From: Mycoplasmatota bacterium
GTDB lineage: Bacteria > Bacillota_I > Bacilli_A > Acholeplasmatales > Acholeplasmataceae
NCBI GenBank assembly: GCA_024650045.1
Contig: JANKMU010000005.1
Span: 5,376-69,375 of the forward strand
Length of the DNA: 64,000 nucleotides
Reading direction: 5' to 3'
Position numbers and translations under genes: made by a program. Below, one piece after another: positions 1 to 64,000 of this stretch (positions within the stretch are counted from its first letter, which is position 1; each line of letters opens with the position of its first letter). The notes under the pieces are model-generated. The model was given only the letters and a program-made list of their open reading frames with translations, did not search any database and was not told the DNA's origin.

Positions 1-1381
1 CTTCTCCAACACCTATAGAATCATGAGAAAAGACAAATATTGAAGGAATTTGCATAATTGCAGATAATCTGATTGCAGGTCTCATATAATCGCTAAAAAC
101 GAAGAATGCTCCACCAAAGACTTTTAGTCCACCATGTAAAACCATACCGTTAACAATGGCTCCCATAGCGTGTTCTCTTACTCCAAAATTGATATTTCTA
201 GCTAGCCTATTTTCTTTACTATAATGTCCATCTGCTCCTTTAGCCTTAGTAGAAACTGTTAAGTCCGCAGACCCCCCAATCAAGTTCAAATACTTATCTG
301 ATAATTTATTTATCATTTTTCCACTAATGTTACGTGTTGCATCTTTTGGAGTATTTGTTATTTCTTTATAATCATTTGTGTTTATTTCGATGTCTGAATT
401 AATAAATGCTTCAAATAGACCATATTCTTTGGGAAATTGCTCTTGATAATCATTTGCCATTTTATTCCATCGGCGATATGCTCTTTGCCCTCTTAGTAAA
501 ACTTTTTTTCTGAAATGCTCATATACATCTTCAGAAACTTCAAATGGTTCATATTTCCAATTTAAAGTCTTACGTAATTTTACCGCTTCTTCTTCGCCTA
601 TTGGAGATCCATGTACTTGACTAGTTCCAGATACACTTGTTCCATATCCAATTATTGTTTTAATTTCGATAAGTGTAGGCTTATTTGAATCTTTCTTAGC
701 TCTATTAATAGCTTTATTTATAGTTTTTAAATCGTTCCCGTCTTCTACGTAAATGTATTGCCAACCCATAGCTTCGAATTTTTTCTTATGTTCTTCGCTA
801 TACGCCATTGAAACTTCACCATCTAATTGTATATCATTAGAATCAAACAATACAATTAATTTGCCTAGACCTAAATGACCAGCTAAACTCATTGACTCCA
901 TAGCAACACCTTCTTGTAGGTCTCCATCACCACATAGTACGTATGTATAATGATCAATAAGATTGAACTGTTCTTTATTAAATCTAGCTGCTAAATGAGT
1001 CTCAGCAATTGCCATACCAACTGCATTCGAAATACCTTGCCCAAGTGGACCACTCGTCGTCTCTACACCATCAGTATGTCCATACTCAGGATGTCCTGGT
1101 GTGTTTCCTGCATGTCTAAAATTTTTCAAATCATCAATAGAGATTTTATATCCCGATAAGTGATTCAAAGCATAAAGTAACATAGATCCATGCCCGGCAG
1201 ATAAAATAAATCGATCTCTATTTATCCATTGAGTATTTTTTATATTAACATTTAAGTGCTCAGTAAATAAAGTATATGCCATTGGTGCTGCACCTAAAAC
1301 AATCCCCGGGTGTCCACTATTAGCCTTATTGACAGCATCTACTCCTAAAAATCTTATTGTATTAATTGCTTTTTGTTCCAT
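1..1381 (-). CDS. tkt: Transketolase, partial (C-terminus beyond left edge)
   Basis: Reverse-strand translation MEQKAINTIRFLGVDAVNKANSGHPGIVLGAAPMAYTLF...GHGSMLLYALNHLSGY...GHPEYGHTDGVETTSGPLGQGISNAVGMAIAE is classic transketolase; open to window start. Confidence 0.95.
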   Translation of the reverse strand, partial: MEQKAINTIRFLGVDAVNKANSGHPGIVLGAAPMAYTLFTEHLNVNIKNTQWINRDRFILSAGHGSMLLYALNHLSGYKISIDDLKNFRHAGNTPGHPEYGHTDGVETTSGPLGQGISNAVGMAIAETHLAARFNKEQFNLIDHYTYVLCGDGDLQEGVAMESMSLAGHLGLGKLIVLFDSNDIQLDGEVSMAYSEEHKKKFEAMGWQYIYVEDGNDLKTINKAINRAKKDSNKPTLIEIKTIIGYGTSVSGTSQVHGSPIGEEEAVKLRKTLNWKYEPFEVSEDVYEHFRKKVLLRGQRAYRRWNKMANDYQEQFPKEYGLFEAFINSDIEINTNDYKEITNTPKDATRNISGKMINKLSDKYLNLIGGSADLTVSTKAKGADGHYSKENRLARNINFGVREHAMGAIVNGMVLHGGLKVFGGAFFVFSDYMRPAIRLSAIMQIPSIFVFSHDSIGVGE

Positions 1382-2012
1382 CTTCATCCTCGCTATTTTC
1401 AGTATTTTCTATTTTATCTTCTGTTGAAGTACCATCATTTGTTTCTTCTTCATCGACATTAAATTTAAAATACTCTTTATAATGTTCTTCTTGAGCTTTT
1501 ACTAGTTCATCAAACTCTTCTGTTCCCAAATATTCACGAATCTGATCTTGAGCTAATTTATTTTCTTCTCTTACTCTCTTGTTTACAATTCTTCCTTGAA
1601 ACATATTGCTAATAACAACAATAACAATCATAAACAGCAATATTTGTAACATTAGCTCAGGAAATAGAAGTGTCGATACTATAGCAATCAATACATAAAA
1701 TATCAATGTTGGTATAATAAACATCATGTTTATTTTTTTGCTGATTGCGCCAACTCTTTCAAGAAATGACAACCAAATCATATTAACTTCTTTTTGATAA
1801 AAATCTTTCATGACATCATAATATTTCGTTTCAATAAGGACTTTGTAGTCATTACCGTCTGATGTCCAAATTGCAAATCTACCTTTTGATGCAAATTGAA
1901 ATAGAAAAGGTGTATCATTCATATAGTGAAATTCAATATTCTTTCCATTAATTTCTTGCGTCTCAAATGGCTCTCCAGTCAATTGTTTATATACTTTAGG
2001 GTTTAGTTTCAT
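1362..2012 (-). CDS. Hypothetical membrane protein with two central TM segments and acidic C-terminus
   Basis: ORF track; start probably MKLNPKVYK. Hydrophobic stretch MFIIPTLIFYVLIAIVSTLLFPELMLQILLFMIVIVVI. No family recognised. Confidence 0.7.
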   Translation of the reverse strand: MKLNPKVYKQLTGEPFETQEINGKNIEFHYMNDTPFLFQFASKGRFAIWTSDGNDYKVLIETKYYDVMKDFYQKEVNMIWLSFLERVGAISKKINMMFIIPTLIFYVLIAIVSTLLFPELMLQILLFMIVIVVISNMFQGRIVNKRVREENKLAQDQIREYLGTEEFDELVKAQEEHYKEYFKFNVDEEETNDGTSTEDKIENTENSEDEDGTKSN

Positions 2013-2091
2013 AGGTCTTTCCTCCATTGTTTTTATTATAACATTTTATAATATTTTATAGTCGATTATGTAAAAACTAATAAATATTTAA

Positions 2092-2204
2092 AATCCCCAT
2101 CAAGCATCATCATCCACATAATAAACATGCTTATGGCTGCTTCAATCAAGACCTGACCAGGTTCACAAGTTACTATTGAATGATGATGCTTGATAGGGAA
2201 TTTG
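2092..2204 (-). ncRNA. ffs: Signal recognition particle RNA (small bacterial type)
   Basis: Minus strand carries GTGAACCTGGTCAGGTC..GAAGCAGCCATAAG (SRP Alu-less apical core) closed by long complementary arms CCCTATCAAGCATCATCA / TGATGATGCTTGATGGGG. Confidence 0.92.
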
Positions 2205-2206
2205 TT

Positions 2207-2638
2207 CTATTTTTTTCTTAATCTTTTAAAAAAATTCTCAAGCAATTCTTGACTCTCGTTTGCCAATATACCAGACTCTACATTTATCTTGTGATTGAAT
2301 GGTAAGTTGAACATTTCAATGATACTTTTAGCTACGCCAGATTTTGGATCATCAGCAGCGTAATATAGATTTTTTATGCGCGATTGAATCATAGCTCCTG
2401 CACACATCGGACACGGTTCCAAAGTAACATATACATCGCAATTTTCAAGTCTCCAGCTTCCTATTTTTTTAGAAGCCTTCATCATTGCAAGAAATTCTGC
2501 ATGTGAATGAAACTCTTGTTTTTGTTCTCGTTTATTATATGCTCGTGCAATAATTTTATCTTCAAAAACAACAACCGCTCCAACTGGAACTTCATTTTCT
2601 TTTTCCGCTTTTTGAGCTTCTTTCAAAGCAGCTCTCAT
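2207..2638 (-). CDS. tadA: tRNA-specific adenosine deaminase TadA
   Basis: HAEFLAMM and PCPMCAGAMIQSRI deaminase motifs. Internal Met (MRAALKEAQKAEKENEVPVGAVVV) at 2638 removes the overlap with tdk. Confidence 0.93.
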   Translation of the reverse strand: MRAALKEAQKAEKENEVPVGAVVVFEDKIIARAYNKREQKQEFHSHAEFLAMMKASKKIGSWRLENCDVYVTLEPCPMCAGAMIQSRIKNLYYAADDPKSGVAKSIIEMFNLPFNHKINVESGILANESQELLENFFKRLRKK

Positions 2639-2642
2639 GTAT

Positions 2643-3254
2643 TTATATTTTTTTAGGTTTTCCTGGGACTTCATGATAATGTCTCGATCTTGGCTCATAG
2701 GATTCATTCGCACCTACCAATATAGTTGGATCTGAATAATCTGCTGGTTTACCATCGATGATTCGTTGCGTTCTAGTTGCTGGTAACCCACTTTTCACAC
2801 ATATAGCTGTTAACTTTGTAACAAATTCAGCTCTTGCGAGTAATTCGGGCATTGGCCCAAATGGTTCTCCACGGAAATTTCGATCTAACCCGCCCACAAT
2901 GACACGTATACCTCTATCTGCTAAATCTTCTGTAATATTGATAATGTCATTATCGAAAAATTGAACTTCATCAATCACTACAGCATCAGTATTGTCTTTA
3001 ACATAATCATATATTTCTAGACTTTTATCGATGATAATCGAAGGTTTTTTACTTAAATTATGAGATACAATTTCTTCTACATTGTATCTTGTATCAATTT
3101 TGGGTTTAAATACTAGCACATGTTGCTTTGCATATTCTAATCTCTTGATTCTTCTAATTAATTCTTCTGTTTTTCCGGCAAACATTGGCCCACATACAAC
3201 CTCAATAAACCCGTTTTTATATGTGTGATACATAATAGATCCTCCGCATATCAT
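2643..3254 (-). CDS. tdk: Thymidine kinase
   Basis: GFIEVVCGPMFAGKTEELIRR P-loop, VIDEVQFFD, TRTQRIIDGKPADY. Confidence 0.95.
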   Translation of the reverse strand: MICGGSIMYHTYKNGFIEVVCGPMFAGKTEELIRRIKRLEYAKQHVLVFKPKIDTRYNVEEIVSHNLSKKPSIIIDKSLEIYDYVKDNTDAVVIDEVQFFDNDIINITEDLADRGIRVIVGGLDRNFRGEPFGPMPELLARAEFVTKLTAICVKSGLPATRTQRIIDGKPADYSDPTILVGANESYEPRSRHYHEVPGKPKKI

Positions 3255-3268
3255 TTTTTTTAATAAAA

Positions 3269-3290
3269 AACGTGATAATTAGATCACGTT
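3269..3290 (-). terminator. Hairpin terminator after rpmE
   Basis: AACGTGAT/ATCACGTT stem followed by T-run on minus strand. Confidence 0.7.
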
Positions 3291-3513
3291 ATTTGTTGTC
3301 TTGCTCTTTTTTGTTCATACCATAGCGTTTATTGAATTTTTCAACGCGTCCAGCAGCTTGAATGAAAGTTTGTTGTCCTGTATAAAATGGATGACAATTA
3401 GCACAAGTATCAATACGAATATTATTTGCAGTTGTACCTACTTCATATTCTTGTCCACATGTTGAACATTTTACAGTTGTTACATTATATTTTGGGTGAA
3501 TTCCTGGTTTCAT
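3289..3513 (-). CDS. rpmE: 50S ribosomal protein L31 (zinc-binding type)
   Basis: MKPGIHPKYNVTTVKCSTCGQEYEVGTT...CANCHPFYTG; four Cys ligands. Confidence 0.95.
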   Translation of the reverse strand: MKPGIHPKYNVTTVKCSTCGQEYEVGTTANNIRIDTCANCHPFYTGQQTFIQAAGRVEKFNKRYGMNKKEQDNK

Positions 3514-3617
3514 TTTCTTTTCTCCTTCCGCCATGACCTTTAGTCATAGTAAGTTTTGCGCAATTATTATATCATTGTATATTTTATTAATCAAGTGTAA
3601 TCTCTGCTATTTTGCTT

Positions 3618-4130
3618 TTAATCGGCAAACTCGTTATGCCAAGTATCCCATACGGCTAAGAATCGTTTTGATATTATACCCGTTAATGCTCCAGCCGGAA
3701 TACTTAAAAATAGCATGATTGGCAAATAAAATAATACTGCTACACTACCAATTACAAATATCCCAGCGGTCACTTGTCCAATGCAATGAAACACTGAACC
3801 GATAACACTGACACCTAAAACACCAAAAAAATTCGTTTTTTTAAAAAATCCCATCGCTAATATTGCAAAAATAGCTCCGCTCATGCTCATATAAAATACT
3901 GGTCCAAGTAGTTTTCCAGTTAACATTGAAACTAACAAAACCCGAAGTATAGTCAATGATGCACTATCCTTAAAGGAATATACATATAGAATAATAAGCG
4001 ATATAATATTCGAAAAACCCAGTTTAGCACCGGGAACTGGTATAATCGGTATTGCTGATTCTATTACATTCAACACAATTGCAATAGCTAAAAAATTTGC
4101 TAGCAGTGTCATTTTACGAGTTTTTCTCAT
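3618..4130 (-). CDS. Gx transporter family / heptaprenyl diphosphate synthase component I-like membrane protein
   Basis: LNVIESAIPIIPVPGAKLGFSNIISLIILY... typical of this family; linked to NusG-II and ApbE genes. Confidence 0.8.
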   Translation of the reverse strand: MRKTRKMTLLANFLAIAIVLNVIESAIPIIPVPGAKLGFSNIISLIILYVYSFKDSASLTILRVLLVSMLTGKLLGPVFYMSMSGAIFAILAMGFFKKTNFFGVLGVSVIGSVFHCIGQVTAGIFVIGSVAVLFYLPIMLFLSIPAGALTGIISKRFLAVWDTWHNEFAD

Positions 4131-4136
4131 CGATGT

Positions 4137-4613
4137 TTAAACAGTGAAGTCTTCATCATTTGTTTCAAATTCAATACGAACTCTGTTAGGTAAACAAATA
4201 AGTGGCCAACCTGTTGACTCTCCTTCTCTACTACATATATTATTAGGACTTTGTTCTTCTATAACTTGAACACTTTTTCTTCCATAATCATATTTAATCA
4301 CTACTTCTTGGCGAATACCATTTACTGTGTAATCTCCTAATATAGTTATTGTGTATTCTTGCTCATTAATGATGGGGTAAATGGAATCATATCCATCGGG
4401 TACACTTTGATTATAATTTTTTATTGTTCTATAGTTAATAAAATCAATGGTAACAATGGGCTCGTTAGAAGATCCATAATAAACATGAGCTAATGATGCA
4501 TCATCACTAAATGCTAGTAATCTAAACGCAATAAAAATACCACCCATTAAAACAAACAAGAGTGAAACTAACAAGATATCTCTTTTGCTTTGAGTTTTAT
4601 TTTTAACATTCAT
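4137..4613 (-). CDS. NusG domain II-containing membrane-anchored protein
   Basis: N-terminal TM then CSREGESTGWPLICLPNRVRIEFE, typical of secreted NusG-II proteins near Rnf/ApbE. Confidence 0.75.
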   Translation of the reverse strand: MNVKNKTQSKRDILLVSLLFVLMGGIFIAFRLLAFSDDASLAHVYYGSSNEPIVTIDFINYRTIKNYNQSVPDGYDSIYPIINEQEYTITILGDYTVNGIRQEVVIKYDYGRKSVQVIEEQSPNNICSREGESTGWPLICLPNRVRIEFETNDEDFTV

Positions 4614-4615
4614 AA

Positions 4616-5710
4616 TTATCGTTCCTCAAACTCAGTTGTATTAAGATATGTATCAATTGTTCCATCATAATTAAAGACAATTATTTCAATTCCCAAATCT
4701 TCTTGATGTTCATTCATCCACGCAGTAAAAATATTTGGAGCCATCGAAAAAAATGCTGTTGATAAAGCGTCTAATGCTCCTGCATCATCTCCAATAACTG
4801 TTATTGTATGATAATAATGTTCTGGCATTTTTGTTAATGGTGACACAATATGATGATATCTAAGTCCGTTGTAAAGTGCATATTGCTCATAATTTCCACT
4901 TGTTGTGATTGAAACATCTGCAACATATATCATGCCATAAGTGCGATTATCAGATCCGGTTCTAACAGGATTTGCCAATGATGTGTGGAAAAATCCTGTT
5001 TCTCGATTCATATTTTTTCCTACAGATATTGAACTACTTCCCGCACTGATAGAAAAATATATAGCATCATTGTCTCGAAGATAATCATAAACACGTTGTG
5101 TAGCATACCCCTTCGACAATGCTCCTAAATCTATTTTGACATGACTACTCTTAATTTCAACATAATATTTACCGTTATTTTCAGTTAATTCATATGGATT
5201 TTCAACAACTTCAATTGCTTCTAAAGTTTCTTCAATAGACTCAAACACTTGCTCAGGAATCTCTTCAAAAAGATATCCCGACGCTTCATCTAATATAACA
5301 TCTTTCCAAACATCAACTATTTTACCAATAGAGACATCAAAATAACCCTCAGTTAACTCCTTGAGTCTATTAGCTTCTTCAAGTAATTCAAAAAGTTCAT
5401 AGTCTATCTCTATAACTTCATTTAAAGTTTGATTAATTGAATAGATGTTTTCTAGAAACTCAGAATCTTCTTTAAGTGGTTCATAACTTGTACTAAGTTC
5501 GTGATATGTGTAATATATTTGCGATATATCATTCATGTATTCGTCTGCTTGATTTTGACTGTCAGCAAACACACTAACACTGATATAAGTATCCATATAG
5601 TCAAAAAAACTGAATGTATATATATCAGCTTTTTTACATGAAGTCATAAACATTATATTTAAAATTAAAATTGTAATAATTGCTATTTTTCTCATTCTAA
5701 ACCTCAACAT
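4616..5710 (-). CDS. apbE: FAD:protein FMN transferase (ApbE family lipoprotein)
   Basis: Lipobox FMTSC; DLGALSKGYATQRVYDYL, SAGSSSISVG, YHHIVSPLTKMP, DDAGALDALSTAFFSM. Confidence 0.93.
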   Translation of the reverse strand: MLRFRMRKIAIITILILNIMFMTSCKKADIYTFSFFDYMDTYISVSVFADSQNQADEYMNDISQIYYTYHELSTSYEPLKEDSEFLENIYSINQTLNEVIEIDYELFELLEEANRLKELTEGYFDVSIGKIVDVWKDVILDEASGYLFEEIPEQVFESIEETLEAIEVVENPYELTENNGKYYVEIKSSHVKIDLGALSKGYATQRVYDYLRDNDAIYFSISAGSSSISVGKNMNRETGFFHTSLANPVRTGSDNRTYGMIYVADVSITTSGNYEQYALYNGLRYHHIVSPLTKMPEHYYHTITVIGDDAGALDALSTAFFSMAPNIFTAWMNEHQEDLGIEIIVFNYDGTIDTYLNTTEFEER

Positions 5711-5750
5711 TAATTTCCTAATCTATTATATCATATGATTGATAAAGAAA

Positions 5751-5767
5751 AGGACATATTATGTCCT
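5751..5767 (-). terminator. Hairpin at the stop codon of the short rnfB
   Basis: AGGACAT-aat-ATGTCCT followed by TTTTCTTT on minus strand. Confidence 0.55.
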
Positions 5768-6086
5768 ATAACTTTAAATCAATTATAGATCCATCTGGAT
5801 TTGGATGGTCCTTTAAATACTCTAATATCGGGTTATAGTGCTTATCTAATTTTCCTGGTTTGCAGCGAGAAACATTTTTTACTTCTCCATTTACAATACC
5901 AACAGCAAATGCACGACATCCAGGTGTTCCACAAGCTCCACAATTATAGTTAGGTAATAACTTTTCTATATCATCAATTCTTGGATCTTCTTTAACAGTT
6001 AAGTATTGGTTTGCTAAAGATAGAACCACACCTAAAACAGCTCCGATAACTCCCAGCACAATGAAGGGATATATTGCTTGCATCAT
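5766..6086 (-). CDS. rnfB: Short RnfB-like protein (N-terminal TM + single 4Fe-4S domain; no ferredoxin domains)
   Basis: N-terminal TM, YNCGACGTPGCRAFAVGIVNGEVKNVSRCKPG; ends at 106 aa. Confidence 0.85.
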   Translation of the reverse strand: MMQAIYPFIVLGVIGAVLGVVLSLANQYLTVKEDPRIDDIEKLLPNYNCGACGTPGCRAFAVGIVNGEVKNVSRCKPGKLDKHYNPILEYLKDHPNPDGSIIDLKL

Positions 6087-6295
6087 AATTTGACCTCCTT
6101 CATAAATTCAAGTGCATCTGAAAAACCACATGATCCACCACTACCTCCACGAGAGGTACATGATTCACAAGTTTGTGCTTCAAGATAAGCTGCTCGACAA
6201 CTCTCTGGCACTTCAACTTTTTTATTTAAATACATGGTTGCGATATAAAGTCCTATAAATCCACATAATACCGCTACTAAAATCAAAAATTCCAT
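6083..6295 (-). CDS. Small single-TM four-Cys-cluster protein in Rnf operon (NqrM-like topology?)
   Basis: MEFLILVAVLCGFIGLYIATMYLNKK...SCRAAYLEAQTCESCTSRGGSGGSCGFSD; overlaps rnfB start, abuts rnfA. Confidence 0.75.
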   Translation of the reverse strand: MEFLILVAVLCGFIGLYIATMYLNKKVEVPESCRAAYLEAQTCESCTSRGGSGGSCGFSDALEFMKEVKL

Positions 6296-6867
6296 TATAT
6301 AATCCCTGCCAATCCCATAAATGCCATTGCCATTAAGCCAGCTGTCACAAATGCAACAGGAAGTCCTTTAAGTGCCTTTGGTACATTTGCAGAATCTAAA
6401 CGCATACGTATTGCTGTAAAGGTAATGATAATAAGTGCAAACCCAATACCAGAACCTAACGCAAACATCAACGCTTCTGGATAACTTTGAGGAATTGCAA
6501 TGTTTGTTAAAGCAACACCAAGTACTGCACAGTTTGTAGCAATCAATGGTAAGTAAACGCCAAGTGCTTTATATAAACTTTGACTGAATCTTTTAATAAC
6601 TAATTCTGTTAATTGCACCAATGAAGCAATAACTAATATAAATGCTATGGTATCAATAAATTTAATATCCAACGGAACTAATACATAATGGTATATCGGA
6701 AAAGTAATTAATGCTGCCAAAAATATAACAACAATAACTGCTAGACCCATACCAACAACAGATTTCATCTTTGTTGAAACTCCAAAGAACGAACAAAGAC
6801 CTAAGAATTGCATCAACACAATATTATTTACTAACATTGCAGAAATTAATATAGCAAGTAAGTTCAT
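6295..6867 (-). CDS. rnfA: Electron transport complex subunit RnfA
   Basis: NNIVLMQFLGLCSFFGVSTK...LPLIATNCAVLGVAL; RnfA/RnfE/NqrE family. Confidence 0.95.
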   Translation of the reverse strand: MNLLAILISAMLVNNIVLMQFLGLCSFFGVSTKMKSVVGMGLAVIVVIFLAALITFPIYHYVLVPLDIKFIDTIAFILVIASLVQLTELVIKRFSQSLYKALGVYLPLIATNCAVLGVALTNIAIPQSYPEALMFALGSGIGFALIIITFTAIRMRLDSANVPKALKGLPVAFVTAGLMAMAFMGLAGII

Positions 6868-7556
6868 TATTTCTTAGCTCCTTTCTTTTGGCGATAGGCA
6901 GTAATGCCAGCTAGAATAAATCCAATCACCAAAAATGCTCCGGGTGGCTGAACTAAAACAGTGAATGCATATGTATCTAAACCAGCATTTTGTAGTAATG
7001 TGTATTCAAATCCAAGTGGAAGTGATCTACCTAGTGCGATCATACCAGTTCCAAAAAATTCTCTAAAAAATCCGATGATAGAAAGTGATAATGCAAACCC
7101 AACAGCAACTCCAAAACCATCAAGTGCAGACTTACCAACAGTGTTCTTAGAAGCGAATGCTTCGGCTCTACCAAAAACAACACAGTTAACTGTAATCAAG
7201 GCAATGAATACGCCTAATTCTTGTGCTAATGCTGGAGCAAATGCATCTACCAACATCTTTAATATAGTAACTTCTGTAGCAATAATAATTACATATACTG
7301 GAATACGCACAGTATTTGGAACAACTTTTCTAATCGATGATACTGTAGTATTTGTAAACGTTAAGACAAGCATAACTAATATACCCATACCAAATGCACC
7401 TTCGAAAGTTGATGTTACCGCTAATGCTGGACATAGCCCAAGCACCATAACGAATATACCGTTTTCTTTTAAGATACCTTTAGTAAAAGTCTCCCATAAT
7501 GTCATTTCTTTTTCTTGAGCTTTTTTCTTAGCTGGAACTTTTTTAGCTTCTGTCAT
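6867..7556 (-). CDS. rnfE: Electron transport complex subunit RnfE
   Basis: GILKENGIFVMVLGLCPALAVTST...ITVNCVVFGRAEAFASKN. Confidence 0.95.
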   Translation of the reverse strand: MTEAKKVPAKKKAQEKEMTLWETFTKGILKENGIFVMVLGLCPALAVTSTFEGAFGMGILVMLVLTFTNTTVSSIRKVVPNTVRIPVYVIIIATEVTILKMLVDAFAPALAQELGVFIALITVNCVVFGRAEAFASKNTVGKSALDGFGVAVGFALSLSIIGFFREFFGTGMIALGRSLPLGFEYTLLQNAGLDTYAFTVLVQPPGAFLVIGFILAGITAYRQKKGAKK

Positions 7557-7557
7557 C

Positions 7558-8550
7558 TTAATTCACCTCACTAACGAATGCATTAAGTAAGATATCTACC
7601 AATGCTCTAGTATTTGTTACACCTGAAGTTATATCGCTATCATCATTAATGACATCTGCAAATTCACTCACCGTCAGACCTACAAATGTATTTAGGTAGT
7701 TAACAATTGTATTATATCTTGTACCTCTAGTGTGTAGGTATTCTCCTTCGGGAACTAACACACCAATGACTTCATCATTCATGTCAAATGCAAGATAAAT
7801 ACCAATACTACTAGAATTCCCATCATAATATTCACCAGATCCACTTAAATGATAAACATAACCTACTTCTTGATTTGATGCATTGGTTACTATTCTTCTA
7901 GCTTTGACATATTCTGATGCAGTAAATTCCGTATCATTAGTTAATATATAACCCTCACCATATAATACTGCATATGGATCTTCAACAATTAAATCATAAT
8001 GAATATCTATAGCTTCACGAATTAAATCTTTAATGGTTCCTGTACTATCTTTTGCTGTTGCGCCAGCAGTTGGATCTGCTGCATCATAAACCGGAATATT
8101 AGGTACTGATGTATAAGGGACACCTTGGAAATACTCATAAATATAATATTGAATACCTTTAACTGTCCAACTTGATTGAATCAATAAAATGATTTCAACA
8201 TAAACTTTATCTTCTAGATCAATACCAACTAGTAATTCCATGTATCCGTTTGTATCATTAGGACCAGTGATTCCGTAACTGTTTTTCACTTTAATATTAT
8301 ATACAGTACCTACTAGAATGCCTGATTTATTAACAGCATCTGCTCGATAATCAACTACAGCATAACTTTGTGAATTAGGTACTGAAGTAATATTTGTTTG
8401 ATTTTCCAATTCTACAACTTGATTAAATAATCTATCTTGTGGCTCTTTAGGAATTAGGTTGTTGTTGATAAATATAACACCAATCCCAATAATGAGCATA
8501 ACAACAAGGTTAATCATTAAGAGTAAATTTTCTTTTCTTATTAGTCTCAT
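7558..8550 (-). CDS. RnfG-like protein 2 with two FMN_bind-like regions
   Basis: N-terminal TM; AGATAKDSTGTIKDL (region 1) and DITSGVTNTRALVDILLNAF (region 2) flavinylation-type motifs. Confidence 0.8.
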   Translation of the reverse strand: MRLIRKENLLLMINLVVMLIIGIGVIFINNNLIPKEPQDRLFNQVVELENQTNITSVPNSQSYAVVDYRADAVNKSGILVGTVYNIKVKNSYGITGPNDTNGYMELLVGIDLEDKVYVEIILLIQSSWTVKGIQYYIYEYFQGVPYTSVPNIPVYDAADPTAGATAKDSTGTIKDLIREAIDIHYDLIVEDPYAVLYGEGYILTNDTEFTASEYVKARRIVTNASNQEVGYVYHLSGSGEYYDGNSSSIGIYLAFDMNDEVIGVLVPEGEYLHTRGTRYNTIVNYLNTFVGLTVSEFADVINDDSDITSGVTNTRALVDILLNAFVSEVN

Positions 8551-8551
8551 C

Positions 8552-9514
8552 TTAATTCACCTCATCTATTAAAGCATTTAACATGATATCTACAACTACT
8601 TTTGAATTTGTTACACCAGATGTCAAATCACCATCATCGGTTAGTGAGGTAGCAAATTCTGCAACCGTTAATCCAACAAATGAATTTAAGTAGCTTACTA
8701 TTTTATCGTATCTAATACCTTTAGTATGCAAATACTCTTCTGAAGGAACTAAAACTCCAACAACTTCATCATTCGAATTAAATGCCATGTAGATTGTGAT
8801 ACTTGCCTCTGAATCTTCATAATAAACACCACTTGCAGTTAGTGTATAAATATAGCCAATTTCACTATCTTCAAGTGTAACAATTTCTCTATTTAGTATG
8901 TTTGCTGATGGGGTAAAATCAATGTCGTCTTGAATTAAGTGACCAGCACCGTACCATACATCATATGGATCCATTGGTTCTTGGGCAGTGTTTGCATGAG
9001 CAACTGCCATATCAGCTAATAAAGCATTTACAGTATCTAAACTTCCTGTTGCACCTGTTACTATGTCACCTTCAGGTGTTAAAGCACTGAGTTGTGTTCC
9101 AATATATAAAGATAAGTTGGTTCTCGTACCTTCAAGTCCATAGGTTTGATTAAGTTCAATAAAATCAGCACCAATGATTTCCCCACTAGCATCAACACCT
9201 AATACAATTCTCATGTAACCAAATTTATTAGTTGCATATGCTACATAGATATATCCAACAATTTCCTCACTAGCGTCTTTACCAATTACAATTGAACTGA
9301 TTGAGCTAGGGTTGCCAGTTAAGTCTTGTTTATCAAATGTTACACCTTCAGGTAAAACTGCTTGGTATGCTCTATTTTCAGCTTTTTCAATATTTGATTC
9401 GATAATAGGAGCAGTGATTGCATTAACTCCACCAATAACCAATCCACAACATATAGATACAACAGTCAATACAAAAGTGTAATGGAATAGTGGTTTTTCA
9501 AATAATTTTCTCAT
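8552..9514 (-). CDS. rnfG: RnfG-like protein 1 with two FMN_bind-like regions
   Basis: N-terminal TM; EIIGADFIELNQTYGLEGT...DIVTGATGSLDTVNALL (region 1) and DLTSGVTNSKVVVDIML (region 2). Confidence 0.87.
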   Translation of the reverse strand: MRKLFEKPLFHYTFVLTVVSICCGLVIGGVNAITAPIIESNIEKAENRAYQAVLPEGVTFDKQDLTGNPSSISSIVIGKDASEEIVGYIYVAYATNKFGYMRIVLGVDASGEIIGADFIELNQTYGLEGTRTNLSLYIGTQLSALTPEGDIVTGATGSLDTVNALLADMAVAHANTAQEPMDPYDVWYGAGHLIQDDIDFTPSANILNREIVTLEDSEIGYIYTLTASGVYYEDSEASITIYMAFNSNDEVVGVLVPSEEYLHTKGIRYDKIVSYLNSFVGLTVAEFATSLTDDGDLTSGVTNSKVVVDIMLNALIDEVN

Positions 9515-10590
9515 TATGCAACACCTCCAACACCAAAGAATACAACCAAACCTAAAATAATTAGAAGTAGAACATAACTTCCAACAAATGCAGGTTTAAT
9601 TTTATCCGTTGACCACTTAGGATAATCAATAAGTGGTACAAACATATTACAGAATAATAATGCAAATGCTACCCCTTCTGGGTAAGCACCAAATAAACGG
9701 ATTAATACGACAAGTGCACCAATCATTAGACCGTAAATCCAACGACCTGGTCTTGTTACTGGTGAGGTTACTGGATCTGTTACCATAAAAACAACACCAA
9801 ATAATAAACCTCCAGATAAAACATGGAATAGTGTATACTCCATCACATGCTCTGGATACAGTTTTAATCCCACTAAAGTTATGAGAACTACAAATGTTAA
9901 AGTAGTTGAAAGCATAACTCTATAGTCGGCTGAACGTCGAATCAACAAGTAAATACCGCCAATAATGATTGCTAATGCACTGATTTCACCCATTGCTCCT
10001 GGTATATTACCCATAAACAAGTCAATTAAGGGATAACTATTTAACGCTTGAGGAAATAATAATCCTGTTCTTAAAGTCGTTAAAGCTGTTCCACCAGCAA
10101 CTAAATCAACACCAACATAAGTTCCTGAAAACATATCAGTTAATGCTAATGCAATAAAAATACGTCCCACAGCTGCAGGGTTGAAAATATTAGATCCTAA
10201 GCCTCCAAATAAAAGTTTACCAACAACGATACCAAATCCAGCACCTACAACAACGGCATAAATTGGTAATTTACTTGGAATAATCATTGCGAAAATAATC
10301 GCACTGACAGCTGGCGCTGTGATATTGTTAATTGTGTACTTCTCATATCTAGATTTTAATCTTTCAAAAAAATTTTCACTCTTATTAGGTTTATTCATCA
10401 TGCCAAAGGCAATAGCTTCCAAACCAATCATTGTTACTGACGAAACTAAAATTCTTAATGCTGAGTCCCATCCAAAGCGATAGATAGAGAAAGCAACGAC
10501 AGGAATTAACGCGATTAACACGTCAATCATCATGCGCTTTGTACTAACTTGCTTACGAATATAGGGGCTCGTTTGTTTTATAGCTTGCAT
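9514..10590 (-). CDS. rnfD: Electron transport complex subunit RnfD
   Basis: SPYIRKQVSTKRMMIDVLIALIP...NITAPAVSAIIFAMIIPSKLPIYAVVVGAGFGIVVGKLLFGGLGSNIFNPAAVGR. Confidence 0.95.
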   Translation of the reverse strand: MQAIKQTSPYIRKQVSTKRMMIDVLIALIPVVAFSIYRFGWDSALRILVSSVTMIGLEAIAFGMMNKPNKSENFFERLKSRYEKYTINNITAPAVSAIIFAMIIPSKLPIYAVVVGAGFGIVVGKLLFGGLGSNIFNPAAVGRIFIALALTDMFSGTYVGVDLVAGGTALTTLRTGLLFPQALNSYPLIDLFMGNIPGAMGEISALAIIIGGIYLLIRRSADYRVMLSTTLTFVVLITLVGLKLYPEHVMEYTLFHVLSGGLLFGVVFMVTDPVTSPVTRPGRWIYGLMIGALVVLIRLFGAYPEGVAFALLFCNMFVPLIDYPKWSTDKIKPAFVGSYVLLLIILGLVVFFGVGGVA

Positions 10591-10599
10591 ATTTTCCTC

Positions 10600-11895
10600 C
10601 TATTTGGCTAAGCGTTTGCCTAAACGCATATATTCTGTCAAATGAATCTTAGATGGGCATACATAAGAACATAGTCCACATTCGATACACTTGTTGACTT
10701 CAAGCATTTTTAAAGCATCTTTATCTTTTATTTTATAAGCATTCATAATTTGAACTGGTTGAATTTTCACAGGACATGAATAAACACAAGATGCACAATG
10801 AATACAAGGTTCTTCGTTTTGAGGCTCCTCATCCAATACAATCAAACTTGTTGTTGTATGCGTCATAACGACATCATCTTTTGTGATATTTGTTCCCATC
10901 ATTGGTCCGCCTAAAATCATAACTTTAGGTTTTCCATTATCAATATATCCACCAGCAATCTCGATAAGGTCAGTTATTAGCGTTCCAATACGAGCTCTAA
11001 AGTTTTTATTAACTATACCGTTTCCGCTAATAGTGAATAAGCGTTCTAAAACAGGTAATCTCTTTTTAACAGCTTCATGAATACTCTTTAAAGTTGAAAC
11101 ATTGAAATTTAAAACACCATATTTAGATAATAACTCGCCTTGTGGAATTTTTATTCCCAATGCATCTTTAATCATTGAAATTTCCCATCCTTGAGGATAG
11201 TAGTTACCAACGCTAACAATTTTGATGTCATATTGACTAAACTCATGGAGAGTAAATTCAAGTCTTTCTTTAATTTCCGTATATTTCTTCTTAATTGCTA
11301 TAATTCCCTTTTTGGCATTAGTAGCTTTCATAACGTAAATTAATCCTCTAATAACATCTCTTGGATCTGTCATCATAACACCATAATCTGCTATTAAATT
11401 AGGTTCGCATTCAACGCCATTAGCAATTACAACATTAATTGGATCTTCAGTTTCAAGTTTTATATATGTTGGAAAAGCACTTCCTCCTAAACCTACCAAT
11501 CCAGCATCTTTAACAATATTGACTAAATCTTCTCTTGTCAATGCATCAATTTCTTCTTCTGTTCTTTCGACAATAGTTTCGTGTAACTCATATTTTTTAT
11601 CATTCTTTACAATGAGACAATCAACTGATTTTCCACTTTGATCAATATGTTTTTCATATCCAACAACCTCACCACTAACTGTTGCATGCATTGGTTGTTC
11701 GAAAAATGCCCCTTTTCTTGTTCCAATTATCTCTCCGACTTTAACAAATTGTCCACCTCTAACACATGTTTCTCCCTCAGGACAACGTGCACTAGTTACA
11801 GGGTAATATAAATAGTCAGCATTTAAGTAATGTAATATTGGTAATGCTTTTAGTTCTTTCTTACCATCTGGAATATATTTTGTTTTTGCAATCAT
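10600..11895 (-). CDS. rnfC: Electron transport complex subunit RnfC
   Basis: GLVGLGGSAFPTYIKL; CIHCASCVYSCP and CIECGLCSYVCP 4Fe-4S motifs. Confidence 0.96.
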   Translation of the reverse strand: MIAKTKYIPDGKKELKALPILHYLNADYLYYPVTSARCPEGETCVRGGQFVKVGEIIGTRKGAFFEQPMHATVSGEVVGYEKHIDQSGKSVDCLIVKNDKKYELHETIVERTEEEIDALTREDLVNIVKDAGLVGLGGSAFPTYIKLETEDPINVVIANGVECEPNLIADYGVMMTDPRDVIRGLIYVMKATNAKKGIIAIKKKYTEIKERLEFTLHEFSQYDIKIVSVGNYYPQGWEISMIKDALGIKIPQGELLSKYGVLNFNVSTLKSIHEAVKKRLPVLERLFTISGNGIVNKNFRARIGTLITDLIEIAGGYIDNGKPKVMILGGPMMGTNITKDDVVMTHTTTSLIVLDEEPQNEEPCIHCASCVYSCPVKIQPVQIMNAYKIKDKDALKMLEVNKCIECGLCSYVCPSKIHLTEYMRLGKRLAK

Positions 11896-11898
11896 CTG

Positions 11899-13146
11899 TT
11901 ATACTCCCTTCTTGTATAGTGGAAATTTCTTTGTCAATTCTACAACTTTTTGATTGATTCCCTCTATTAATTCTTGATTATCTTTATTTTTCAGCACTTG
12001 ATCTATCCAATCAGCAATCAAACGCATTTCATTTTCTTTGAATCCTCTTGTTGTCACAGCAGGAGTTCCTAAACGAATTCCACTCCCATATGCTGGTTTT
12101 TCTTTATCAAACGGTAATCCGTTTTTATTACATGTTATACCTGCTTTTTCTAGTGTTCTTTCTGCGTCCAATCCTGTAATTCCTAATTTTTGTTTAACAT
12201 CAACAAGCATTAAATGATTATCTGTCCCACCACTAACAATCCTATAACCTAGTTTTGTTAATTCTTCAGATAATACTTTTGCGTTTTTTACAACTTGTTT
12301 CTGATATTCAATGAATGCAGGTTCTAATGCTTCTTTAAACGATACAGCTTTTGCAGCAATAACATGCATCAATGGTCCACCTTGAACACCTGGAAATACT
12401 GCTTTATTAATTTTTTTAGCCGCTTCCTCATCGTTTGTCAGAATAATCCCACCACGTGGTCCGCGCAAAGTCTTATGTGTTGTCGACGTTACAGCATGTG
12501 CATAAGGCATTGGAGATGGGTGTACTCCTGCTGCAACTAATCCAGCTATATGTGCCATATCAACATGTAGATATGCTCCAACTTCATCTGCAATCTCTCT
12601 AAACTTTTTAAAATCAATAAATCTTGAATAAGCACTTGCTCCAGCTATGATAAGTTGAGGCTTTGTCTCTTTAGCTACTTCAAGTACTTTATCATAATTG
12701 ATCATTTCTGTGTTTTCATCAACACCATAAAAAACTGATTTATAAAACTTTCCAGAAAAATTTAAATGAAACCCGTGAGTTAAATGTCCACCTTCACTTA
12801 ATGACATGCCTAAAATGGTATCACCTGGCTTAAGTAACGCTTGATAGACTGCCATATTTGCTTGTGATCCAGAATGAGGTTGCACATTCACATATTTCGC
12901 ATCAAATAACTCTTTTAATCTTTCTATTGCAAAAGTTTCAATTTCATCAACAAACTCACATCCACCATAATATCTTTTTTTAGGATAACCTTCTGCATAT
13001 TTGTTTGTTAAAATTGATCCTTGAGCATCCAATACAGCTTGTGAAACAAAGTTTTCAGAAGCAATCAATTCGATATGTTCTTCTTGTCTTTTTTTCTCTT
13101 TTAAAATAATATCATCGATGATTGAATCGTATTTAATTAAGCTCAT
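11899..13146 (-). CDS. glyA: Serine hydroxymethyltransferase
   Basis: [42 protein letters not shown]-lysine motif. Confidence 0.98.
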
Positions 13147-13200
13147 TCTTTCCTCCTCGATAGTTCGTCATATTATTATATCATAATAAATATCAAAATA

Positions 13201-13234
13201 AAAGACAGATTTCAATGATTTGAAAGCTGTCTTT
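13201..13234 (-). terminator. Hairpin terminator after yebC
   Basis: AAAGACAG/CTGTCTTT stem between yebC and glyA. Confidence 0.6.
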
Positions 13235-13290
13235 TGTTAAATTTTTTTACTTTTTTTACTTATATTTAACGTATTTATAAATTATCTTTT

Positions 13291-14010
13291 TTATAGCGTT
13301 ACATTGTGATATACATCCTGAACATCATCGATTTCATCTAGCATTTGCATGAGTTTATCAAATGCTTCTTTTTGATCATCAACTTCAATAGTCGTATCCA
13401 TGATTGGTAACCACATAATTTCTTCAGTTTCAAACTCAAAATCTGGCTTTGCGTCAAGTACTGCAGTCCGTATTGCGTTATAATCATCAGCAGTACCGTA
13501 TATGGTTACTCCAATGTCATCAACCTCAATATCAGATACATCAACTTCATTCATAATTAAAATTTCAAGAATTTCATCTTCAGTAACATTCGGTAAAGTG
13601 AATACCGAAAAATGGTTGAATTGGTGAACCACAGAACCGGAGATGCCTAATTTCCCACCAGTTTTTGTAAAGCAATTTCTTACTTCTGCAAATGTTCTAT
13701 TAACATTATCAGTTAAACATTCAATGATGAATAATGAGTTCCCAGGACCAAATCCTTCATATCTTGCTGCGGTATAACTCTCATCACTACCACCTTTTGC
13801 CTTATCTATTGCTCTTTTAATAACATCTGCTGTGACTTGTTCTTTTTTTGCTTTTTCGATAACTCTTTTGAGTGTTTGATTAGTTTCTGGATCTGGTGAT
13901 CCTGATTTTGCTGCCATGTATATCTCTTTACCATATTTTGCATATATTTTACTTTTAGCAGCATTGGTCTTAGCCATAGCTACTTTTCTTACTTCAAATG
14001 CTCGTCCCAT
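13291..14010 (-). CDS. yebC: YebC/PmpR family transcriptional/translation regulator
   Basis: MGRAFEVRKVAMAKTNAAKSKIYAKYGKEIYMAAKSGSPDPETN; VTADVIKRAIDKAKGG; YEGFGPGN. Confidence 0.95.
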   Translation of the reverse strand: MGRAFEVRKVAMAKTNAAKSKIYAKYGKEIYMAAKSGSPDPETNQTLKRVIEKAKKEQVTADVIKRAIDKAKGGSDESYTAARYEGFGPGNSLFIIECLTDNVNRTFAEVRNCFTKTGGKLGISGSVVHQFNHFSVFTLPNVTEDEILEILIMNEVDVSDIEVDDIGVTIYGTADDYNAIRTAVLDAKPDFEFETEEIMWLPIMDTTIEVDDQKEAFDKLMQMLDEIDDVQDVYHNVTL

Positions 14011-14021
14011 ATTATTTTCCT

Positions 14022-14552
14022 TTATTTTCCAAATTTATCATCGTAGTTTTTTATACATTGTAATATTATTTTTTTTGCTGCTTCTGGTCCTTCTATATCT
14101 AATATGTAAGTCTTTTTACCTTCAAGAGATTTATACACTTCAAAAAAGTGTCCCATTTCTGTAAGTAAATGTGCAGGGAGTTCATTAATATCTTTATATT
14201 GAGTTAAAGATGGGTCACCAAATGGAATTGCGATTATTTTTTCATCAATCTCATCAGAATCAATCATTTTCATAACACCAATCGGATAACACTGAACGAT
14301 ACTTAATGGTTCTATGTCTTCTTGACATAATACTAAAACGTCTAATGGATCGTTGTCGCCTGCATAAGTTCTTGGTATAAATCCATAGTTTGCAGGGTAA
14401 TGTGTTGAGGTAAACAAAATACGGTCCAAAATAATCATTCCAGTTTCTTTATCAAGTTCGTATTTTTTCTTACTACCTTTTGATATTTCAATACATGCAA
14501 TAAATTGATCTGGTTGAATTCTAGATTTATCTATATCGTGCCAAATATTCAT
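14022..14552 (-). CDS. ppa: Inorganic pyrophosphatase
   Basis: ACIEISKGSKKKYELDKETGMIILDR; YPANYGFIPRTYAGDNDPLDVLVL. Confidence 0.97.
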   Translation of the reverse strand: MNIWHDIDKSRIQPDQFIACIEISKGSKKKYELDKETGMIILDRILFTSTHYPANYGFIPRTYAGDNDPLDVLVLCQEDIEPLSIVQCYPIGVMKMIDSDEIDEKIIAIPFGDPSLTQYKDINELPAHLLTEMGHFFEVYKSLEGKKTYILDIEGPEAAKKIILQCIKNYDDKFGK

Positions 14553-14601
14553 AGAATCATGCTCCTTTTTTTAGTTCAAATCTATTTTAACACTTAAACG
14601 A

Positions 14602-14823
14602 TAAAAAAACACCTGAAAAAAATCAGGTGCCCGGAACAATGTAACTAGATGTCATCAAACGATGTCTTCCCCACATCCATTACAATGCAAATGTATTTTC
14701 ATATTCATATATCTACAATTATTACAACCCCCGTTATTCTCATAATCGTAGTCGAGAACTATACAATTCACGATAAATACATCATCCCATATTTATTAGG
14801 CAACTTATATGAATACTAAATAC
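14602..14823 (-). ncRNA. Candidate structured ncRNA or ppa leader (6S-like?), about 220 nt, with own promoter and terminator
   Basis: Minus strand: -35 TTTACA (14854-14859), 18-nt spacer, -10 TATAAT (14830-14835); several paired segments; terminator CACCTGA-TTTTTTT-TCAGGTG + T-run (14602-14629). No ORF. Confidence 0.55.
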
Positions 14824-14829
14824 TCTATT

Positions 14830-14859
14830 ATTATAACAACAATCATATTTTCTTGTAAA
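14830..14859 (-). promoter_or_regulatory. Sigma-A-type promoter of the 14.6-14.8 kb ncRNA
   Basis: TTTACA-N18-TATAAT on minus strand. Confidence 0.7.
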
Positions 14860-14884
14860 GAACTTTTTTTATAATTTTATTAAA

Positions 14885-15730
14885 TTACTTGACATGTTTT
14901 AAATATAGGTCGTATGTGTTCTCTAAAAGTGCATTAATTGTCATCGGTCCAACACCTCTAGGTACTGGAGATAAATATCCCGCAACTTCTTTAACACCAT
15001 CAAAATTTACATCTCCAATGAGTTTTCCATCTACACGATTTACACCTACATCAACAACGATCGCACCTTGCTTAACCATATCTTTTGTAACTAATTCAGC
15101 ACGACCTGCAGATGCAATGATAATATCTGCTTGTTTGGTGTGAAATGATAAATCTTTCGTTTGTCTGTGACAAACTGTTATGGTTGCACCTTGGTCCATT
15201 AAAAGTCTTGCAATTGGAAATCCAACAATATTACTTCTACCAATAATAACAGCATTCATGCCTTTAACATCAATATCATATGCAGATAACAGACTCATAA
15301 TACCTTTAGGTGTAGCAGGATAGATTGTTTCTCGTTTTTGATAAAGGTTACCTTGATTAATCACATGAAAACCATCAGCATCTTTATCTTTTGATATTAG
15401 GTTTATTAACTTGTCATCATTTAAATGTTTGGGTAATGGTAGTTGAAGTAATATCCCATCAACTTGGTCATCTTTGTTTAATTGTGTAATCAACTCAGAT
15501 AACTCATTTTCTTGGATGCTTTCATCCAAATGATGTAATTTATGCTTAATTCCAACAAGCTTGCAAGCTTTTCCTTTGCCTTTTACATAAGAAAGGCTTG
15601 CTGGATTTTGTCCAACTAATATTATTGATAAACTTGGAGCTCGTTTATATTTTTCAACTGATTGGATAATTTTCTTTTTTAACTCTAAATTTCTTTGATT
15701 AGCAACTTCTGCACCATCTAATAAAATCAT
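14885..15730 (-). CDS. folD: Bifunctional methylene-THF dehydrogenase / methenyl-THF cyclohydrolase
   Basis: SYVKGKGKACKLVGI, DGILLQLPLPKHL, VIGRSNIVGFPIARLL, GGVGPMT-like RGVGPMTINALL. Start reset to MILLDGAEV to follow the fhs stop. Confidence 0.96.
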   Translation of the reverse strand: MILLDGAEVANQRNLELKKKIIQSVEKYKRAPSLSIILVGQNPASLSYVKGKGKACKLVGIKHKLHHLDESIQENELSELITQLNKDDQVDGILLQLPLPKHLNDDKLINLISKDKDADGFHVINQGNLYQKRETIYPATPKGIMSLLSAYDIDVKGMNAVIIGRSNIVGFPIARLLMDQGATITVCHRQTKDLSFHTKQADIIIASAGRAELVTKDMVKQGAIVVDVGVNRVDGKLIGDVNFDGVKEVAGYLSPVPRGVGPMTINALLENTYDLYLKHVK

Positions 15731-15731
15731 A

Positions 15732-17327
15732 TTACTCATCCTCATCTATCAGATTTCCATCTTCATCAACTTTCATACTCATCGCTCTTGGAGTTTTGTT
15801 TAAACCTGGCATGACCATAATACCTTTGGTTAAGGCGACAAGGAATCCTGCTCCTAATGATGGTCTAATTTCTTTGATGTCTAATGTGAAATCTCCTGGT
15901 AAACCTTTAATTTTAGGATCTCCTGTTAAAGATAGTGGTGTTTTAGCCATACAAACAGGTAGATTCCATCCATATTCAATATATTTTTCTAATTGAGACA
16001 AAGCTTTTTTAGAGAATACTACTTCTTTTGCACCATATATTTTTTGTGCGATTTTCTCTATTTTTTGTTGTGGTAAATCTTCTTTATTATATATAGGTTT
16101 GAATGATGACCCTTGATCTGCTAATTCGACAACTTTATTAGCTAAATCAACCATACCAGGTCCCCCTTCGCTAAATCCTTTACATAAAGCAATTGGGTGA
16201 TTGTTATCTTTAGCCCATTTCATCATTGCATCAACTTCTTCTTGATCATCTGTGTAGAAATGGTTTAAAGCGATAACATATTTCATACCAAAATTATTAA
16301 TGTTTTCCAAATGTTTATTCAATAAAGGAATACCTTTTAACATAGCGTCAACATTTTTTTCATTAAATTTTTCAGCTCCACCATGATATTTTAAAGCTCT
16401 AAGTGTTGTTACAACAACAACTGCATCGACTTCTTTACTGAGGTAAGGCATTTTTAAATCTAAGAATTTTTCCATGCCTAAATCAGCACCAAAACCAGCT
16501 TCAGTTACTGCATAATCTCCTAGTTTTAAAGCTAATTTAGTAGCAACTATAGAATTACATCCATGAGCAATATTTGCAAATGGACCAGCATGAACGAATG
16601 TAGGAACTCCATCCAATGTTTGCACAAGATTTGGATTCATAGCTTCTTTCATTAGTAATGTCATTGCATCAGCTCCACCTAAGTCTGATACATAAACTGG
16701 TTTTTCATCTTTAGTATATCCAATGAGTATTCTATTAATTCTATTTTTTAGATCATTCAAATCAGTAGCAAGAGCTAAAATAGCCATAATTTCACTCGCT
16801 GCTGTAATAACAAATCCGTCTTTTCGTATTGGGGTATCAATTTCTCGCAAACTGCGATCATTCATATCCATACATCTTTTCCAAGTTACCGTTTCAATTC
16901 CTAATTCATTCCCTTGAAAAATATGATTATCAATTAATGCACTTAACAAATTATTTGCTGCTGTAATGGCATGTAGATCACCTGTAAAATGAAGGTTAAT
17001 CTCATCTTGAGGCGTAACACTAGATTTCCCACCACCAGTTGCTCCACCTTTTAATCCAAAAACTGGACCTAAACTTGGTTCTCTTAAAGCTAAAATTGGG
17101 TGTTTGCCAATATGTTTTAACCCTTGGGTTAGCCCAATAGAGATTGTTGTTTTACCTTCACCAGCTGGTGTTGGTGTCGTAGCTGTTACAAGAATCAACT
17201 TCCCGTTTTGTTTTTCCTTTAATCTTGTTAATACTTTTAAATCAATCTTGGCTTTATCAAAACCATAAGGAATACACTCTTCTGGAGCGACTCCCATTTC
17301 TTCGCATAATAAAGTAATTTTTTTCAT
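15732..17327 (-). CDS. fhs: Formate--tetrahydrofolate ligase
   Basis: TATTPTPAGEGKTTISIGLTQGL; LREPSLGPVFGLKGGATGGG; HAGPFANIAHGCNS. Confidence 0.98.
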   Translation of the reverse strand: MKKITLLCEEMGVAPEECIPYGFDKAKIDLKVLTRLKEKQNGKLILVTATTPTPAGEGKTTISIGLTQGLKHIGKHPILALREPSLGPVFGLKGGATGGGKSSVTPQDEINLHFTGDLHAITAANNLLSALIDNHIFQGNELGIETVTWKRCMDMNDRSLREIDTPIRKDGFVITAASEIMAILALATDLNDLKNRINRILIGYTKDEKPVYVSDLGGADAMTLLMKEAMNPNLVQTLDGVPTFVHAGPFANIAHGCNSIVATKLALKLGDYAVTEAGFGADLGMEKFLDLKMPYLSKEVDAVVVVTTLRALKYHGGAEKFNEKNVDAMLKGIPLLNKHLENINNFGMKYVIALNHFYTDDQEEVDAMMKWAKDNNHPIALCKGFSEGGPGMVDLANKVVELADQGSSFKPIYNKEDLPQQKIEKIAQKIYGAKEVVFSKKALSQLEKYIEYGWNLPVCMAKTPLSLTGDPKIKGLPGDFTLDIKEIRPSLGAGFLVALTKGIMVMPGLNKTPRAMSMKVDEDGNLIDEDE

Positions 17328-17349
17328 AATCTTCTCCCTTTTCCATTAA

Positions 17350-17375
17350 AAAAGTATCTCTGCTAAGATACTTTT
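17350..17375 (-). terminator. Hairpin terminator between aminotransferase and fhs
   Basis: AAAAGTATCT/AGATACTTTT stem. Confidence 0.65.
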
Positions 17376-17451
17376 AGTATAACACATTATTTTATGTGAT
17401 GAAAACGTATACACTTTGAAAATATAATGGCCACATCATATTTTTTATCTT

Positions 17452-18633
17452 TTATAATTCTAGTATCGTTTTAATTTTTTGTGGTAGTCCATCGATTTCA
17501 TTTCTTGATAAACTACACAGTGCAAATCTCACACCACCGCTCATTGGAACTGCATAAATTCTATGCTCAGCAAGTTTCAAATAATCTGTATCAGGATTAT
17601 GAGTTAAAACCACAGTGTAAAATCCACTTCTAAATGGATGTGTTTTCAAACCAACCTGATTAGCTTGCTCAATAAAGGTACGACTTCTTTGTTGGACAAG
17701 ACTATTGATCTTGTTTAAATCTTTTAAAAATTCATTTCTATTTTCTTTGACTGCAAACTTGTTAAATAGTTCAATTGACATGGTTGGTGTTGCTGACCAT
17801 GAACCTCTTGCTTCATTGACGTATTTTGGATGTGCTTTTTTTACTTTCTCTTCGTTTTTCGAAAGCATGATAGCTGCACCTAATCTCATACCATAAATTC
17901 CAAAAGTTTTCGAACCACTAAACGCAATAATTGTTAAAACGTGTTCTTCAAGTTCTGGCAAGAAAGTCATTTTCTTTCTATTATCTTCTTCATGAGAATA
18001 CTCAAGATATGCTAAATCATATAAAAATACAATCTCGTTATTTTTTTGCGCATTCAATATTTCGATAATTTGTTTGAATTCTTGTTCGCTTAATGTAAAC
18101 CCTGTTGGATTGTGGCAAGGATCATTAACAATTACGATAACTTGATTTTGTTTTTCGCATAGTTCTTTAAGTCTTGATTCAAAAGATTCAACATCAAAAT
18201 GATCTCCTTTGAATAATTTGTGTTCAAATATTTTTAAGCCTGCACGATCAGCAAATCTTTCATATTGCCATCTAATATCTGAAACGAATATATAATCTCC
18301 TGGATTTGCATATTGAGAAAATGTTGATGCAATCGCCCCACTCCCACCTGGGGTTGCACATGCACTAACATACATGTTCTTTCTAATCTCTGCTTCATAC
18401 TTGCCAAAAACCCAAGTGATTAGATTATTTTTGAATAATGCTCCTCCATCAACTGCCGGATAAGGCAACATTTCTTCATCACTTAAATTCTTGATCATTT
18501 TTGATACTGTCGGCATTCCACCAATCGCCTTTTCTTCATCATAAAACATACCGATTGATGCATTAATAACGTCATTGTATTTTTTTGACGCTTCAATTGC
18601 ATCTTTTGATATTTGTAAAATATCTACTGCCAT
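17452..18633 (-). CDS. Class I/II PLP-dependent aminotransferase (aromatic/aspartate type)
   Basis: VNDPCHNPTGF, YDLAYLEYS, SGSKTFGIYGMRLGAA; start reset to MAVDILQIS. Confidence 0.88.
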   Translation of the reverse strand: MAVDILQISKDAIEASKKYNDVINASIGMFYDEEKAIGGMPTVSKMIKNLSDEEMLPYPAVDGGALFKNNLITWVFGKYEAEIRKNMYVSACATPGGSGAIASTFSQYANPGDYIFVSDIRWQYERFADRAGLKIFEHKLFKGDHFDVESFESRLKELCEKQNQVIVIVNDPCHNPTGFTLSEQEFKQIIEILNAQKNNEIVFLYDLAYLEYSHEEDNRKKMTFLPELEEHVLTIIAFSGSKTFGIYGMRLGAAIMLSKNEEKVKKAHPKYVNEARGSWSATPTMSIELFNKFAVKENRNEFLKDLNKINSLVQQRSRTFIEQANQVGLKTHPFRSGFYTVVLTHNPDTDYLKLAEHRIYAVPMSGGVRFALCSLSRNEIDGLPQKIKTILEL

Positions 18634-18650
18634 CTCGATCACCTCTACTT

Positions 18651-21600
18651 TCAATTATATATGAAATCGTCTAAAAACAAATCAAACAAATATAACCAAT
18701 GTTGCTTTTCATTCTTGGTAACAAGAATAATATTTATATGCCCCTTCAAATACGCCAGTCTAACTTGTGTTACAAATTGACCTGCTTTTTCAAACAATTT
18801 ATTACCATCAATCTTTGATGAAGCTTCCATAGATAACACAAGTGTGACTTGTCTAGATTCAACAATAGTTTTTTGAACTCCAATTTTAGAAGATAATTTC
18901 TTGAAAAGTTTTTCGTACATATATAGAAGTAAATCAGGACTTAAAGACCCGAATCGATCAACAAGCTCATCCTTTAAATCTTCTACATCCTGTATTCTAT
19001 TTAACTCACTAATTCTTTTATGAATTTCAATTCTTACACTATCTTCTGATACATAATTGGGGTCAACGTGTCTTGCTGCATATATTTCATCAATTGCAGT
19101 TTCTTTAGGTTTTTCTAAAGATACACCAGTCATCGCTTCTTCAAGTAACTTCATGTAGAGTTCAATCCCAACAGAATCGATAAATCCGGACTGTTCAGAA
19201 CCTAATACATCTCCAGCACCGCGTATTGACAAGTCTCTCATCGCTATCTTAAATCCACTGCCTAAAGCTGTAAAATCTTGAATTGCTGATAATCTTTTCT
19301 TAGCTTCATCATTAATGTTTCTATGGGCATCATATAATAAATATGCATAAGCAATACGATCGCTTCTTCCCACTCTACCTCTGATTTGATAAAGTTGCGC
19401 TAATCCTAATTTATCTGCATCGTGGATGATTAATGTATTTGTGTTTGGAATGTCAACACCAGTTTCAATAATTGTTGTCGAAACTAAAATGTCATATTCA
19501 TGATCGATAAAGTCACTTAAAACACTTTCAAGTTGATTTCGATTCATTTGACCGTGTGCATAAGCAACACGTGCTTCTGGAACAAGTTTTTGCAATCTAT
19601 GAACCATACCCTCTATGCCTTGAACAGTATTAAATAGATAAAAGATTTGACCGCCTCTTGCAAGTTCTCTAGTGATTGCTTCTTTAATGAGTGCCTCTTG
19701 GCGTTCTACAACATATGTTTGGACTGGGTATCTATTTCTAGGTGGTGTGTCAATCATTGATAAGTCTTTTAGACCCATCATAGACATTTGTAATGTTCTA
19801 GGTATTGGTGTTGCACTTAAGGTTAGAGTATCCACATTGACTTTTATCTCTCTAATTTTTTCTTTATGCTCAACACCAAATCTTTGCTCTTCATCGATAA
19901 TGAGCAAACCTAAATCTTTGAATTTAACATCTTTAGATAATAATCTGTGCGTTCCAATAACAACATCAACAAAACCTTTTTTTAGTTTTTCGAGTGTATC
20001 TTTTTGTTTTTTAGATGTCACAAAACGACTCAATAGTGCGATATTCGCACCATACTTTTCGAAGCGTTCTTTAAACGTATAATAATGTTGTCTAGCAAGC
20101 ACAGTAGTTGGCACAAGATAGAGAACTTGCTTCGCATTAATGACCGCTTTGAATGCTGCTCTTAGTGCAACTTCCGTCTTACCAAACCCAACATCACCAC
20201 AAATCAAACGATCCATTGGTCGGTCCATTTCCATATCATGTTTCGTATCTAAAATCGCTTTTTGCTGATCAATGGTTGCCTCATATTCAAAGTCTCTTTC
20301 AAATGATTTTTCCATATCATTGTCTTTATTAAATGCGAAACCTACACTTTGTTGCCTTTGTGCATAAAGCATGATTAATCGATCGCTTAGATCTTTTATT
20401 TTCATGCGAACACTTGCTTTTGTTTTCGTCCATTGCTTACCACCGAGTTTGGACAACTTAGGGTGCATACCATCATAACTGCTATATTTAAGTACCATAT
20501 CTATTTGATCCATAGGCACATATAAAGCTTCTTGATTAGCATATATAATATGCAAATAGTCACGCTTTTCATGACTTAATTCCATGGTCTTCAAACCCAC
20601 ATATTGGCCAATGCCATAATCGTAATGAACTACAAAATCACCAACAGTTAAGTCTTCAATTCTTCTGATTTTTGTTGATTGATTTAATACACTTCGATAA
20701 CGAATAGCTGGCCGAGTTCTATATGAAAATAATTGTGATTCGTCAAGTAAAAGAACCTTGTCGAAACGTGATAAAAAAGAACCATAACTGGGTTGATTAA
20801 ATATGTAGATACCAGGATCATCACTTTCATTAAACTTATAAGTAAGAGACATTTCTTTTAGAAAACCAATTAGCTCATCTTTGTAAGTGTCAGTTGAAAC
20901 GGCCATTATAATTTGATAGCTATTTAACAAGTCTTTAATATCTAGATGAAGTAATTGTAGGTTCCCTTGATAATTATTAGGTGATGTTACACCTAAATCA
21001 ATTGCATCATTTGGACTATTAATTCCAAAGTTATCGATTTCAATATGTTCTTGTTTTAATTGTTTTTCTAACGATACTCTAAAAGGAATACTTAAGAAAG
21101 CGGATCCATTCATTGTTGTGGCGTATGTTTCTAAATCACTTTGAATCGAAGTTTCATTGACTTTCATTTTATGAACATCAATCATATAAACTTTTTTGTT
21201 TTGACTAAAGTCTAATAGTGTCGTTTCTTCTTGATTAAAAAAAGGTATATAAATTGTTAATGCATCAAGTTTGATTCTCATCTCAAGAGATTCAAGATCT
21301 TGATTAATTTTTTCTGTTTCTCTTTCTGATAAAACCATCTTTTCAAAATAATGTTTAATTTTTGATATTACATTTTCTTTCATTTGATCCGTGTAGAAAA
21401 GTTCGTTCATAGGAGCTATTTCTAATGTTTGTATTTCTGCAAAAGACCTTTGAGTCTCCACATCAAACATTTTAATCTGATCGAGTACATCATCAAAAAA
21501 ATCTAAGCGATATGGTTGTTCATTGTTTAGTGTATATACATCCAATATGTGTCCACGTATACTAAACTCTCCGGGTTTTTCAACAGTGTATGTTCTAGTA

Positions 21601-22067
21601 TATCCACTGTAAACTAGAAACTGGACTAGTTTCTCTAAATCATATGAATCCCCTTTGTGAAGCATTTTTACACTGTTATGATAATCACTTGGAGTTAGTT
21701 GTCTTTGACATAGCCCTTGCAAAGTCGTAACAACTACAAATGGTTTTCCTGTCATCAATTGTTTTAAAGTATATAATCTTTCACTTTTAAACTCTGGACT
21801 TCCTAAAGCCATAATACTGGTTAGTGTTTGATCAGCAGGATAAAACAAAACATCATCCGCATCAATGATTTGACTCATGGTATCATAGTATTTTTGTGCT
21901 TCATATAAATTGGGAGTTACTACAAAAATTGTTTTTTTATTTTCTATAAAATCTAATGCTGCAAGATAGATGTTATAAGTATCATTAGAAGACTTAAAAA
22001 ACATCGATGTCGATGTTTTTTTAATCATTTTTAATATATTCGATTTTTTTCTAAGATACTCAATCAT
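18651..22067 (-). CDS. mfd: Transcription-repair coupling factor
   Basis: 1138 aa; CGDVGFGKTEVALRAAFKA, DEEQRFGVEHKEKI, LSATPIPRTLQMSM, IIETGVDIPNTNT, QIRGRVGRS. Confidence 0.98.
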   Translation of the reverse strand: MIEYLRKKSNILKMIKKTSTSMFFKSSNDTYNIYLAALDFIENKKTIFVVTPNLYEAQKYYDTMSQIIDADDVLFYPADQTLTSIMALGSPEFKSERLYTLKQLMTGKPFVVVTTLQGLCQRQLTPSDYHNSVKMLHKGDSYDLEKLVQFLVYSGYTRTYTVEKPGEFSIRGHILDVYTLNNEQPYRLDFFDDVLDQIKMFDVETQRSFAEIQTLEIAPMNELFYTDQMKENVISKIKHYFEKMVLSERETEKINQDLESLEMRIKLDALTIYIPFFNQEETTLLDFSQNKKVYMIDVHKMKVNETSIQSDLETYATTMNGSAFLSIPFRVSLEKQLKQEHIEIDNFGINSPNDAIDLGVTSPNNYQGNLQLLHLDIKDLLNSYQIIMAVSTDTYKDELIGFLKEMSLTYKFNESDDPGIYIFNQPSYGSFLSRFDKVLLLDESQLFSYRTRPAIRYRSVLNQSTKIRRIEDLTVGDFVVHYDYGIGQYVGLKTMELSHEKRDYLHIIYANQEALYVPMDQIDMVLKYSSYDGMHPKLSKLGGKQWTKTKASVRMKIKDLSDRLIMLYAQRQQSVGFAFNKDNDMEKSFERDFEYEATIDQQKAILDTKHDMEMDRPMDRLICGDVGFGKTEVALRAAFKAVINAKQVLYLVPTTVLARQHYYTFKERFEKYGANIALLSRFVTSKKQKDTLEKLKKGFVDVVIGTHRLLSKDVKFKDLGLLIIDEEQRFGVEHKEKIREIKVNVDTLTLSATPIPRTLQMSMMGLKDLSMIDTPPRNRYPVQTYVVERQEALIKEAITRELARGGQIFYLFNTVQGIEGMVHRLQKLVPEARVAYAHGQMNRNQLESVLSDFIDHEYDILVSTTIIETGVDIPNTNTLIIHDADKLGLAQLYQIRGRVGRSDRIAYAYLLYDAHRNINDEAKKRLSAIQDFTALGSGFKIAMRDLSIRGAGDVLGSEQSGFIDSVGIELYMKLLEEAMTGVSLEKPKETAIDEIYAARHVDPNYVSEDSVRIEIHKRISELNRIQDVEDLKDELVDRFGSLSPDLLLYMYEKLFKKLSSKIGVQKTIVESRQVTLVLSMEASSKIDGNKLFEKAGQFVTQVRLAYLKGHINIILVTKNEKQHWLYLFDLFLDDFIYN

Positions 22068-22098
22068 TGTTTTTCCTCTTAGACAGCAAAACCCAAAC

Positions 22099-22668
22099 CT
22101 ATGTTTGGGTATTATACTTTGTCATAATATCCGTAAAGGATACGTTTTGAATAAATAAATCTATAATTTCAGTCGTTAATAATATGGTGTTTTGAAGCGT
22201 TATGAGTTGCTCTTTAGAAAACTGTCCTAAAACATATTGGTCTAGAGGAATTGAGTTGTTTTGATCAATTCCGATACGAACACGTTTAAAAGATTCGTCA
22301 TGTAGTAATCCTATAATGTTTCTTAAACCATTGTGTCCACCATGCCCACCTAATTCTCTTAATCTTAATCTTCCTGTTTCCAAATTAACATCGTCGACGA
22401 TGACTAAAAGATCTTCCATATGAACATCATAATATTTCATTAATTTAGAAATTGCTTCTCCAGATAAATTCATAAAAGTCGAAGGTTTTGCTAAAATAAC
22501 TTTTTCACCTTTGATGTTTGTTACCAAAATTTCCGCATTGAACTTTGAATCAAATTTTGCTTGTTGACCTATCATTTTTAAAACTTGATCTATGACCATA
22601 AAACCAACGTTGTGTCTAGTTTTTTGGTACTTTAACCCAGGGTTACCTAATCCTACAACAAGCTTCAT
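22099..22668 (-). CDS. pth: Peptidyl-tRNA hydrolase
   Basis: [49 protein letters not shown]. Confidence 0.97.
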
Positions 22669-23645
22669 GCTTTACTCTCATGATGAGTGATTTTATCAAA
22701 TATTTGACTGATAGGTTCATCCTTCACAATGTGTAGAATGGATTGTCCTAATAATGGACCAATAGATAGTTGGACAATTTTTGGTGATTTCTTGTCTTCT
22801 GGTAACATTATCGTATCTGTTACAACAACTTCAGTAATAACAGAATCATTAATTCTTTGAATAGCAGAGCCAGAGAAAACCGGATGAGTTGCTGCTGCAT
22901 AGACTTTCGTTGCACCAGCTTCAATTAAAGCTTCGGCACCTGCAACCAATGTTCCAGCTGTATCAATAATGTCGTCAACCATAATAGCTATCCTACCTTT
23001 AACATCCCCAATTATATTTTGCACTTCTGCTTTATTCGGTTCAGGCCGTCTTTTATCAATAATAGCAAGCGGTGCATCAAGAATTCTTGCGAACAATCTT
23101 GCTCTAGTCACTCCGCCGTGATCGGGAGATACGACAACAATATTTTCTAATTTTTTTGTATATAAGAAATAATCTGCAAGTAATGGTGATGCTGGAAAAT
23201 TATCAATAGGAATATTGAAGAAACCTTGAATTTGAGCAGCATGAAGATCAATTGAGATAACTCGATCAATACCTGCAATTTGCAACATATCTGCAACAAG
23301 CTTAGCAGTGATTGGTTGTCTAGATTTTGATTTTCTATCTTGTCTAGAATAACCATAATAAGGCATGATAACAGTTAGTGTTTTTGCTGAAGCTCTTTTA
23401 AGAGCATCTGCCATAATTAGCAATTCCATAACGTGTTCATTCGCTGGCGCGGATGTTGATTGTATAACAAAACAATCATGCCCTCTAACACTTTCCTCTA
23501 TATTAATAGAGATTTCACCATCAGCAAATTTAACAACATCTGCTGGACATATTGCGATGTTTGCTGCCTTAGATATTTCTTCAGCTAACGGACGATTTGA
23601 GTTAAGTGCAAAAAGCTTAATTTTCTTTCCATCTATGATTGACAT
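22665..23645 (-). CDS. prs: Ribose-phosphate pyrophosphokinase
   Basis: [63 protein letters not shown]. Start reset to MSIIDGKK. Confidence 0.97.
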
Positions 23646-23725
23646 GTGATTTACAACTCCTTCGATTTCTCTCAATTTTATTATACATGATTTAGGTTAA
23701 AAATTTAACGGTTTTCCTTCAAAAA

Positions 23726-23760
23726 AAAATCTTTTTGCATGGTTGTGCAAAAAAGATTTT
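23726..23760 (-). terminator. Hairpin terminator after spoVG
   Basis: AAAATCTTTTTTGCA/TGCAAAAAGATTTT with T-run on minus strand. Confidence 0.75.
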
Positions 23761-23785
23761 CATTTAATCTGTTTTCTTAAATTTT

Positions 23786-24067
23786 TTATTCTTCTTCTGG
23801 GTCAGATGTTTCAGAAAGTGCCTCGTTATACGCTACTACGATAGCATCTTCAATTACTTTACGCATCTCTCCGTGAATTGGGTGAGCTATATCTCTAAAG
23901 GTACCATTAGGTGTTTTTTTGCTTGGCATCGCAACAAAGATGCCATTTTCGCCTTCAATGATACGAATATCATGCACAACAAAACTTTCGTCGAAAGTAA
24001 TCGTTGCTACTCCCCTAAGTCTGCTTTCGCTACTAACAAGCTTTACTCTTACATCAGTAATCTTCAT
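23786..24067 (-). CDS. spoVG: Septation/RNA-binding regulator SpoVG
   Basis: MKITDVRVKLV...GVATITFDESFVVHDIRIIEGENGIFVAMPSKK...FRDIAHPI. Confidence 0.96.
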   Translation of the reverse strand: MKITDVRVKLVSSESRLRGVATITFDESFVVHDIRIIEGENGIFVAMPSKKTPNGTFRDIAHPIHGEMRKVIEDAIVVAYNEALSETSDPEEE

Positions 24068-24135
24068 TTTGCCCTCCAAGACGTCCTTTATTATACATAA
24101 ATTATAGCATAATCATTTAAAATATTAAAGTTTTT

Positions 24136-24957
24136 TTAATTTTTTGGCTTTGTTTTGAGGTACTCAATGCTGTATTTTTTAAGTTTTTCTTCTAAATCTT
24201 CTATTTTTTCATTAAACGGCAATATAAAGAATGTTGATCCACTTCCGGTCATATAAACATTTTTGTTAATCTTTTTTAGTGTTTTATACGTATTAGCGAG
24301 TTGTGGATATTGGCTAAATGTTGTTTCTAGTAATGCATTATATGTTTTATTAAAAAAAGCATCATATTTCTCATTTAAATATAATTTAAATAATTTATCG
24401 AATTGCTTTTCTTTGTATTTGATTATGTGATTCTCAAATATTATTTTTGTAGATACATTGATGTTAGATGTTATTAAATAGATATTATCAATTTCTGGTT
24501 TTTGAACATACAATACATTTTCTCCACGTCCATATACATAAGCTGTTTTATTGTATAAACAAAATAATGTGTCTGAGCCCAAACTTAAAGCAATATCTTC
24601 CAGATCTTTCATTTTTAGCTTTAAATCCCATAGTTTGTTTAGTCCTCTTAAGGTTGCAGCAATATCTGCTGAACCGCCTCCAAGTCCTGCTCCAATAGGA
24701 ATGCGTTTTGTAAGCTTTATATTTGCTCCATGGCTTACTTTGTATAAGTCTTTTAATTTTTGTGCTGCGTAAATAATTGCATTGTTATCTATTTCTATGT
24801 TAGAAGTTAAAGTAATTTGATCCGACTCCTCAAATTCTAAAATATCATGCAACTCGATAGGCATCATAATCATTTTTAAATCATGATAACCATCTAATCT
24901 TTTCCCTACAACATCTAATGCTAAATTAATTTTGGCATATGCTTTTTCTCTAATCAT
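24136..24957 (-). CDS. ispE: 4-diphosphocytidyl-2-C-methyl-D-erythritol kinase
   Basis: AYAKINLALDVVGKRLDGYHDL; KRIPIGAGLGGGSADIAATLRGLN; YMTGSGSTFF. Confidence 0.95.
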   Translation of the reverse strand: MIREKAYAKINLALDVVGKRLDGYHDLKMIMMPIELHDILEFEESDQITLTSNIEIDNNAIIYAAQKLKDLYKVSHGANIKLTKRIPIGAGLGGGSADIAATLRGLNKLWDLKLKMKDLEDIALSLGSDTLFCLYNKTAYVYGRGENVLYVQKPEIDNIYLITSNINVSTKIIFENHIIKYKEKQFDKLFKLYLNEKYDAFFNKTYNALLETTFSQYPQLANTYKTLKKINKNVYMTGSGSTFFILPFNEKIEDLEEKLKKYSIEYLKTKPKN

Positions 24958-25735
24958 ATTGCCACATCCTTGCAAGTTTTACAAAGTCATCTATAGATAA
25001 TGCTTCAGCACGTATATCAACTGAATATCCATTTAATTTTAAGAATGATTCCAATTCAGGTTTATTGATGTGATATGCTTCGTACCAATTGTTAACTAAA
25101 GTTTTTCTTTTTTGTTTAAATGCTTCTTTGACCAAACTAATAAAAACAAGTTCTTTATGCTTTTCAATAAGTGGTACATCTCTTTTAACAATACGAATCA
25201 CTGCACTATCTACATTAGGAACAGGAAAGAAAAGTTGCCTTTTCACATCCATCATTTTGCTAACATAAGCTTGATATTGCAATATGATGGATAAAGCATT
25301 GTATTGCTTAGAGTTTGGTTTAGCCAATAATCGATCGCACACCTCTTTTTGAATCATTAATGATGCGGTTCTTATATTCTCTTTTTCAAGTATTTTAAAT
25401 AGAATTGGTGTTGTTATATAATACGGTACATTAGCTACTACATGTAATTCTTCAGTATATTGAGTTAAATCCGCTTCTAGGAAATCTTCATAAATAATAT
25501 CTAAATTTTTATGTTTCTCTTTAATCTGATCTAAATATGGTTTTAATGATTGATCGATTTCATATGCAACTACTTTTTTTGCGCTTGATGCTAAAAAAGT
25601 AGTTAGAGCACCTTGCCCCGGTCCTACTTCAATAACAAATTTATTCTCAATATTTGAATCTCTGACAATCTTCATAAGTAGATTTTTATCTCTTATAAAG
25701 TTTTGTCCATATTTCTTTTTAGCTTGATGATTCAC
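24950..25735 (-). CDS. rsmA: 16S rRNA (adenine1518/1519-N6)-dimethyltransferase
   Basis: KKYGQNFIRDKNLL; VIEVGPGQGALTTFL; VANVPYYITTPILFKIL. Confidence 0.97.
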   Translation of the reverse strand: MNHQAKKKYGQNFIRDKNLLMKIVRDSNIENKFVIEVGPGQGALTTFLASSAKKVVAYEIDQSLKPYLDQIKEKHKNLDIIYEDFLEADLTQYTEELHVVANVPYYITTPILFKILEKENIRTASLMIQKEVCDRLLAKPNSKQYNALSIILQYQAYVSKMMDVKRQLFFPVPNVDSAVIRIVKRDVPLIEKHKELVFISLVKEAFKQKRKTLVNNWYEAYHINKPELESFLKLNGYSVDIRAEALSIDDFVKLARMWQYD

Positions 25736-26264
25736 TTAATACCTCAACAACTTCCTTTTTCATTATATTAAACATTTTTAATCTGTGATATAGTGTTTTG
25801 CCATTTACATAGCCTATTTTCATTTTTGATGATAATAAATGACGAAGGTTTTTACTATCTTTATGTCCTTTTAGTTTTATCTCGTATAAAAATGCGTGTG
25901 TAACATCGCTTTTAGATTCATGAGTAACGATTTTGATTTTACTTAATGCTTGAATAATATCAACATCCGAGGCATGCTCAATACCAATCTTCTTTTTATT
26001 TTTACTATATGCTTTATTTTGGTCTAGAAATGCGTGATGAACGTGATTTAGTTTCTTATTTAAAAGTCTTCTGATTCTTTCTCCTGCGTGATCTGGATCT
26101 AAAAAAAGAATAATGTCATGTGTTTTGTCCAATTCTAATAGAATATTAACTGAGTTTTCATCTAATGCACTTCCATTTGTTGTAATAATTGTTGTTTGTG
26201 GAAAAATAAGTTTGAGTCTTGATGCATCGTTTTTTCCTTCGACAACGATAACTTGATCTCTCAT
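25719..26264 (-). CDS. rnmV: Ribonuclease M5
   Basis: Toprim VVEGKNDASRLKLIFPQTTIITTNGSAL...DIILFLDPDHAGERIRR. Confidence 0.95.
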   Translation of the reverse strand: MRDQVIVVEGKNDASRLKLIFPQTTIITTNGSALDENSVNILLELDKTHDIILFLDPDHAGERIRRLLNKKLNHVHHAFLDQNKAYSKNKKKIGIEHASDVDIIQALSKIKIVTHESKSDVTHAFLYEIKLKGHKDSKNLRHLLSSKMKIGYVNGKTLYHRLKMFNIMKKEVVEVLSESSS

Positions 26265-27466
26265 CGTTTTCTATAAAAGAACTTAGGGTCTGTTTTCGTA
26301 CCGCTAAGCATTAAACTCTCTATTATTTTAGACTGGTCTTTAAGAGTTGATATTTGTCCGTTATCTAGCAAGATGTATATTTTATCCCCAAATTTTTCTT
26401 CATCGTCTTTATATGTGCTATTCTCAACAGTTCGATGACTGATATAATATTTCAACTCTTCTTTTTTAAAACTATTTTTAATTTCTTCAATTTTCATTTG
26501 ATTTTCATCAGTGTCGTTGATATATCCCCATATTCTTCGATTTAAAAAATCAAGTGCTAACTCTCTTAAAATAGTGTCTTTTGACTTGGTAAAACTCGCA
26601 ATCAAGCCATTAATATAAAAATCATCTATTTCTATATAACTTGATAAATCATTAGGATTATCAATAACTTTCTTTAAAGGATCAACATTGCCTTCAAACT
26701 TAAATTCGCTAAGTAACAAATCTTTAACTCTTAAATATATTTTTTCAAGAACAACTTCATATGCTCTTGAAACTGGATGATAATAAACTTGCCAATACAT
26801 ATGATATCTACTAATCAAGTAGTTTTCAATTGCGTGAATACCACTAAGTTTAAATACCACTTGTCCATCTTTAATATACAAAACGCGAATAAGACGATCT
26901 AAATCAATATGCCCATATGCTGCTCCAGTAAAATAAGCATCTCTTTCAAGATAGTCAAGACGATCGACATCGAGTTGACTTGAAATAAATTGTTCTATTA
27001 AAGGAAATTTGTTCTTCTTTTTCAATACAGATGCAATATCCCAAGCAAAATCTTTATCAACTGTATCTAAAATAGCTCTTAACTCTTCATTCTCAATAAT
27101 TAATGCAGCACCAATGGTCTCATGATTTACACCAAAAATATCCTCAAATGCATGAGAATAAGCACCGTGTCCGATATCGTGTAATAATGCAGCACTTAAA
27201 AATACTAGTTTATCTCTTTGACTCAATGTGTTTTTTATATCTGGAACAGTTAAAAATCTATTGGCTATTTCATAAACACCTAGACTATGACTAAAACGAG
27301 AATGTTCTGCACCATGGAATACCATTTGAACACCACTTAATTGTCTAACTCTTCTCAATCGTTGAAAAAGCGAGGAGTCTATTAGCTTTTTAATCAATTC
27401 ATAATCGACATGTATGTAACCATACAATGGATCTTTGAATACTTGTTGCTTCTCTAATTTTTTCAC
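26261..27466 (-). CDS. HD domain phosphohydrolase (YwfO/dGTPase-like)
   Basis: FQRLRRVRQLSGVQMVFHGAEHSRFSHSLGVYEIANRF; LLHDIGHGAYSHAFED. Confidence 0.9.
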   Translation of the reverse strand: MKKLEKQQVFKDPLYGYIHVDYELIKKLIDSSLFQRLRRVRQLSGVQMVFHGAEHSRFSHSLGVYEIANRFLTVPDIKNTLSQRDKLVFLSAALLHDIGHGAYSHAFEDIFGVNHETIGAALIIENEELRAILDTVDKDFAWDIASVLKKKNKFPLIEQFISSQLDVDRLDYLERDAYFTGAAYGHIDLDRLIRVLYIKDGQVVFKLSGIHAIENYLISRYHMYWQVYYHPVSRAYEVVLEKIYLRVKDLLLSEFKFEGNVDPLKKVIDNPNDLSSYIEIDDFYINGLIASFTKSKDTILRELALDFLNRRIWGYINDTDENQMKIEEIKNSFKKEELKYYISHRTVENSTYKDDEEKFGDKIYILLDNGQISTLKDQSKIIESLMLSGTKTDPKFFYRKR

Positions 27467-27486
27467 AAGTACCTCCTATGGTAAAA

Positions 27487-27505
27487 AAGTGCCAAAGGCA
27501 CTATT
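27487..27505 (-). terminator. Hairpin terminator after pduL
   Basis: AGTGCC-TTT-GGCACT TTTTTT on minus strand. Confidence 0.65.
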
Positions 27506-28091
27506 TGTTGATTGTATATGATTTAACAAGCCCTACTAAATCTCCAGTTGACAACATAAATGCACTTCCATCATCTGTATCAAGATGGCAGTCTAATCTA
27601 AACTGTGGATGAACACGGCATAAAACATTATCTATAACTCCGCCCTTAATACCATCAATTTTTAGGCTAACAATCTCTCTGTCTTGTACATCGAATTCTT
27701 TTGCTTCTTCAGGTGAAAAATGAATGTGTCTATCGGCAATAATAACTCCTTCATTAATCTTGACTTCGCCATTAGGTCCGATTAGTGTTGCTGCACCTGA
27801 TCCTTTAATGTCTCCAGAAGAGCGTACTGGAGCGTCAAACTTGAAACGAATAGCATCACTTCTAGAAATCTCCACTTGAGATGCTGGTCGCTCTGGTCCG
27901 AGTATACGAACACTTTCTAGTAACTTACCTTGAGGACTTAGTACGTTCACTTTTTCATGAGCAGCATACTGTCCAGGTTGACTTAAATCTTTTAATACTG
28001 TTAATTGATAATCTTTTCCAAAAAGTATGTCTAAATGCTCTCTTGAAACATGTAGATGACGTCCTGAAATTCCTACGGGTATTTTTTTCAT
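27501..28091 (-). CDS. pduL: Phosphate propanoyltransferase/acetyltransferase PduL
   Basis: PVGISGRHLHVSREHLDILFG; VRILGPERPASQVEISRSDA; IIADRHIHFSPEEA. Confidence 0.94.
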   Translation of the reverse strand: MKKIPVGISGRHLHVSREHLDILFGKDYQLTVLKDLSQPGQYAAHEKVNVLSPQGKLLESVRILGPERPASQVEISRSDAIRFKFDAPVRSSGDIKGSGAATLIGPNGEVKINEGVIIADRHIHFSPEEAKEFDVQDREIVSLKIDGIKGGVIDNVLCRVHPQFRLDCHLDTDDGSAFMLSTGDLVGLVKSYTINK

Positions 28092-28187
28092 ATATGAATC
28101 CTCCTGCATACGAAATGATTATATCATTTTTTATAGTTGTTTTCAATGTATTTATGATAGAATAAAACTTAAGAAAGGGGTGTATTT

Positions 28188-28601
28188 ATGCCAAATATTT
28201 TTTCTAAAATTATAGCTAAAGAAATTCCCGCACACTTTGTTTATGAGGATGATTATGTTGTTGCCTTCCTGGATATTTCTCAAGCAACTAAAGGTCATAC
28301 ACTCGTAGTTCCAAAACAAGAATATACAGACATATTTGAAGTGCCTGAAGAACTATCTGCACATTTATTTAAAGTAGTGACTTTGTTGTCAAAAGCAATA
28401 AAAAAAGCTTTCAATCCACAAGGACTCAATATTTTAGGCAATAATGGTGAAGCCGCTGGCCAAACTGTTTTTCATTTTCATTTGCATATTATACCAAGAT
28501 ATGAAAAATCTGAAATCACATTCTCATTAAAGAATAATATGGGTAGTTTATCTACGGAAGATTATAGAGAAAGAGCCAAACTTATAAAAGCGGCTCTATA
28601 G
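28188..28601 (+). CDS. HIT family protein
   Basis: FSKIIAKEIPAHFVYEDDYVVAFLDI...GQTVFHFHLHIIPRY (HxHxH). Confidence 0.95.
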   Translation: MPNIFSKIIAKEIPAHFVYEDDYVVAFLDISQATKGHTLVVPKQEYTDIFEVPEELSAHLFKVVTLLSKAIKKAFNPQGLNILGNNGEAAGQTVFHFHLHIIPRYEKSEITFSLKNNMGSLSTEDYRERAKLIKAAL

Positions 28602-29850
28602 TAATCATAACTCCTTTATCAACATTTTCAACTTTGAGTTGAAGGTTGAAGTATGCACATGTTTTTTGAACAATGCTCATGCCTAAGCCAAATTGGCCTT
28701 TTTGGCCTTTTTCATATGGCTTGAAAATTTGATTAATAAATCTTTCACTAATTGGCTCTCCATCGTTATAGAAGGTGAGCTTTTTGTTTTGCAATATAAT
28801 AACAATTTCTGTTTGAGCATATCTCATAGCGTTATCAATAATATTATTAAATGCAGTATAGAAGTTTTCTTTAACTCCAAAATATGTGGAGTCATCTAAA
28901 TCCAATTTGAACTCAATTTGATTGCTTCTGTATTTTTGGTTATTAACGATATTAATAATAATATCCTTTAAAACGACATCTTCAAACTCATTTTGATCTT
29001 TTAAATACTCTAGTTTGTTGAGTTCTAAAAGCTGCTTAACTTTTTGATTTAAAATATCTGCTTGTCTTACGATAACATCTGCTTCTGATATCTCTGATAT
29101 TCCATCGCTAATTGCTTCAGCGTAAGATTGAATAACTGCAATCGGTGTTTTAAAATCATGAGAAATATTTTGCAGCATCTCTTGTTTTGTTTTTTCGCTA
29201 TGTTGGATTTCTTGCCTCATTCTTTCTATAGTTCTTGCTAGTTCTGATATTTCATCATTTCCATCTATATCTATAGGTACTTGGTAATTGTTTTTAGATA
29301 GTAAGGCGACTTCACTTTGAATTCTACGGACACGATCCACAGTAATTCTTGACCACATTAAAATAATTAAATTACCTAATAAAACTAATGCTATAAAACT
29401 GATTCTCATAAGTAAACTGAATGAATTACCGAAACTTTGGAGATAGTCTTCACTCGTAAACACGATCGTCATACTGTTAGATGATCTTCTACTCATTCGG
29501 TAATAATAATTTTCTCCACTAATGTTTTCTTCAAGTGAAGTTCCAGGAACAACTCTTAACTTATTATATAGAGTGGATGGTGTATAATTATTATTCAATA
29601 TTTCGAAATTATACATACGAACAACTTGTCCGTTTTCAACAATAATGTAGCCGTTATACTCATTTGTTGTTGGTGGATTTAGAAGATTTAATTCAATCTC
29701 TTGTAGATATGAATTTAATTGAAAAGCATTTTGCTCTTCTCTAAATGAAGAAAAAGCCCGGTTTAGGGCAATAATAAAAACGAGACTAGTCAACAATGTC
29801 ACAATCGTAAAGATTAGATTAAGTTGTGTTGTTAACTTAATCTCTTTCAT
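28582..29850 (-). CDS. Sensor histidine kinase (HAMP-HisKA-HATPase)
   Basis: NISHDFKTPIAVIQSYAEAI; FGLGMSIVQKTCAYF. Confidence 0.93.
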   Translation of the reverse strand: MKEIKLTTQLNLIFTIVTLLTSLVFIIALNRAFSSFREEQNAFQLNSYLQEIELNLLNPPTTNEYNGYIIVENGQVVRMYNFEILNNNYTPSTLYNKLRVVPGTSLEENISGENYYYRMSRRSSNSMTIVFTSEDYLQSFGNSFSLLMRISFIALVLLGNLIILMWSRITVDRVRRIQSEVALLSKNNYQVPIDIDGNDEISELARTIERMRQEIQHSEKTKQEMLQNISHDFKTPIAVIQSYAEAISDGISEISEADVIVRQADILNQKVKQLLELNKLEYLKDQNEFEDVVLKDIIINIVNNQKYRSNQIEFKLDLDDSTYFGVKENFYTAFNNIIDNAMRYAQTEIVIILQNKKLTFYNDGEPISERFINQIFKPYEKGQKGQFGLGMSIVQKTCAYFNLQLKVENVDKGVMITIEPLL

Positions 29851-30518
29851 AATAATCTATATCCAAATCCGTAAATTGTCTCTATTTTTAATTCTGGCAT
29901 TTTATGTCTTAATCGACGAAGTAGGTCATCAACAACTCTATCACTACCGTAATAATTATCTCCCCAAACATGTCTTAAGATGTCATCGCGACCAAATGCT
30001 GTATTAATGTTCTTTAAGAAAAATAACAATAACTCAAATTCTTTATTTGTTAAATCTACCATCTTCTCGTTTTCTTTATCTTTAATTTCTCTTCTTGTTA
30101 AATTAATTTCGTAATTTCCATAGTGAACTAGCTCTGATTGTTGTCCTGTATTTCTTCTTTTTAATACAGCCTTCACGCGTAGAATTAATTCTCTCGGTGA
30201 GTACGGTTTAGCTAAATAATCATCACTACCTAATTCTAGACCCATGATTTTATCTAGGTCTTGATCTCTTGCTGATGTGAAGATAACTGCAGCTGGATTT
30301 TCTCTTTGTTTAAGCGCTTTAATAAGGTCATATCCGCTGATTTCTCCAGTCAACATAATGTCTAAAATCCAAAGGTCGACACGATCGTTAATATGCTCCA
30401 TTGCCGATTCACCATCATGAAAAACGGTCGTTTCATAACCTTCTCTAATTAAATATTTCCTAATAATTTCAGACAAATCTTTTTCATCTTCAACGTAATA
30501 TATTTTCATTGTATCCAC
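29847..30518 (-). CDS. OmpR-family response regulator
   Basis: IYYVEDEKDLSEII; DLWILDIML; LAKPYSPRELILRVKAVLKRR; winged-helix C-terminus. Confidence 0.95.
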   Translation of the reverse strand: MDTMKIYYVEDEKDLSEIIRKYLIREGYETTVFHDGESAMEHINDRVDLWILDIMLTGEISGYDLIKALKQRENPAAVIFTSARDQDLDKIMGLELGSDDYLAKPYSPRELILRVKAVLKRRNTGQQSELVHYGNYEINLTRREIKDKENEKMVDLTNKEFELLLFFLKNINTAFGRDDILRHVWGDNYYGSDRVVDDLLRRLRHKMPELKIETIYGFGYRLL

Positions 30519-30531
30519 CTTTTATTAGTAA

Positions 30532-30557
30532 AATAAGCGTGCCTTCGCACACTTATT
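30532..30557 (-). terminator. Hairpin terminator after serS
   Basis: AATAAGTGTGC/GCACGCTTATT stem followed by TTTT on minus strand. Confidence 0.65.
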
Positions 30558-30651
30558 ATACCATAGAGAAATTTCAGAAAGAGAAAATTGAAGTACCTCT
30601 ATATTAACAAAAATGTGTGTGAAGTCTGTGTTTTTTTTATGTGAAATTATG

Positions 30652-31929
30652 TTATTCAATTATAGTAGTTCTCATATAAGGAACTAAAACTTTTGGTACA
30701 GTTATTGTCCCATCTTCGTTTTGATAGTTTTCCATGATTGCTATCATAGTTCTACCAACTGCAAGACCAGACCCGTTTAACGTATGCACATATTCTGTTT
30801 TACTATCTTTTGATCTTTTAAATCTTATGTTTGCACGTCTCGCTTGAAAATCTTCTGCATTTGATATAGACCCAATTTCACGATACATATTTTGTCCTGG
30901 TAACCAAACTTCAATATCATATGTTTTCGCCATACCAAACCCTAAATCTCCAGTTGATAATGTTACCACACGATATGGAATCTCTAATTGTTTTAGAACT
31001 TCTTCTGAATGTGCTAACATTCGATCAAGTTCTTTATATGATTCTTCAGGTTTAGTAAACTTAATTAATTCAACTTTATTGAATTGGTGCTGTCTTAAAA
31101 TGCCTCTTGTATCACGTCCAGCAGACCCAGCTTCTGAGCGAAATGCGGTTGTAAATGCACAATAGTTATATGGTAGATGTTCACCATCAATAATTTCATC
31201 ACGATGTAAATTGATGGTTGGAACTTCTGCAGTGGGGTTTAAGTACCATTGATTATCACCTGTCATTAATTTAAAAGAATCTTCTTTAAATTTTGGAAAT
31301 TGTCCGGTTGCAAACATACTCTTTTCATTCACGATATAAGGTGGAATGATTTCAGTATAACCATGTTGGTGTGCATGTAAATCTATCATAAATTGAATTA
31401 AAGAGCGTTCTAATCTTGCTCCTAATCCTTTATCAACAACAAATCTTGCTCCTGTTATTTTAGCAGCTCGTTCAAAATCTAGTATATTAAGTTTTTCTCC
31501 TAATTCGATATGATCTTTAACAGGGAAATTAAAGACTTTTGGTGTTCCTACTTTTTTGACTTCAACATTATCATTTTCATCTTTTCCAATTGGTGTACTT
31601 TCATGAGGTATATTAGGGGTAACTGAAAGTATATCGAAAATATGATCTTCGATATTTTTCAATTGCTCGTCTAGAATTTTAATTTCATCTCCAAGATGTG
31701 CAACCTCTTCAAGAACATGTGATGCATCTTGTTTATTTCTTTTTAATTCACCTATTTTTTTTGATTGTTCGTTTCTTAATGCTTTTTTTGTCTCAACATC
31801 TGCAATAGCTTTTCTTCTTTGTTCTTGTAGTAGAACCAATTCGTTTAGGTAAGAAAAATCAGCATTCCGTGTTGATAACTTCTTAATGACCTCTTCAATA
31901 TTTTCTGTAACCCATTTTAAATCTAACAT
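30652..31929 (-). CDS. serS: Serine--tRNA ligase
   Basis: Start MLDLKWVTENIEEV (ORF-track extension runs into T-box leader); TAFRSEAGSAGRDTRGILRQHQFNKVELIKF. Confidence 0.97.
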   Translation of the reverse strand: MLDLKWVTENIEEVIKKLSTRNADFSYLNELVLLQEQRRKAIADVETKKALRNEQSKKIGELKRNKQDASHVLEEVAHLGDEIKILDEQLKNIEDHIFDILSVTPNIPHESTPIGKDENDNVEVKKVGTPKVFNFPVKDHIELGEKLNILDFERAAKITGARFVVDKGLGARLERSLIQFMIDLHAHQHGYTEIIPPYIVNEKSMFATGQFPKFKEDSFKLMTGDNQWYLNPTAEVPTINLHRDEIIDGEHLPYNYCAFTTAFRSEAGSAGRDTRGILRQHQFNKVELIKFTKPEESYKELDRMLAHSEEVLKQLEIPYRVVTLSTGDLGFGMAKTYDIEVWLPGQNMYREIGSISNAEDFQARRANIRFKRSKDSKTEYVHTLNGSGLAVGRTMIAIMENYQNEDGTITVPKVLVPYMRTTIIE

Positions 31930-31953
31930 TTCGCTTTCCTCCTTTAAATAATA

Positions 31954-32163
31954 AAAAGTCCCTAGATTATCATCTAAGGACGTAAATATACGCGGTACCA
32001 CCTTAGTTCTAGAATAAAATTCTAGCCCTTAAAACCTTTAACGCAGGTATACGGATGTGATTAGCATCACTAAAGAGTAGATTCATCAAAGTCTTTGATT
32101 CGCTTCCACCAACCGCGAACTCTCTATACAAATTACTTTGATTACTATTCTCTTATACGTGTT
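31954..32163 (-). promoter_or_regulatory. T-box riboswitch leader of serS, specifier likely UCU (Ser)
   Basis: AAGGTGGTACCGCG T-box; specifier context GATGAA-TCT-A-CTCT (32079-32081); terminator GTCCTTAG..CTAGGGAC; promoter TTTACA-N17-TATAAT (32170-32198). Confidence 0.93.
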
Positions 32164-32223
32164 ATTTATATTATATGTTTTTTGAGTAGAATTGTAAACA
32201 CTGAAATATACAACTACTAGAAA

Positions 32224-33090
32224 TTATTTGCTTTTTTTATTGATCAATTTTTGAAGATCTTCTTTTATCTCATCTTTTTCAAGCCCAAAATCAAGAATCG
32301 CCTCAATATAATCTATTTTATTCCCTACATCATATCGTTTGCCTGAGATATCGTATGCATATACTTTTTCTTTATCCATCAACCTTAAAATAGCATCAGT
32401 TAATTGAATTTCGTTTCCTGCTCCTTTGGTTTGATTTTTCAAATAAGTGAAAATAGTTGGTGTTAGTATATAACGTCCACCAATCGCACTTCTTGAAGGA
32501 GCTTCCTCAACTTTAGGTTTTTCTACAACACCTTTAAGTTCAACTATAGACTCTTTTTTATCTACTTTAGGAATACATATTCCATATTTATATGTGTCTT
32601 TTTGGTCAACTTCAATTGTACCTAAAACACTGGATTGTACTTTATTAAATACGTCGATTAATTGTTTAGTTGCGGGTTGTGGTTTTCCAACATACATATC
32701 ATCACCAAGCAACACAGCGAATGGTTCATTCCCAATAAATGCTTCAGCTTGTAAAACTGCATGCCCTAGCCCCAGTTGTTCTCTTTGTCTAATGTAATGA
32801 ATATTCGCCCCTTGTGCAATATTTCTTATAATGCCGTATTCTTCATGTTTATTTTTACTTAAAAGGATGGTTTCTAATTCTAAATTGTAATCAAAATAAT
32901 CAATAATTGCGTTTTTGTTGCTACTTACAATAAGTAAAATATCAGTAATTCCACTTTCAATAGCTTCATTTACAATATATTCAATTGTTGGATGATCAAT
33001 AATTGGCAACAATTCTTTTGGTAACGATTTTGTTATTGGTAAAAATCTTGTTCCATACCCTGCTGCAGGTATAACTGCTTTCTTTATCAT
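32224..33090 (-). CDS. galU: UTP--glucose-1-phosphate uridylyltransferase
   Basis: IKKAVIPAAGYGTRFLPITKSLPKELLPIIDHPTIEYIVNEAIESGI. Confidence 0.97.
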   Translation of the reverse strand: MIKKAVIPAAGYGTRFLPITKSLPKELLPIIDHPTIEYIVNEAIESGITDILLIVSSNKNAIIDYFDYNLELETILLSKNKHEEYGIIRNIAQGANIHYIRQREQLGLGHAVLQAEAFIGNEPFAVLLGDDMYVGKPQPATKQLIDVFNKVQSSVLGTIEVDQKDTYKYGICIPKVDKKESIVELKGVVEKPKVEEAPSRSAIGGRYILTPTIFTYLKNQTKGAGNEIQLTDAILRLMDKEKVYAYDISGKRYDVGNKIDYIEAILDFGLEKDEIKEDLQKLINKKSK

Positions 33091-33971
33091 TCAAATTCCT
33101 CCTTTTTTTGTCCCATATCAGAAATTTTATACGTTATAAATAGACCTAAAACAAACAGTATAAATCCAATTCCCCATATATACCATTGTACTTGAAATAC
33201 ATTTTGAGATGTATTTTCTTGCAAGGTAAATAAAATATTAAACGGTGTGACAATGACTATTCCTAATACTGCAAAATAAAAATGAGCTTTGTATCGTATT
33301 AATAACTGATACATAATCTTTCCTATAATTAATAATCCCACAATCACACCAATAATGAGTAAGATGAGCATTGGTAGTTGTGGTACAATTTCACGGAAAC
33401 TAAATGATAGAAACGCTTGTATAAAATCATCACCTAAATTTATAAGTGTCCTAAAATATCCTAATGCCATCAACATTGTTGCTGCACTTAAACCTGGTGT
33501 AATCAGTGATGCAGCTGTGATAACACCTATAATAAACACGATGAAATAATAATACCAACTATTGACATCTGCAGTTTGCTCTTTAACAAATAGAAAACCA
33601 ATCATTGACGCCATTGCAATGAGCATAACAAGAAAATGATGCCAATGATAACGTTCAGATTTAAATTCCTTAATAATACCAGGAATTGCACCTAAAATAA
33701 ATCCAATGAAAAGTAATGTTAACGGTATTGGAAATAACTCTAGTACTGCACTGATAAATAAAAATCCTATCATTAAGCCAACAATCACACCAACAATATA
33801 CTGCCACACATCAGAAATTGCTTTGATTGGGTGTTTAGTAAATTTATTTAGCGCTTGAATTAAGTCTTGATATATTTTTAATATAGCAGCAATCATAGAG
33901 CCACTGATGCCTGGAAGTATGCTCCCCATGCCAACAAATACACCCTTAATGATTTTAATTAAGTGATTCAT
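33087..33971 (-). CDS. DUF368 (PopT-type polyprenyl-phosphate translocase candidate)
   Basis: IIKGVFVGMGSILPGISGSMIAAILKIY; ASLITPGLSAATMLMALGYF. Confidence 0.87.
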   Translation of the reverse strand: MNHLIKIIKGVFVGMGSILPGISGSMIAAILKIYQDLIQALNKFTKHPIKAISDVWQYIVGVIVGLMIGFLFISAVLELFPIPLTLLFIGFILGAIPGIIKEFKSERYHWHHFLVMLIAMASMIGFLFVKEQTADVNSWYYYFIVFIIGVITAASLITPGLSAATMLMALGYFRTLINLGDDFIQAFLSFSFREIVPQLPMLILLIIGVIVGLLIIGKIMYQLLIRYKAHFYFAVLGIVIVTPFNILFTLQENTSQNVFQVQWYIWGIGFILFVLGLFITYKISDMGQKKEEFE

Positions 33972-34069
33972 AAATACTCCTTTGATGTGTTGTATATTAC
34001 ATTTTTGATTGTTTCTATTTTATCATATTTTTTAGAGTTCTGGTGTGCTATAATGTAGATGGTGATGAA

Positions 34070-34879
34070 ATGGAACAGTTCATAGAAATATTAAAATATG
34101 TCCTCTTAGGAATTATACAAGGTGTTACAGAAATTTTCCCGGTATCAAGTAGTGGTCATTTGACTTTGTTTAGTCATTTTTTTAATATGGATTTGACACA
34201 TTTGACAATCTTTTTAATGATTACTAATACTGGATCATTTTTGGCATTATTGTATTTTTTCAGAAAAGATATAGGTGATCTTGCAACTGGAACATGGAAA
34301 TACGTTGTCCAACGAGACGAAACAGCAAAAGAAGATTTCCAATATGTTCTAAAATTATTAATAGCCATCATTCCTATCGGTATATTTGGATTATTGCTAA
34401 AAGATAAACTTCCTTCTGATTTATTGTCTGTAGGGTTTGCATTGATTTTAACGGGATTACTGTTGTTTTATGTTTACATTCAACGCGATATTCAATGGAA
34501 AAAAGATGTCACATGGAGAAATGCAGTTGTCATTGGAGCATTCCAAATGTTTGCGATCTTTCCTGGTATATCTCGTAGCGGTATTACGGTAGCTGGGGGT
34601 TTAACACAAAAAATTGAGTTAAAGAAAATTCTTAAGTTTTCTTTTCTAAGCTATATTTTGATTTCCATACCTGTATCGTTTTTAGGACTTATTGAAGCAC
34701 TGAGCGCTTCAGAAAGTATCCATTTTATTGGTTATTCATTAGCATTTATTTTTAGTTTCATATTTAGTTTGATAGCTGTTAAGTTCTTATATTACTATGT
34801 AAAAGTTAAAAATTTGATTTATTTCTCAATATATTGTTTATCGGTCGGAACTTTATCAATTATTCTTTACCTCATATAA
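34070..34879 (+). CDS. uppP: Undecaprenyl-diphosphatase
   Basis: LLGIIQGVTEIFPVSSSGHLTLF; FPGISRSGITVAGGL. Start reset to MEQFIEIL. Confidence 0.96.
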   Translation: MEQFIEILKYVLLGIIQGVTEIFPVSSSGHLTLFSHFFNMDLTHLTIFLMITNTGSFLALLYFFRKDIGDLATGTWKYVVQRDETAKEDFQYVLKLLIAIIPIGIFGLLLKDKLPSDLLSVGFALILTGLLLFYVYIQRDIQWKKDVTWRNAVVIGAFQMFAIFPGISRSGITVAGGLTQKIELKKILKFSFLSYILISIPVSFLGLIEALSASESIHFIGYSLAFIFSFIFSLIAVKFLYYYVKVKNLIYFSIYCLSVGTLSIILYLI

Positions 34880-34884
34880 TAAAG

Positions 34885-34902
34885 AAAAAGCCAAATGGCT
34901 TT
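34885..34902 (+). terminator. Bidirectional hairpin terminator (uppP / DUF1361)
   Basis: AAAAGCCAaaTGGCTTTTTTT. Confidence 0.75.
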
Positions 34903-34905
34903 TTT

Positions 34906-35556
34906 TTATGTCTTCTTCTCGTAATCTGTGAATACAAAATAACAAACCCAATGAATTACAAAAAATACGAGTATAAAGTAAATTAGAAATATACCTTGTG
35001 AAAATACTTCTTGAATAATATCGAAAACTCTAAAAACATTCCATGAGTTAAATCTTAGGAATCTTCCAATATATATACCTAAACTTGATACTATAAATAA
35101 GGTTGATAAACCAAGGTAGAAAAATTTAATATTGTTAAATTGGAAATTTCGTTTGATATTTTGTAATGAAGCAATCCCTATTTTGGCTGCGAGTAATGCT
35201 CCAATGACGATATGACCGTAAATAAGCCAATCAATGATTTGTAGGGCATAAGTGTTTGGATATGAAATAAAGAAACTATAATTTTGGAAATGTATAAAGT
35301 CTGTTAATACATAAATGGTATTTGGAAATAAAAGAATATAGATACCTAAAAGCATGATTAAATATACTTTCCTTATACCTTTATGATTATAATGATCAAT
35401 GATTTGGCTGATGAAGAATACTGAAGTTGCTAAAAGAATATTCCAACCTAAAAATATGACTAATCCATTAGCTAAAATCATACCTAATATAAGCGAAATT
35501 ATAACATATATTCCGGTCATAAAATAATAAGGATGTACCTTCATAATGAGTTTCAT
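34906..35556 (-). CDS. DUF1361 family membrane protein
   Basis: LLFPNTIYVLTDFIHF...LRFNSWNVF motif, seven hydrophobic segments. Confidence 0.75.
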   Translation of the reverse strand: MKLIMKVHPYYFMTGIYVIISLILGMILANGLVIFLGWNILLATSVFFISQIIDHYNHKGIRKVYLIMLLGIYILLFPNTIYVLTDFIHFQNYSFFISYPNTYALQIIDWLIYGHIVIGALLAAKIGIASLQNIKRNFQFNNIKFFYLGLSTLFIVSSLGIYIGRFLRFNSWNVFRVFDIIQEVFSQGIFLIYFILVFFVIHWVCYFVFTDYEKKT

Positions 35557-35559
35557 GAT

Positions 35560-37689
35560 TTAATCTCCATAAACATTAACTATGGCTTGATCAACTTGTT
35601 TTTGCATACCTGATGTTGAAATTAGAATGTCACTTAAAATCTTAAACCTTAAAATATAATCATACACATCATCTGAGACAACTGCAGATTCAGGGTGTGT
35701 TTTTTCTTTATTTCTCATTGAATAAAAGTATTCGTCTAAGACAACATCCATCAATCTATTATCTAGTGCATAAGTAGGCTCAACACTTAATCCGTGAACT
35801 CCATAATATGTGTCTTTCCCAACTGGAAGATTGAAAAGTTCTATGATTGTTCTATATAAATCTACTTGACTTCTTACAAGATTTTGTTCTCCCGTTAAAA
35901 GACCTTTTCTTATTTGATAATCTCCATAGTCAACATATTCATCGCCAGGAACATATATAAATGATGGTACTTGTTGTAAAATTTTTCTTGTTTCTGTAAC
36001 ACTAAGGTTTCGATTTAATAAAATATCTAAATCACCATTTTTTAATCCTGAGCCATGATCACTATAAAAAACATATACAGAATTTTCTAGAGTTTGATCT
36101 TGATTAAATTCTGTTAGAAAGAACCTTTTCATAATATCATCTACATAGTCTACATAATTGATATATCTAAGTGTTATGGGGTTTATTGTATCTATATACT
36201 GTGGATAAACATCGGTTCTTAAACCGTTAGGATCAAATTCATATGGTGTATGAGGCATCATGGTTATAGGAAACAACATAAATGGTTTATTTTGATTGAT
36301 GAGTTGTTGTCCAAAAGAATTTGTTGTCTCGGCTAAATGGTAATCACTAATCCATGGACTATGATGTGTTTTATTATTAATGGTGTTATAAACATACCCA
36401 TCTTCGATATTATATCCGTCTTCGATATAATCCTCTAGTGAATAAAAATTATCAAACATCATAAGTTCTGGATAAACATGATCCCTATTATAAAATTTTT
36501 CGTTATCTCCATGAATTACTTCAGTATGGTAATCCAATTGATTAAAATATTTGGGTAGAGTATTTAACACATATTGTATGTTGTCAAATTCCCAATATAA
36601 AGTGCGATCTCCCATAGGATATAATCCAGTGAGTACAGATAATTCTCCATCTGAACTCACACCCATTCCTACATTGTTATAAAAGTTATTAAAAACAAAA
36701 CTTTGTTCCATTAATCTATTAATAAAAACCATTCTTTCATTTGTATATTGATTTTCAAATAAAAATGAATTGAGTGATTCGAGATGAACTAAAACTAGAT
36801 TTTTGCCTTCCAATATACCGTGAAGATTATTTCCGTTTGCTATAGTTGGATCAACATATAATCCATCAACAGCTTGATTCATATTAAGACGATTACTATA
36901 TGTTTTTCCATCAAAAAAATTAATGTAAGTGGTTTGATTTTTATTATATTCTTGGTAAGCGGTAGCAATCGCATTTTCATCATTTAACTCAAGAAATCTA
37001 ACCAAATCTATATCTAGAGGTTGTCCAAAAAACTCACCTAAATAATAAGGATAAACACCTAAATTCTGAATAGCAAATGTGCTTTTTGCAGAGTTTAAAG
37101 GTAATGTTTTTGCAAACTGATCGTAATAAGTTGTTACTGCTGAAAACATCAGTAATACGACTATCAGTAATCCGGATACTGTCTTTTTTATGGTGACCTT
37201 AAATTGCATTTCTTTTAGTTTAATACGATCAGCCATAAAGTATAAAACAATTAATATAATGGTTGGTAAAAATACGATGATACGATAATAAGTTATAAGT
37301 TCAAGTAAAGCTTGAAGGAATGTCCCCATAGCAAAACCATCAGATGGATTGTTAAATATTGTACTAGCTGGTAGTGAAAAAGCAGTACCAAAAAACAGAT
37401 TAAATACGCCCATCCAAAATATATAAAAGTTTAGAAGAAAAGTTAAAATCATTAATGATATCATTCTTGATTTTGCTTTTTTAATAAATATAAATAGTAG
37501 AAGTAACATCAAAAAAAGGACTGAGAAATTTCCAATAAATGCATTAACTTCACCTAAAAACGTATGTTTAAAAGGTGCAATATATCTATTAAGTCCTTGG
37601 ACAGTTAGCATATAAGTGTTTAATATATTAAGTAAAAAAAAGGCTCCAATAAATATAAAGTAAATATGCCATGGATTTTTGTTTTTCAT
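35560..37689 (-). CDS. LTA synthase family sulfatase-fold membrane protein
   Basis: Five N-terminal TM helices, LVLVHLESLNSFLF, NNFYNNVGMGVSSDGELSVLTGLYP, VFYSDHGSGL. Confidence 0.9.
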   Translation of the reverse strand: MKNKNPWHIYFIFIGAFFLLNILNTYMLTVQGLNRYIAPFKHTFLGEVNAFIGNFSVLFLMLLLLFIFIKKAKSRMISLMILTFLLNFYIFWMGVFNLFFGTAFSLPASTIFNNPSDGFAMGTFLQALLELITYYRIIVFLPTIILIVLYFMADRIKLKEMQFKVTIKKTVSGLLIVVLLMFSAVTTYYDQFAKTLPLNSAKSTFAIQNLGVYPYYLGEFFGQPLDIDLVRFLELNDENAIATAYQEYNKNQTTYINFFDGKTYSNRLNMNQAVDGLYVDPTIANGNNLHGILEGKNLVLVHLESLNSFLFENQYTNERMVFINRLMEQSFVFNNFYNNVGMGVSSDGELSVLTGLYPMGDRTLYWEFDNIQYVLNTLPKYFNQLDYHTEVIHGDNEKFYNRDHVYPELMMFDNFYSLEDYIEDGYNIEDGYVYNTINNKTHHSPWISDYHLAETTNSFGQQLINQNKPFMLFPITMMPHTPYEFDPNGLRTDVYPQYIDTINPITLRYINYVDYVDDIMKRFFLTEFNQDQTLENSVYVFYSDHGSGLKNGDLDILLNRNLSVTETRKILQQVPSFIYVPGDEYVDYGDYQIRKGLLTGEQNLVRSQVDLYRTIIELFNLPVGKDTYYGVHGLSVEPTYALDNRLMDVVLDEYFYSMRNKEKTHPESAVVSDDVYDYILRFKILSDILISTSGMQKQVDQAIVNVYGD

Positions 37690-37829
37690 ATGGTTGCCCC
37701 CTTCTGTTAACCTTATCTCATATTATACTCTATTTTTTATTACTTAGTAAAAAATATGAAACATAAATCATATAAACGATGATTCAATTAAATTGATGAT
37801 TCATGCAAATGACATCATATAAATAATAA

Positions 37830-37862
37830 AAAAGGAGTTACCTCGAGAGGAAAACTCCTTTT
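37830..37862 (-). terminator. Hairpin terminator after gyrA
   Basis: AAAAGGAGTT/AACTCCTTTT. Confidence 0.7.
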
Positions 37863-37877
37863 ATATTCTAAACTATT

Positions 37878-40484
37878 TTATTCATCAAAAAGACTATCTG
37901 TTGTAATAACTTCTTCTTCATCTTCTTCAATCTCGTCGGGTGTCAAATTAGCAACTTCGACAACTTTTTTTTGTTGATCTACTTCAATTGTTTCTTGAAC
38001 AAATTGATGGTCATCAACTAACTCATCCTCTTCGATTTCTTCTTGCTTTGGAATCAGTGCAATTGTTGAAACTTTATGGTCTGGACGAAGACGTATAATT
38101 CTTACACCTTGAGTTGCTCTCTTTGTTTGAGATATTTGATCAACGTGTGTTCTAATCACGACACCTTTATCAGATACAACAATTAAATCTTGATCATCGG
38201 AAACAGCTCTCAGTGTTGAAAGACGACCATTTTTTTCTGTTACATTAACAGTCTTAACGCCTTTTCCACCACGAATTTGTCTACGGTATTCAGCAACGAT
38301 AGTTCGCTTACCAAAGCCCTTTTCCGTTATTACTAAAATCTCTTGTTGGTCATTATCGACAACTGCAACTCCGACAACTTCATCATCAGGACCTATGCTC
38401 ATCCCTCGAACACCACTTGCTGTTCTTCCCATAAATCTAACATCAGTTTCAGCGAAGCGAATTGCTTTTCCGTTTGATGCTCCAAGGATAATTTCTTGGT
38501 TTCCATCGGTTAATCTAACACTCATTAATTCATCATCTTCACGTAGATTAATTGCGATAATTCCATTTGTTCTAATGTTTTGATAGTCACATATTTTTGT
38601 TCGTTTGACAACACCTTTTTTAGTAACAAATGTTAAGTATTTATCTTCTGCTTCAAAGTCTTTAACATTCGTAAATGATGCAAGTTTTTCTTCTTTATCA
38701 AAGTCTAACAAATTTACAATTGGCAATCCCTTAGATTGTCTAGATCCTTCAGGAATTTGATATCCTTTAATTTTGTATACTCGACCTTTGTTGGTAAAGA
38801 ATAAATGGTAGTCATGTGTTGATGTCATTGAGATATGTTCAACATAGTCATCTTCATGAACTTTGATTCCTGACATTCCCACTCCACCACGATTTTGAGT
38901 TTTGTAGTGTTCGACTTTCATACGCTTAATATATCCATTATTAGTTACCGTGATGATAACATCTTCAACAGGAATTAAGTCTTCATTTTCAATACTCAAA
39001 TCTTCATGTAAATTAATTTCTGACATTCTAGGTGTTGAGTATGTTTGTTTGATTTCAGAAACTTCTTCTTTAATGATTCCAATCTTACGTTCATGACTTT
39101 CTATAATTTCTTTAAAGTCAGCTATTTTGATAATTAACTCTTGTAATTCATTTTCGATTTTTTCAATTTCAAGACCTGTTAATCTTTGGAGTCTCATATC
39201 AAGAATTGCTCTTGATTGAATGTCTGTAAAATTGTACTCTTTGACTAAAGCTTCTCTAGCCTCTTCACCAGTCTTAGATTGTTTGATGATTTCAATTGCA
39301 CGATCGATATCATGAAGCGCAATTGTCAATCCATCTAAAATATGTTGTCTTGCTTCAGCTTTTTCTAAATCATAGATTGTTCTTCTTTGGATGACTTCAA
39401 TTTGGTGGTCTAGATAATGTTTCAATGTGTCTCTCAATGTAACCATCTTTGGCTGTCCATTGACAAGAGCAATCATATTAATACCAAATGATTGTTGTAG
39501 TTGAGTGTATTTGTAAAGATTGTTTAACATGACATGTGGATTGATATCTCTTCTAAGTTCAATAACAATACGCATACCTTTACGATTTGACTCATCTCTT
39601 AAATCAGTAATACCTTCTACAATTTTTTCTTTTGCTATGTCTGCAATTCTTTCAATTAATGTTGTTTTATTAACTTGATATGGTATTGCAGTTACAATAA
39701 TACTATTCTTATTTTTATGGCTTATGATTTCAGCTGTTGCACGAACTGCAATAATGCCTTTTCCTGTTTCATAAGCTTGTCTTAATCCTGTTAACCCAAG
39801 AATTTGACCACCTGTTGGAAAATCAGGTCCTTGAATAAATTCCATTAACTCAATATTGGATATTTCGTCATTATCCATATAAGCAAGTAATCCATCAATA
39901 ACTTCACCTAAATTGTGTGGTGGGATATTCGTTGCCATACCTACAGCAATACCTGTTGATCCATTAACTAATAAATTAGGATATCTTGCGGGTAATACAC
40001 TTGGTTCATGTTCTGAACCGTCATAATTGTCAATAAAATTAACAGTGTTTTTTTCAAGATCTCTTACTAACTCGCCAGCAATTTTTGACATTCTTGCTTC
40101 CGTGTATCGCATTGCAGCTGCACCATCACCATCAACAGAACCAAAATTTCCGTGTCCATCAATTAAGGGCATTCTATAACTAAAAGGTTGAGCCATTCTT
40201 ACCATTGCTTCATATACACTTGAATCACCATGTGGGTGATATTTACCAATAACTTCACCGACGATTCTAGCTGATTTCTTATGCGCTTTATCAGCCCCCA
40301 TACCTAAATCATTCATTGCGTATAAAATACGTCTTTGAACAGGTTTAAGTCCATCGCGTATGTCAGGTAGTGCACGTGAAACGATGACACTCATTGCATA
40401 ATTTAGAAAGGATGTTTTCATTTCTGTTGATATATTAATTTCTTTAACAAATCCTTCAGTTGTTTTTGAGCTTTGATTATCCAT
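37878..40484 (-). CDS. gyrA: DNA gyrase subunit A
   Basis: [56 protein letters not shown]-terminal beta-propeller. Confidence 0.98.
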
Positions 40485-40498
40485 TTGAAATCTCCTTC

Positions 40499-43404
<2,906 letters not shown>

Positions 43405-43433
<29 letters not shown>

Positions 43434-43632
43434 TTAAGTACTCATCATTTCCATAGGATATTTGATCACCGTTATATAGTTTTTTTCCTCGTTCAGTTCG
43501 TTTTTCTCGATTGACAAAAACATCATTTTCTAATAAAAAAAACTTGGCTTCTCCTCCGGAACCAATATAATCGGTAGCTTTTAAAAATTGTCCTAAAGTA
43601 ATAAATTCTGAGTTAATTTTAAATTTTATCAT
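43405..43632 (-). CDS. yaaA: S4 domain protein YaaA
   Basis: FITLGQFLKATDYIGSGGEAKFFLLENDVFVNREKRTERGKKLYNGDQI; between dnaN and recF. Confidence 0.93.
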
Positions 43633-43741
43633 CATAGTTCCCTCTGTATCTACTTATATTATAACATAATATAACAAAAAAAACATCCATTTTTAGCATA
43701 TTTTTTGAAACATAGTCCTAAGCGAAAGTAGGCATAAAAAA

Positions 43742-43767
43742 AAGCCTTAAACTTAAAATTAAGGCTT
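43742..43767 (-). terminator. Hairpin terminator after dnaN
   Basis: AAGCCTTAA/TTAAGGCTT with flanking T-run. Confidence 0.65.
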
Positions 43768-43777
43768 AATATTAAAA

Positions 43778-44908
43778 CTAATCAATTCTTACTGGTAAAA
43801 TCAAGTGTAATAAATCCTGATCTAAATTTCCTTTAATAACAAAGGGTTTTACTTCACCTGCAAATTGAATAAAAACTTCATTTGAACTAAATGATTTTAG
43901 TGCATCTACTAAGTATCTTGAACTAAAAGCAATTCGAATCATTGGTCCAATAACATCAGATGATGGTATAATTTCTTCATTTGCATCACCAACTTCATTA
44001 TTTGTCGAACTTATTTCTACAACTTTATCTTGGCGAAGACTCAATTTTATAATATTATAATTTGTTTCTCTATCTCTTGGAGAAAGGAGTGATACACGCT
44101 CAACTGCTGCTAGTAATTCTTCTTTATTAAATGGAATTACAACTGGAAATTCAGTAGGGATGATTCTTAATGTATCTGGATATGTTCCCTCTAACAATCT
44201 TGTTTGAAACAACACTTTATTCATCTTAAATAATACTTTATTTGGATTGATATATAATTCAACATCATCATTAATTCCATCTAGAATTTTATTTAACTCA
44301 TCTAAACTTTTATTTGGAATAACAATATCAAACATTTTACTATGTGTTCTTAATTTAACGTTTTTCTGACTTAAACGATAACTATCAGTAGCAACACAAT
44401 ATAAATGATTATCGTGATATTTAAAATTAACACCTGTTAAAATAGGTCTTTTTTCACTTGTTGCTGTAGCAAAATTTGTCTCTTTAATAATTGTTTTAAT
44501 TAATTGACTATCTAAAACAATCGGATCATCTAAATCGAGAAAATCAATTTCAGGATAATCTTCAACATCCATTAATCTTAACTTAAATTCAGATCGATCT
44601 GCTTTAATAACAATTAATCTATCTTCTATAAGTGCAAACTCAACACGTTGTGAAGTTATTTTTCTTATAATTTCAATCAAATAACGTCCTGGAATAGCTA
44701 CATTACCTGATTCTGTAATTGATAAAGATTTATCATCAATCATAACTTGTATAGCAACATCTGTATTACTAGATGTGAGTAACATATAATCTTCATGGAC
44801 TTCAAACTTTATTGCAAACAAAATTGGCAATGGTGTTTTTGAAGGTAATCCTTTTTGAATGATTAATAATTGGTTTAGTAAAACATCACGATCAATACTG
44901 AAAATCAT
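43778..44908 (-). CDS. dnaN: DNA polymerase III subunit beta
   Basis: MIFSIDRDVLLNQLLIIQKGLPSKTPLPILFAIKFE...LILPVRID. Confidence 0.97.
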   Translation of the reverse strand: MIFSIDRDVLLNQLLIIQKGLPSKTPLPILFAIKFEVHEDYMLLTSSNTDVAIQVMIDDKSLSITESGNVAIPGRYLIEIIRKITSQRVEFALIEDRLIVIKADRSEFKLRLMDVEDYPEIDFLDLDDPIVLDSQLIKTIIKETNFATATSEKRPILTGVNFKYHDNHLYCVATDSYRLSQKNVKLRTHSKMFDIVIPNKSLDELNKILDGINDDVELYINPNKVLFKMNKVLFQTRLLEGTYPDTLRIIPTEFPVVIPFNKEELLAAVERVSLLSPRDRETNYNIIKLSLRQDKVVEISSTNNEVGDANEEIIPSSDVIGPMIRIAFSSRYLVDALKSFSSNEVFIQFAGEVKPFVIKGNLDQDLLHLILPVRID

Positions 44909-44970
44909 AATGGGGCTCCTTTTATTTTAATAGTTTAAATCTTTAATTATTGTTATTACAAATGTGGGTT

Positions 44971-44979
44971 TGTGGATAA
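44971..44979 (-). promoter_or_regulatory. DnaA box in dnaA-dnaN spacer
   Basis: TGTGGATAA (= TTATCCACA on minus strand). Confidence 0.75.
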
Positions 44980-45038
44980 ATCTTAGAAAGGCTTTATACT
45001 GCTATAATTATACCATATTTCCAACAATCTATGAACAT

Positions 45039-46403
45039 TTATTTTTTATTAAATGCATCTATTTTTTTGACAATTGTATCTACTGCAATTTTTAATGAAG
45101 GATCTTGTTTAATTTCATTATCAATTTTTTCGCAAGCAGCAAGAACAGTTGAATGATCTCTATCACCAAATAAATTTCCAATTGTCTTATATGGAATATT
45201 ATATCGTGTTTTAATTAGATACATAGCAATATGTCTTGGTAGTATATATTTAGAATGACGTTTTTTACCTATTAAATCCTCTAAAGAAATACCATAAAAA
45301 TCACTAACAATACTTTGAATTCTATCATAGTTATTTTCATTCAAAGAATCACTTTTCCTCTTTGTTTTTAAAAGCGGTTCTAAGGCTTCATTAACGCATT
45401 CTATAGTTAAATCTAGATTATTTGTCAAACAATAAAATAAGACACGTTTTAATGCTCCTTCGAGCTCTCTTATATTTGTAACAAATGATGATGCGATAAA
45501 CTCTAAAACATCAGCGGGAATGTCATGAATATCAGATGATTCAGAAGCTAATTTTCTTTTAAGAATTTCAATTCGATGTTCCAAATCTGGAACTTGAATA
45601 TCTACAGTTAAACCAACTTCAAAACGCGAAGTAAGACGCGTCATTATGTTCTTAAGTTCAGATGCGGGTTTATCACTTGTGATGACAATTTGTTTGTTTT
45701 GTTGATATAAATAATCAAATAATTTAAAAAATTCCATTTGAGTTCTTGTTGCACCACCCATGATTTGAATATCATCAACAAGTAGAACATCAATTTCTCG
45801 GTATTTTGCGTTAAAATCTTCCATTTTTTCTCTTTTTAATAAATTCGCGAAATCTTCAATAAAACCATCAGCTTTTACATACATCACTTTTTGATTAATA
45901 TTTTGATCTAGAATATAATTTCCAATGCCTTGCATTAAGTGTGTTTTACCTAATCCAACATCACCAAAAATATACAAAGGGTTTGCTACCGCACCAGGTT
46001 GATCAGCAACTTTCATAGCCATTCTAAAAGCAAACATATTACTTTTTCCAACGACAAAATTATCAAAAGTATATGTTGCATTTAAATTACCAGGTCTATA
46101 TTTCAAACTTAGGTTTCTTTCAGGACTTACCAGAGTTTCTTCTGGTAACAATTCTGACTCAGTTACAAACTTAAAACGAATTGGCGCATTGTTAAATTTA
46201 GTCGCTAACTCGTTAATTTTTGATAAATATAAACGATTGATTCGATTTTTAATAAATTCATTAGGAACAAGGACATAAACATGGTCGTTTGCATACTTGT
46301 GTGTAGACTTCAATGGCTCGAATACATCGATGTATGTTTCTTCATTAAAAGTAGATTCGAGTTCATTTAAAATCTTTTGCCACAAAAGGTCGTACGTATT
46401 CAT
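45039..46403 (-). CDS. dnaA: Chromosomal replication initiator DnaA
   Basis: YTFDNFVVGKSNMFAFRMAMKVAD; IFGDVGLGKTHLMQGIGNYI; LVDDIQIMGG; FGDRDHSTVLAACEKI. Confidence 0.98.
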   Translation of the reverse strand: MNTYDLLWQKILNELESTFNEETYIDVFEPLKSTHKYANDHVYVLVPNEFIKNRINRLYLSKINELATKFNNAPIRFKFVTESELLPEETLVSPERNLSLKYRPGNLNATYTFDNFVVGKSNMFAFRMAMKVADQPGAVANPLYIFGDVGLGKTHLMQGIGNYILDQNINQKVMYVKADGFIEDFANLLKREKMEDFNAKYREIDVLLVDDIQIMGGATRTQMEFFKLFDYLYQQNKQIVITSDKPASELKNIMTRLTSRFEVGLTVDIQVPDLEHRIEILKRKLASESSDIHDIPADVLEFIASSFVTNIRELEGALKRVLFYCLTNNLDLTIECVNEALEPLLKTKRKSDSLNENNYDRIQSIVSDFYGISLEDLIGKKRHSKYILPRHIAMYLIKTRYNIPYKTIGNLFGDRDHSTVLAACEKIDNEIKQDPSLKIAVDTIVKKIDAFNKK

Positions 46404-46429
46404 ATAATTACCCCTCAATTGATGTACAA

Positions 46430-46700
46430 ATAGGATATCATATATTAAAAGATTAGGACAAAGAACTTATCAACACTTTTTGTGGATAACTTTTTATATA
46501 AGTATGTGGGTATGTTGGTTCATTGTGGAAAAGCCTCCAATTCTTACGACTTTATTAAGCCAAGAAGACAAATTGCCCATTTATCCACAAATCCACAAAA
46601 ATGTGACTAAGTTTTCCACATTCGATAAACAAAAATAATTATAAAAAAGACATAAATTTACATAGTTATACCATTATCATACCAAAAGAGAATTTTTTAT
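46430..46700. other. Origin of replication (oriC)
   Basis: DnaA boxes TTATCAACA (46467), TGTGGATAA (46481), TTATCCACA (46582), TTTTCCACA (46613) in AT-rich spacer between dnaA and rpmH; strand bias of genes switches here. Confidence 0.9.
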
Positions 46701-46721
46701 TTAAAAATGCAAAGTTTATTG

Positions 46722-46750
46722 TTGACAAAAACAATGTCTTTATATATAAT
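46722..46750 (+). promoter_or_regulatory. Consensus promoter of rpmH
   Basis: TTGACA-N17-TATAAT. Confidence 0.85.
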
Positions 46751-46787
46751 TAAAAAGCATGGTTTCGCAGGAAAGGTGGTTTTATTT

Positions 46788-46922
46788 GTGAAAAGAACAT
46801 ATCAACCAAGTAAGAGAAAGCGCATCAAGACTCATGGCTTTAGAGCTAGAATGGCAACAGCCGGTGGGCGTCGCGTACTTGCTCGTCGCAGATTGAAAGG
46901 CCGCGCAGAATTAACTGTATAA
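46788..46922 (+). CDS. rpmH: 50S ribosomal protein L34 (GTG start)
   Basis: [47 protein letters not shown] at 46788 preceded by AGGAAAGGTGG. The longer ATG ORF runs through the promoter. Confidence 0.96.
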
Positions 46923-46943
46923 TTTAATTATTTTAAAATACCA

Positions 46944-46995
46944 GGATTACTCGATTAAAATAATAACGTTTGTTATTTTTGAGTAATCTTTTTAT
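46944..46995 (+). terminator. Long hairpin + T-run between rpmH and rnpA
   Basis: GATTACTC...AAAATAATAAC-gttt-GTTATTTTT-GAGTAATC TTTTT. Confidence 0.7.
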
Positions 46996-47003
46996 TTAAA
47001 ACT

Positions 47004-47354
47004 ATGAAAAAGAGATATCGCATAAAGAAGAATAGCGAAATCGATGCGATTTTCAAACATAAAAAAATTAAAGGTGACAGTTATTTTGCGATCTATCAAT
47101 CAGATGATCCAGAAGGTACTCATTTCAGATTCGCATTATCTATCGGAAAAAAATATGGTAATGCTGTAGCTAGAAATCTAGCAAAAAGAAGAATTCGAAT
47201 GATTGTGAGTGAATATCAAAATCAATTTATTATAAATAAATTGTTTGTGATTGTGATTAAACCACAAGCTTCTGAGTTATCCTATAAAGCTATCAAAGCA
47301 AAATTAACAACTTTATTTAAAAAATCAAAACTAGTGGAGAACGATAATGAATAA
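47004..47354 (+). CDS. rnpA: Ribonuclease P protein component
   Basis: MKKRYRIKKNSEIDAIFKHKK...GNAVARNLAKRRIRMIV. Confidence 0.96.
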   Translation: MKKRYRIKKNSEIDAIFKHKKIKGDSYFAIYQSDDPEGTHFRFALSIGKKYGNAVARNLAKRRIRMIVSEYQNQFIINKLFVIVIKPQASELSYKAIKAKLTTLFKKSKLVENDNE

Positions 47355-48756
47355 GAAAATAATCTTTTTAGCCATGATTTTGATGCTTATCTTCAGTTTA
47401 GCAGCATGTGGAGGCGCAGATAATACTGTGGATTCAATTGCAGTTAACAATCCATATGGTGAAGCAGGTGAAAAACTCGTTTTTGACCATGATGAATCCG
47501 ACCAAATCATTTTTAAAGGTGACAATGGACTCTCTTACTGGAGTTTGACAAAATCAGGTAATGGAACTTTAACAAATTATGAAGGTTCCTTACCAAGCAA
47601 TGTAGAAACAAATGATGACGGTGTACGCACGTACACGTTCAATGTAGAAGGGTTTAATCCAAGTTTTCAGGTTTATATTAAGCCAGAAACAATTGTAGGT
47701 GATCCTAACGATGTCGTCATGATTGCGTTTCGTTATGAATTAGAAAATGTTTTATATCATAAAGGACAAACATTTGACCCAACAGGGATGATGATTTTAG
47801 TTGTTCAAAGAGATGGGGATATCATCGAACTAAAAGGTGAAGATGTCGCTGACTCATTTAATGATTTCGATTATGTTCCATATGATGAAGATGGATTTAA
47901 AGATCAACACGAGTATACTGTTAGATTCACATATCAAGGATTCCAACAAGATTTCTCAGTATATGTTGCTGGAGGAGAAAGACCTTTATCAACACATGAT
48001 GCAAACTTCTTCGATTGGATTTTAGTTATTCCTGTAGCATTTTTGATGAACTTTTTCGGCTCACTTATGGGAAATAACTTTGCAGTGGGGATTCTATTTA
48101 CAACATTAATTGTTAGAACCATTGCATGGCCAATATATGCGAAAAGTAATGATATGTCTATCAAAATGAATCTAGCACAACCAGATATGCAACGTGTTCA
48201 AGCAAAATATGCAACAAAAAAAGATCCACAATCACAACAACAAATGCAAATGGAAATGATGCAAGTTTATAAAAAGCATGGAATCAATGTTTTAGGGTGT
48301 TTATTCCCGTTCTTGCAAATGCCTATTTTCATTGCGATGTATGGCGTTGTTAGACGTATTACTATTGAAGGTGGTATGTATACAGAAGGTGTATCAAATA
48401 CAAACTTCTTAGGTATCAATTTAGCAAATACACAAGATGGGATTATTGGGATGGTTTTAGCAGGTATCGTTGGTGGAACGATGTACTTACTACAGAAGAT
48501 TTCGATGAAGAAACCAAGTTATGCTAAAAATACAGCGAAACACAATCCAAATCCACAAGCAGCACAAACAGAGAAAACAATGAAGTTTGTCAGCTATTTC
48601 ATGGTGATTATGATGGCTTTTGCATCGTATCAAAGCAATGCACTAGCACTTTACTGGATATTTGGTAATATATACTCACTAGGACAAACATTATTTAATA
48701 GAAGACTTAACGAGAAAAAACACGAGCAATTGAAACAAAAACAATTGATGGGGTGA
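47347..48756 (+). CDS. yidC: Membrane protein insertase YidC, lipoprotein with extended Ig-like N-terminal region
   Basis: Lipobox FSLAACGG; about 200 aa extra region; then NNFAVGILFTTLIVRTIAWPIYAKSN...PDMQRVQAKY...CLFPFLQMPIFIAMYGVVRR. Confidence 0.96.
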   Translation: MNKKIIFLAMILMLIFSLAACGGADNTVDSIAVNNPYGEAGEKLVFDHDESDQIIFKGDNGLSYWSLTKSGNGTLTNYEGSLPSNVETNDDGVRTYTFNVEGFNPSFQVYIKPETIVGDPNDVVMIAFRYELENVLYHKGQTFDPTGMMILVVQRDGDIIELKGEDVADSFNDFDYVPYDEDGFKDQHEYTVRFTYQGFQQDFSVYVAGGERPLSTHDANFFDWILVIPVAFLMNFFGSLMGNNFAVGILFTTLIVRTIAWPIYAKSNDMSIKMNLAQPDMQRVQAKYATKKDPQSQQQMQMEMMQVYKKHGINVLGCLFPFLQMPIFIAMYGVVRRITIEGGMYTEGVSNTNFLGINLANTQDGIIGMVLAGIVGGTMYLLQKISMKKPSYAKNTAKHNPNPQAAQTEKTMKFVSYFMVIMMAFASYQSNALALYWIFGNIYSLGQTLFNRRLNEKKHEQLKQKQLMG

Positions 48757-48761
48757 ATTGA

Positions 48762-49382
48762 ATGTTAAAAAAAGTAGAATTTGAAGCAAAATCTCTTCAA
48801 GAAGCTGAAGCGATGGCGGTAGAACAATTAAAAATACAAAAAGATAAAATTAAATTAACGATATTAAAAGAGAAAAAAGGGTTCATTGGAATTGGTTCAT
48901 CAGCTTTATATGAAGCAACTCCAAATATTAATCTTGCTACTGAAGGAAAAGTCTTTTTAGAAGGTATATTTCAAAACCTTGGTATAAAGACGAGAATGGA
49001 AGTAAGAACGTTATCTGATGGTGAAGAAGTCCATTACAGCGTTGAGAGTGATGAAAATGCACTTTTAATCGGTAGAGAAGGACGTACGCTTCTTGCGTTA
49101 CAGTTTATGTTACGTAATTTCTTAAACACATATGTTGATGGGCATATTATTGTATCACTCGACATAGGTAATTATCATGAAAACAGAAGAAAACAACTAG
49201 AAATACTAGCAACCAAGACAGCAAAAGAAGTTGCACAAACTAAAATTGCAGTTAAATTAGACCCAATGAATGCATTTGATCGTCGTATTATACATACGAA
49301 ATTGAGTGAATGGAGAGACGTCGTTACTGAATCAGAGGGTGAAGGCGAAGAAAGAGCATTAGTTATTAAACCTAAAAGGTAG
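48762..49382 (+). CDS. jag: Jag/KhpB RNA-binding protein (Jag_N, KH, R3H)
   Basis: Jag_N KVEFEAKSLQEAEAMAVEQL; LIGREGRTLLALQFMLRNFLN; MNAFDRRIIHTKLSEW; follows yidC. Confidence 0.94.
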   Translation: MLKKVEFEAKSLQEAEAMAVEQLKIQKDKIKLTILKEKKGFIGIGSSALYEATPNINLATEGKVFLEGIFQNLGIKTRMEVRTLSDGEEVHYSVESDENALLIGREGRTLLALQFMLRNFLNTYVDGHIIVSLDIGNYHENRRKQLEILATKTAKEVAQTKIAVKLDPMNAFDRRIIHTKLSEWRDVVTESEGEGEERALVIKPKR

Positions 49383-49403
49383 TCAATTTTGACTACTTTT
49401 TTT
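49379..49403 (+). terminator. Hairpin terminator after jag
   Basis: GTAGTCAAttTTGACTACTTTTTTT. Confidence 0.75.
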
Positions 49404-49493
49404 ATAATTAAGTTGTTTCATATAAAACGTTATCAATGGTATAATGTAGACAATGAAATATAGAAAAAACAGGTTGTTAAATTGGTGATGTGA

Positions 49494-50420
49494 ATGATAC
49501 GAAGAAAAAAACGAAAAATCAATTATATAAGAATATTGAAGTTAATCCTCATTTTAATCTTCGCTGGAATGGTTTATTCACTTGGTGTAGCTGTATCTGA
49601 AAATGTCAGAACTAATCGCGCAATTGAGGAATTTAAAAGCAGAGCAGTATTTGAATATGAGGAAGATTTGGAATATTTTAGTGGTATTTATCAAACAAGA
49701 AGATATTATAAAGTTTCACGTGAAACATCCTATGAATTAGAAGATATACGAAGTGTATTTTATGATGATTCACGGAAATACCTAGGTCAAAAGGGAGATA
49801 TCTTCATGACTGATAAGTCTCCATTCCCAAGTGTTCCAGTTATTCATCAATTCATCACTTACTATTTTGGCGGGCACGCAGCAATTAACAACGGAGAAAA
49901 TAGATTTGTAGAAGCCGTTGGTTTTCCTGAAGAGGATGAAACTGTATGGGATTTCATTAAACATCCAGGTAATCAGCCACACGATTATAGTGCAACGGTT
50001 AATTTAACAAGATCTAATTACTGGCTGAATCCAAATTATAGAAATGAAAACGATCCAGATTATCAATATTATGGGTCAACATACCGAAGAGAATTTGTTG
50101 GTTTAAGAGTGAAAGGTGTTTCTCAAGATCAACTCGATGATGCAGTGGATTATGCAACCGATAAAGTTGACAAAAATCTATACAATTTCCTATATTTCTT
50201 AGATATGTCTTATAAATATTATTGTACTGATTTAGTTAGTAGAGCATATCAACACGCATTAGTCGATGAAAAGGATCAAAGAAACTACTCAAAAGCATTA
50301 AACGATGATGGTTTTATCACATCGGTAAACGATATTATTTTATCAAGAGAAACATATATCGCATTTTATGTAGAAATTAGAGACGATATTGTGTATATCT
50401 ATTATCTTGAAGATTTATAG
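49494..50420 (+). CDS. Membrane-anchored YiiX-type permuted NlpC/P60-like cysteine peptidase/amidase candidate
   Basis: N-terminal TM; GDIFMTDKS...GGHAAINNGENRFVEAVGF and YYCTDLVSRAYQHA resemble the His and Cys motifs of permuted papain-fold proteins. Confidence 0.6.
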   Translation: MIRRKKRKINYIRILKLILILIFAGMVYSLGVAVSENVRTNRAIEEFKSRAVFEYEEDLEYFSGIYQTRRYYKVSRETSYELEDIRSVFYDDSRKYLGQKGDIFMTDKSPFPSVPVIHQFITYYFGGHAAINNGENRFVEAVGFPEEDETVWDFIKHPGNQPHDYSATVNLTRSNYWLNPNYRNENDPDYQYYGSTYRREFVGLRVKGVSQDQLDDAVDYATDKVDKNLYNFLYFLDMSYKYYCTDLVSRAYQHALVDEKDQRNYSKALNDDGFITSVNDIILSRETYIAFYVEIRDDIVYIYYLEDL

Positions 50421-50431
50421 GGAGGACGAAA

Positions 50432-51589
50432 ATGGAAGATTATATAATCATTGGGTTACTATCACTTATAGTTGTTTTAGCAATATATATTATCTTTATA
50501 ATGCGCAAAAATAAAAACGGTGATATATCAGAAGATCAAAAAGAAGTTCAAAATGATTTGAAAATTTATTTTCAAAAAGAATATGGCGATCTAAAATTTG
50601 AGATGAGTAAACTATTTAATGAATCAAATAAAATGAATCAAAATGATTTGAACACATTTAAAGATCATATGATGCTTCATATTGATCGGCAAATGAAAGA
50701 GATTAATGATCGTGTGGAAAATAGACTTGGTGAAGGGTTTAAGAAAACTGAAGCAACCTTTGTTAATGTGGTTGAAAGGTTAAGCAAAATTGATGAAGCA
50801 CAAAAGAAAATTGAAAGTTTATCAACTGAGGTTGTCTCCTTAAATACGCTATTAACAGATAAAAAAACAAGAGGTATTTATGGGGAAGTTCAACTATATT
50901 CATTGCTATCAGCAGTTCTAGGGGAAAACAAAGAACTTTATGAAAAACAAAAAACAATGAGTAACGGATTTATAGCTGATGCAGTTGTTTACGCACCAGA
51001 TCCAATCAATATGGTAGCAATCGACTCTAAATTTCCACTTGATAACTACAAACGTATGGTCAATCGCGCTTTAGGTGATGCAGATCGTAAAACAGCTGAA
51101 AAAGAATTTAAAAACGATGTAAAAAAACATATTAACGATATTAAAAATAAATATATTATTTTTAACGAAACTGGTGATCAAGCATTTATGTTTATTCCAG
51201 CTGAAGCGATATTTGCTGAAATATCAGCATATCATGATGATTTGATTGAGTATGCTTCAAAAAATAAAGTTTGGTTAGTATCTCCAACAACCTTGATATC
51301 TACATTAACGATGATTCAACTTGTAGTTAACAATCTCGAAAGAGATAAACAAGCTAAAGTAATTATCGAAGAACTAGCAAAATTAGGTGAAGAATTCAAG
51401 CGTTATACTGATCGTTGGGACAAACTTAAAAGATCTATTGATAGTGTCTCCAAAACTGCGGATCAGGTACACACAACAAGTTCTAAAATCAACCGTAGAT
51501 TTGAACATATTTCTAGTGCAAAATTTGATTTGATTGAAGAAGATGAAGTAGAAGAAATCGAAGAAGAAACTGAAGATAACGGCAATTGA
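50432..51589 (+). CDS. rmuC: DNA recombination protein RmuC family
   Basis: N-terminal TM, coiled coil, RGIYGEVQLYSLLSAVLGENKELYEKQ...VAIDSKFPLDNYKRM...VWLVSPTTLISTLTMI. Confidence 0.94.
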   Translation: MEDYIIIGLLSLIVVLAIYIIFIMRKNKNGDISEDQKEVQNDLKIYFQKEYGDLKFEMSKLFNESNKMNQNDLNTFKDHMMLHIDRQMKEINDRVENRLGEGFKKTEATFVNVVERLSKIDEAQKKIESLSTEVVSLNTLLTDKKTRGIYGEVQLYSLLSAVLGENKELYEKQKTMSNGFIADAVVYAPDPINMVAIDSKFPLDNYKRMVNRALGDADRKTAEKEFKNDVKKHINDIKNKYIIFNETGDQAFMFIPAEAIFAEISAYHDDLIEYASKNKVWLVSPTTLISTLTMIQLVVNNLERDKQAKVIIEELAKLGEEFKRYTDRWDKLKRSIDSVSKTADQVHTTSSKINRRFEHISSAKFDLIEEDEVEEIEEETEDNGN

Positions 51590-51614
51590 CAAACAGGTTA
51601 AAAAAATATATAAT
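51586..51614 (+). promoter_or_regulatory. Consensus promoter of asnS T-box
   Basis: TTGACA-N17-TATAAT; -35 overlaps the rmuC TGA stop. Confidence 0.8.
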
Positions 51615-51620
51615 ATATTA

Positions 51621-51857
51621 GAAATCAATGACGAGAGAGTAATGATTTATCGTTTTGTTAGCGAGTTGGGGATGGTGTAAGCCCAATCAAAGCCAAATCA
51701 TGAAAAACACTCTGAGAGATAGAAGAAATCCATTGGAAATTAGAACTATCCGTATACCTGCGTTAAAGGTTTTAAGGGCTAGAATTTTATTCTAGAACTA
51801 AGGTGGTACCGCGTATAATTACGTCCTTAGATATTAATCTAGGGACTTTTATTTTTT
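51621..51857 (+). promoter_or_regulatory. T-box riboswitch leader of asnS, specifier AAC (Asn)
   Basis: AAGGTGGTACCGCG; specifier context ATGAAA-AAC-A-CTCT (51706-51708); terminator GTCCTTAG..CTAGGGAC + T-run. Confidence 0.94.
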
Positions 51858-51887
51858 TAAAAGAATCGCATAACAAAGGAGTATTAT

Positions 51888-53279
51888 ATGGAAACAACGG
51901 TTAAAGAGTTATTTAGAGCAACAGACAAACATCTTAACAAAGAAATTACATTACTAGGTTGGGTTCGCAATAATAGAGCACAAAAAGAATTCGGGTTTAT
52001 CAATTTTCATGATGGAACATTTTTTGATAGTGTTCAAGTTGTTTATGAAGATTCAAAGTTAACAAATTTTAAGGATGTTCAAAAAATTAGAGTGGGAAGT
52101 TCATTATTGGTTAAAGGTGAATTAATAGTGACACCAGATGCAAAACAGCCATTCGAGGTAAAAGCAACCTATATTGAATTGCTAGGTGATTCTCCAGAAG
52201 ATTATCCAATACAACCCAAAAGACACTCTAGAGAGTTTTTAAGAGAGGTTGCTCATTTAAGAATGCGCACCAATCTTTTTCATGCTGTTTTTAGATTAAG
52301 AAGCGTGGCTGCGTTTGCAGTTCACGAGTTTTTCCAAAGCCAAGGCTTTATCTACACTCATACGCCAATTATTACCGGTAACGATGGTGAAGGTGCAGGA
52401 CAAATGTTTAATGTGACTACACTGCCGTTAAATAAAGTACCGATGACCGATGAGCATGAAGTTGATTATAAAAAGGATTTCTTTGGAAAAAGAACAAATT
52501 TAACTGTTACTGGCCAATTAGAAGCTGAAGCATTTGCATTGGCATTCAAAAATGTCTATACATTTGGACCAACTTTTAGAGCTGAAAATTCTAATACAAC
52601 TAGACATGCTTCAGAGTTTTGGATGATTGAACCAGAAATGGCATTCGCTGATTTAAATAAGAATATGGACGTTGCTGAAGATATGGTTAAATACATTATC
52701 AAATATGTCTATGAGAAACTTCCTGAAGAAATGGTGTTTTTTGACAAGTTCGTTGAACCTGGTTTAACGGATAGATTGTTAAAAGTATTGACACAACCAT
52801 TTGTTAGAATCTCACATAAAGAGGCAATTGACATCCTTATTAAGAGCAAAACCAAATTTGAGAATACTCCAAAACATGGACAAGATATTAATACTGAACA
52901 CGAAAAATATTTAACTGAAAAGCATTTTGGTTCTCCAGTTTTTCTCACAGATTGGCCTAAAGATATTAAAGCATTTTATATGAGAATGAATGCTGACAAT
53001 GAAACAGTTGCTGCAATGGATCTTTTAGTTCCGGGTAGTGGTGAACTCATCGGAGGATCACAAAGAGAAGAACGTTATGATATGTTAATGAAACGAATGG
53101 ATGAAATGAGCATCCCTAAAGAAGACCTTAAATGGTATACCGATTTAAGACGATATGGTGGTTGTGTTCATGCAGGATATGGACTTGGGTTTGAACGATT
53201 GATTATGTACCTATCAGGCGTTGAAAATATAAGAGATGTTATTCCATTCCCAAGAACCCCAAAAAATTGTGAATTTTAG
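51888..53279 (+). CDS. asnS: Asparagine--tRNA ligase
   Basis: TLLGWVRNNRAQKEFGFINFHDGTFFDSVQVVY; FRAENSNTTRHASEFWMIEPEMAF. Confidence 0.97.
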   Translation: METTVKELFRATDKHLNKEITLLGWVRNNRAQKEFGFINFHDGTFFDSVQVVYEDSKLTNFKDVQKIRVGSSLLVKGELIVTPDAKQPFEVKATYIELLGDSPEDYPIQPKRHSREFLREVAHLRMRTNLFHAVFRLRSVAAFAVHEFFQSQGFIYTHTPIITGNDGEGAGQMFNVTTLPLNKVPMTDEHEVDYKKDFFGKRTNLTVTGQLEAEAFALAFKNVYTFGPTFRAENSNTTRHASEFWMIEPEMAFADLNKNMDVAEDMVKYIIKYVYEKLPEEMVFFDKFVEPGLTDRLLKVLTQPFVRISHKEAIDILIKSKTKFENTPKHGQDINTEHEKYLTEKHFGSPVFLTDWPKDIKAFYMRMNADNETVAAMDLLVPGSGELIGGSQREERYDMLMKRMDEMSIPKEDLKWYTDLRRYGGCVHAGYGLGFERLIMYLSGVENIRDVIPFPRTPKNCEF

Positions 53280-53280
53280 A

Positions 53281-53303
53281 AAGGCTATTTAGCCTTTTTA
53301 TTT
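53281..53303 (+). terminator. Hairpin terminator after asnS
   Basis: AAGGCTatttAGCCTTTTTATTTT. Confidence 0.7.
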
Positions 53304-53397
53304 TAATAAAACCTTGCATTTATTTTGATTTGTGATAAAATAGTTTCGGTCTACTAAACACAGGGTTTAAATATACTAAACAGGAGTGCAGTTATTA

Positions 53398-54201
53398 ATG
53401 GAAAAATTAAGATTATACGGATTTAATAATTTAACAAAAACTTTAAGCTTTAACATCTATGATGTATGTTATACGAGAACAGAAGCAGAAAGAAAAGCTT
53501 ATATTGAATACATCGATGAGCAATACAATTCTGAACGACTTACACGCATACTTACAGATGTTACAAACATCATTGACGCTAATGTTTTAAACATAGCTAA
53601 ACAAGATTATGACCCACAAGGTGCTAGTGTTACTATTTTAATTTCGGAAGAACCACTAACAACAACTTCTTTAGACCCATCTTGTAATCAAGGTCTTGTA
53701 CCAAATAAAGAAAGTGTTGTGGGACATTTAGATAAGAGTCACTTGACTGTTCACACATACCCTGAGAGTCATCCAGATCAAAATATTTCAACTTTTAGAG
53801 TTGATATCGATGTGTCTACATGCGGCAAAATATCACCAATTAAAGCGTTAAATTATTTAATTAACAGCTTTGATTCAGATGTTATTATCATGGATTATCG
53901 CATTCGCGGATTCACTCGTGATTTAGAAGGCAACAAGCATTATATGGATCATCAAATTAGTTCGATCCAAGATTATATCAGTTCTGACGTATTAAAAAAA
54001 TATACATCAATAGATATCAATTTAGATCACTCAAATATTTTCCATACAAAAATGATGTTAAATCAATTTGTTTTAGATAATTATATTTTTAATATAACAA
54101 GTAGTGATTTATCCGATATTGAAAAAGAGAAAATACGTACAGAACTTAATAGAGAGATTGCTGAAATCTTTTATGGAATGAATATTCCGCATATGAAGTA
54201 G
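53398..54201 (+). CDS. speD: Adenosylmethionine decarboxylase
   Basis: [51 protein letters not shown]. Confidence 0.95.
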
Positions 54202-54211
54202 GAGGAATAAA

Positions 54212-55057
54212 ATGGAATGGTTTACGGAAAACTGGACACCAAATATTAAATTCTCAGTAAAGATTAAAAAACATTTACATAGTGAAACTACCCCATTTCA
54301 ACAGCTTGAAGTTTATGATTCATTTGAGTTAGGTCGCTTCTTCACCTTAGATGGTATTATGATGGCTAATGAAAAGGATGAGTTTATTTATCATGAAATG
54401 ATAATTCACACACCTATGTCAATAAACCCCAGTATAAAAAATGTACTCGTTATTGGTGGCGGAGATGGTGGTAGTGTAAGAGAACTAACAAAATATGATT
54501 CTATTGAATCTATTGATATGGTTGAGATTGATGAACGCGTTGTTAGAGTATGCCAAGAGTATTTTAAAATAACAACAACAGGCTTAAATGACCCCAGAGT
54601 CTCTTTGAAGTTTGAAGACGGGTTAGCTTACGTTAAAAACACACAAAAGGTGTATGACCTTGTTATTGTGGATTCAACAGATCCAATTGGCCCTGGTGAA
54701 GGACTGTTTTCCATGGAGTTTTATTCGAATTGTAAAAGAGTACTTGCTGATGATGGGATTTTAATTAACCAACACGAAAGTCCTTACTTCGAAAAAGAAT
54801 CTACTGAGATGAAAAGAGCACATAAAAAGATTAAATCCTTATTTCCAATTGCTGAAGTGTATCAAGCATTTATACCGACTTATCCATCAGGACATTGGCT
54901 TTTCGGATTTGCATCAAAAAAATATCACCCTATCAAAGATTTCAAAAACGCATATATAACATCTTTAGGTGTAAAAACAAGATATTATAACGGTGATATT
55001 CATCAAGGATCATTTGCATTACCTAACTACGTTAGAAATGCCCTAAAAGAATTATAA
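54212..55057 (+). CDS. speE: Spermidine synthase (aminopropyltransferase)
   Basis: MANEKDEFIYHEMIIHTPM; VLVIGGGDGGSVRELTKY; VDSTDPIGPGEGLFSMEFY. Confidence 0.96.
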   Translation: MEWFTENWTPNIKFSVKIKKHLHSETTPFQQLEVYDSFELGRFFTLDGIMMANEKDEFIYHEMIIHTPMSINPSIKNVLVIGGGDGGSVRELTKYDSIESIDMVEIDERVVRVCQEYFKITTTGLNDPRVSLKFEDGLAYVKNTQKVYDLVIVDSTDPIGPGEGLFSMEFYSNCKRVLADDGILINQHESPYFEKESTEMKRAHKKIKSLFPIAEVYQAFIPTYPSGHWLFGFASKKYHPIKDFKNAYITSLGVKTRYYNGDIHQGSFALPNYVRNALKEL

Positions 55058-55069
55058 AAACAAAAATAA

Positions 55070-55090
55070 AACACCATTTCGGTGTTTTTT
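55070..55090 (+). terminator. Hairpin terminator after speE
   Basis: AACACCatttcGGTGTTTTTTT. Confidence 0.75.
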
Positions 55091-55123
55091 TAAACAAGAA
55101 TCAGTTAAATAAAAATTATTTAA

Positions 55124-55152
55124 TTGACAAAGTCATTTCAACATACTATAAT
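55124..55152 (+). promoter_or_regulatory. Promoter P1 of ABC transporter operon
   Basis: TTGACA-N17-TATAAT. Confidence 0.8.
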
Positions 55153-55163
55153 TTAATTACCCC

Positions 55164-55177
55164 TAAAAGCGCTTTCA
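55164..55177 (+). promoter_or_regulatory. cre-like / LacI-family operator at P1
   Basis: TAAAAGCGCTTTCA matches the cre consensus TGWAANCGNTNWCA except position 2, centred near +1 to +20 of P1. Confidence 0.5.
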
Positions 55178-55232
55178 TATTTTTTGTTTGAAAAAATTGC
55201 GTAAATAAGTATGTTTTACTAGTCATTGTTAA

Positions 55233-55261
55233 TTGTATTTTCCAACTTATTATTATATAAT
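55233..55261 (+). promoter_or_regulatory. Promoter P2 of ABC transporter operon
   Basis: TTGTAT-N17-TATAAT. Confidence 0.55.
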
Positions 55262-55284
55262 ACAGTTAATGAGGTGAGTAGTCT

Positions 55285-55362
55285 ATGTTACGTCAACAAA
55301 ATGCTATTCAATCAAATAATATGAAGACGAGCTTTATCGTTTTTTTCATATCTAGTGCATAG
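55285..55362 (+). CDS. 25-codon leader ORF MLRQQNAIQSNNMKTSFIVFFISSA
   Basis: Strong SD GAGGTGA 7 nt upstream; stop abuts a terminator hairpin. Confidence 0.45.
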   Translation: MLRQQNAIQSNNMKTSFIVFFISSA

Positions 55363-55402
55363 AGTGCTTTTGGGATATCCAAAGGGACTTTTTGTTTTTT
55401 TA
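55363..55402 (+). terminator. Terminator/attenuator upstream of ABC ATPase gene
   Basis: AGTGCTTTTGG-gatat-CCAAAGGGACT followed by TTTTTGTTTTTTT. Confidence 0.7.
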
Positions 55403-55435
55403 AAAAGAAAATTATATAAGGAGTAGTAAAACAAC

Positions 55436-56488
55436 ATGGAGATAAGATTAGAGAATTTAACGAAAATATTTACCGACAAAAGCGGTAAAGAAACGAGAGC
55501 AGTTGATGATTTAACGATTACTATCCCGTCAGGAAAACTTATTGGCTTGCTAGGACCATCAGGTTGTGGTAAATCAACAACACTTTTCATGATTGCTGGT
55601 CTATTTAGACCTTCTGGAGGAAAAATTTTCTTTGGAGAAGATGACGTTACTAGGTTAGCACCTGAAAAAAGAGGTATTGGGTTAGTGTTTCAAAATTATG
55701 CACTATATCCACACATGACCGTTCGTCAAAACATCATGTTCCCTTTAGAAAATCTAAACATTTCTAGAAATGAAGCACTTGGTTTAGTTGATGAAATGGC
55801 AAAATTAGTTGGTATTGAAGATCAACTTGATAAAAAGCCAGCACAATTATCCGGTGGTCAGCAACAACGTGTTGCCATCGCAAGAGCACTTGTAAAAAAA
55901 CCTAGAGTTCTTCTTTTAGATGAACCATTATCTAACTTGGATGCTAGACTTCGTCTTCAAACAAGAGAAGAAATAAAAAGGATTCAAAGAGAAACAGGTA
56001 TTACAACAATATTTGTAACACATGACCAAGAAGAAGCTATGAGTATTAGTGACCAAATGGTCGTTTTAGACTTTGGTGTTCAACAACAAATGGAAGAACC
56101 ACAAGTTATGTACACAAAACCAACTAATTTATTTGTAGCTAAATTTTTAGGGAATCCTCCAATCAATATTCTTGAAGCGAAAGTTAAAGATGGAAAAATA
56201 ATGATTTTAAAAGACGTCGTTATTGGAGAAACTAAAGCTAAAAACGGTACTTATACAATTGGTATTAGACCAGAAGATTTTAAAGCAGATCCAAATGGTA
56301 TTGAAATTGAAACAATCGACGTTGAACACATTGGCCGTGATACCATGATTCGTTTTATGGTAGAAGATGTTCAAGTCAGAGCATTAGTCGATAGTGATTC
56401 CGTAACAGGAGTTAAAACAATAAAACTAAATGTTAAGAAAAATAAAATACACATTTTTGAAAAAGAAACAGGGAATGTTGTTTTATGA
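55436..56488 (+). CDS. Sugar ABC transporter ATP-binding protein (MsmX/UgpC-like)
   Basis: GLLGPSGCGKSTTLFMIAGL; LSGGQQQRVAIARALVKKPRVLLLDEPLSNLDARLR. Confidence 0.95.
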   Translation: MEIRLENLTKIFTDKSGKETRAVDDLTITIPSGKLIGLLGPSGCGKSTTLFMIAGLFRPSGGKIFFGEDDVTRLAPEKRGIGLVFQNYALYPHMTVRQNIMFPLENLNISRNEALGLVDEMAKLVGIEDQLDKKPAQLSGGQQQRVAIARALVKKPRVLLLDEPLSNLDARLRLQTREEIKRIQRETGITTIFVTHDQEEAMSISDQMVVLDFGVQQQMEEPQVMYTKPTNLFVAKFLGNPPINILEAKVKDGKIMILKDVVIGETKAKNGTYTIGIRPEDFKADPNGIEIETIDVEHIGRDTMIRFMVEDVQVRALVDSDSVTGVKTIKLNVKKNKIHIFEKETGNVVL

Positions 56489-57561
56489 TCAAAAAAATTA
56501 AAATAGCACTCAGAGAATTTATCTGGGTTTCTAGAAATAAAATAAGGGGGTTTACTGGAAGAATCTCTGATTTCTTGCAGAAAAATCGCTTAGGGTTCCT
56601 CGTTAAATGGCCAGGGTGGCTCAAAGCTATACTATATCTATCCCCAGCATTGATTCTCTTGCTAATCTTTACTTTCTATCCAATCATAAACTCTTTTATC
56701 ATCTCATTTTATGAAGGTTATAACATTCAAACTGGAGAATTTGATGATTACACATTGATTGGGAACTACTATCAAGTTTTAGTATTAGAAAGAGGATTTA
56801 GACAAGCGGTAATTAATACAGCATTGATTGTTGCTATTACAGTTCCTGCAACAATCCTTATTAGTTTGTTTATTGCTGTTGCACTCGCATCTATTAAACC
56901 TCTTAAAGGATTTTATCAAACCATTTTCTTCTTACCATACATTACAAATACAATCGCTATTGGTTTAGTATTTGCGTTTATATTTAGTGGTAATGCACGA
57001 ACTATTGAGACGACTTTAGGGCTCGCCAATCAGATTATATCCTGGTTTGGTGGTCGACCGATTATTTGGTTAGGTGTCGGTAGTGACACGATTATGGGAG
57101 CGACCTATTGGTCAGCTATGACAGTTATTTTAATCTATACAATTTGGAATGGACTAGCATTTAAGATCATCGTATTCCTTTCAGGTATTCAAGGTATTGA
57201 TAAACAATATTATCAAGCAGCGCAAATTGATGGAGCAAGCAAATATAAGTCATTAAGAAGAATTACAGTTCCGCTCATATCACCGATGATTTTCTATATC
57301 TTGATTACATCAGTTATAGGTGGATTCAAAACCTATACATCGGTAGTTGCGATTATTAACCCTCAAGGTATTATTACAACTGGAGCTAGTGGTTTAATTA
57401 ACTTAAAAACAATTGTTTTCTATGTTTATGACTTTATTGGTCAAGCAGGTGTTGATGGTATGATGTCATATGCATCAGCTGCAGCAATCATCTTGTTTGC
57501 GATTATATTAGTGTTCACGGTTATCCAACTTCAAGTTGGTAAGAGCCGCGTGCATTACTAG
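56485..57561 (+). CDS. CUT1-type sugar ABC transporter permease (MalF-like)
   Basis: EAA loop YYQAAQIDGASKYKSLRRITVPLISP; ATGA overlap with the ATPase gene. Confidence 0.94.
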   Translation: MIKKIKIALREFIWVSRNKIRGFTGRISDFLQKNRLGFLVKWPGWLKAILYLSPALILLLIFTFYPIINSFIISFYEGYNIQTGEFDDYTLIGNYYQVLVLERGFRQAVINTALIVAITVPATILISLFIAVALASIKPLKGFYQTIFFLPYITNTIAIGLVFAFIFSGNARTIETTLGLANQIISWFGGRPIIWLGVGSDTIMGATYWSAMTVILIYTIWNGLAFKIIVFLSGIQGIDKQYYQAAQIDGASKYKSLRRITVPLISPMIFYILITSVIGGFKTYTSVVAIINPQGIITTGASGLINLKTIVFYVYDFIGQAGVDGMMSYASAAAIILFAIILVFTVIQLQVGKSRVHY

Positions 57562-57573
57562 GAGGGTCAACTT

Positions 57574-58983
57574 ATGAAAAGAATTCCAGCAAAGATTAGA
57601 CAATTAGACCTGATCGCAACACTTGTAGACTTAGCATTTGTCGGTTTAGCTCTTTATTTGACATACAGATTATTTAGTATGTTGGTTGTTCCTGAGGTTA
57701 TTACTGATGTTGTGAGTACAACCTATAACTTCCTTGGTATGACTCTAACATCTGCACATGTCAATTTATTAATTAGTCTATTAATTGGTTATTTACTTGT
57801 GTTTACACCAACAGTCTTTGTTAATCTTAAGAGATTAAGAAGTAAAGAACTTGTTGAGATGGACGAATGGACATTTAGAACACAATTCTTATATATGTTC
57901 ATGAACTTTTTCACATTCAATTATATCTCTGGCACACTTCGTTTAATTGTAGGTATAGAAATAATGAAAATATATACGGATCATGGACTTAAACAAGCAT
58001 TGATTAATTGTTATACAAAAACAGTTGCATTGTTTAAGAAAGAAACGTATGTGAAATACAAGAAAGAAAGAGAAAGAAAGAAACAATTTTCAGAAAGTCA
58101 ACAAGATCTTGAAAGAGCAACACGAACAGATTTTATTAGACAAGTAGGAAGACTGGCATTAACTTACTCATTCTTAACATTAATTGCTTTATTTATTTTC
58201 ATACCATTTTATTGGATGGTTATTACAGCATTAAAGACTAATCAGGAGTTGACAGAAGCTTTAAATCCAAGATTCTTTATTGGCTTTTCTGAAATGCAAT
58301 GGGTTAACTTTAAGGTTGCATTAACGAGATTCGATTTCTGGCAATACATATCTAATACGATATTTGTTGGTATTATGACAACAATTGGGACACTTATAAC
58401 AACAGTATTGGCAGCTTTCGCATTTTCAAGATTAGATTTTAAAGGGAAAGATTTCATCTTCTCATTGTTATTAATGACCATGATGATTCCTGGTGAATTA
58501 TATACCATTACAAACTTTATTACAGTTACTCGATTAGGATGGTATGATTCATTCAATGCATTAATCTTCCCATTTATGGCAAGCGTGTTCTACATCTTCT
58601 TCTTAAGACAAACATTTAAGCAAATTCCAGATAGTTTATATCGTGCTGCGCAAGTCGATGGATGTAGTGACTTTAAATATTTGACACGTGTTATGATTCC
58701 AATTGCAAAACCAACTATTATTACAATTACTATATTAAGCGCAATTGGTGCATGGGATGCATACATTTGGCCACAACTTGTTACGCCAACAAGAGCAAAC
58801 TGGTTAATTTCAGTGGCACTTAGAGGAACTGACTTTGTTGTAGGGTCAGGATCCGATTCTAGACCTGTTTATAACATTCAGTTAGCAGCAACTGCACTCG
58901 TTACTGCACCACTATTAATTATCTTCTTCACACTTAAGAAATATATCATGTCAGGTGTTGGAAGAAGCGGTACTAAGGGTTAA
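57574..58983 (+). CDS. CUT1-type sugar ABC transporter permease (MalG-like) with about 190-aa N-terminal membrane extension
   Basis: EAA loop LYRAAQVDGCSDFKYLTRVMIPIAKP; IPFYWMVITALKTNQE. Confidence 0.94.
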   Translation: MKRIPAKIRQLDLIATLVDLAFVGLALYLTYRLFSMLVVPEVITDVVSTTYNFLGMTLTSAHVNLLISLLIGYLLVFTPTVFVNLKRLRSKELVEMDEWTFRTQFLYMFMNFFTFNYISGTLRLIVGIEIMKIYTDHGLKQALINCYTKTVALFKKETYVKYKKERERKKQFSESQQDLERATRTDFIRQVGRLALTYSFLTLIALFIFIPFYWMVITALKTNQELTEALNPRFFIGFSEMQWVNFKVALTRFDFWQYISNTIFVGIMTTIGTLITTVLAAFAFSRLDFKGKDFIFSLLLMTMMIPGELYTITNFITVTRLGWYDSFNALIFPFMASVFYIFFLRQTFKQIPDSLYRAAQVDGCSDFKYLTRVMIPIAKPTIITITILSAIGAWDAYIWPQLVTPTRANWLISVALRGTDFVVGSGSDSRPVYNIQLAATALVTAPLLIIFFTLKKYIMSGVGRSGTKG

Positions 58984-58984
58984 A

Positions 58985-59003
58985 CAAATAGAAATTCTAT
59001 TTG
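58985..59003 (+). other. Intercistronic hairpin before the solute-binding protein gene
   Basis: CAAATAGAAaTTCTATTTG. Confidence 0.4.
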
Positions 59004-59045
59004 AAAATATAAGAATTATAGGTATAAAAACAGAGGAGGAAAAAA

Positions 59046-60905
59046 ATGAAGAAAATAGTATTTATTATACTTCTTACTTTAGGAATTTTGAGCTTATCAG
59101 CTTGTGCAACAAGACGTAATCAAGCTCCAATATTCGAAGGTGTAGAAGTTAACCAAACCATTCAAATTGGTGAAGCTTATGATCCGTTGGATGGTGTTAC
59201 GGCAAATGACCGTGAAGATGGTGATTTGACAGCTTCAATCGTTGTTGACGGTTGGGAAGAAGGAGATCAAAACTTCCCAGGTAGTTATCAAATTAGATTG
59301 TCAGTTACAGATAGTGAAGGTGAAACAACAAGAGTCACAATCAATTTGACTGTTGAAGGTGATGTACCTACACCACTTATTGAAGGCTATTCAGGTAGTC
59401 CAGTATATTATATTGGTTCAGGTACCTACGATCCACTTTCGGGTGTTACGGCAACAGATGATATTGATGGAGACTTAACCGAAGAAATTCAAGTTCTTGG
59501 AACATATGATTTAGAAACTCCAGGTACTTATACAATTCGTTTAAGAGTTACAAATAGTTTAGGTGGACGTTCAACAATAACCATTATTCTTACGGTTACT
59601 GAAACTGACATTCCATTACAACTTACAACTTCTCCAATTACCATTACATTGTGGCATGCAATGGGTCAAGGAAATACAGCATTGATGCAAAAATATGCAG
59701 ACTCATTTATGGATATTTATCCTAACGTAACTGTAGTTATTGCAGAAAGTGCAGGAACATACGATACCCTAAGAGGTAATATGATTAATGCGATTACTGC
59801 AGGAACTTATCCAAATATGGTTCAAGGTTATCCTGACCATGTTGCAGAATACTTAAATGGTAAAGTTGTTCTTAATTTAAATCCTTATATTGAACATGAC
59901 ACATTTGGTTTAATTGGTGATGATGCATTAGATGATATTATCGCATCATACCGTGCAGAAAATAGTCAATATGATTTAGAAGGTACATATTATTCATTAC
60001 CATTCAATAAATCTACTGAAGTTATGATTTACAACAGAACAGTATTTGACGAACTAGATTTAGATGTTCCAGTTACATGGCAAGATATTATTACTATGGC
60101 ACCTACGCTAAATGCGCATGCAGCAAGTAAAGGTACATCAAACTTTGTTCCATCATCTATGGATTCAACAGGTAATGCATTTATTACACATACAAGACAA
60201 TTTGGTGGAGCATATACTGCAATTGATTTCACAAATATGCGTGGACAATACTTATGGAGAGATAATGTTCAAACAACAGCTGCTATGCAATTCTTAAAAG
60301 ATAATAAGAATATTATTACACTTCCAGAATATTGGGATCAAGACTATGCATCAGTACCATTTGTGAATGGACAAACTTATATCACTATAGGATCTTCTGC
60401 TGGTGTTCGTTACAATATTCCAGGTGGATTTAACGAATCAAATCCAACGCTTGGAACAACATTCCAAATTGGTGTAGCTCCAGTTCCTTATAATGCTAAT
60501 TATCCTGAACATAAAGCAGTGATTCAACAAGGTACAAATATTTCATTATTAAGTAAAGGTGACAGTCAAGAACAACTAGCTTCATGGTTATTCTTGAAAC
60601 ACATGATTAATACTGAAAATACAGTGGATTGGGCAATCAACACAGGTTATCTACCTGTTAGAACTAGTGCTTATCTAAGCGATAGATATCAAACATTCTT
60701 GGCTAACACAAATAACCCAATCGCAATCACAGCTCAAGCAGCGTTTACTCAATCAGGTTATATGTTCTATGATCCAGCATTTGTTGGTTCATCAAGAGCA
60801 CGTACTCAAGTTGGTTTAGCACTTGAACGTATTATGTTAGGTGATGGCAACATTGCAGCTGCATTGGAAGATGCATACAATGAAGCTAACCTAGGTGGTA
60901 GTTAA
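59046..60905 (+). CDS. ABC transporter solute-binding lipoprotein with two N-terminal DUF5011/Ig-like domains
   Basis: Lipobox LSLSACAT; two ...YDPLxGVTAxDxxDGDLT... repeats; then ITLWHAMGQGNTALMQKYADSFMDIYPNVTV (SBP_bac_1-like). Confidence 0.92.
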   Translation: MKKIVFIILLTLGILSLSACATRRNQAPIFEGVEVNQTIQIGEAYDPLDGVTANDREDGDLTASIVVDGWEEGDQNFPGSYQIRLSVTDSEGETTRVTINLTVEGDVPTPLIEGYSGSPVYYIGSGTYDPLSGVTATDDIDGDLTEEIQVLGTYDLETPGTYTIRLRVTNSLGGRSTITIILTVTETDIPLQLTTSPITITLWHAMGQGNTALMQKYADSFMDIYPNVTVVIAESAGTYDTLRGNMINAITAGTYPNMVQGYPDHVAEYLNGKVVLNLNPYIEHDTFGLIGDDALDDIIASYRAENSQYDLEGTYYSLPFNKSTEVMIYNRTVFDELDLDVPVTWQDIITMAPTLNAHAASKGTSNFVPSSMDSTGNAFITHTRQFGGAYTAIDFTNMRGQYLWRDNVQTTAAMQFLKDNKNIITLPEYWDQDYASVPFVNGQTYITIGSSAGVRYNIPGGFNESNPTLGTTFQIGVAPVPYNANYPEHKAVIQQGTNISLLSKGDSQEQLASWLFLKHMINTENTVDWAINTGYLPVRTSAYLSDRYQTFLANTNNPIAITAQAAFTQSGYMFYDPAFVGSSRARTQVGLALERIMLGDGNIAAALEDAYNEANLGGS

Positions 60906-60921
60906 TTTCTTATTGGATTTT

Positions 60922-60955
60922 ATGGTTTGGTATGACGATTGTTGTACCAAACCAT
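60922..60955 (+). other. Perfect 11-bp stem-loop after solute-binding protein gene
   Basis: ATGGTTTGGTA-N12-TACCAAACCAT; no T-run follows. Confidence 0.55.
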
Positions 60956-60971
60956 CAATCATAAAGCATTT

Positions 60972-60980
60972 TGTTATAAT
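60972..60980 (+). promoter_or_regulatory. Extended -10 promoter for the large lipoprotein gene
   Basis: TGTTATAAT, about 30 nt upstream of SD AGGAGG and ATG 61011. Confidence 0.5.
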
Positions 60981-61010
60981 CACGTTTTAAAATAAAATAG
61001 GAGGAAACAA

Positions 61011-64000
61011 ATGGATACAAAGAGATTTAGTTTAAGAAAAAGTCTTTTGTCCCTACTTGTAGCAGTGTTATTAACATTTACATTGATTGCATGTGGCGAT
61101 AATGACGCAGATTTAGTAGAAGAAGCTCTCGACAGTCTTGCAATAGTTTTTGCAAGTGGCGATGATGCAGATAACGTAACACGTAATTTGAATTTACCAA
61201 CGACTGTTGGTGATGTAACAATTACTTGGTCATCAAGTAATCCTACTGTTGTTTCAAACGCAGGTGTTGTTACTCGTCAATTTACTGATGTTACAGTTAC
61301 TTTAACAGCAACTGCGGTGTTGAATGATGTTACAGAAACTGCAGATTTTGAAGTTAAAGTCATTAGGGTAGATGTGCAGGCAGCACTTGATGCGATTGCT
61401 TTAACAGGTGATAACATCTCATATAATGCAACGACTGAAAAATATACAGTTGTCGGAAATGTTACATTACCAGCAACATCAAATGGCGTTGCTGTTGCTT
61501 GGGAATCTACAAATCTTGCAGTAATGAGTAATGCAGGTGCTGTAACGCGTCCAGCGTATGGCGAAAATGATGCGAACATTTTATTGATTGCAACTATTAA
61601 CAACGTCGAAAGAGAATTTGAAATCGTTGTTCCTGCAATTACTGAAAAACCAGCAGCATTGATTCTTCAAGAAGCAAGCGATCAACTATTATTAGCAGGC
61701 ACAAGTAATGGCGTTAGCCAAAACTTAACTTTACCTACTACAGTGGGTACTGAAGGTGTTACAGTTACTTGGTCTTCTGACACTCCAGCAGTTATTTCAA
61801 ATACTGGCGTAGTTGTTAGAACAGAAGTAAATGTTACAGTTGTCCTTACTGCTACTCTTCACTATGGAACAGAAACTTTAGAAAAAGAATTTGAAGTTGT
61901 TGTTCTTGCAGCTGAAAACTTTGAATTAGTTGCTGATATAGCTGAAGCAATAAGTATTAGTAAAGACGGACTAAGTTATAACAGAACATATGTTAAAATC
62001 AACGCAGTAACCATTATGGGTATTACAAATGATGGTGTTGTCTTTGCAGATGATTCAGGATTCTTATTTGCATACATGGGATCTCGCAGAGATGACCTTG
62101 TAGTTGGAGATGTTTATGATGTTATTGGTTTAACTGACAGATACTTTGGTTCATGGCAATTAAACAATACAGCAGTATCAGCGACTCCAGTTATTTGGAT
62201 TGAATCTGATGCAGCAGTTACAGTTGTAACTCCTGTTGTTGCTAATTCAGTAACAGATATGATGGCAAATCATGCTATTCCAACAACTGAAGCTCCAGAT
62301 ATCGATTATGTATACTATAGATTAACTGCTAAAGTTAGAGTCCAAAATCCTGGTGATAATTACGGTACAGTATTTGTTAATCCAGATTATATTGGTGATG
62401 ATATTCCAACAGCTCCAAATAGTGCACATGCTACTGATGGTGTCATGATTTATTATCAATCTAATAAAGCAGCATTTGATGCATTTGATGGTGTTACAGT
62501 TACTTTCAATGCATTGTTCTATGGATATCGTTCAGACCGTACAGTATTTACAATTCTATTTATTGAAACAGTTGATGATATTGAAAACACATTAACAGAT
62601 ACAGAATTAGTAGATGTAGCTGGATTATCATTACAAAACAATTTCATGACTGAATACACAGAAGCTACAACAGTTTCACTACCAAGCTCATTATTAGGAA
62701 CATCAATTGCATGGGCAAGTAGTCATGATACTTTAATTGACCCTGTTACTGGTGCTGTTACATTACCAGCTGAAGGTCAAGTAGAAGTTACATTAACTGC
62801 AACAATTACATTAAATGCAGTTGAAAAAGAATTTACTTATAAGATTAATGTCGGTGAATTAGAACTAAGTACAATCGCAGACGCTAGACTAGAAGATAAT
62901 ATGACAAAAGTTCTTATTGAAGGTGTTATTACTGGATTTGCTTATAACACATCATTCAATAATGCAACTGTTTATATCCAAGATGCAACTGCTGGTGTCA
63001 ATCTATATAGATTATCTGGCACAGGTGTTGCAGACTTAGTTGTAGGCGATAAGATTAGCGTTGTTGGTATGAAAAATACTAGCAATGGATTAGTAAGAAT
63101 TCAAGACTTCGAAGAATATGAACTTATATCTTCTGGTAATGCATTTGTTCCAGTTGAAGTAGTTGAAGCAGATGAATTCATTAACTTCCAAAGTCAATTT
63201 GTATATGTTACAGGTACATTAAAAGCTAAACCAAACGTATCAACAACTGGATGGGATGATTCAACAGTTGTTCAAGTTGGTGCTAAGGAAGTTAAACTTT
63301 ATATTCATCACCCAGGTGATATGGATGCAACTGAAAGAACAGCATTAGTAGATCTACTTAATGGATTAGAAGCAGGCGATACAATTTCTGCATTCGGACC
63401 AATGGGTTGGTATAATGCTCCTCAAATCGTTGTTTATGCTCCTGAACACATTGTTGTTGGTGGATATGTTGAATTAACTGATGCTCAAAAAGCAGAACAA
63501 GCAGCTGGTTTATTAACAATTCCAACTGAAATTGAAGAAACAACTACATTAGCACTTCCTGCTACAGGCGCACACAGTTCAACAGTTACATGGGTAAGTT
63601 CAGATAATGCAGTCATTAATGATGCAACTGGTGAAGTTGTTTTACCAGCTACAGGAAATGTAACAGTTACTTTAACAGCTACAGTTACTGTTGGCGTTGA
63701 AGAATTTGTTAGAGTTGAAACAATTACTGTCGGTGAAATTATTAGAACTGTTGCTTATGCTAGAGCAGCAGCTGTAGACACAGTAATGACAATAGAAGCA
63801 ACGATTTCAGCGGTTGCATTTGATAGTAGTGACCGTGGTGTTGTCTTTGTTGAAGATGCTAACGATGGAATTTATTTATACAAAGTACCTGCTGATTATA
63901 AAGCTGATTTAGTTGTAGGTAATACAATTAAGTTTAGAGGTAACCGTGCAGTATTTGGTGACCTTGCTCAAATTAACAACTTTGTAAGTGTTGAAGTAGT
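61011..64000 (+). CDS. Large surface lipoprotein, partial: alternating atrophied Ig-like domains and OB-fold-like domains
   Basis: MDTKRFSLRKSLLSLLVAVLLTFTLIACGDND lipobox; repeated LPTTVGDVTITWSSSNPTVVSNAGVVTR units and LVVGDxIxVxG units; open to window end, absent from ORF track because no stop in window. Confidence 0.9.
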   Translation, partial: MDTKRFSLRKSLLSLLVAVLLTFTLIACGDNDADLVEEALDSLAIVFASGDDADNVTRNLNLPTTVGDVTITWSSSNPTVVSNAGVVTRQFTDVTVTLTATAVLNDVTETADFEVKVIRVDVQAALDAIALTGDNISYNATTEKYTVVGNVTLPATSNGVAVAWESTNLAVMSNAGAVTRPAYGENDANILLIATINNVEREFEIVVPAITEKPAALILQEASDQLLLAGTSNGVSQNLTLPTTVGTEGVTVTWSSDTPAVISNTGVVVRTEVNVTVVLTATLHYGTETLEKEFEVVVLAAENFELVADIAEAISISKDGLSYNRTYVKINAVTIMGITNDGVVFADDSGFLFAYMGSRRDDLVVGDVYDVIGLTDRYFGSWQLNNTAVSATPVIWIESDAAVTVVTPVVANSVTDMMANHAIPTTEAPDIDYVYYRLTAKVRVQNPGDNYGTVFVNPDYIGDDIPTAPNSAHATDGVMIYYQSNKAAFDAFDGVTVTFNALFYGYRSDRTVFTILFIETVDDIENTLTDTELVDVAGLSLQNNFMTEYTEATTVSLPSSLLGTSIAWASSHDTLIDPVTGAVTLPAEGQVEVTLTATITLNAVEKEFTYKINVGELELSTIADARLEDNMTKVLIEGVITGFAYNTSFNNATVYIQDATAGVNLYRLSGTGVADLVVGDKISVVGMKNTSNGLVRIQDFEEYELISSGNAFVPVEVVEADEFINFQSQFVYVTGTLKAKPNVSTTGWDDSTVVQVGAKEVKLYIHHPGDMDATERTALVDLLNGLEAGDTISAFGPMGWYNAPQIVVYAPEHIVVGGYVELTDAQKAEQAAGLLTIPTEIEETTTLALPATGAHSSTVTWVSSDNAVINDATGEVVLPATGNVTVTLTATVTVGVEEFVRVETITVGEIIRTVAYARAAAVDTVMTIEATISAVAFDSSDRGVVFVEDANDGIYLYKVPADYKADLVVGNTIKFRGNRAVFGDLAQINNFVSVEV

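Follow-up and report, generated by a model that had tools for sequence, protein, structure and literature searches.

Paired two-unit RnfG proteins in an Acholeplasmataceae rnf operon and a possible outward flavin branch

Introduction

In its canonical form, the Rnf complex conducts electrons from ferredoxin through RnfB, the RnfA/E cluster, RnfG, RnfD and RnfC to NAD (PMC12174285, PMC11889175). The locus described here raises the question of why the rnfG slot of one operon should hold two adjacent genes, how many flavin-binding units these encode, and where the electrons of any additional flavins would go. An earlier note on the window, by which we mean the whole 64,000-nucleotide stretch of contig JANKMU010000005.1 that was analyzed, had read the slot as two paralogues with two FMN_bind domains each, and proposed up to four flavin sites outside the membrane with an extended or branched electron output. 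A multi-flavin RnfG with branched output is not new as an idea, as Meheust et al. (2021, eLife; PMC8238504) already proposed multi-flavinylated RnfGs with a bifurcated output to extracytosolic acceptors. Published genome papers name simply 'the Rnf complex', and no experiment on whether the extra RnfG flavins lead out of the complex was found in the literature.

The rnf operon of the window

The source genome (1.89 Mb, 99.9% complete) carries, on the minus strand of the window, an operon in the order glyA, rnfC, rnfD, rnfG1, rnfG2, rnfE, rnfA, a 70-aa microprotein, a short rnfB, apbE, a gene for a NusG_II protein and one for an EetB-type FAD exporter (Table 1). The two adjacent paralogues had been placed correctly by the earlier note, as had the apbE gene downstream of them, which follows rnfE, rnfA and the short rnfB. 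Both rnfG genes, whose products are hereafter G1 and G2, are tightly coupled in the rnfG slot between rnfD and rnfE, with 1 base of gap or overlap at each of the rnfD/G1, G1/G2 and G2/E junctions. Sequence motifs for the NADH/FMN module and two 4Fe-4S clusters of RnfC and for the FMN-Thr of RnfD are all present, as are all four RnfA/E [2Fe-2S] cysteines, and the source genome itself encodes PFOR and hydrogenase. The operon thus shares with the canonical Rnf of A. woodii and C. tetanomorphum (PMC11889175, PMC12174285) the rnfC-D-G-E-A-B order, the four RnfA/E cysteines, the RnfD FMN-Thr and the RnfC NADH/FeS module, but differs in its doubled two-unit RnfG, an RnfB without the C-terminal cluster domain and the extra four-cysteine microprotein.

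Two further loci of the same genome encode related proteins. A second, NQR-like operon on contig C11 (nqrBCDEF by order and homology; L083:6829-10669) includes a canonical single-unit NqrC, and no NqrA was found in the source genome; NqrBCDEF is likewise recorded for Ca. Izimaplasma ZiA1. On contig C22, a 129-aa membrane protein with a single FMN_bind unit is encoded beside a flavodoxin-like gene (L084:8135-8964) and is possibly a further flavinylated electron carrier.

Table 1. Features of the rnf operon (window coordinates) and loci of relatives lacking RnfB
Feature	Position	Strand	Description
rnfC	10600..11895	-	NADH/FMN module; 8 Cys in two 4Fe-4S motifs
rnfD	9514..10590	-	FMN-Thr motif AGGTALTT retained
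rnfG1	8552..9514	-	320 aa; TM helix at the N terminus followed by two FMN_bind units
G1 unit 1, core RnfG-like	9008..9295	-	residues 74-169; Pfam PF04205; unit HMM E 4e-27; nearest to solved RnfG
G1 T156 (TGAT; VTGATGS)	9047..9049	-	candidate FMN acceptor; T/S in 65/65 first units; top-ranked conserved column
G1 unit 2	8567..8893	-	residues 208-316; missed by Pfam; AlphaFold, profile-profile, unit HMM
G1 T302 (SGVT; TSGVTNS)	8609..8611	-	candidate FMN acceptor; T/S in 94% of 52 relatives
rnfG2	7558..8550	-	330 aa; TM helix at the N terminus followed by two FMN_bind units; not matched by Pfam
G2 unit 1	8008..8355	-	residues 66-181; AlphaFold, profile-profile, unit HMM
G2 T165 (AGAT; TAGATAKDS)	8056..8058	-	candidate FMN acceptor; T/S in 44/44 relatives
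G2 unit 2	7576..7908	-	residues 215-325; AlphaFold, profile-profile, unit HMM
G2 T312 (SGVT; TSGVTNT)	7615..7617	-	candidate FMN acceptor; T/S in 97% of 38 relatives
rnfE	6867..7556	-	two RnfA/E [2Fe-2S] Cys retained: C42, C125
rnfA	6295..6867	-	two RnfA/E [2Fe-2S] Cys retained: C25, C113
70-aa microprotein, unannotated	6083..6295	-	TM helix and four-Cys motif; overlaps rnfA stop and rnfB start
short rnfB	5766..6086	-	106 aa; TM helix and single 4Fe-4S motif (PF04060)
apbE flavin transferase	4616..5710	-	PF02424 E 5e-44
NusG_II-domain protein	4137..4613	-	adjoins eetB; putative EetA by synteny only (PMC9973259)
EetB-type FAD exporter subunit	3618..4130	-	PF07456; PMC9973259
RnfB-less loci without RnfA/E Cys	L061, L063, L065, L067, L101-L105, L107, L108, L114		genomes without PFOR and [FeFe] hydrogenase

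Two FMN_bind units in each RnfG protein

G1 and G2 align as paralogues from end to end (36% identity, E 1e-55, far above chance). The search with Pfam FMN_bind (PF04205) that the earlier note had suggested for both proteins recovers only residues 100-168 of G1 (E 1.9e-5), leaving both second units unmatched and G2 without any Pfam match even at E 10, while the NCBIfam rnfG model (TIGR01947, cutoff 102 bits) scores G1 below its cutoff, at 37.4 bits, and G2 not at all. A domain count from Pfam and NCBIfam alone was rejected as too insensitive. For a profile-profile test, the G1/G2 alignment was split into halves and each half was compared with canonical single-domain RnfG/NqrC profiles, yielding E values of 4e-13 (G1-N), 3e-11 (G2-N), 2e-8 (G1-C) and 8e-11 (G2-C), single-template hhalign values that are meaningful only against the control, in which the C-half profile scored E 0.1 to 0.9 with the profiles of RnfA, B, C, D and E. 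In the matches of the C-terminal halves to the canonical profiles, SGVT lies opposite SGAT; these halves also match G1-N in profile-profile comparison.

The AlphaFold models (mean pLDDT 85 for G1 and 81 for G2) display an identical five-strand/helix order twice per protein rather than once, with the GAT/GVT motif immediately ahead of each unit's last helix; the placement of the units relative to each other is uncertain in both models (pTM about 0.5). Foldseek matches the G1 model to the RnfG of C. tetanomorphum (7zc6_G, E 2.4e-8) and also to those of A. woodii and A. vinelandii, and returns no RnfG or NqrC for the G2 model, whose best matches are meaningless. Both proteins therefore have the N-terminal TM helix and ensuing FMN_bind fold of an RnfG, but with two FMN_bind domains each instead of the single one. 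With profile-profile comparison, unit HMM and structural models in agreement, the doubled FMN_bind architecture put forward in the earlier note is confirmed as a predicted fold. For comparison, published FMN-bind2 domains span about 160 aa, form an extended sheet and are paired two by two (PMC10979944).

Four candidate flavin sites

All four motifs quoted in the earlier note are present in the two proteins, and their threonines (G1 T156 and T302, G2 T165 and T312) are each kept across orthologues (94-100% T/S), not just one of them. Among about 100 columns, the acceptor position ranks first in conservation in the first units of both G1 and G2, eighth in G1 unit 2 and seventh in G2 unit 2, and dN/dS values of 0.12-0.15 between the window and its closest relative indicate purifying selection in all four units. 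Departures from S/TGAT consist of the GVT of the second units and an insertion in the G2 unit 1 site. Together, these data support four candidate FMN-Thr sites that would lie outside the membrane. In some relatives APT or KPT replaces S/TGAT with the Thr kept, namely in G2 unit 1 of L063 and in G1 unit 1 and G2 unit 1 of L067.

One could argue that G1 unit 1 alone transfers electrons and that the other units are structural or docking modules in which the fold has been kept and the flavin has not. Degenerate sites do occur in some second units (L054 G1, L061 G1, L069) and in several units of giant RnfGs, and unit number varies freely inside one genus; nevertheless, an acceptor Thr/Ser that places between first and tenth in conservation among about 100 columns in every unit class, in most relatives, is hard to explain without flavinylation, and we consider this reading unlikely. 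A role for the additional units as flavin carriers is also in keeping with the presence of apbE and eetB within the operon, which we count in favor of the flavin-loading model: multi-FMN proteins have been produced and fully loaded by ApbE (PMC10339131), and EetB (PF07456), often encoded beside rnf, exports FAD for ApbE systems (PMC9973259).

Unit number and history in the order

Across the order, the number of FMN_bind units that the unit HMM detects in the RnfG slot ranges from 1 to about 10. Slots with a single unit occur in family f3 and in several genomes from the window's genus; elsewhere the count is three (as 2+1 or 1+2), four (2+2), or five to six. Since the slot holds 1, 3 or 4 units within the window's own genus, those beyond G1 unit 1 are accessory. 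At the upper extreme, one f3 genus encodes giant single RnfGs of 1353-1434 aa with ~10 units, several with degenerate sites (L070:6897-10958, L071:3390-7694, L072:6696-11000).

In a unit tree built from short sequences, with many forks unresolved, G1 and G2 first units form separate old lineages, whereas G1 and G2 second units repeatedly cluster by genome or by group of close relatives (the window with L034; L035; L047/L110; L048; L050; L063). This pattern points to many rounds of copying or conversion of second units between the two genes, and such exchange accounts for the near-identical C-terminal segments that the earlier note had rightly pointed out. A simple recent gene duplication as the source of that likeness was rejected, given old first units and exchanged second units in the tree.

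The same tree bears on whether G1 and G2 are alternative RnfGs that take turns at a single site, so that the complex would exist in two versions, both with ordinary ferredoxin:NAD function. Isoforms are a frequent outcome of tandem duplication, and the two genes do share the rnfG slot in tight coupling and each encode a TM anchor. Yet G2 unit 1 belongs to a distinct old lineage, single-gene slots that could be fully read carry a G1-type first unit, and both G genes are kept in the RnfB-less relatives described below, where canonical ferredoxin:NAD chemistry is impossible, all of which makes interchangeable isoforms very unlikely.

We therefore regard the double-G layout as a lineage variant of the known multi-flavinylated RnfG. 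It resembles the systems of Meheust et al. (PMC8238504) in having, by unit HMM, more than one FMN-binding domain in an RnfG of the rnf cluster, and differs from them in distributing these over two adjacent double-unit genes. Because Pfam FMN_bind does not detect the second units, a survey relying on Pfam would register one unit at most.

A short RnfB and a four-cysteine microprotein

The RnfBs described structurally have an extra C-terminal domain with two to seven clusters, which receives ferredoxin (PMC12174285). This ferredoxin-docking polyferredoxin domain is absent from the RnfB of the window, which matches TIGR01944 at positions 5-78 of 190 only. RnfB is short throughout the order and the sampled class, with open frames of roughly 95-150 aa (class search, 20 loci read).

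Between rnfA and the short rnfB, the 70-aa frame encodes in its C-terminal part the pattern SC-x9-CESC-x9-C. An equivalent is present in the readable RnfB-bearing loci of the order, of which L060 and L082 keep CxxC only, and in 15 of the 20 class loci read; its dN/dS of 0.029 denotes strong purifying selection. Searches against Pfam and NCBIfam returned no family above cutoff and a faint likeness to FeoB_associated. We tentatively suggest that the microprotein binds FeS or a metal and acts as a small partner to the short RnfB. In a 2024 genome paper, the six Rnf proteins of a family member are listed with numbering gaps, which probably fall where G2 and the microprotein frame would be expected. 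Neither a small Cys-rich Rnf subunit nor a short RnfB was found described in the open-access literature.

Relatives without RnfB and the RnfA/E cluster

Among 88 genomes of the family, rnfC is present in 51 and rnfB or an rnfB fragment in 38. One family genome, G240, matches a contig of Acholeplasma equifetale ATCC 29724 without a difference over 6 kb. Three genera combine rnfC with a lack of rnfB in every genome concerned: g3 (3/3), g11, which is Acholeplasma (8/8), and g14 (2/2), or 13 genomes in all; a further rnfB-less genome, G454, is only 67% complete. The rnfA and rnfE genes are readable in 12 of the 13, the contig of G430 stopping within rnfC, and in all 12 both RnfA and both RnfE cysteines, known as the ligands of the membrane [2Fe-2S] cluster (PMC11889175), have been replaced. 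The proteins are still recognizable as RnfA/E (PF02508 in 5 of 6 tested), and all four cysteines are kept at every RnfB-bearing locus of the order, including one with a split rnfA.

The remainder of the complex persists at the RnfB-less loci. RnfC retains its cluster cysteines and RnfD its FMN-Thr (11 of 11 inspected), apbE and eetB follow in unchanged order wherever the contig extends, and both double RnfGs are kept, their sites preserved in most units and weaker (GPT, APT) or lost in some. Neither PFOR nor [FeFe] hydrogenase was found in any of the 13 genomes, compared with 18 of 18 and 17 of 18, respectively, for the RnfB-bearing genomes examined alongside. A free tree requires two changes for the loss of RnfB, and a tree with one RnfB-less clade was not rejected (p-AU 0.505), for which reason we dropped two independent losses as a settled point; the loss of RnfB and of the cluster cysteines may be a single evolutionary event or two, and hence counts as one or two data points. 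Separately, the rnfC of genome G035 (L050 region) contains an in-frame TAA in an otherwise intact operon, consistent with a pseudogene, a sequencing error or a population variant.

With RnfB and the RnfA/E cluster gone from the canonical route, only NADH-RnfC-RnfD-RnfG would be left, and electrons reaching RnfG would have no canonical way back inside. This remaining half-path is our strongest argument for an outward role of RnfG in the family and suggests, from gene content and conserved residues, that the Rnf of Acholeplasmataceae can send electrons out of the cell. The branched output envisaged in the earlier note thus gains indirect support from relatives that have lost the ferredoxin arm and kept multi-unit RnfGs, while the general idea had been published before for multi-flavinylated RnfGs (PMC8238504).

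The same relatives invite a different reading, in which the additional flavins would not serve extracellular respiration but would be the point where a membrane NADH oxidase delivers its electrons to O2. PFOR and hydrogenase are absent from Acholeplasma, and in the 1980s a membrane NADH oxidase of A. laidlawii was reportedly characterized as a flavoprotein with iron-sulfur centers, which we count for this reading. O2 also reacts with reduced multi-FMN proteins (PMC10339131). However, multi-unit RnfGs are equally present in genomes with PFOR and hydrogenase, from apparently anaerobic relatives, and we judge a dedicated oxidase outlet quite unlikely.

Discussion

The explanation that fits best, and that we consider somewhat probable, is that G1 and G2 are two-unit outward-facing flavoproteins of which G1 unit 1 is canonical and the other three units form an outward branch. 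Its observed side comprises the double-unit build of each protein, the conservation of the sites, purifying selection on all four units and the loss of the ferredoxin arm in relatives with multi-unit RnfGs. Both proteins would be anchored in the membrane and face outward, and ApbE could load FMN on two units of each, giving four sites. G1 unit 1 would do what RnfG does in a standard complex and carry electrons between the RnfA/E cluster and the RnfD-bound FMN; the remaining three units would draw electrons from this hub, fed either by NADH via RnfC and RnfD or by ferredoxin via RnfB and RnfA/E, and would hand them, in the presumed outward direction, to an acceptor beyond the membrane. Free flavin, Fe(III), O2 or some other protein could serve as that acceptor; no acceptor partner was identified. 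As the complex of the window keeps RnfB and the RnfA/E cysteines, it may operate mostly as an ordinary Rnf.

The half-path proposed for RnfB-less Acholeplasma, from NADH to an outside FMN-binding domain, resembles that of the NQR/RNF-like unidirectional systems, which run from NAD(P)H (PMC8238504, PMC10979944). It differs from them in that RnfC and RnfD are separate, with no RnfD-NqrF fusion and with the RnfD FMN-Thr kept, and in that the RnfB-less loci retain RnfE and RnfA minus the cluster cysteines. We found no mention of relatives that lack RnfB and the RnfA/E cluster in the accessible part of PMC8238504. Na+-NQR (NqrABCDEF) has a homologous core, and its proposed origin includes the loss of rnfB (PMC4014512). 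Unlike in Na+-NQR, no nqrF or nqrA replacement is present in the RnfB-less operons, and the FeS cysteines of RnfC are retained.

In Listeria, flavin-based extracellular electron transfer draws its electrons from Ndh2 and quinone, whereas here Rnf subunits would be the source, and the operon has no PplA-like lipoprotein gene. The likeness to the Listeria system (PplA/FmnB/EetB) lies in the pairing of an ApbE-type transferase with an EetB-type FAD exporter for a flavinylated extracytosolic protein (PMC9973259). In the open-access literature we found no account of an RnfB-less, cluster-less Acholeplasma Rnf, of a class-wide short RnfB or of the four-cysteine microprotein, which is a weak sign of novelty.

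More tentatively, and with slightly less than even credence, we propose that the Acholeplasmataceae Rnf is shifting from a ferredoxin:NAD pump to a flavin wire that runs outward and is driven by NADH. Its ferredoxin arm would first have been cut to a short RnfB and the microprotein and then lost together with the RnfA/E cluster in Acholeplasma and two sister genera, leaving an RnfC-RnfD-RnfG1-RnfG2 half-complex that would be incapable of canonical ferredoxin oxidation and would have to export electrons. The short RnfB and conserved microprotein bear on electron entry into Rnf across a whole bacterial class, and the relatives without RnfB and the cluster cysteines, some of them cultivable (Acholeplasma), offer a ready-made test of the outward role.
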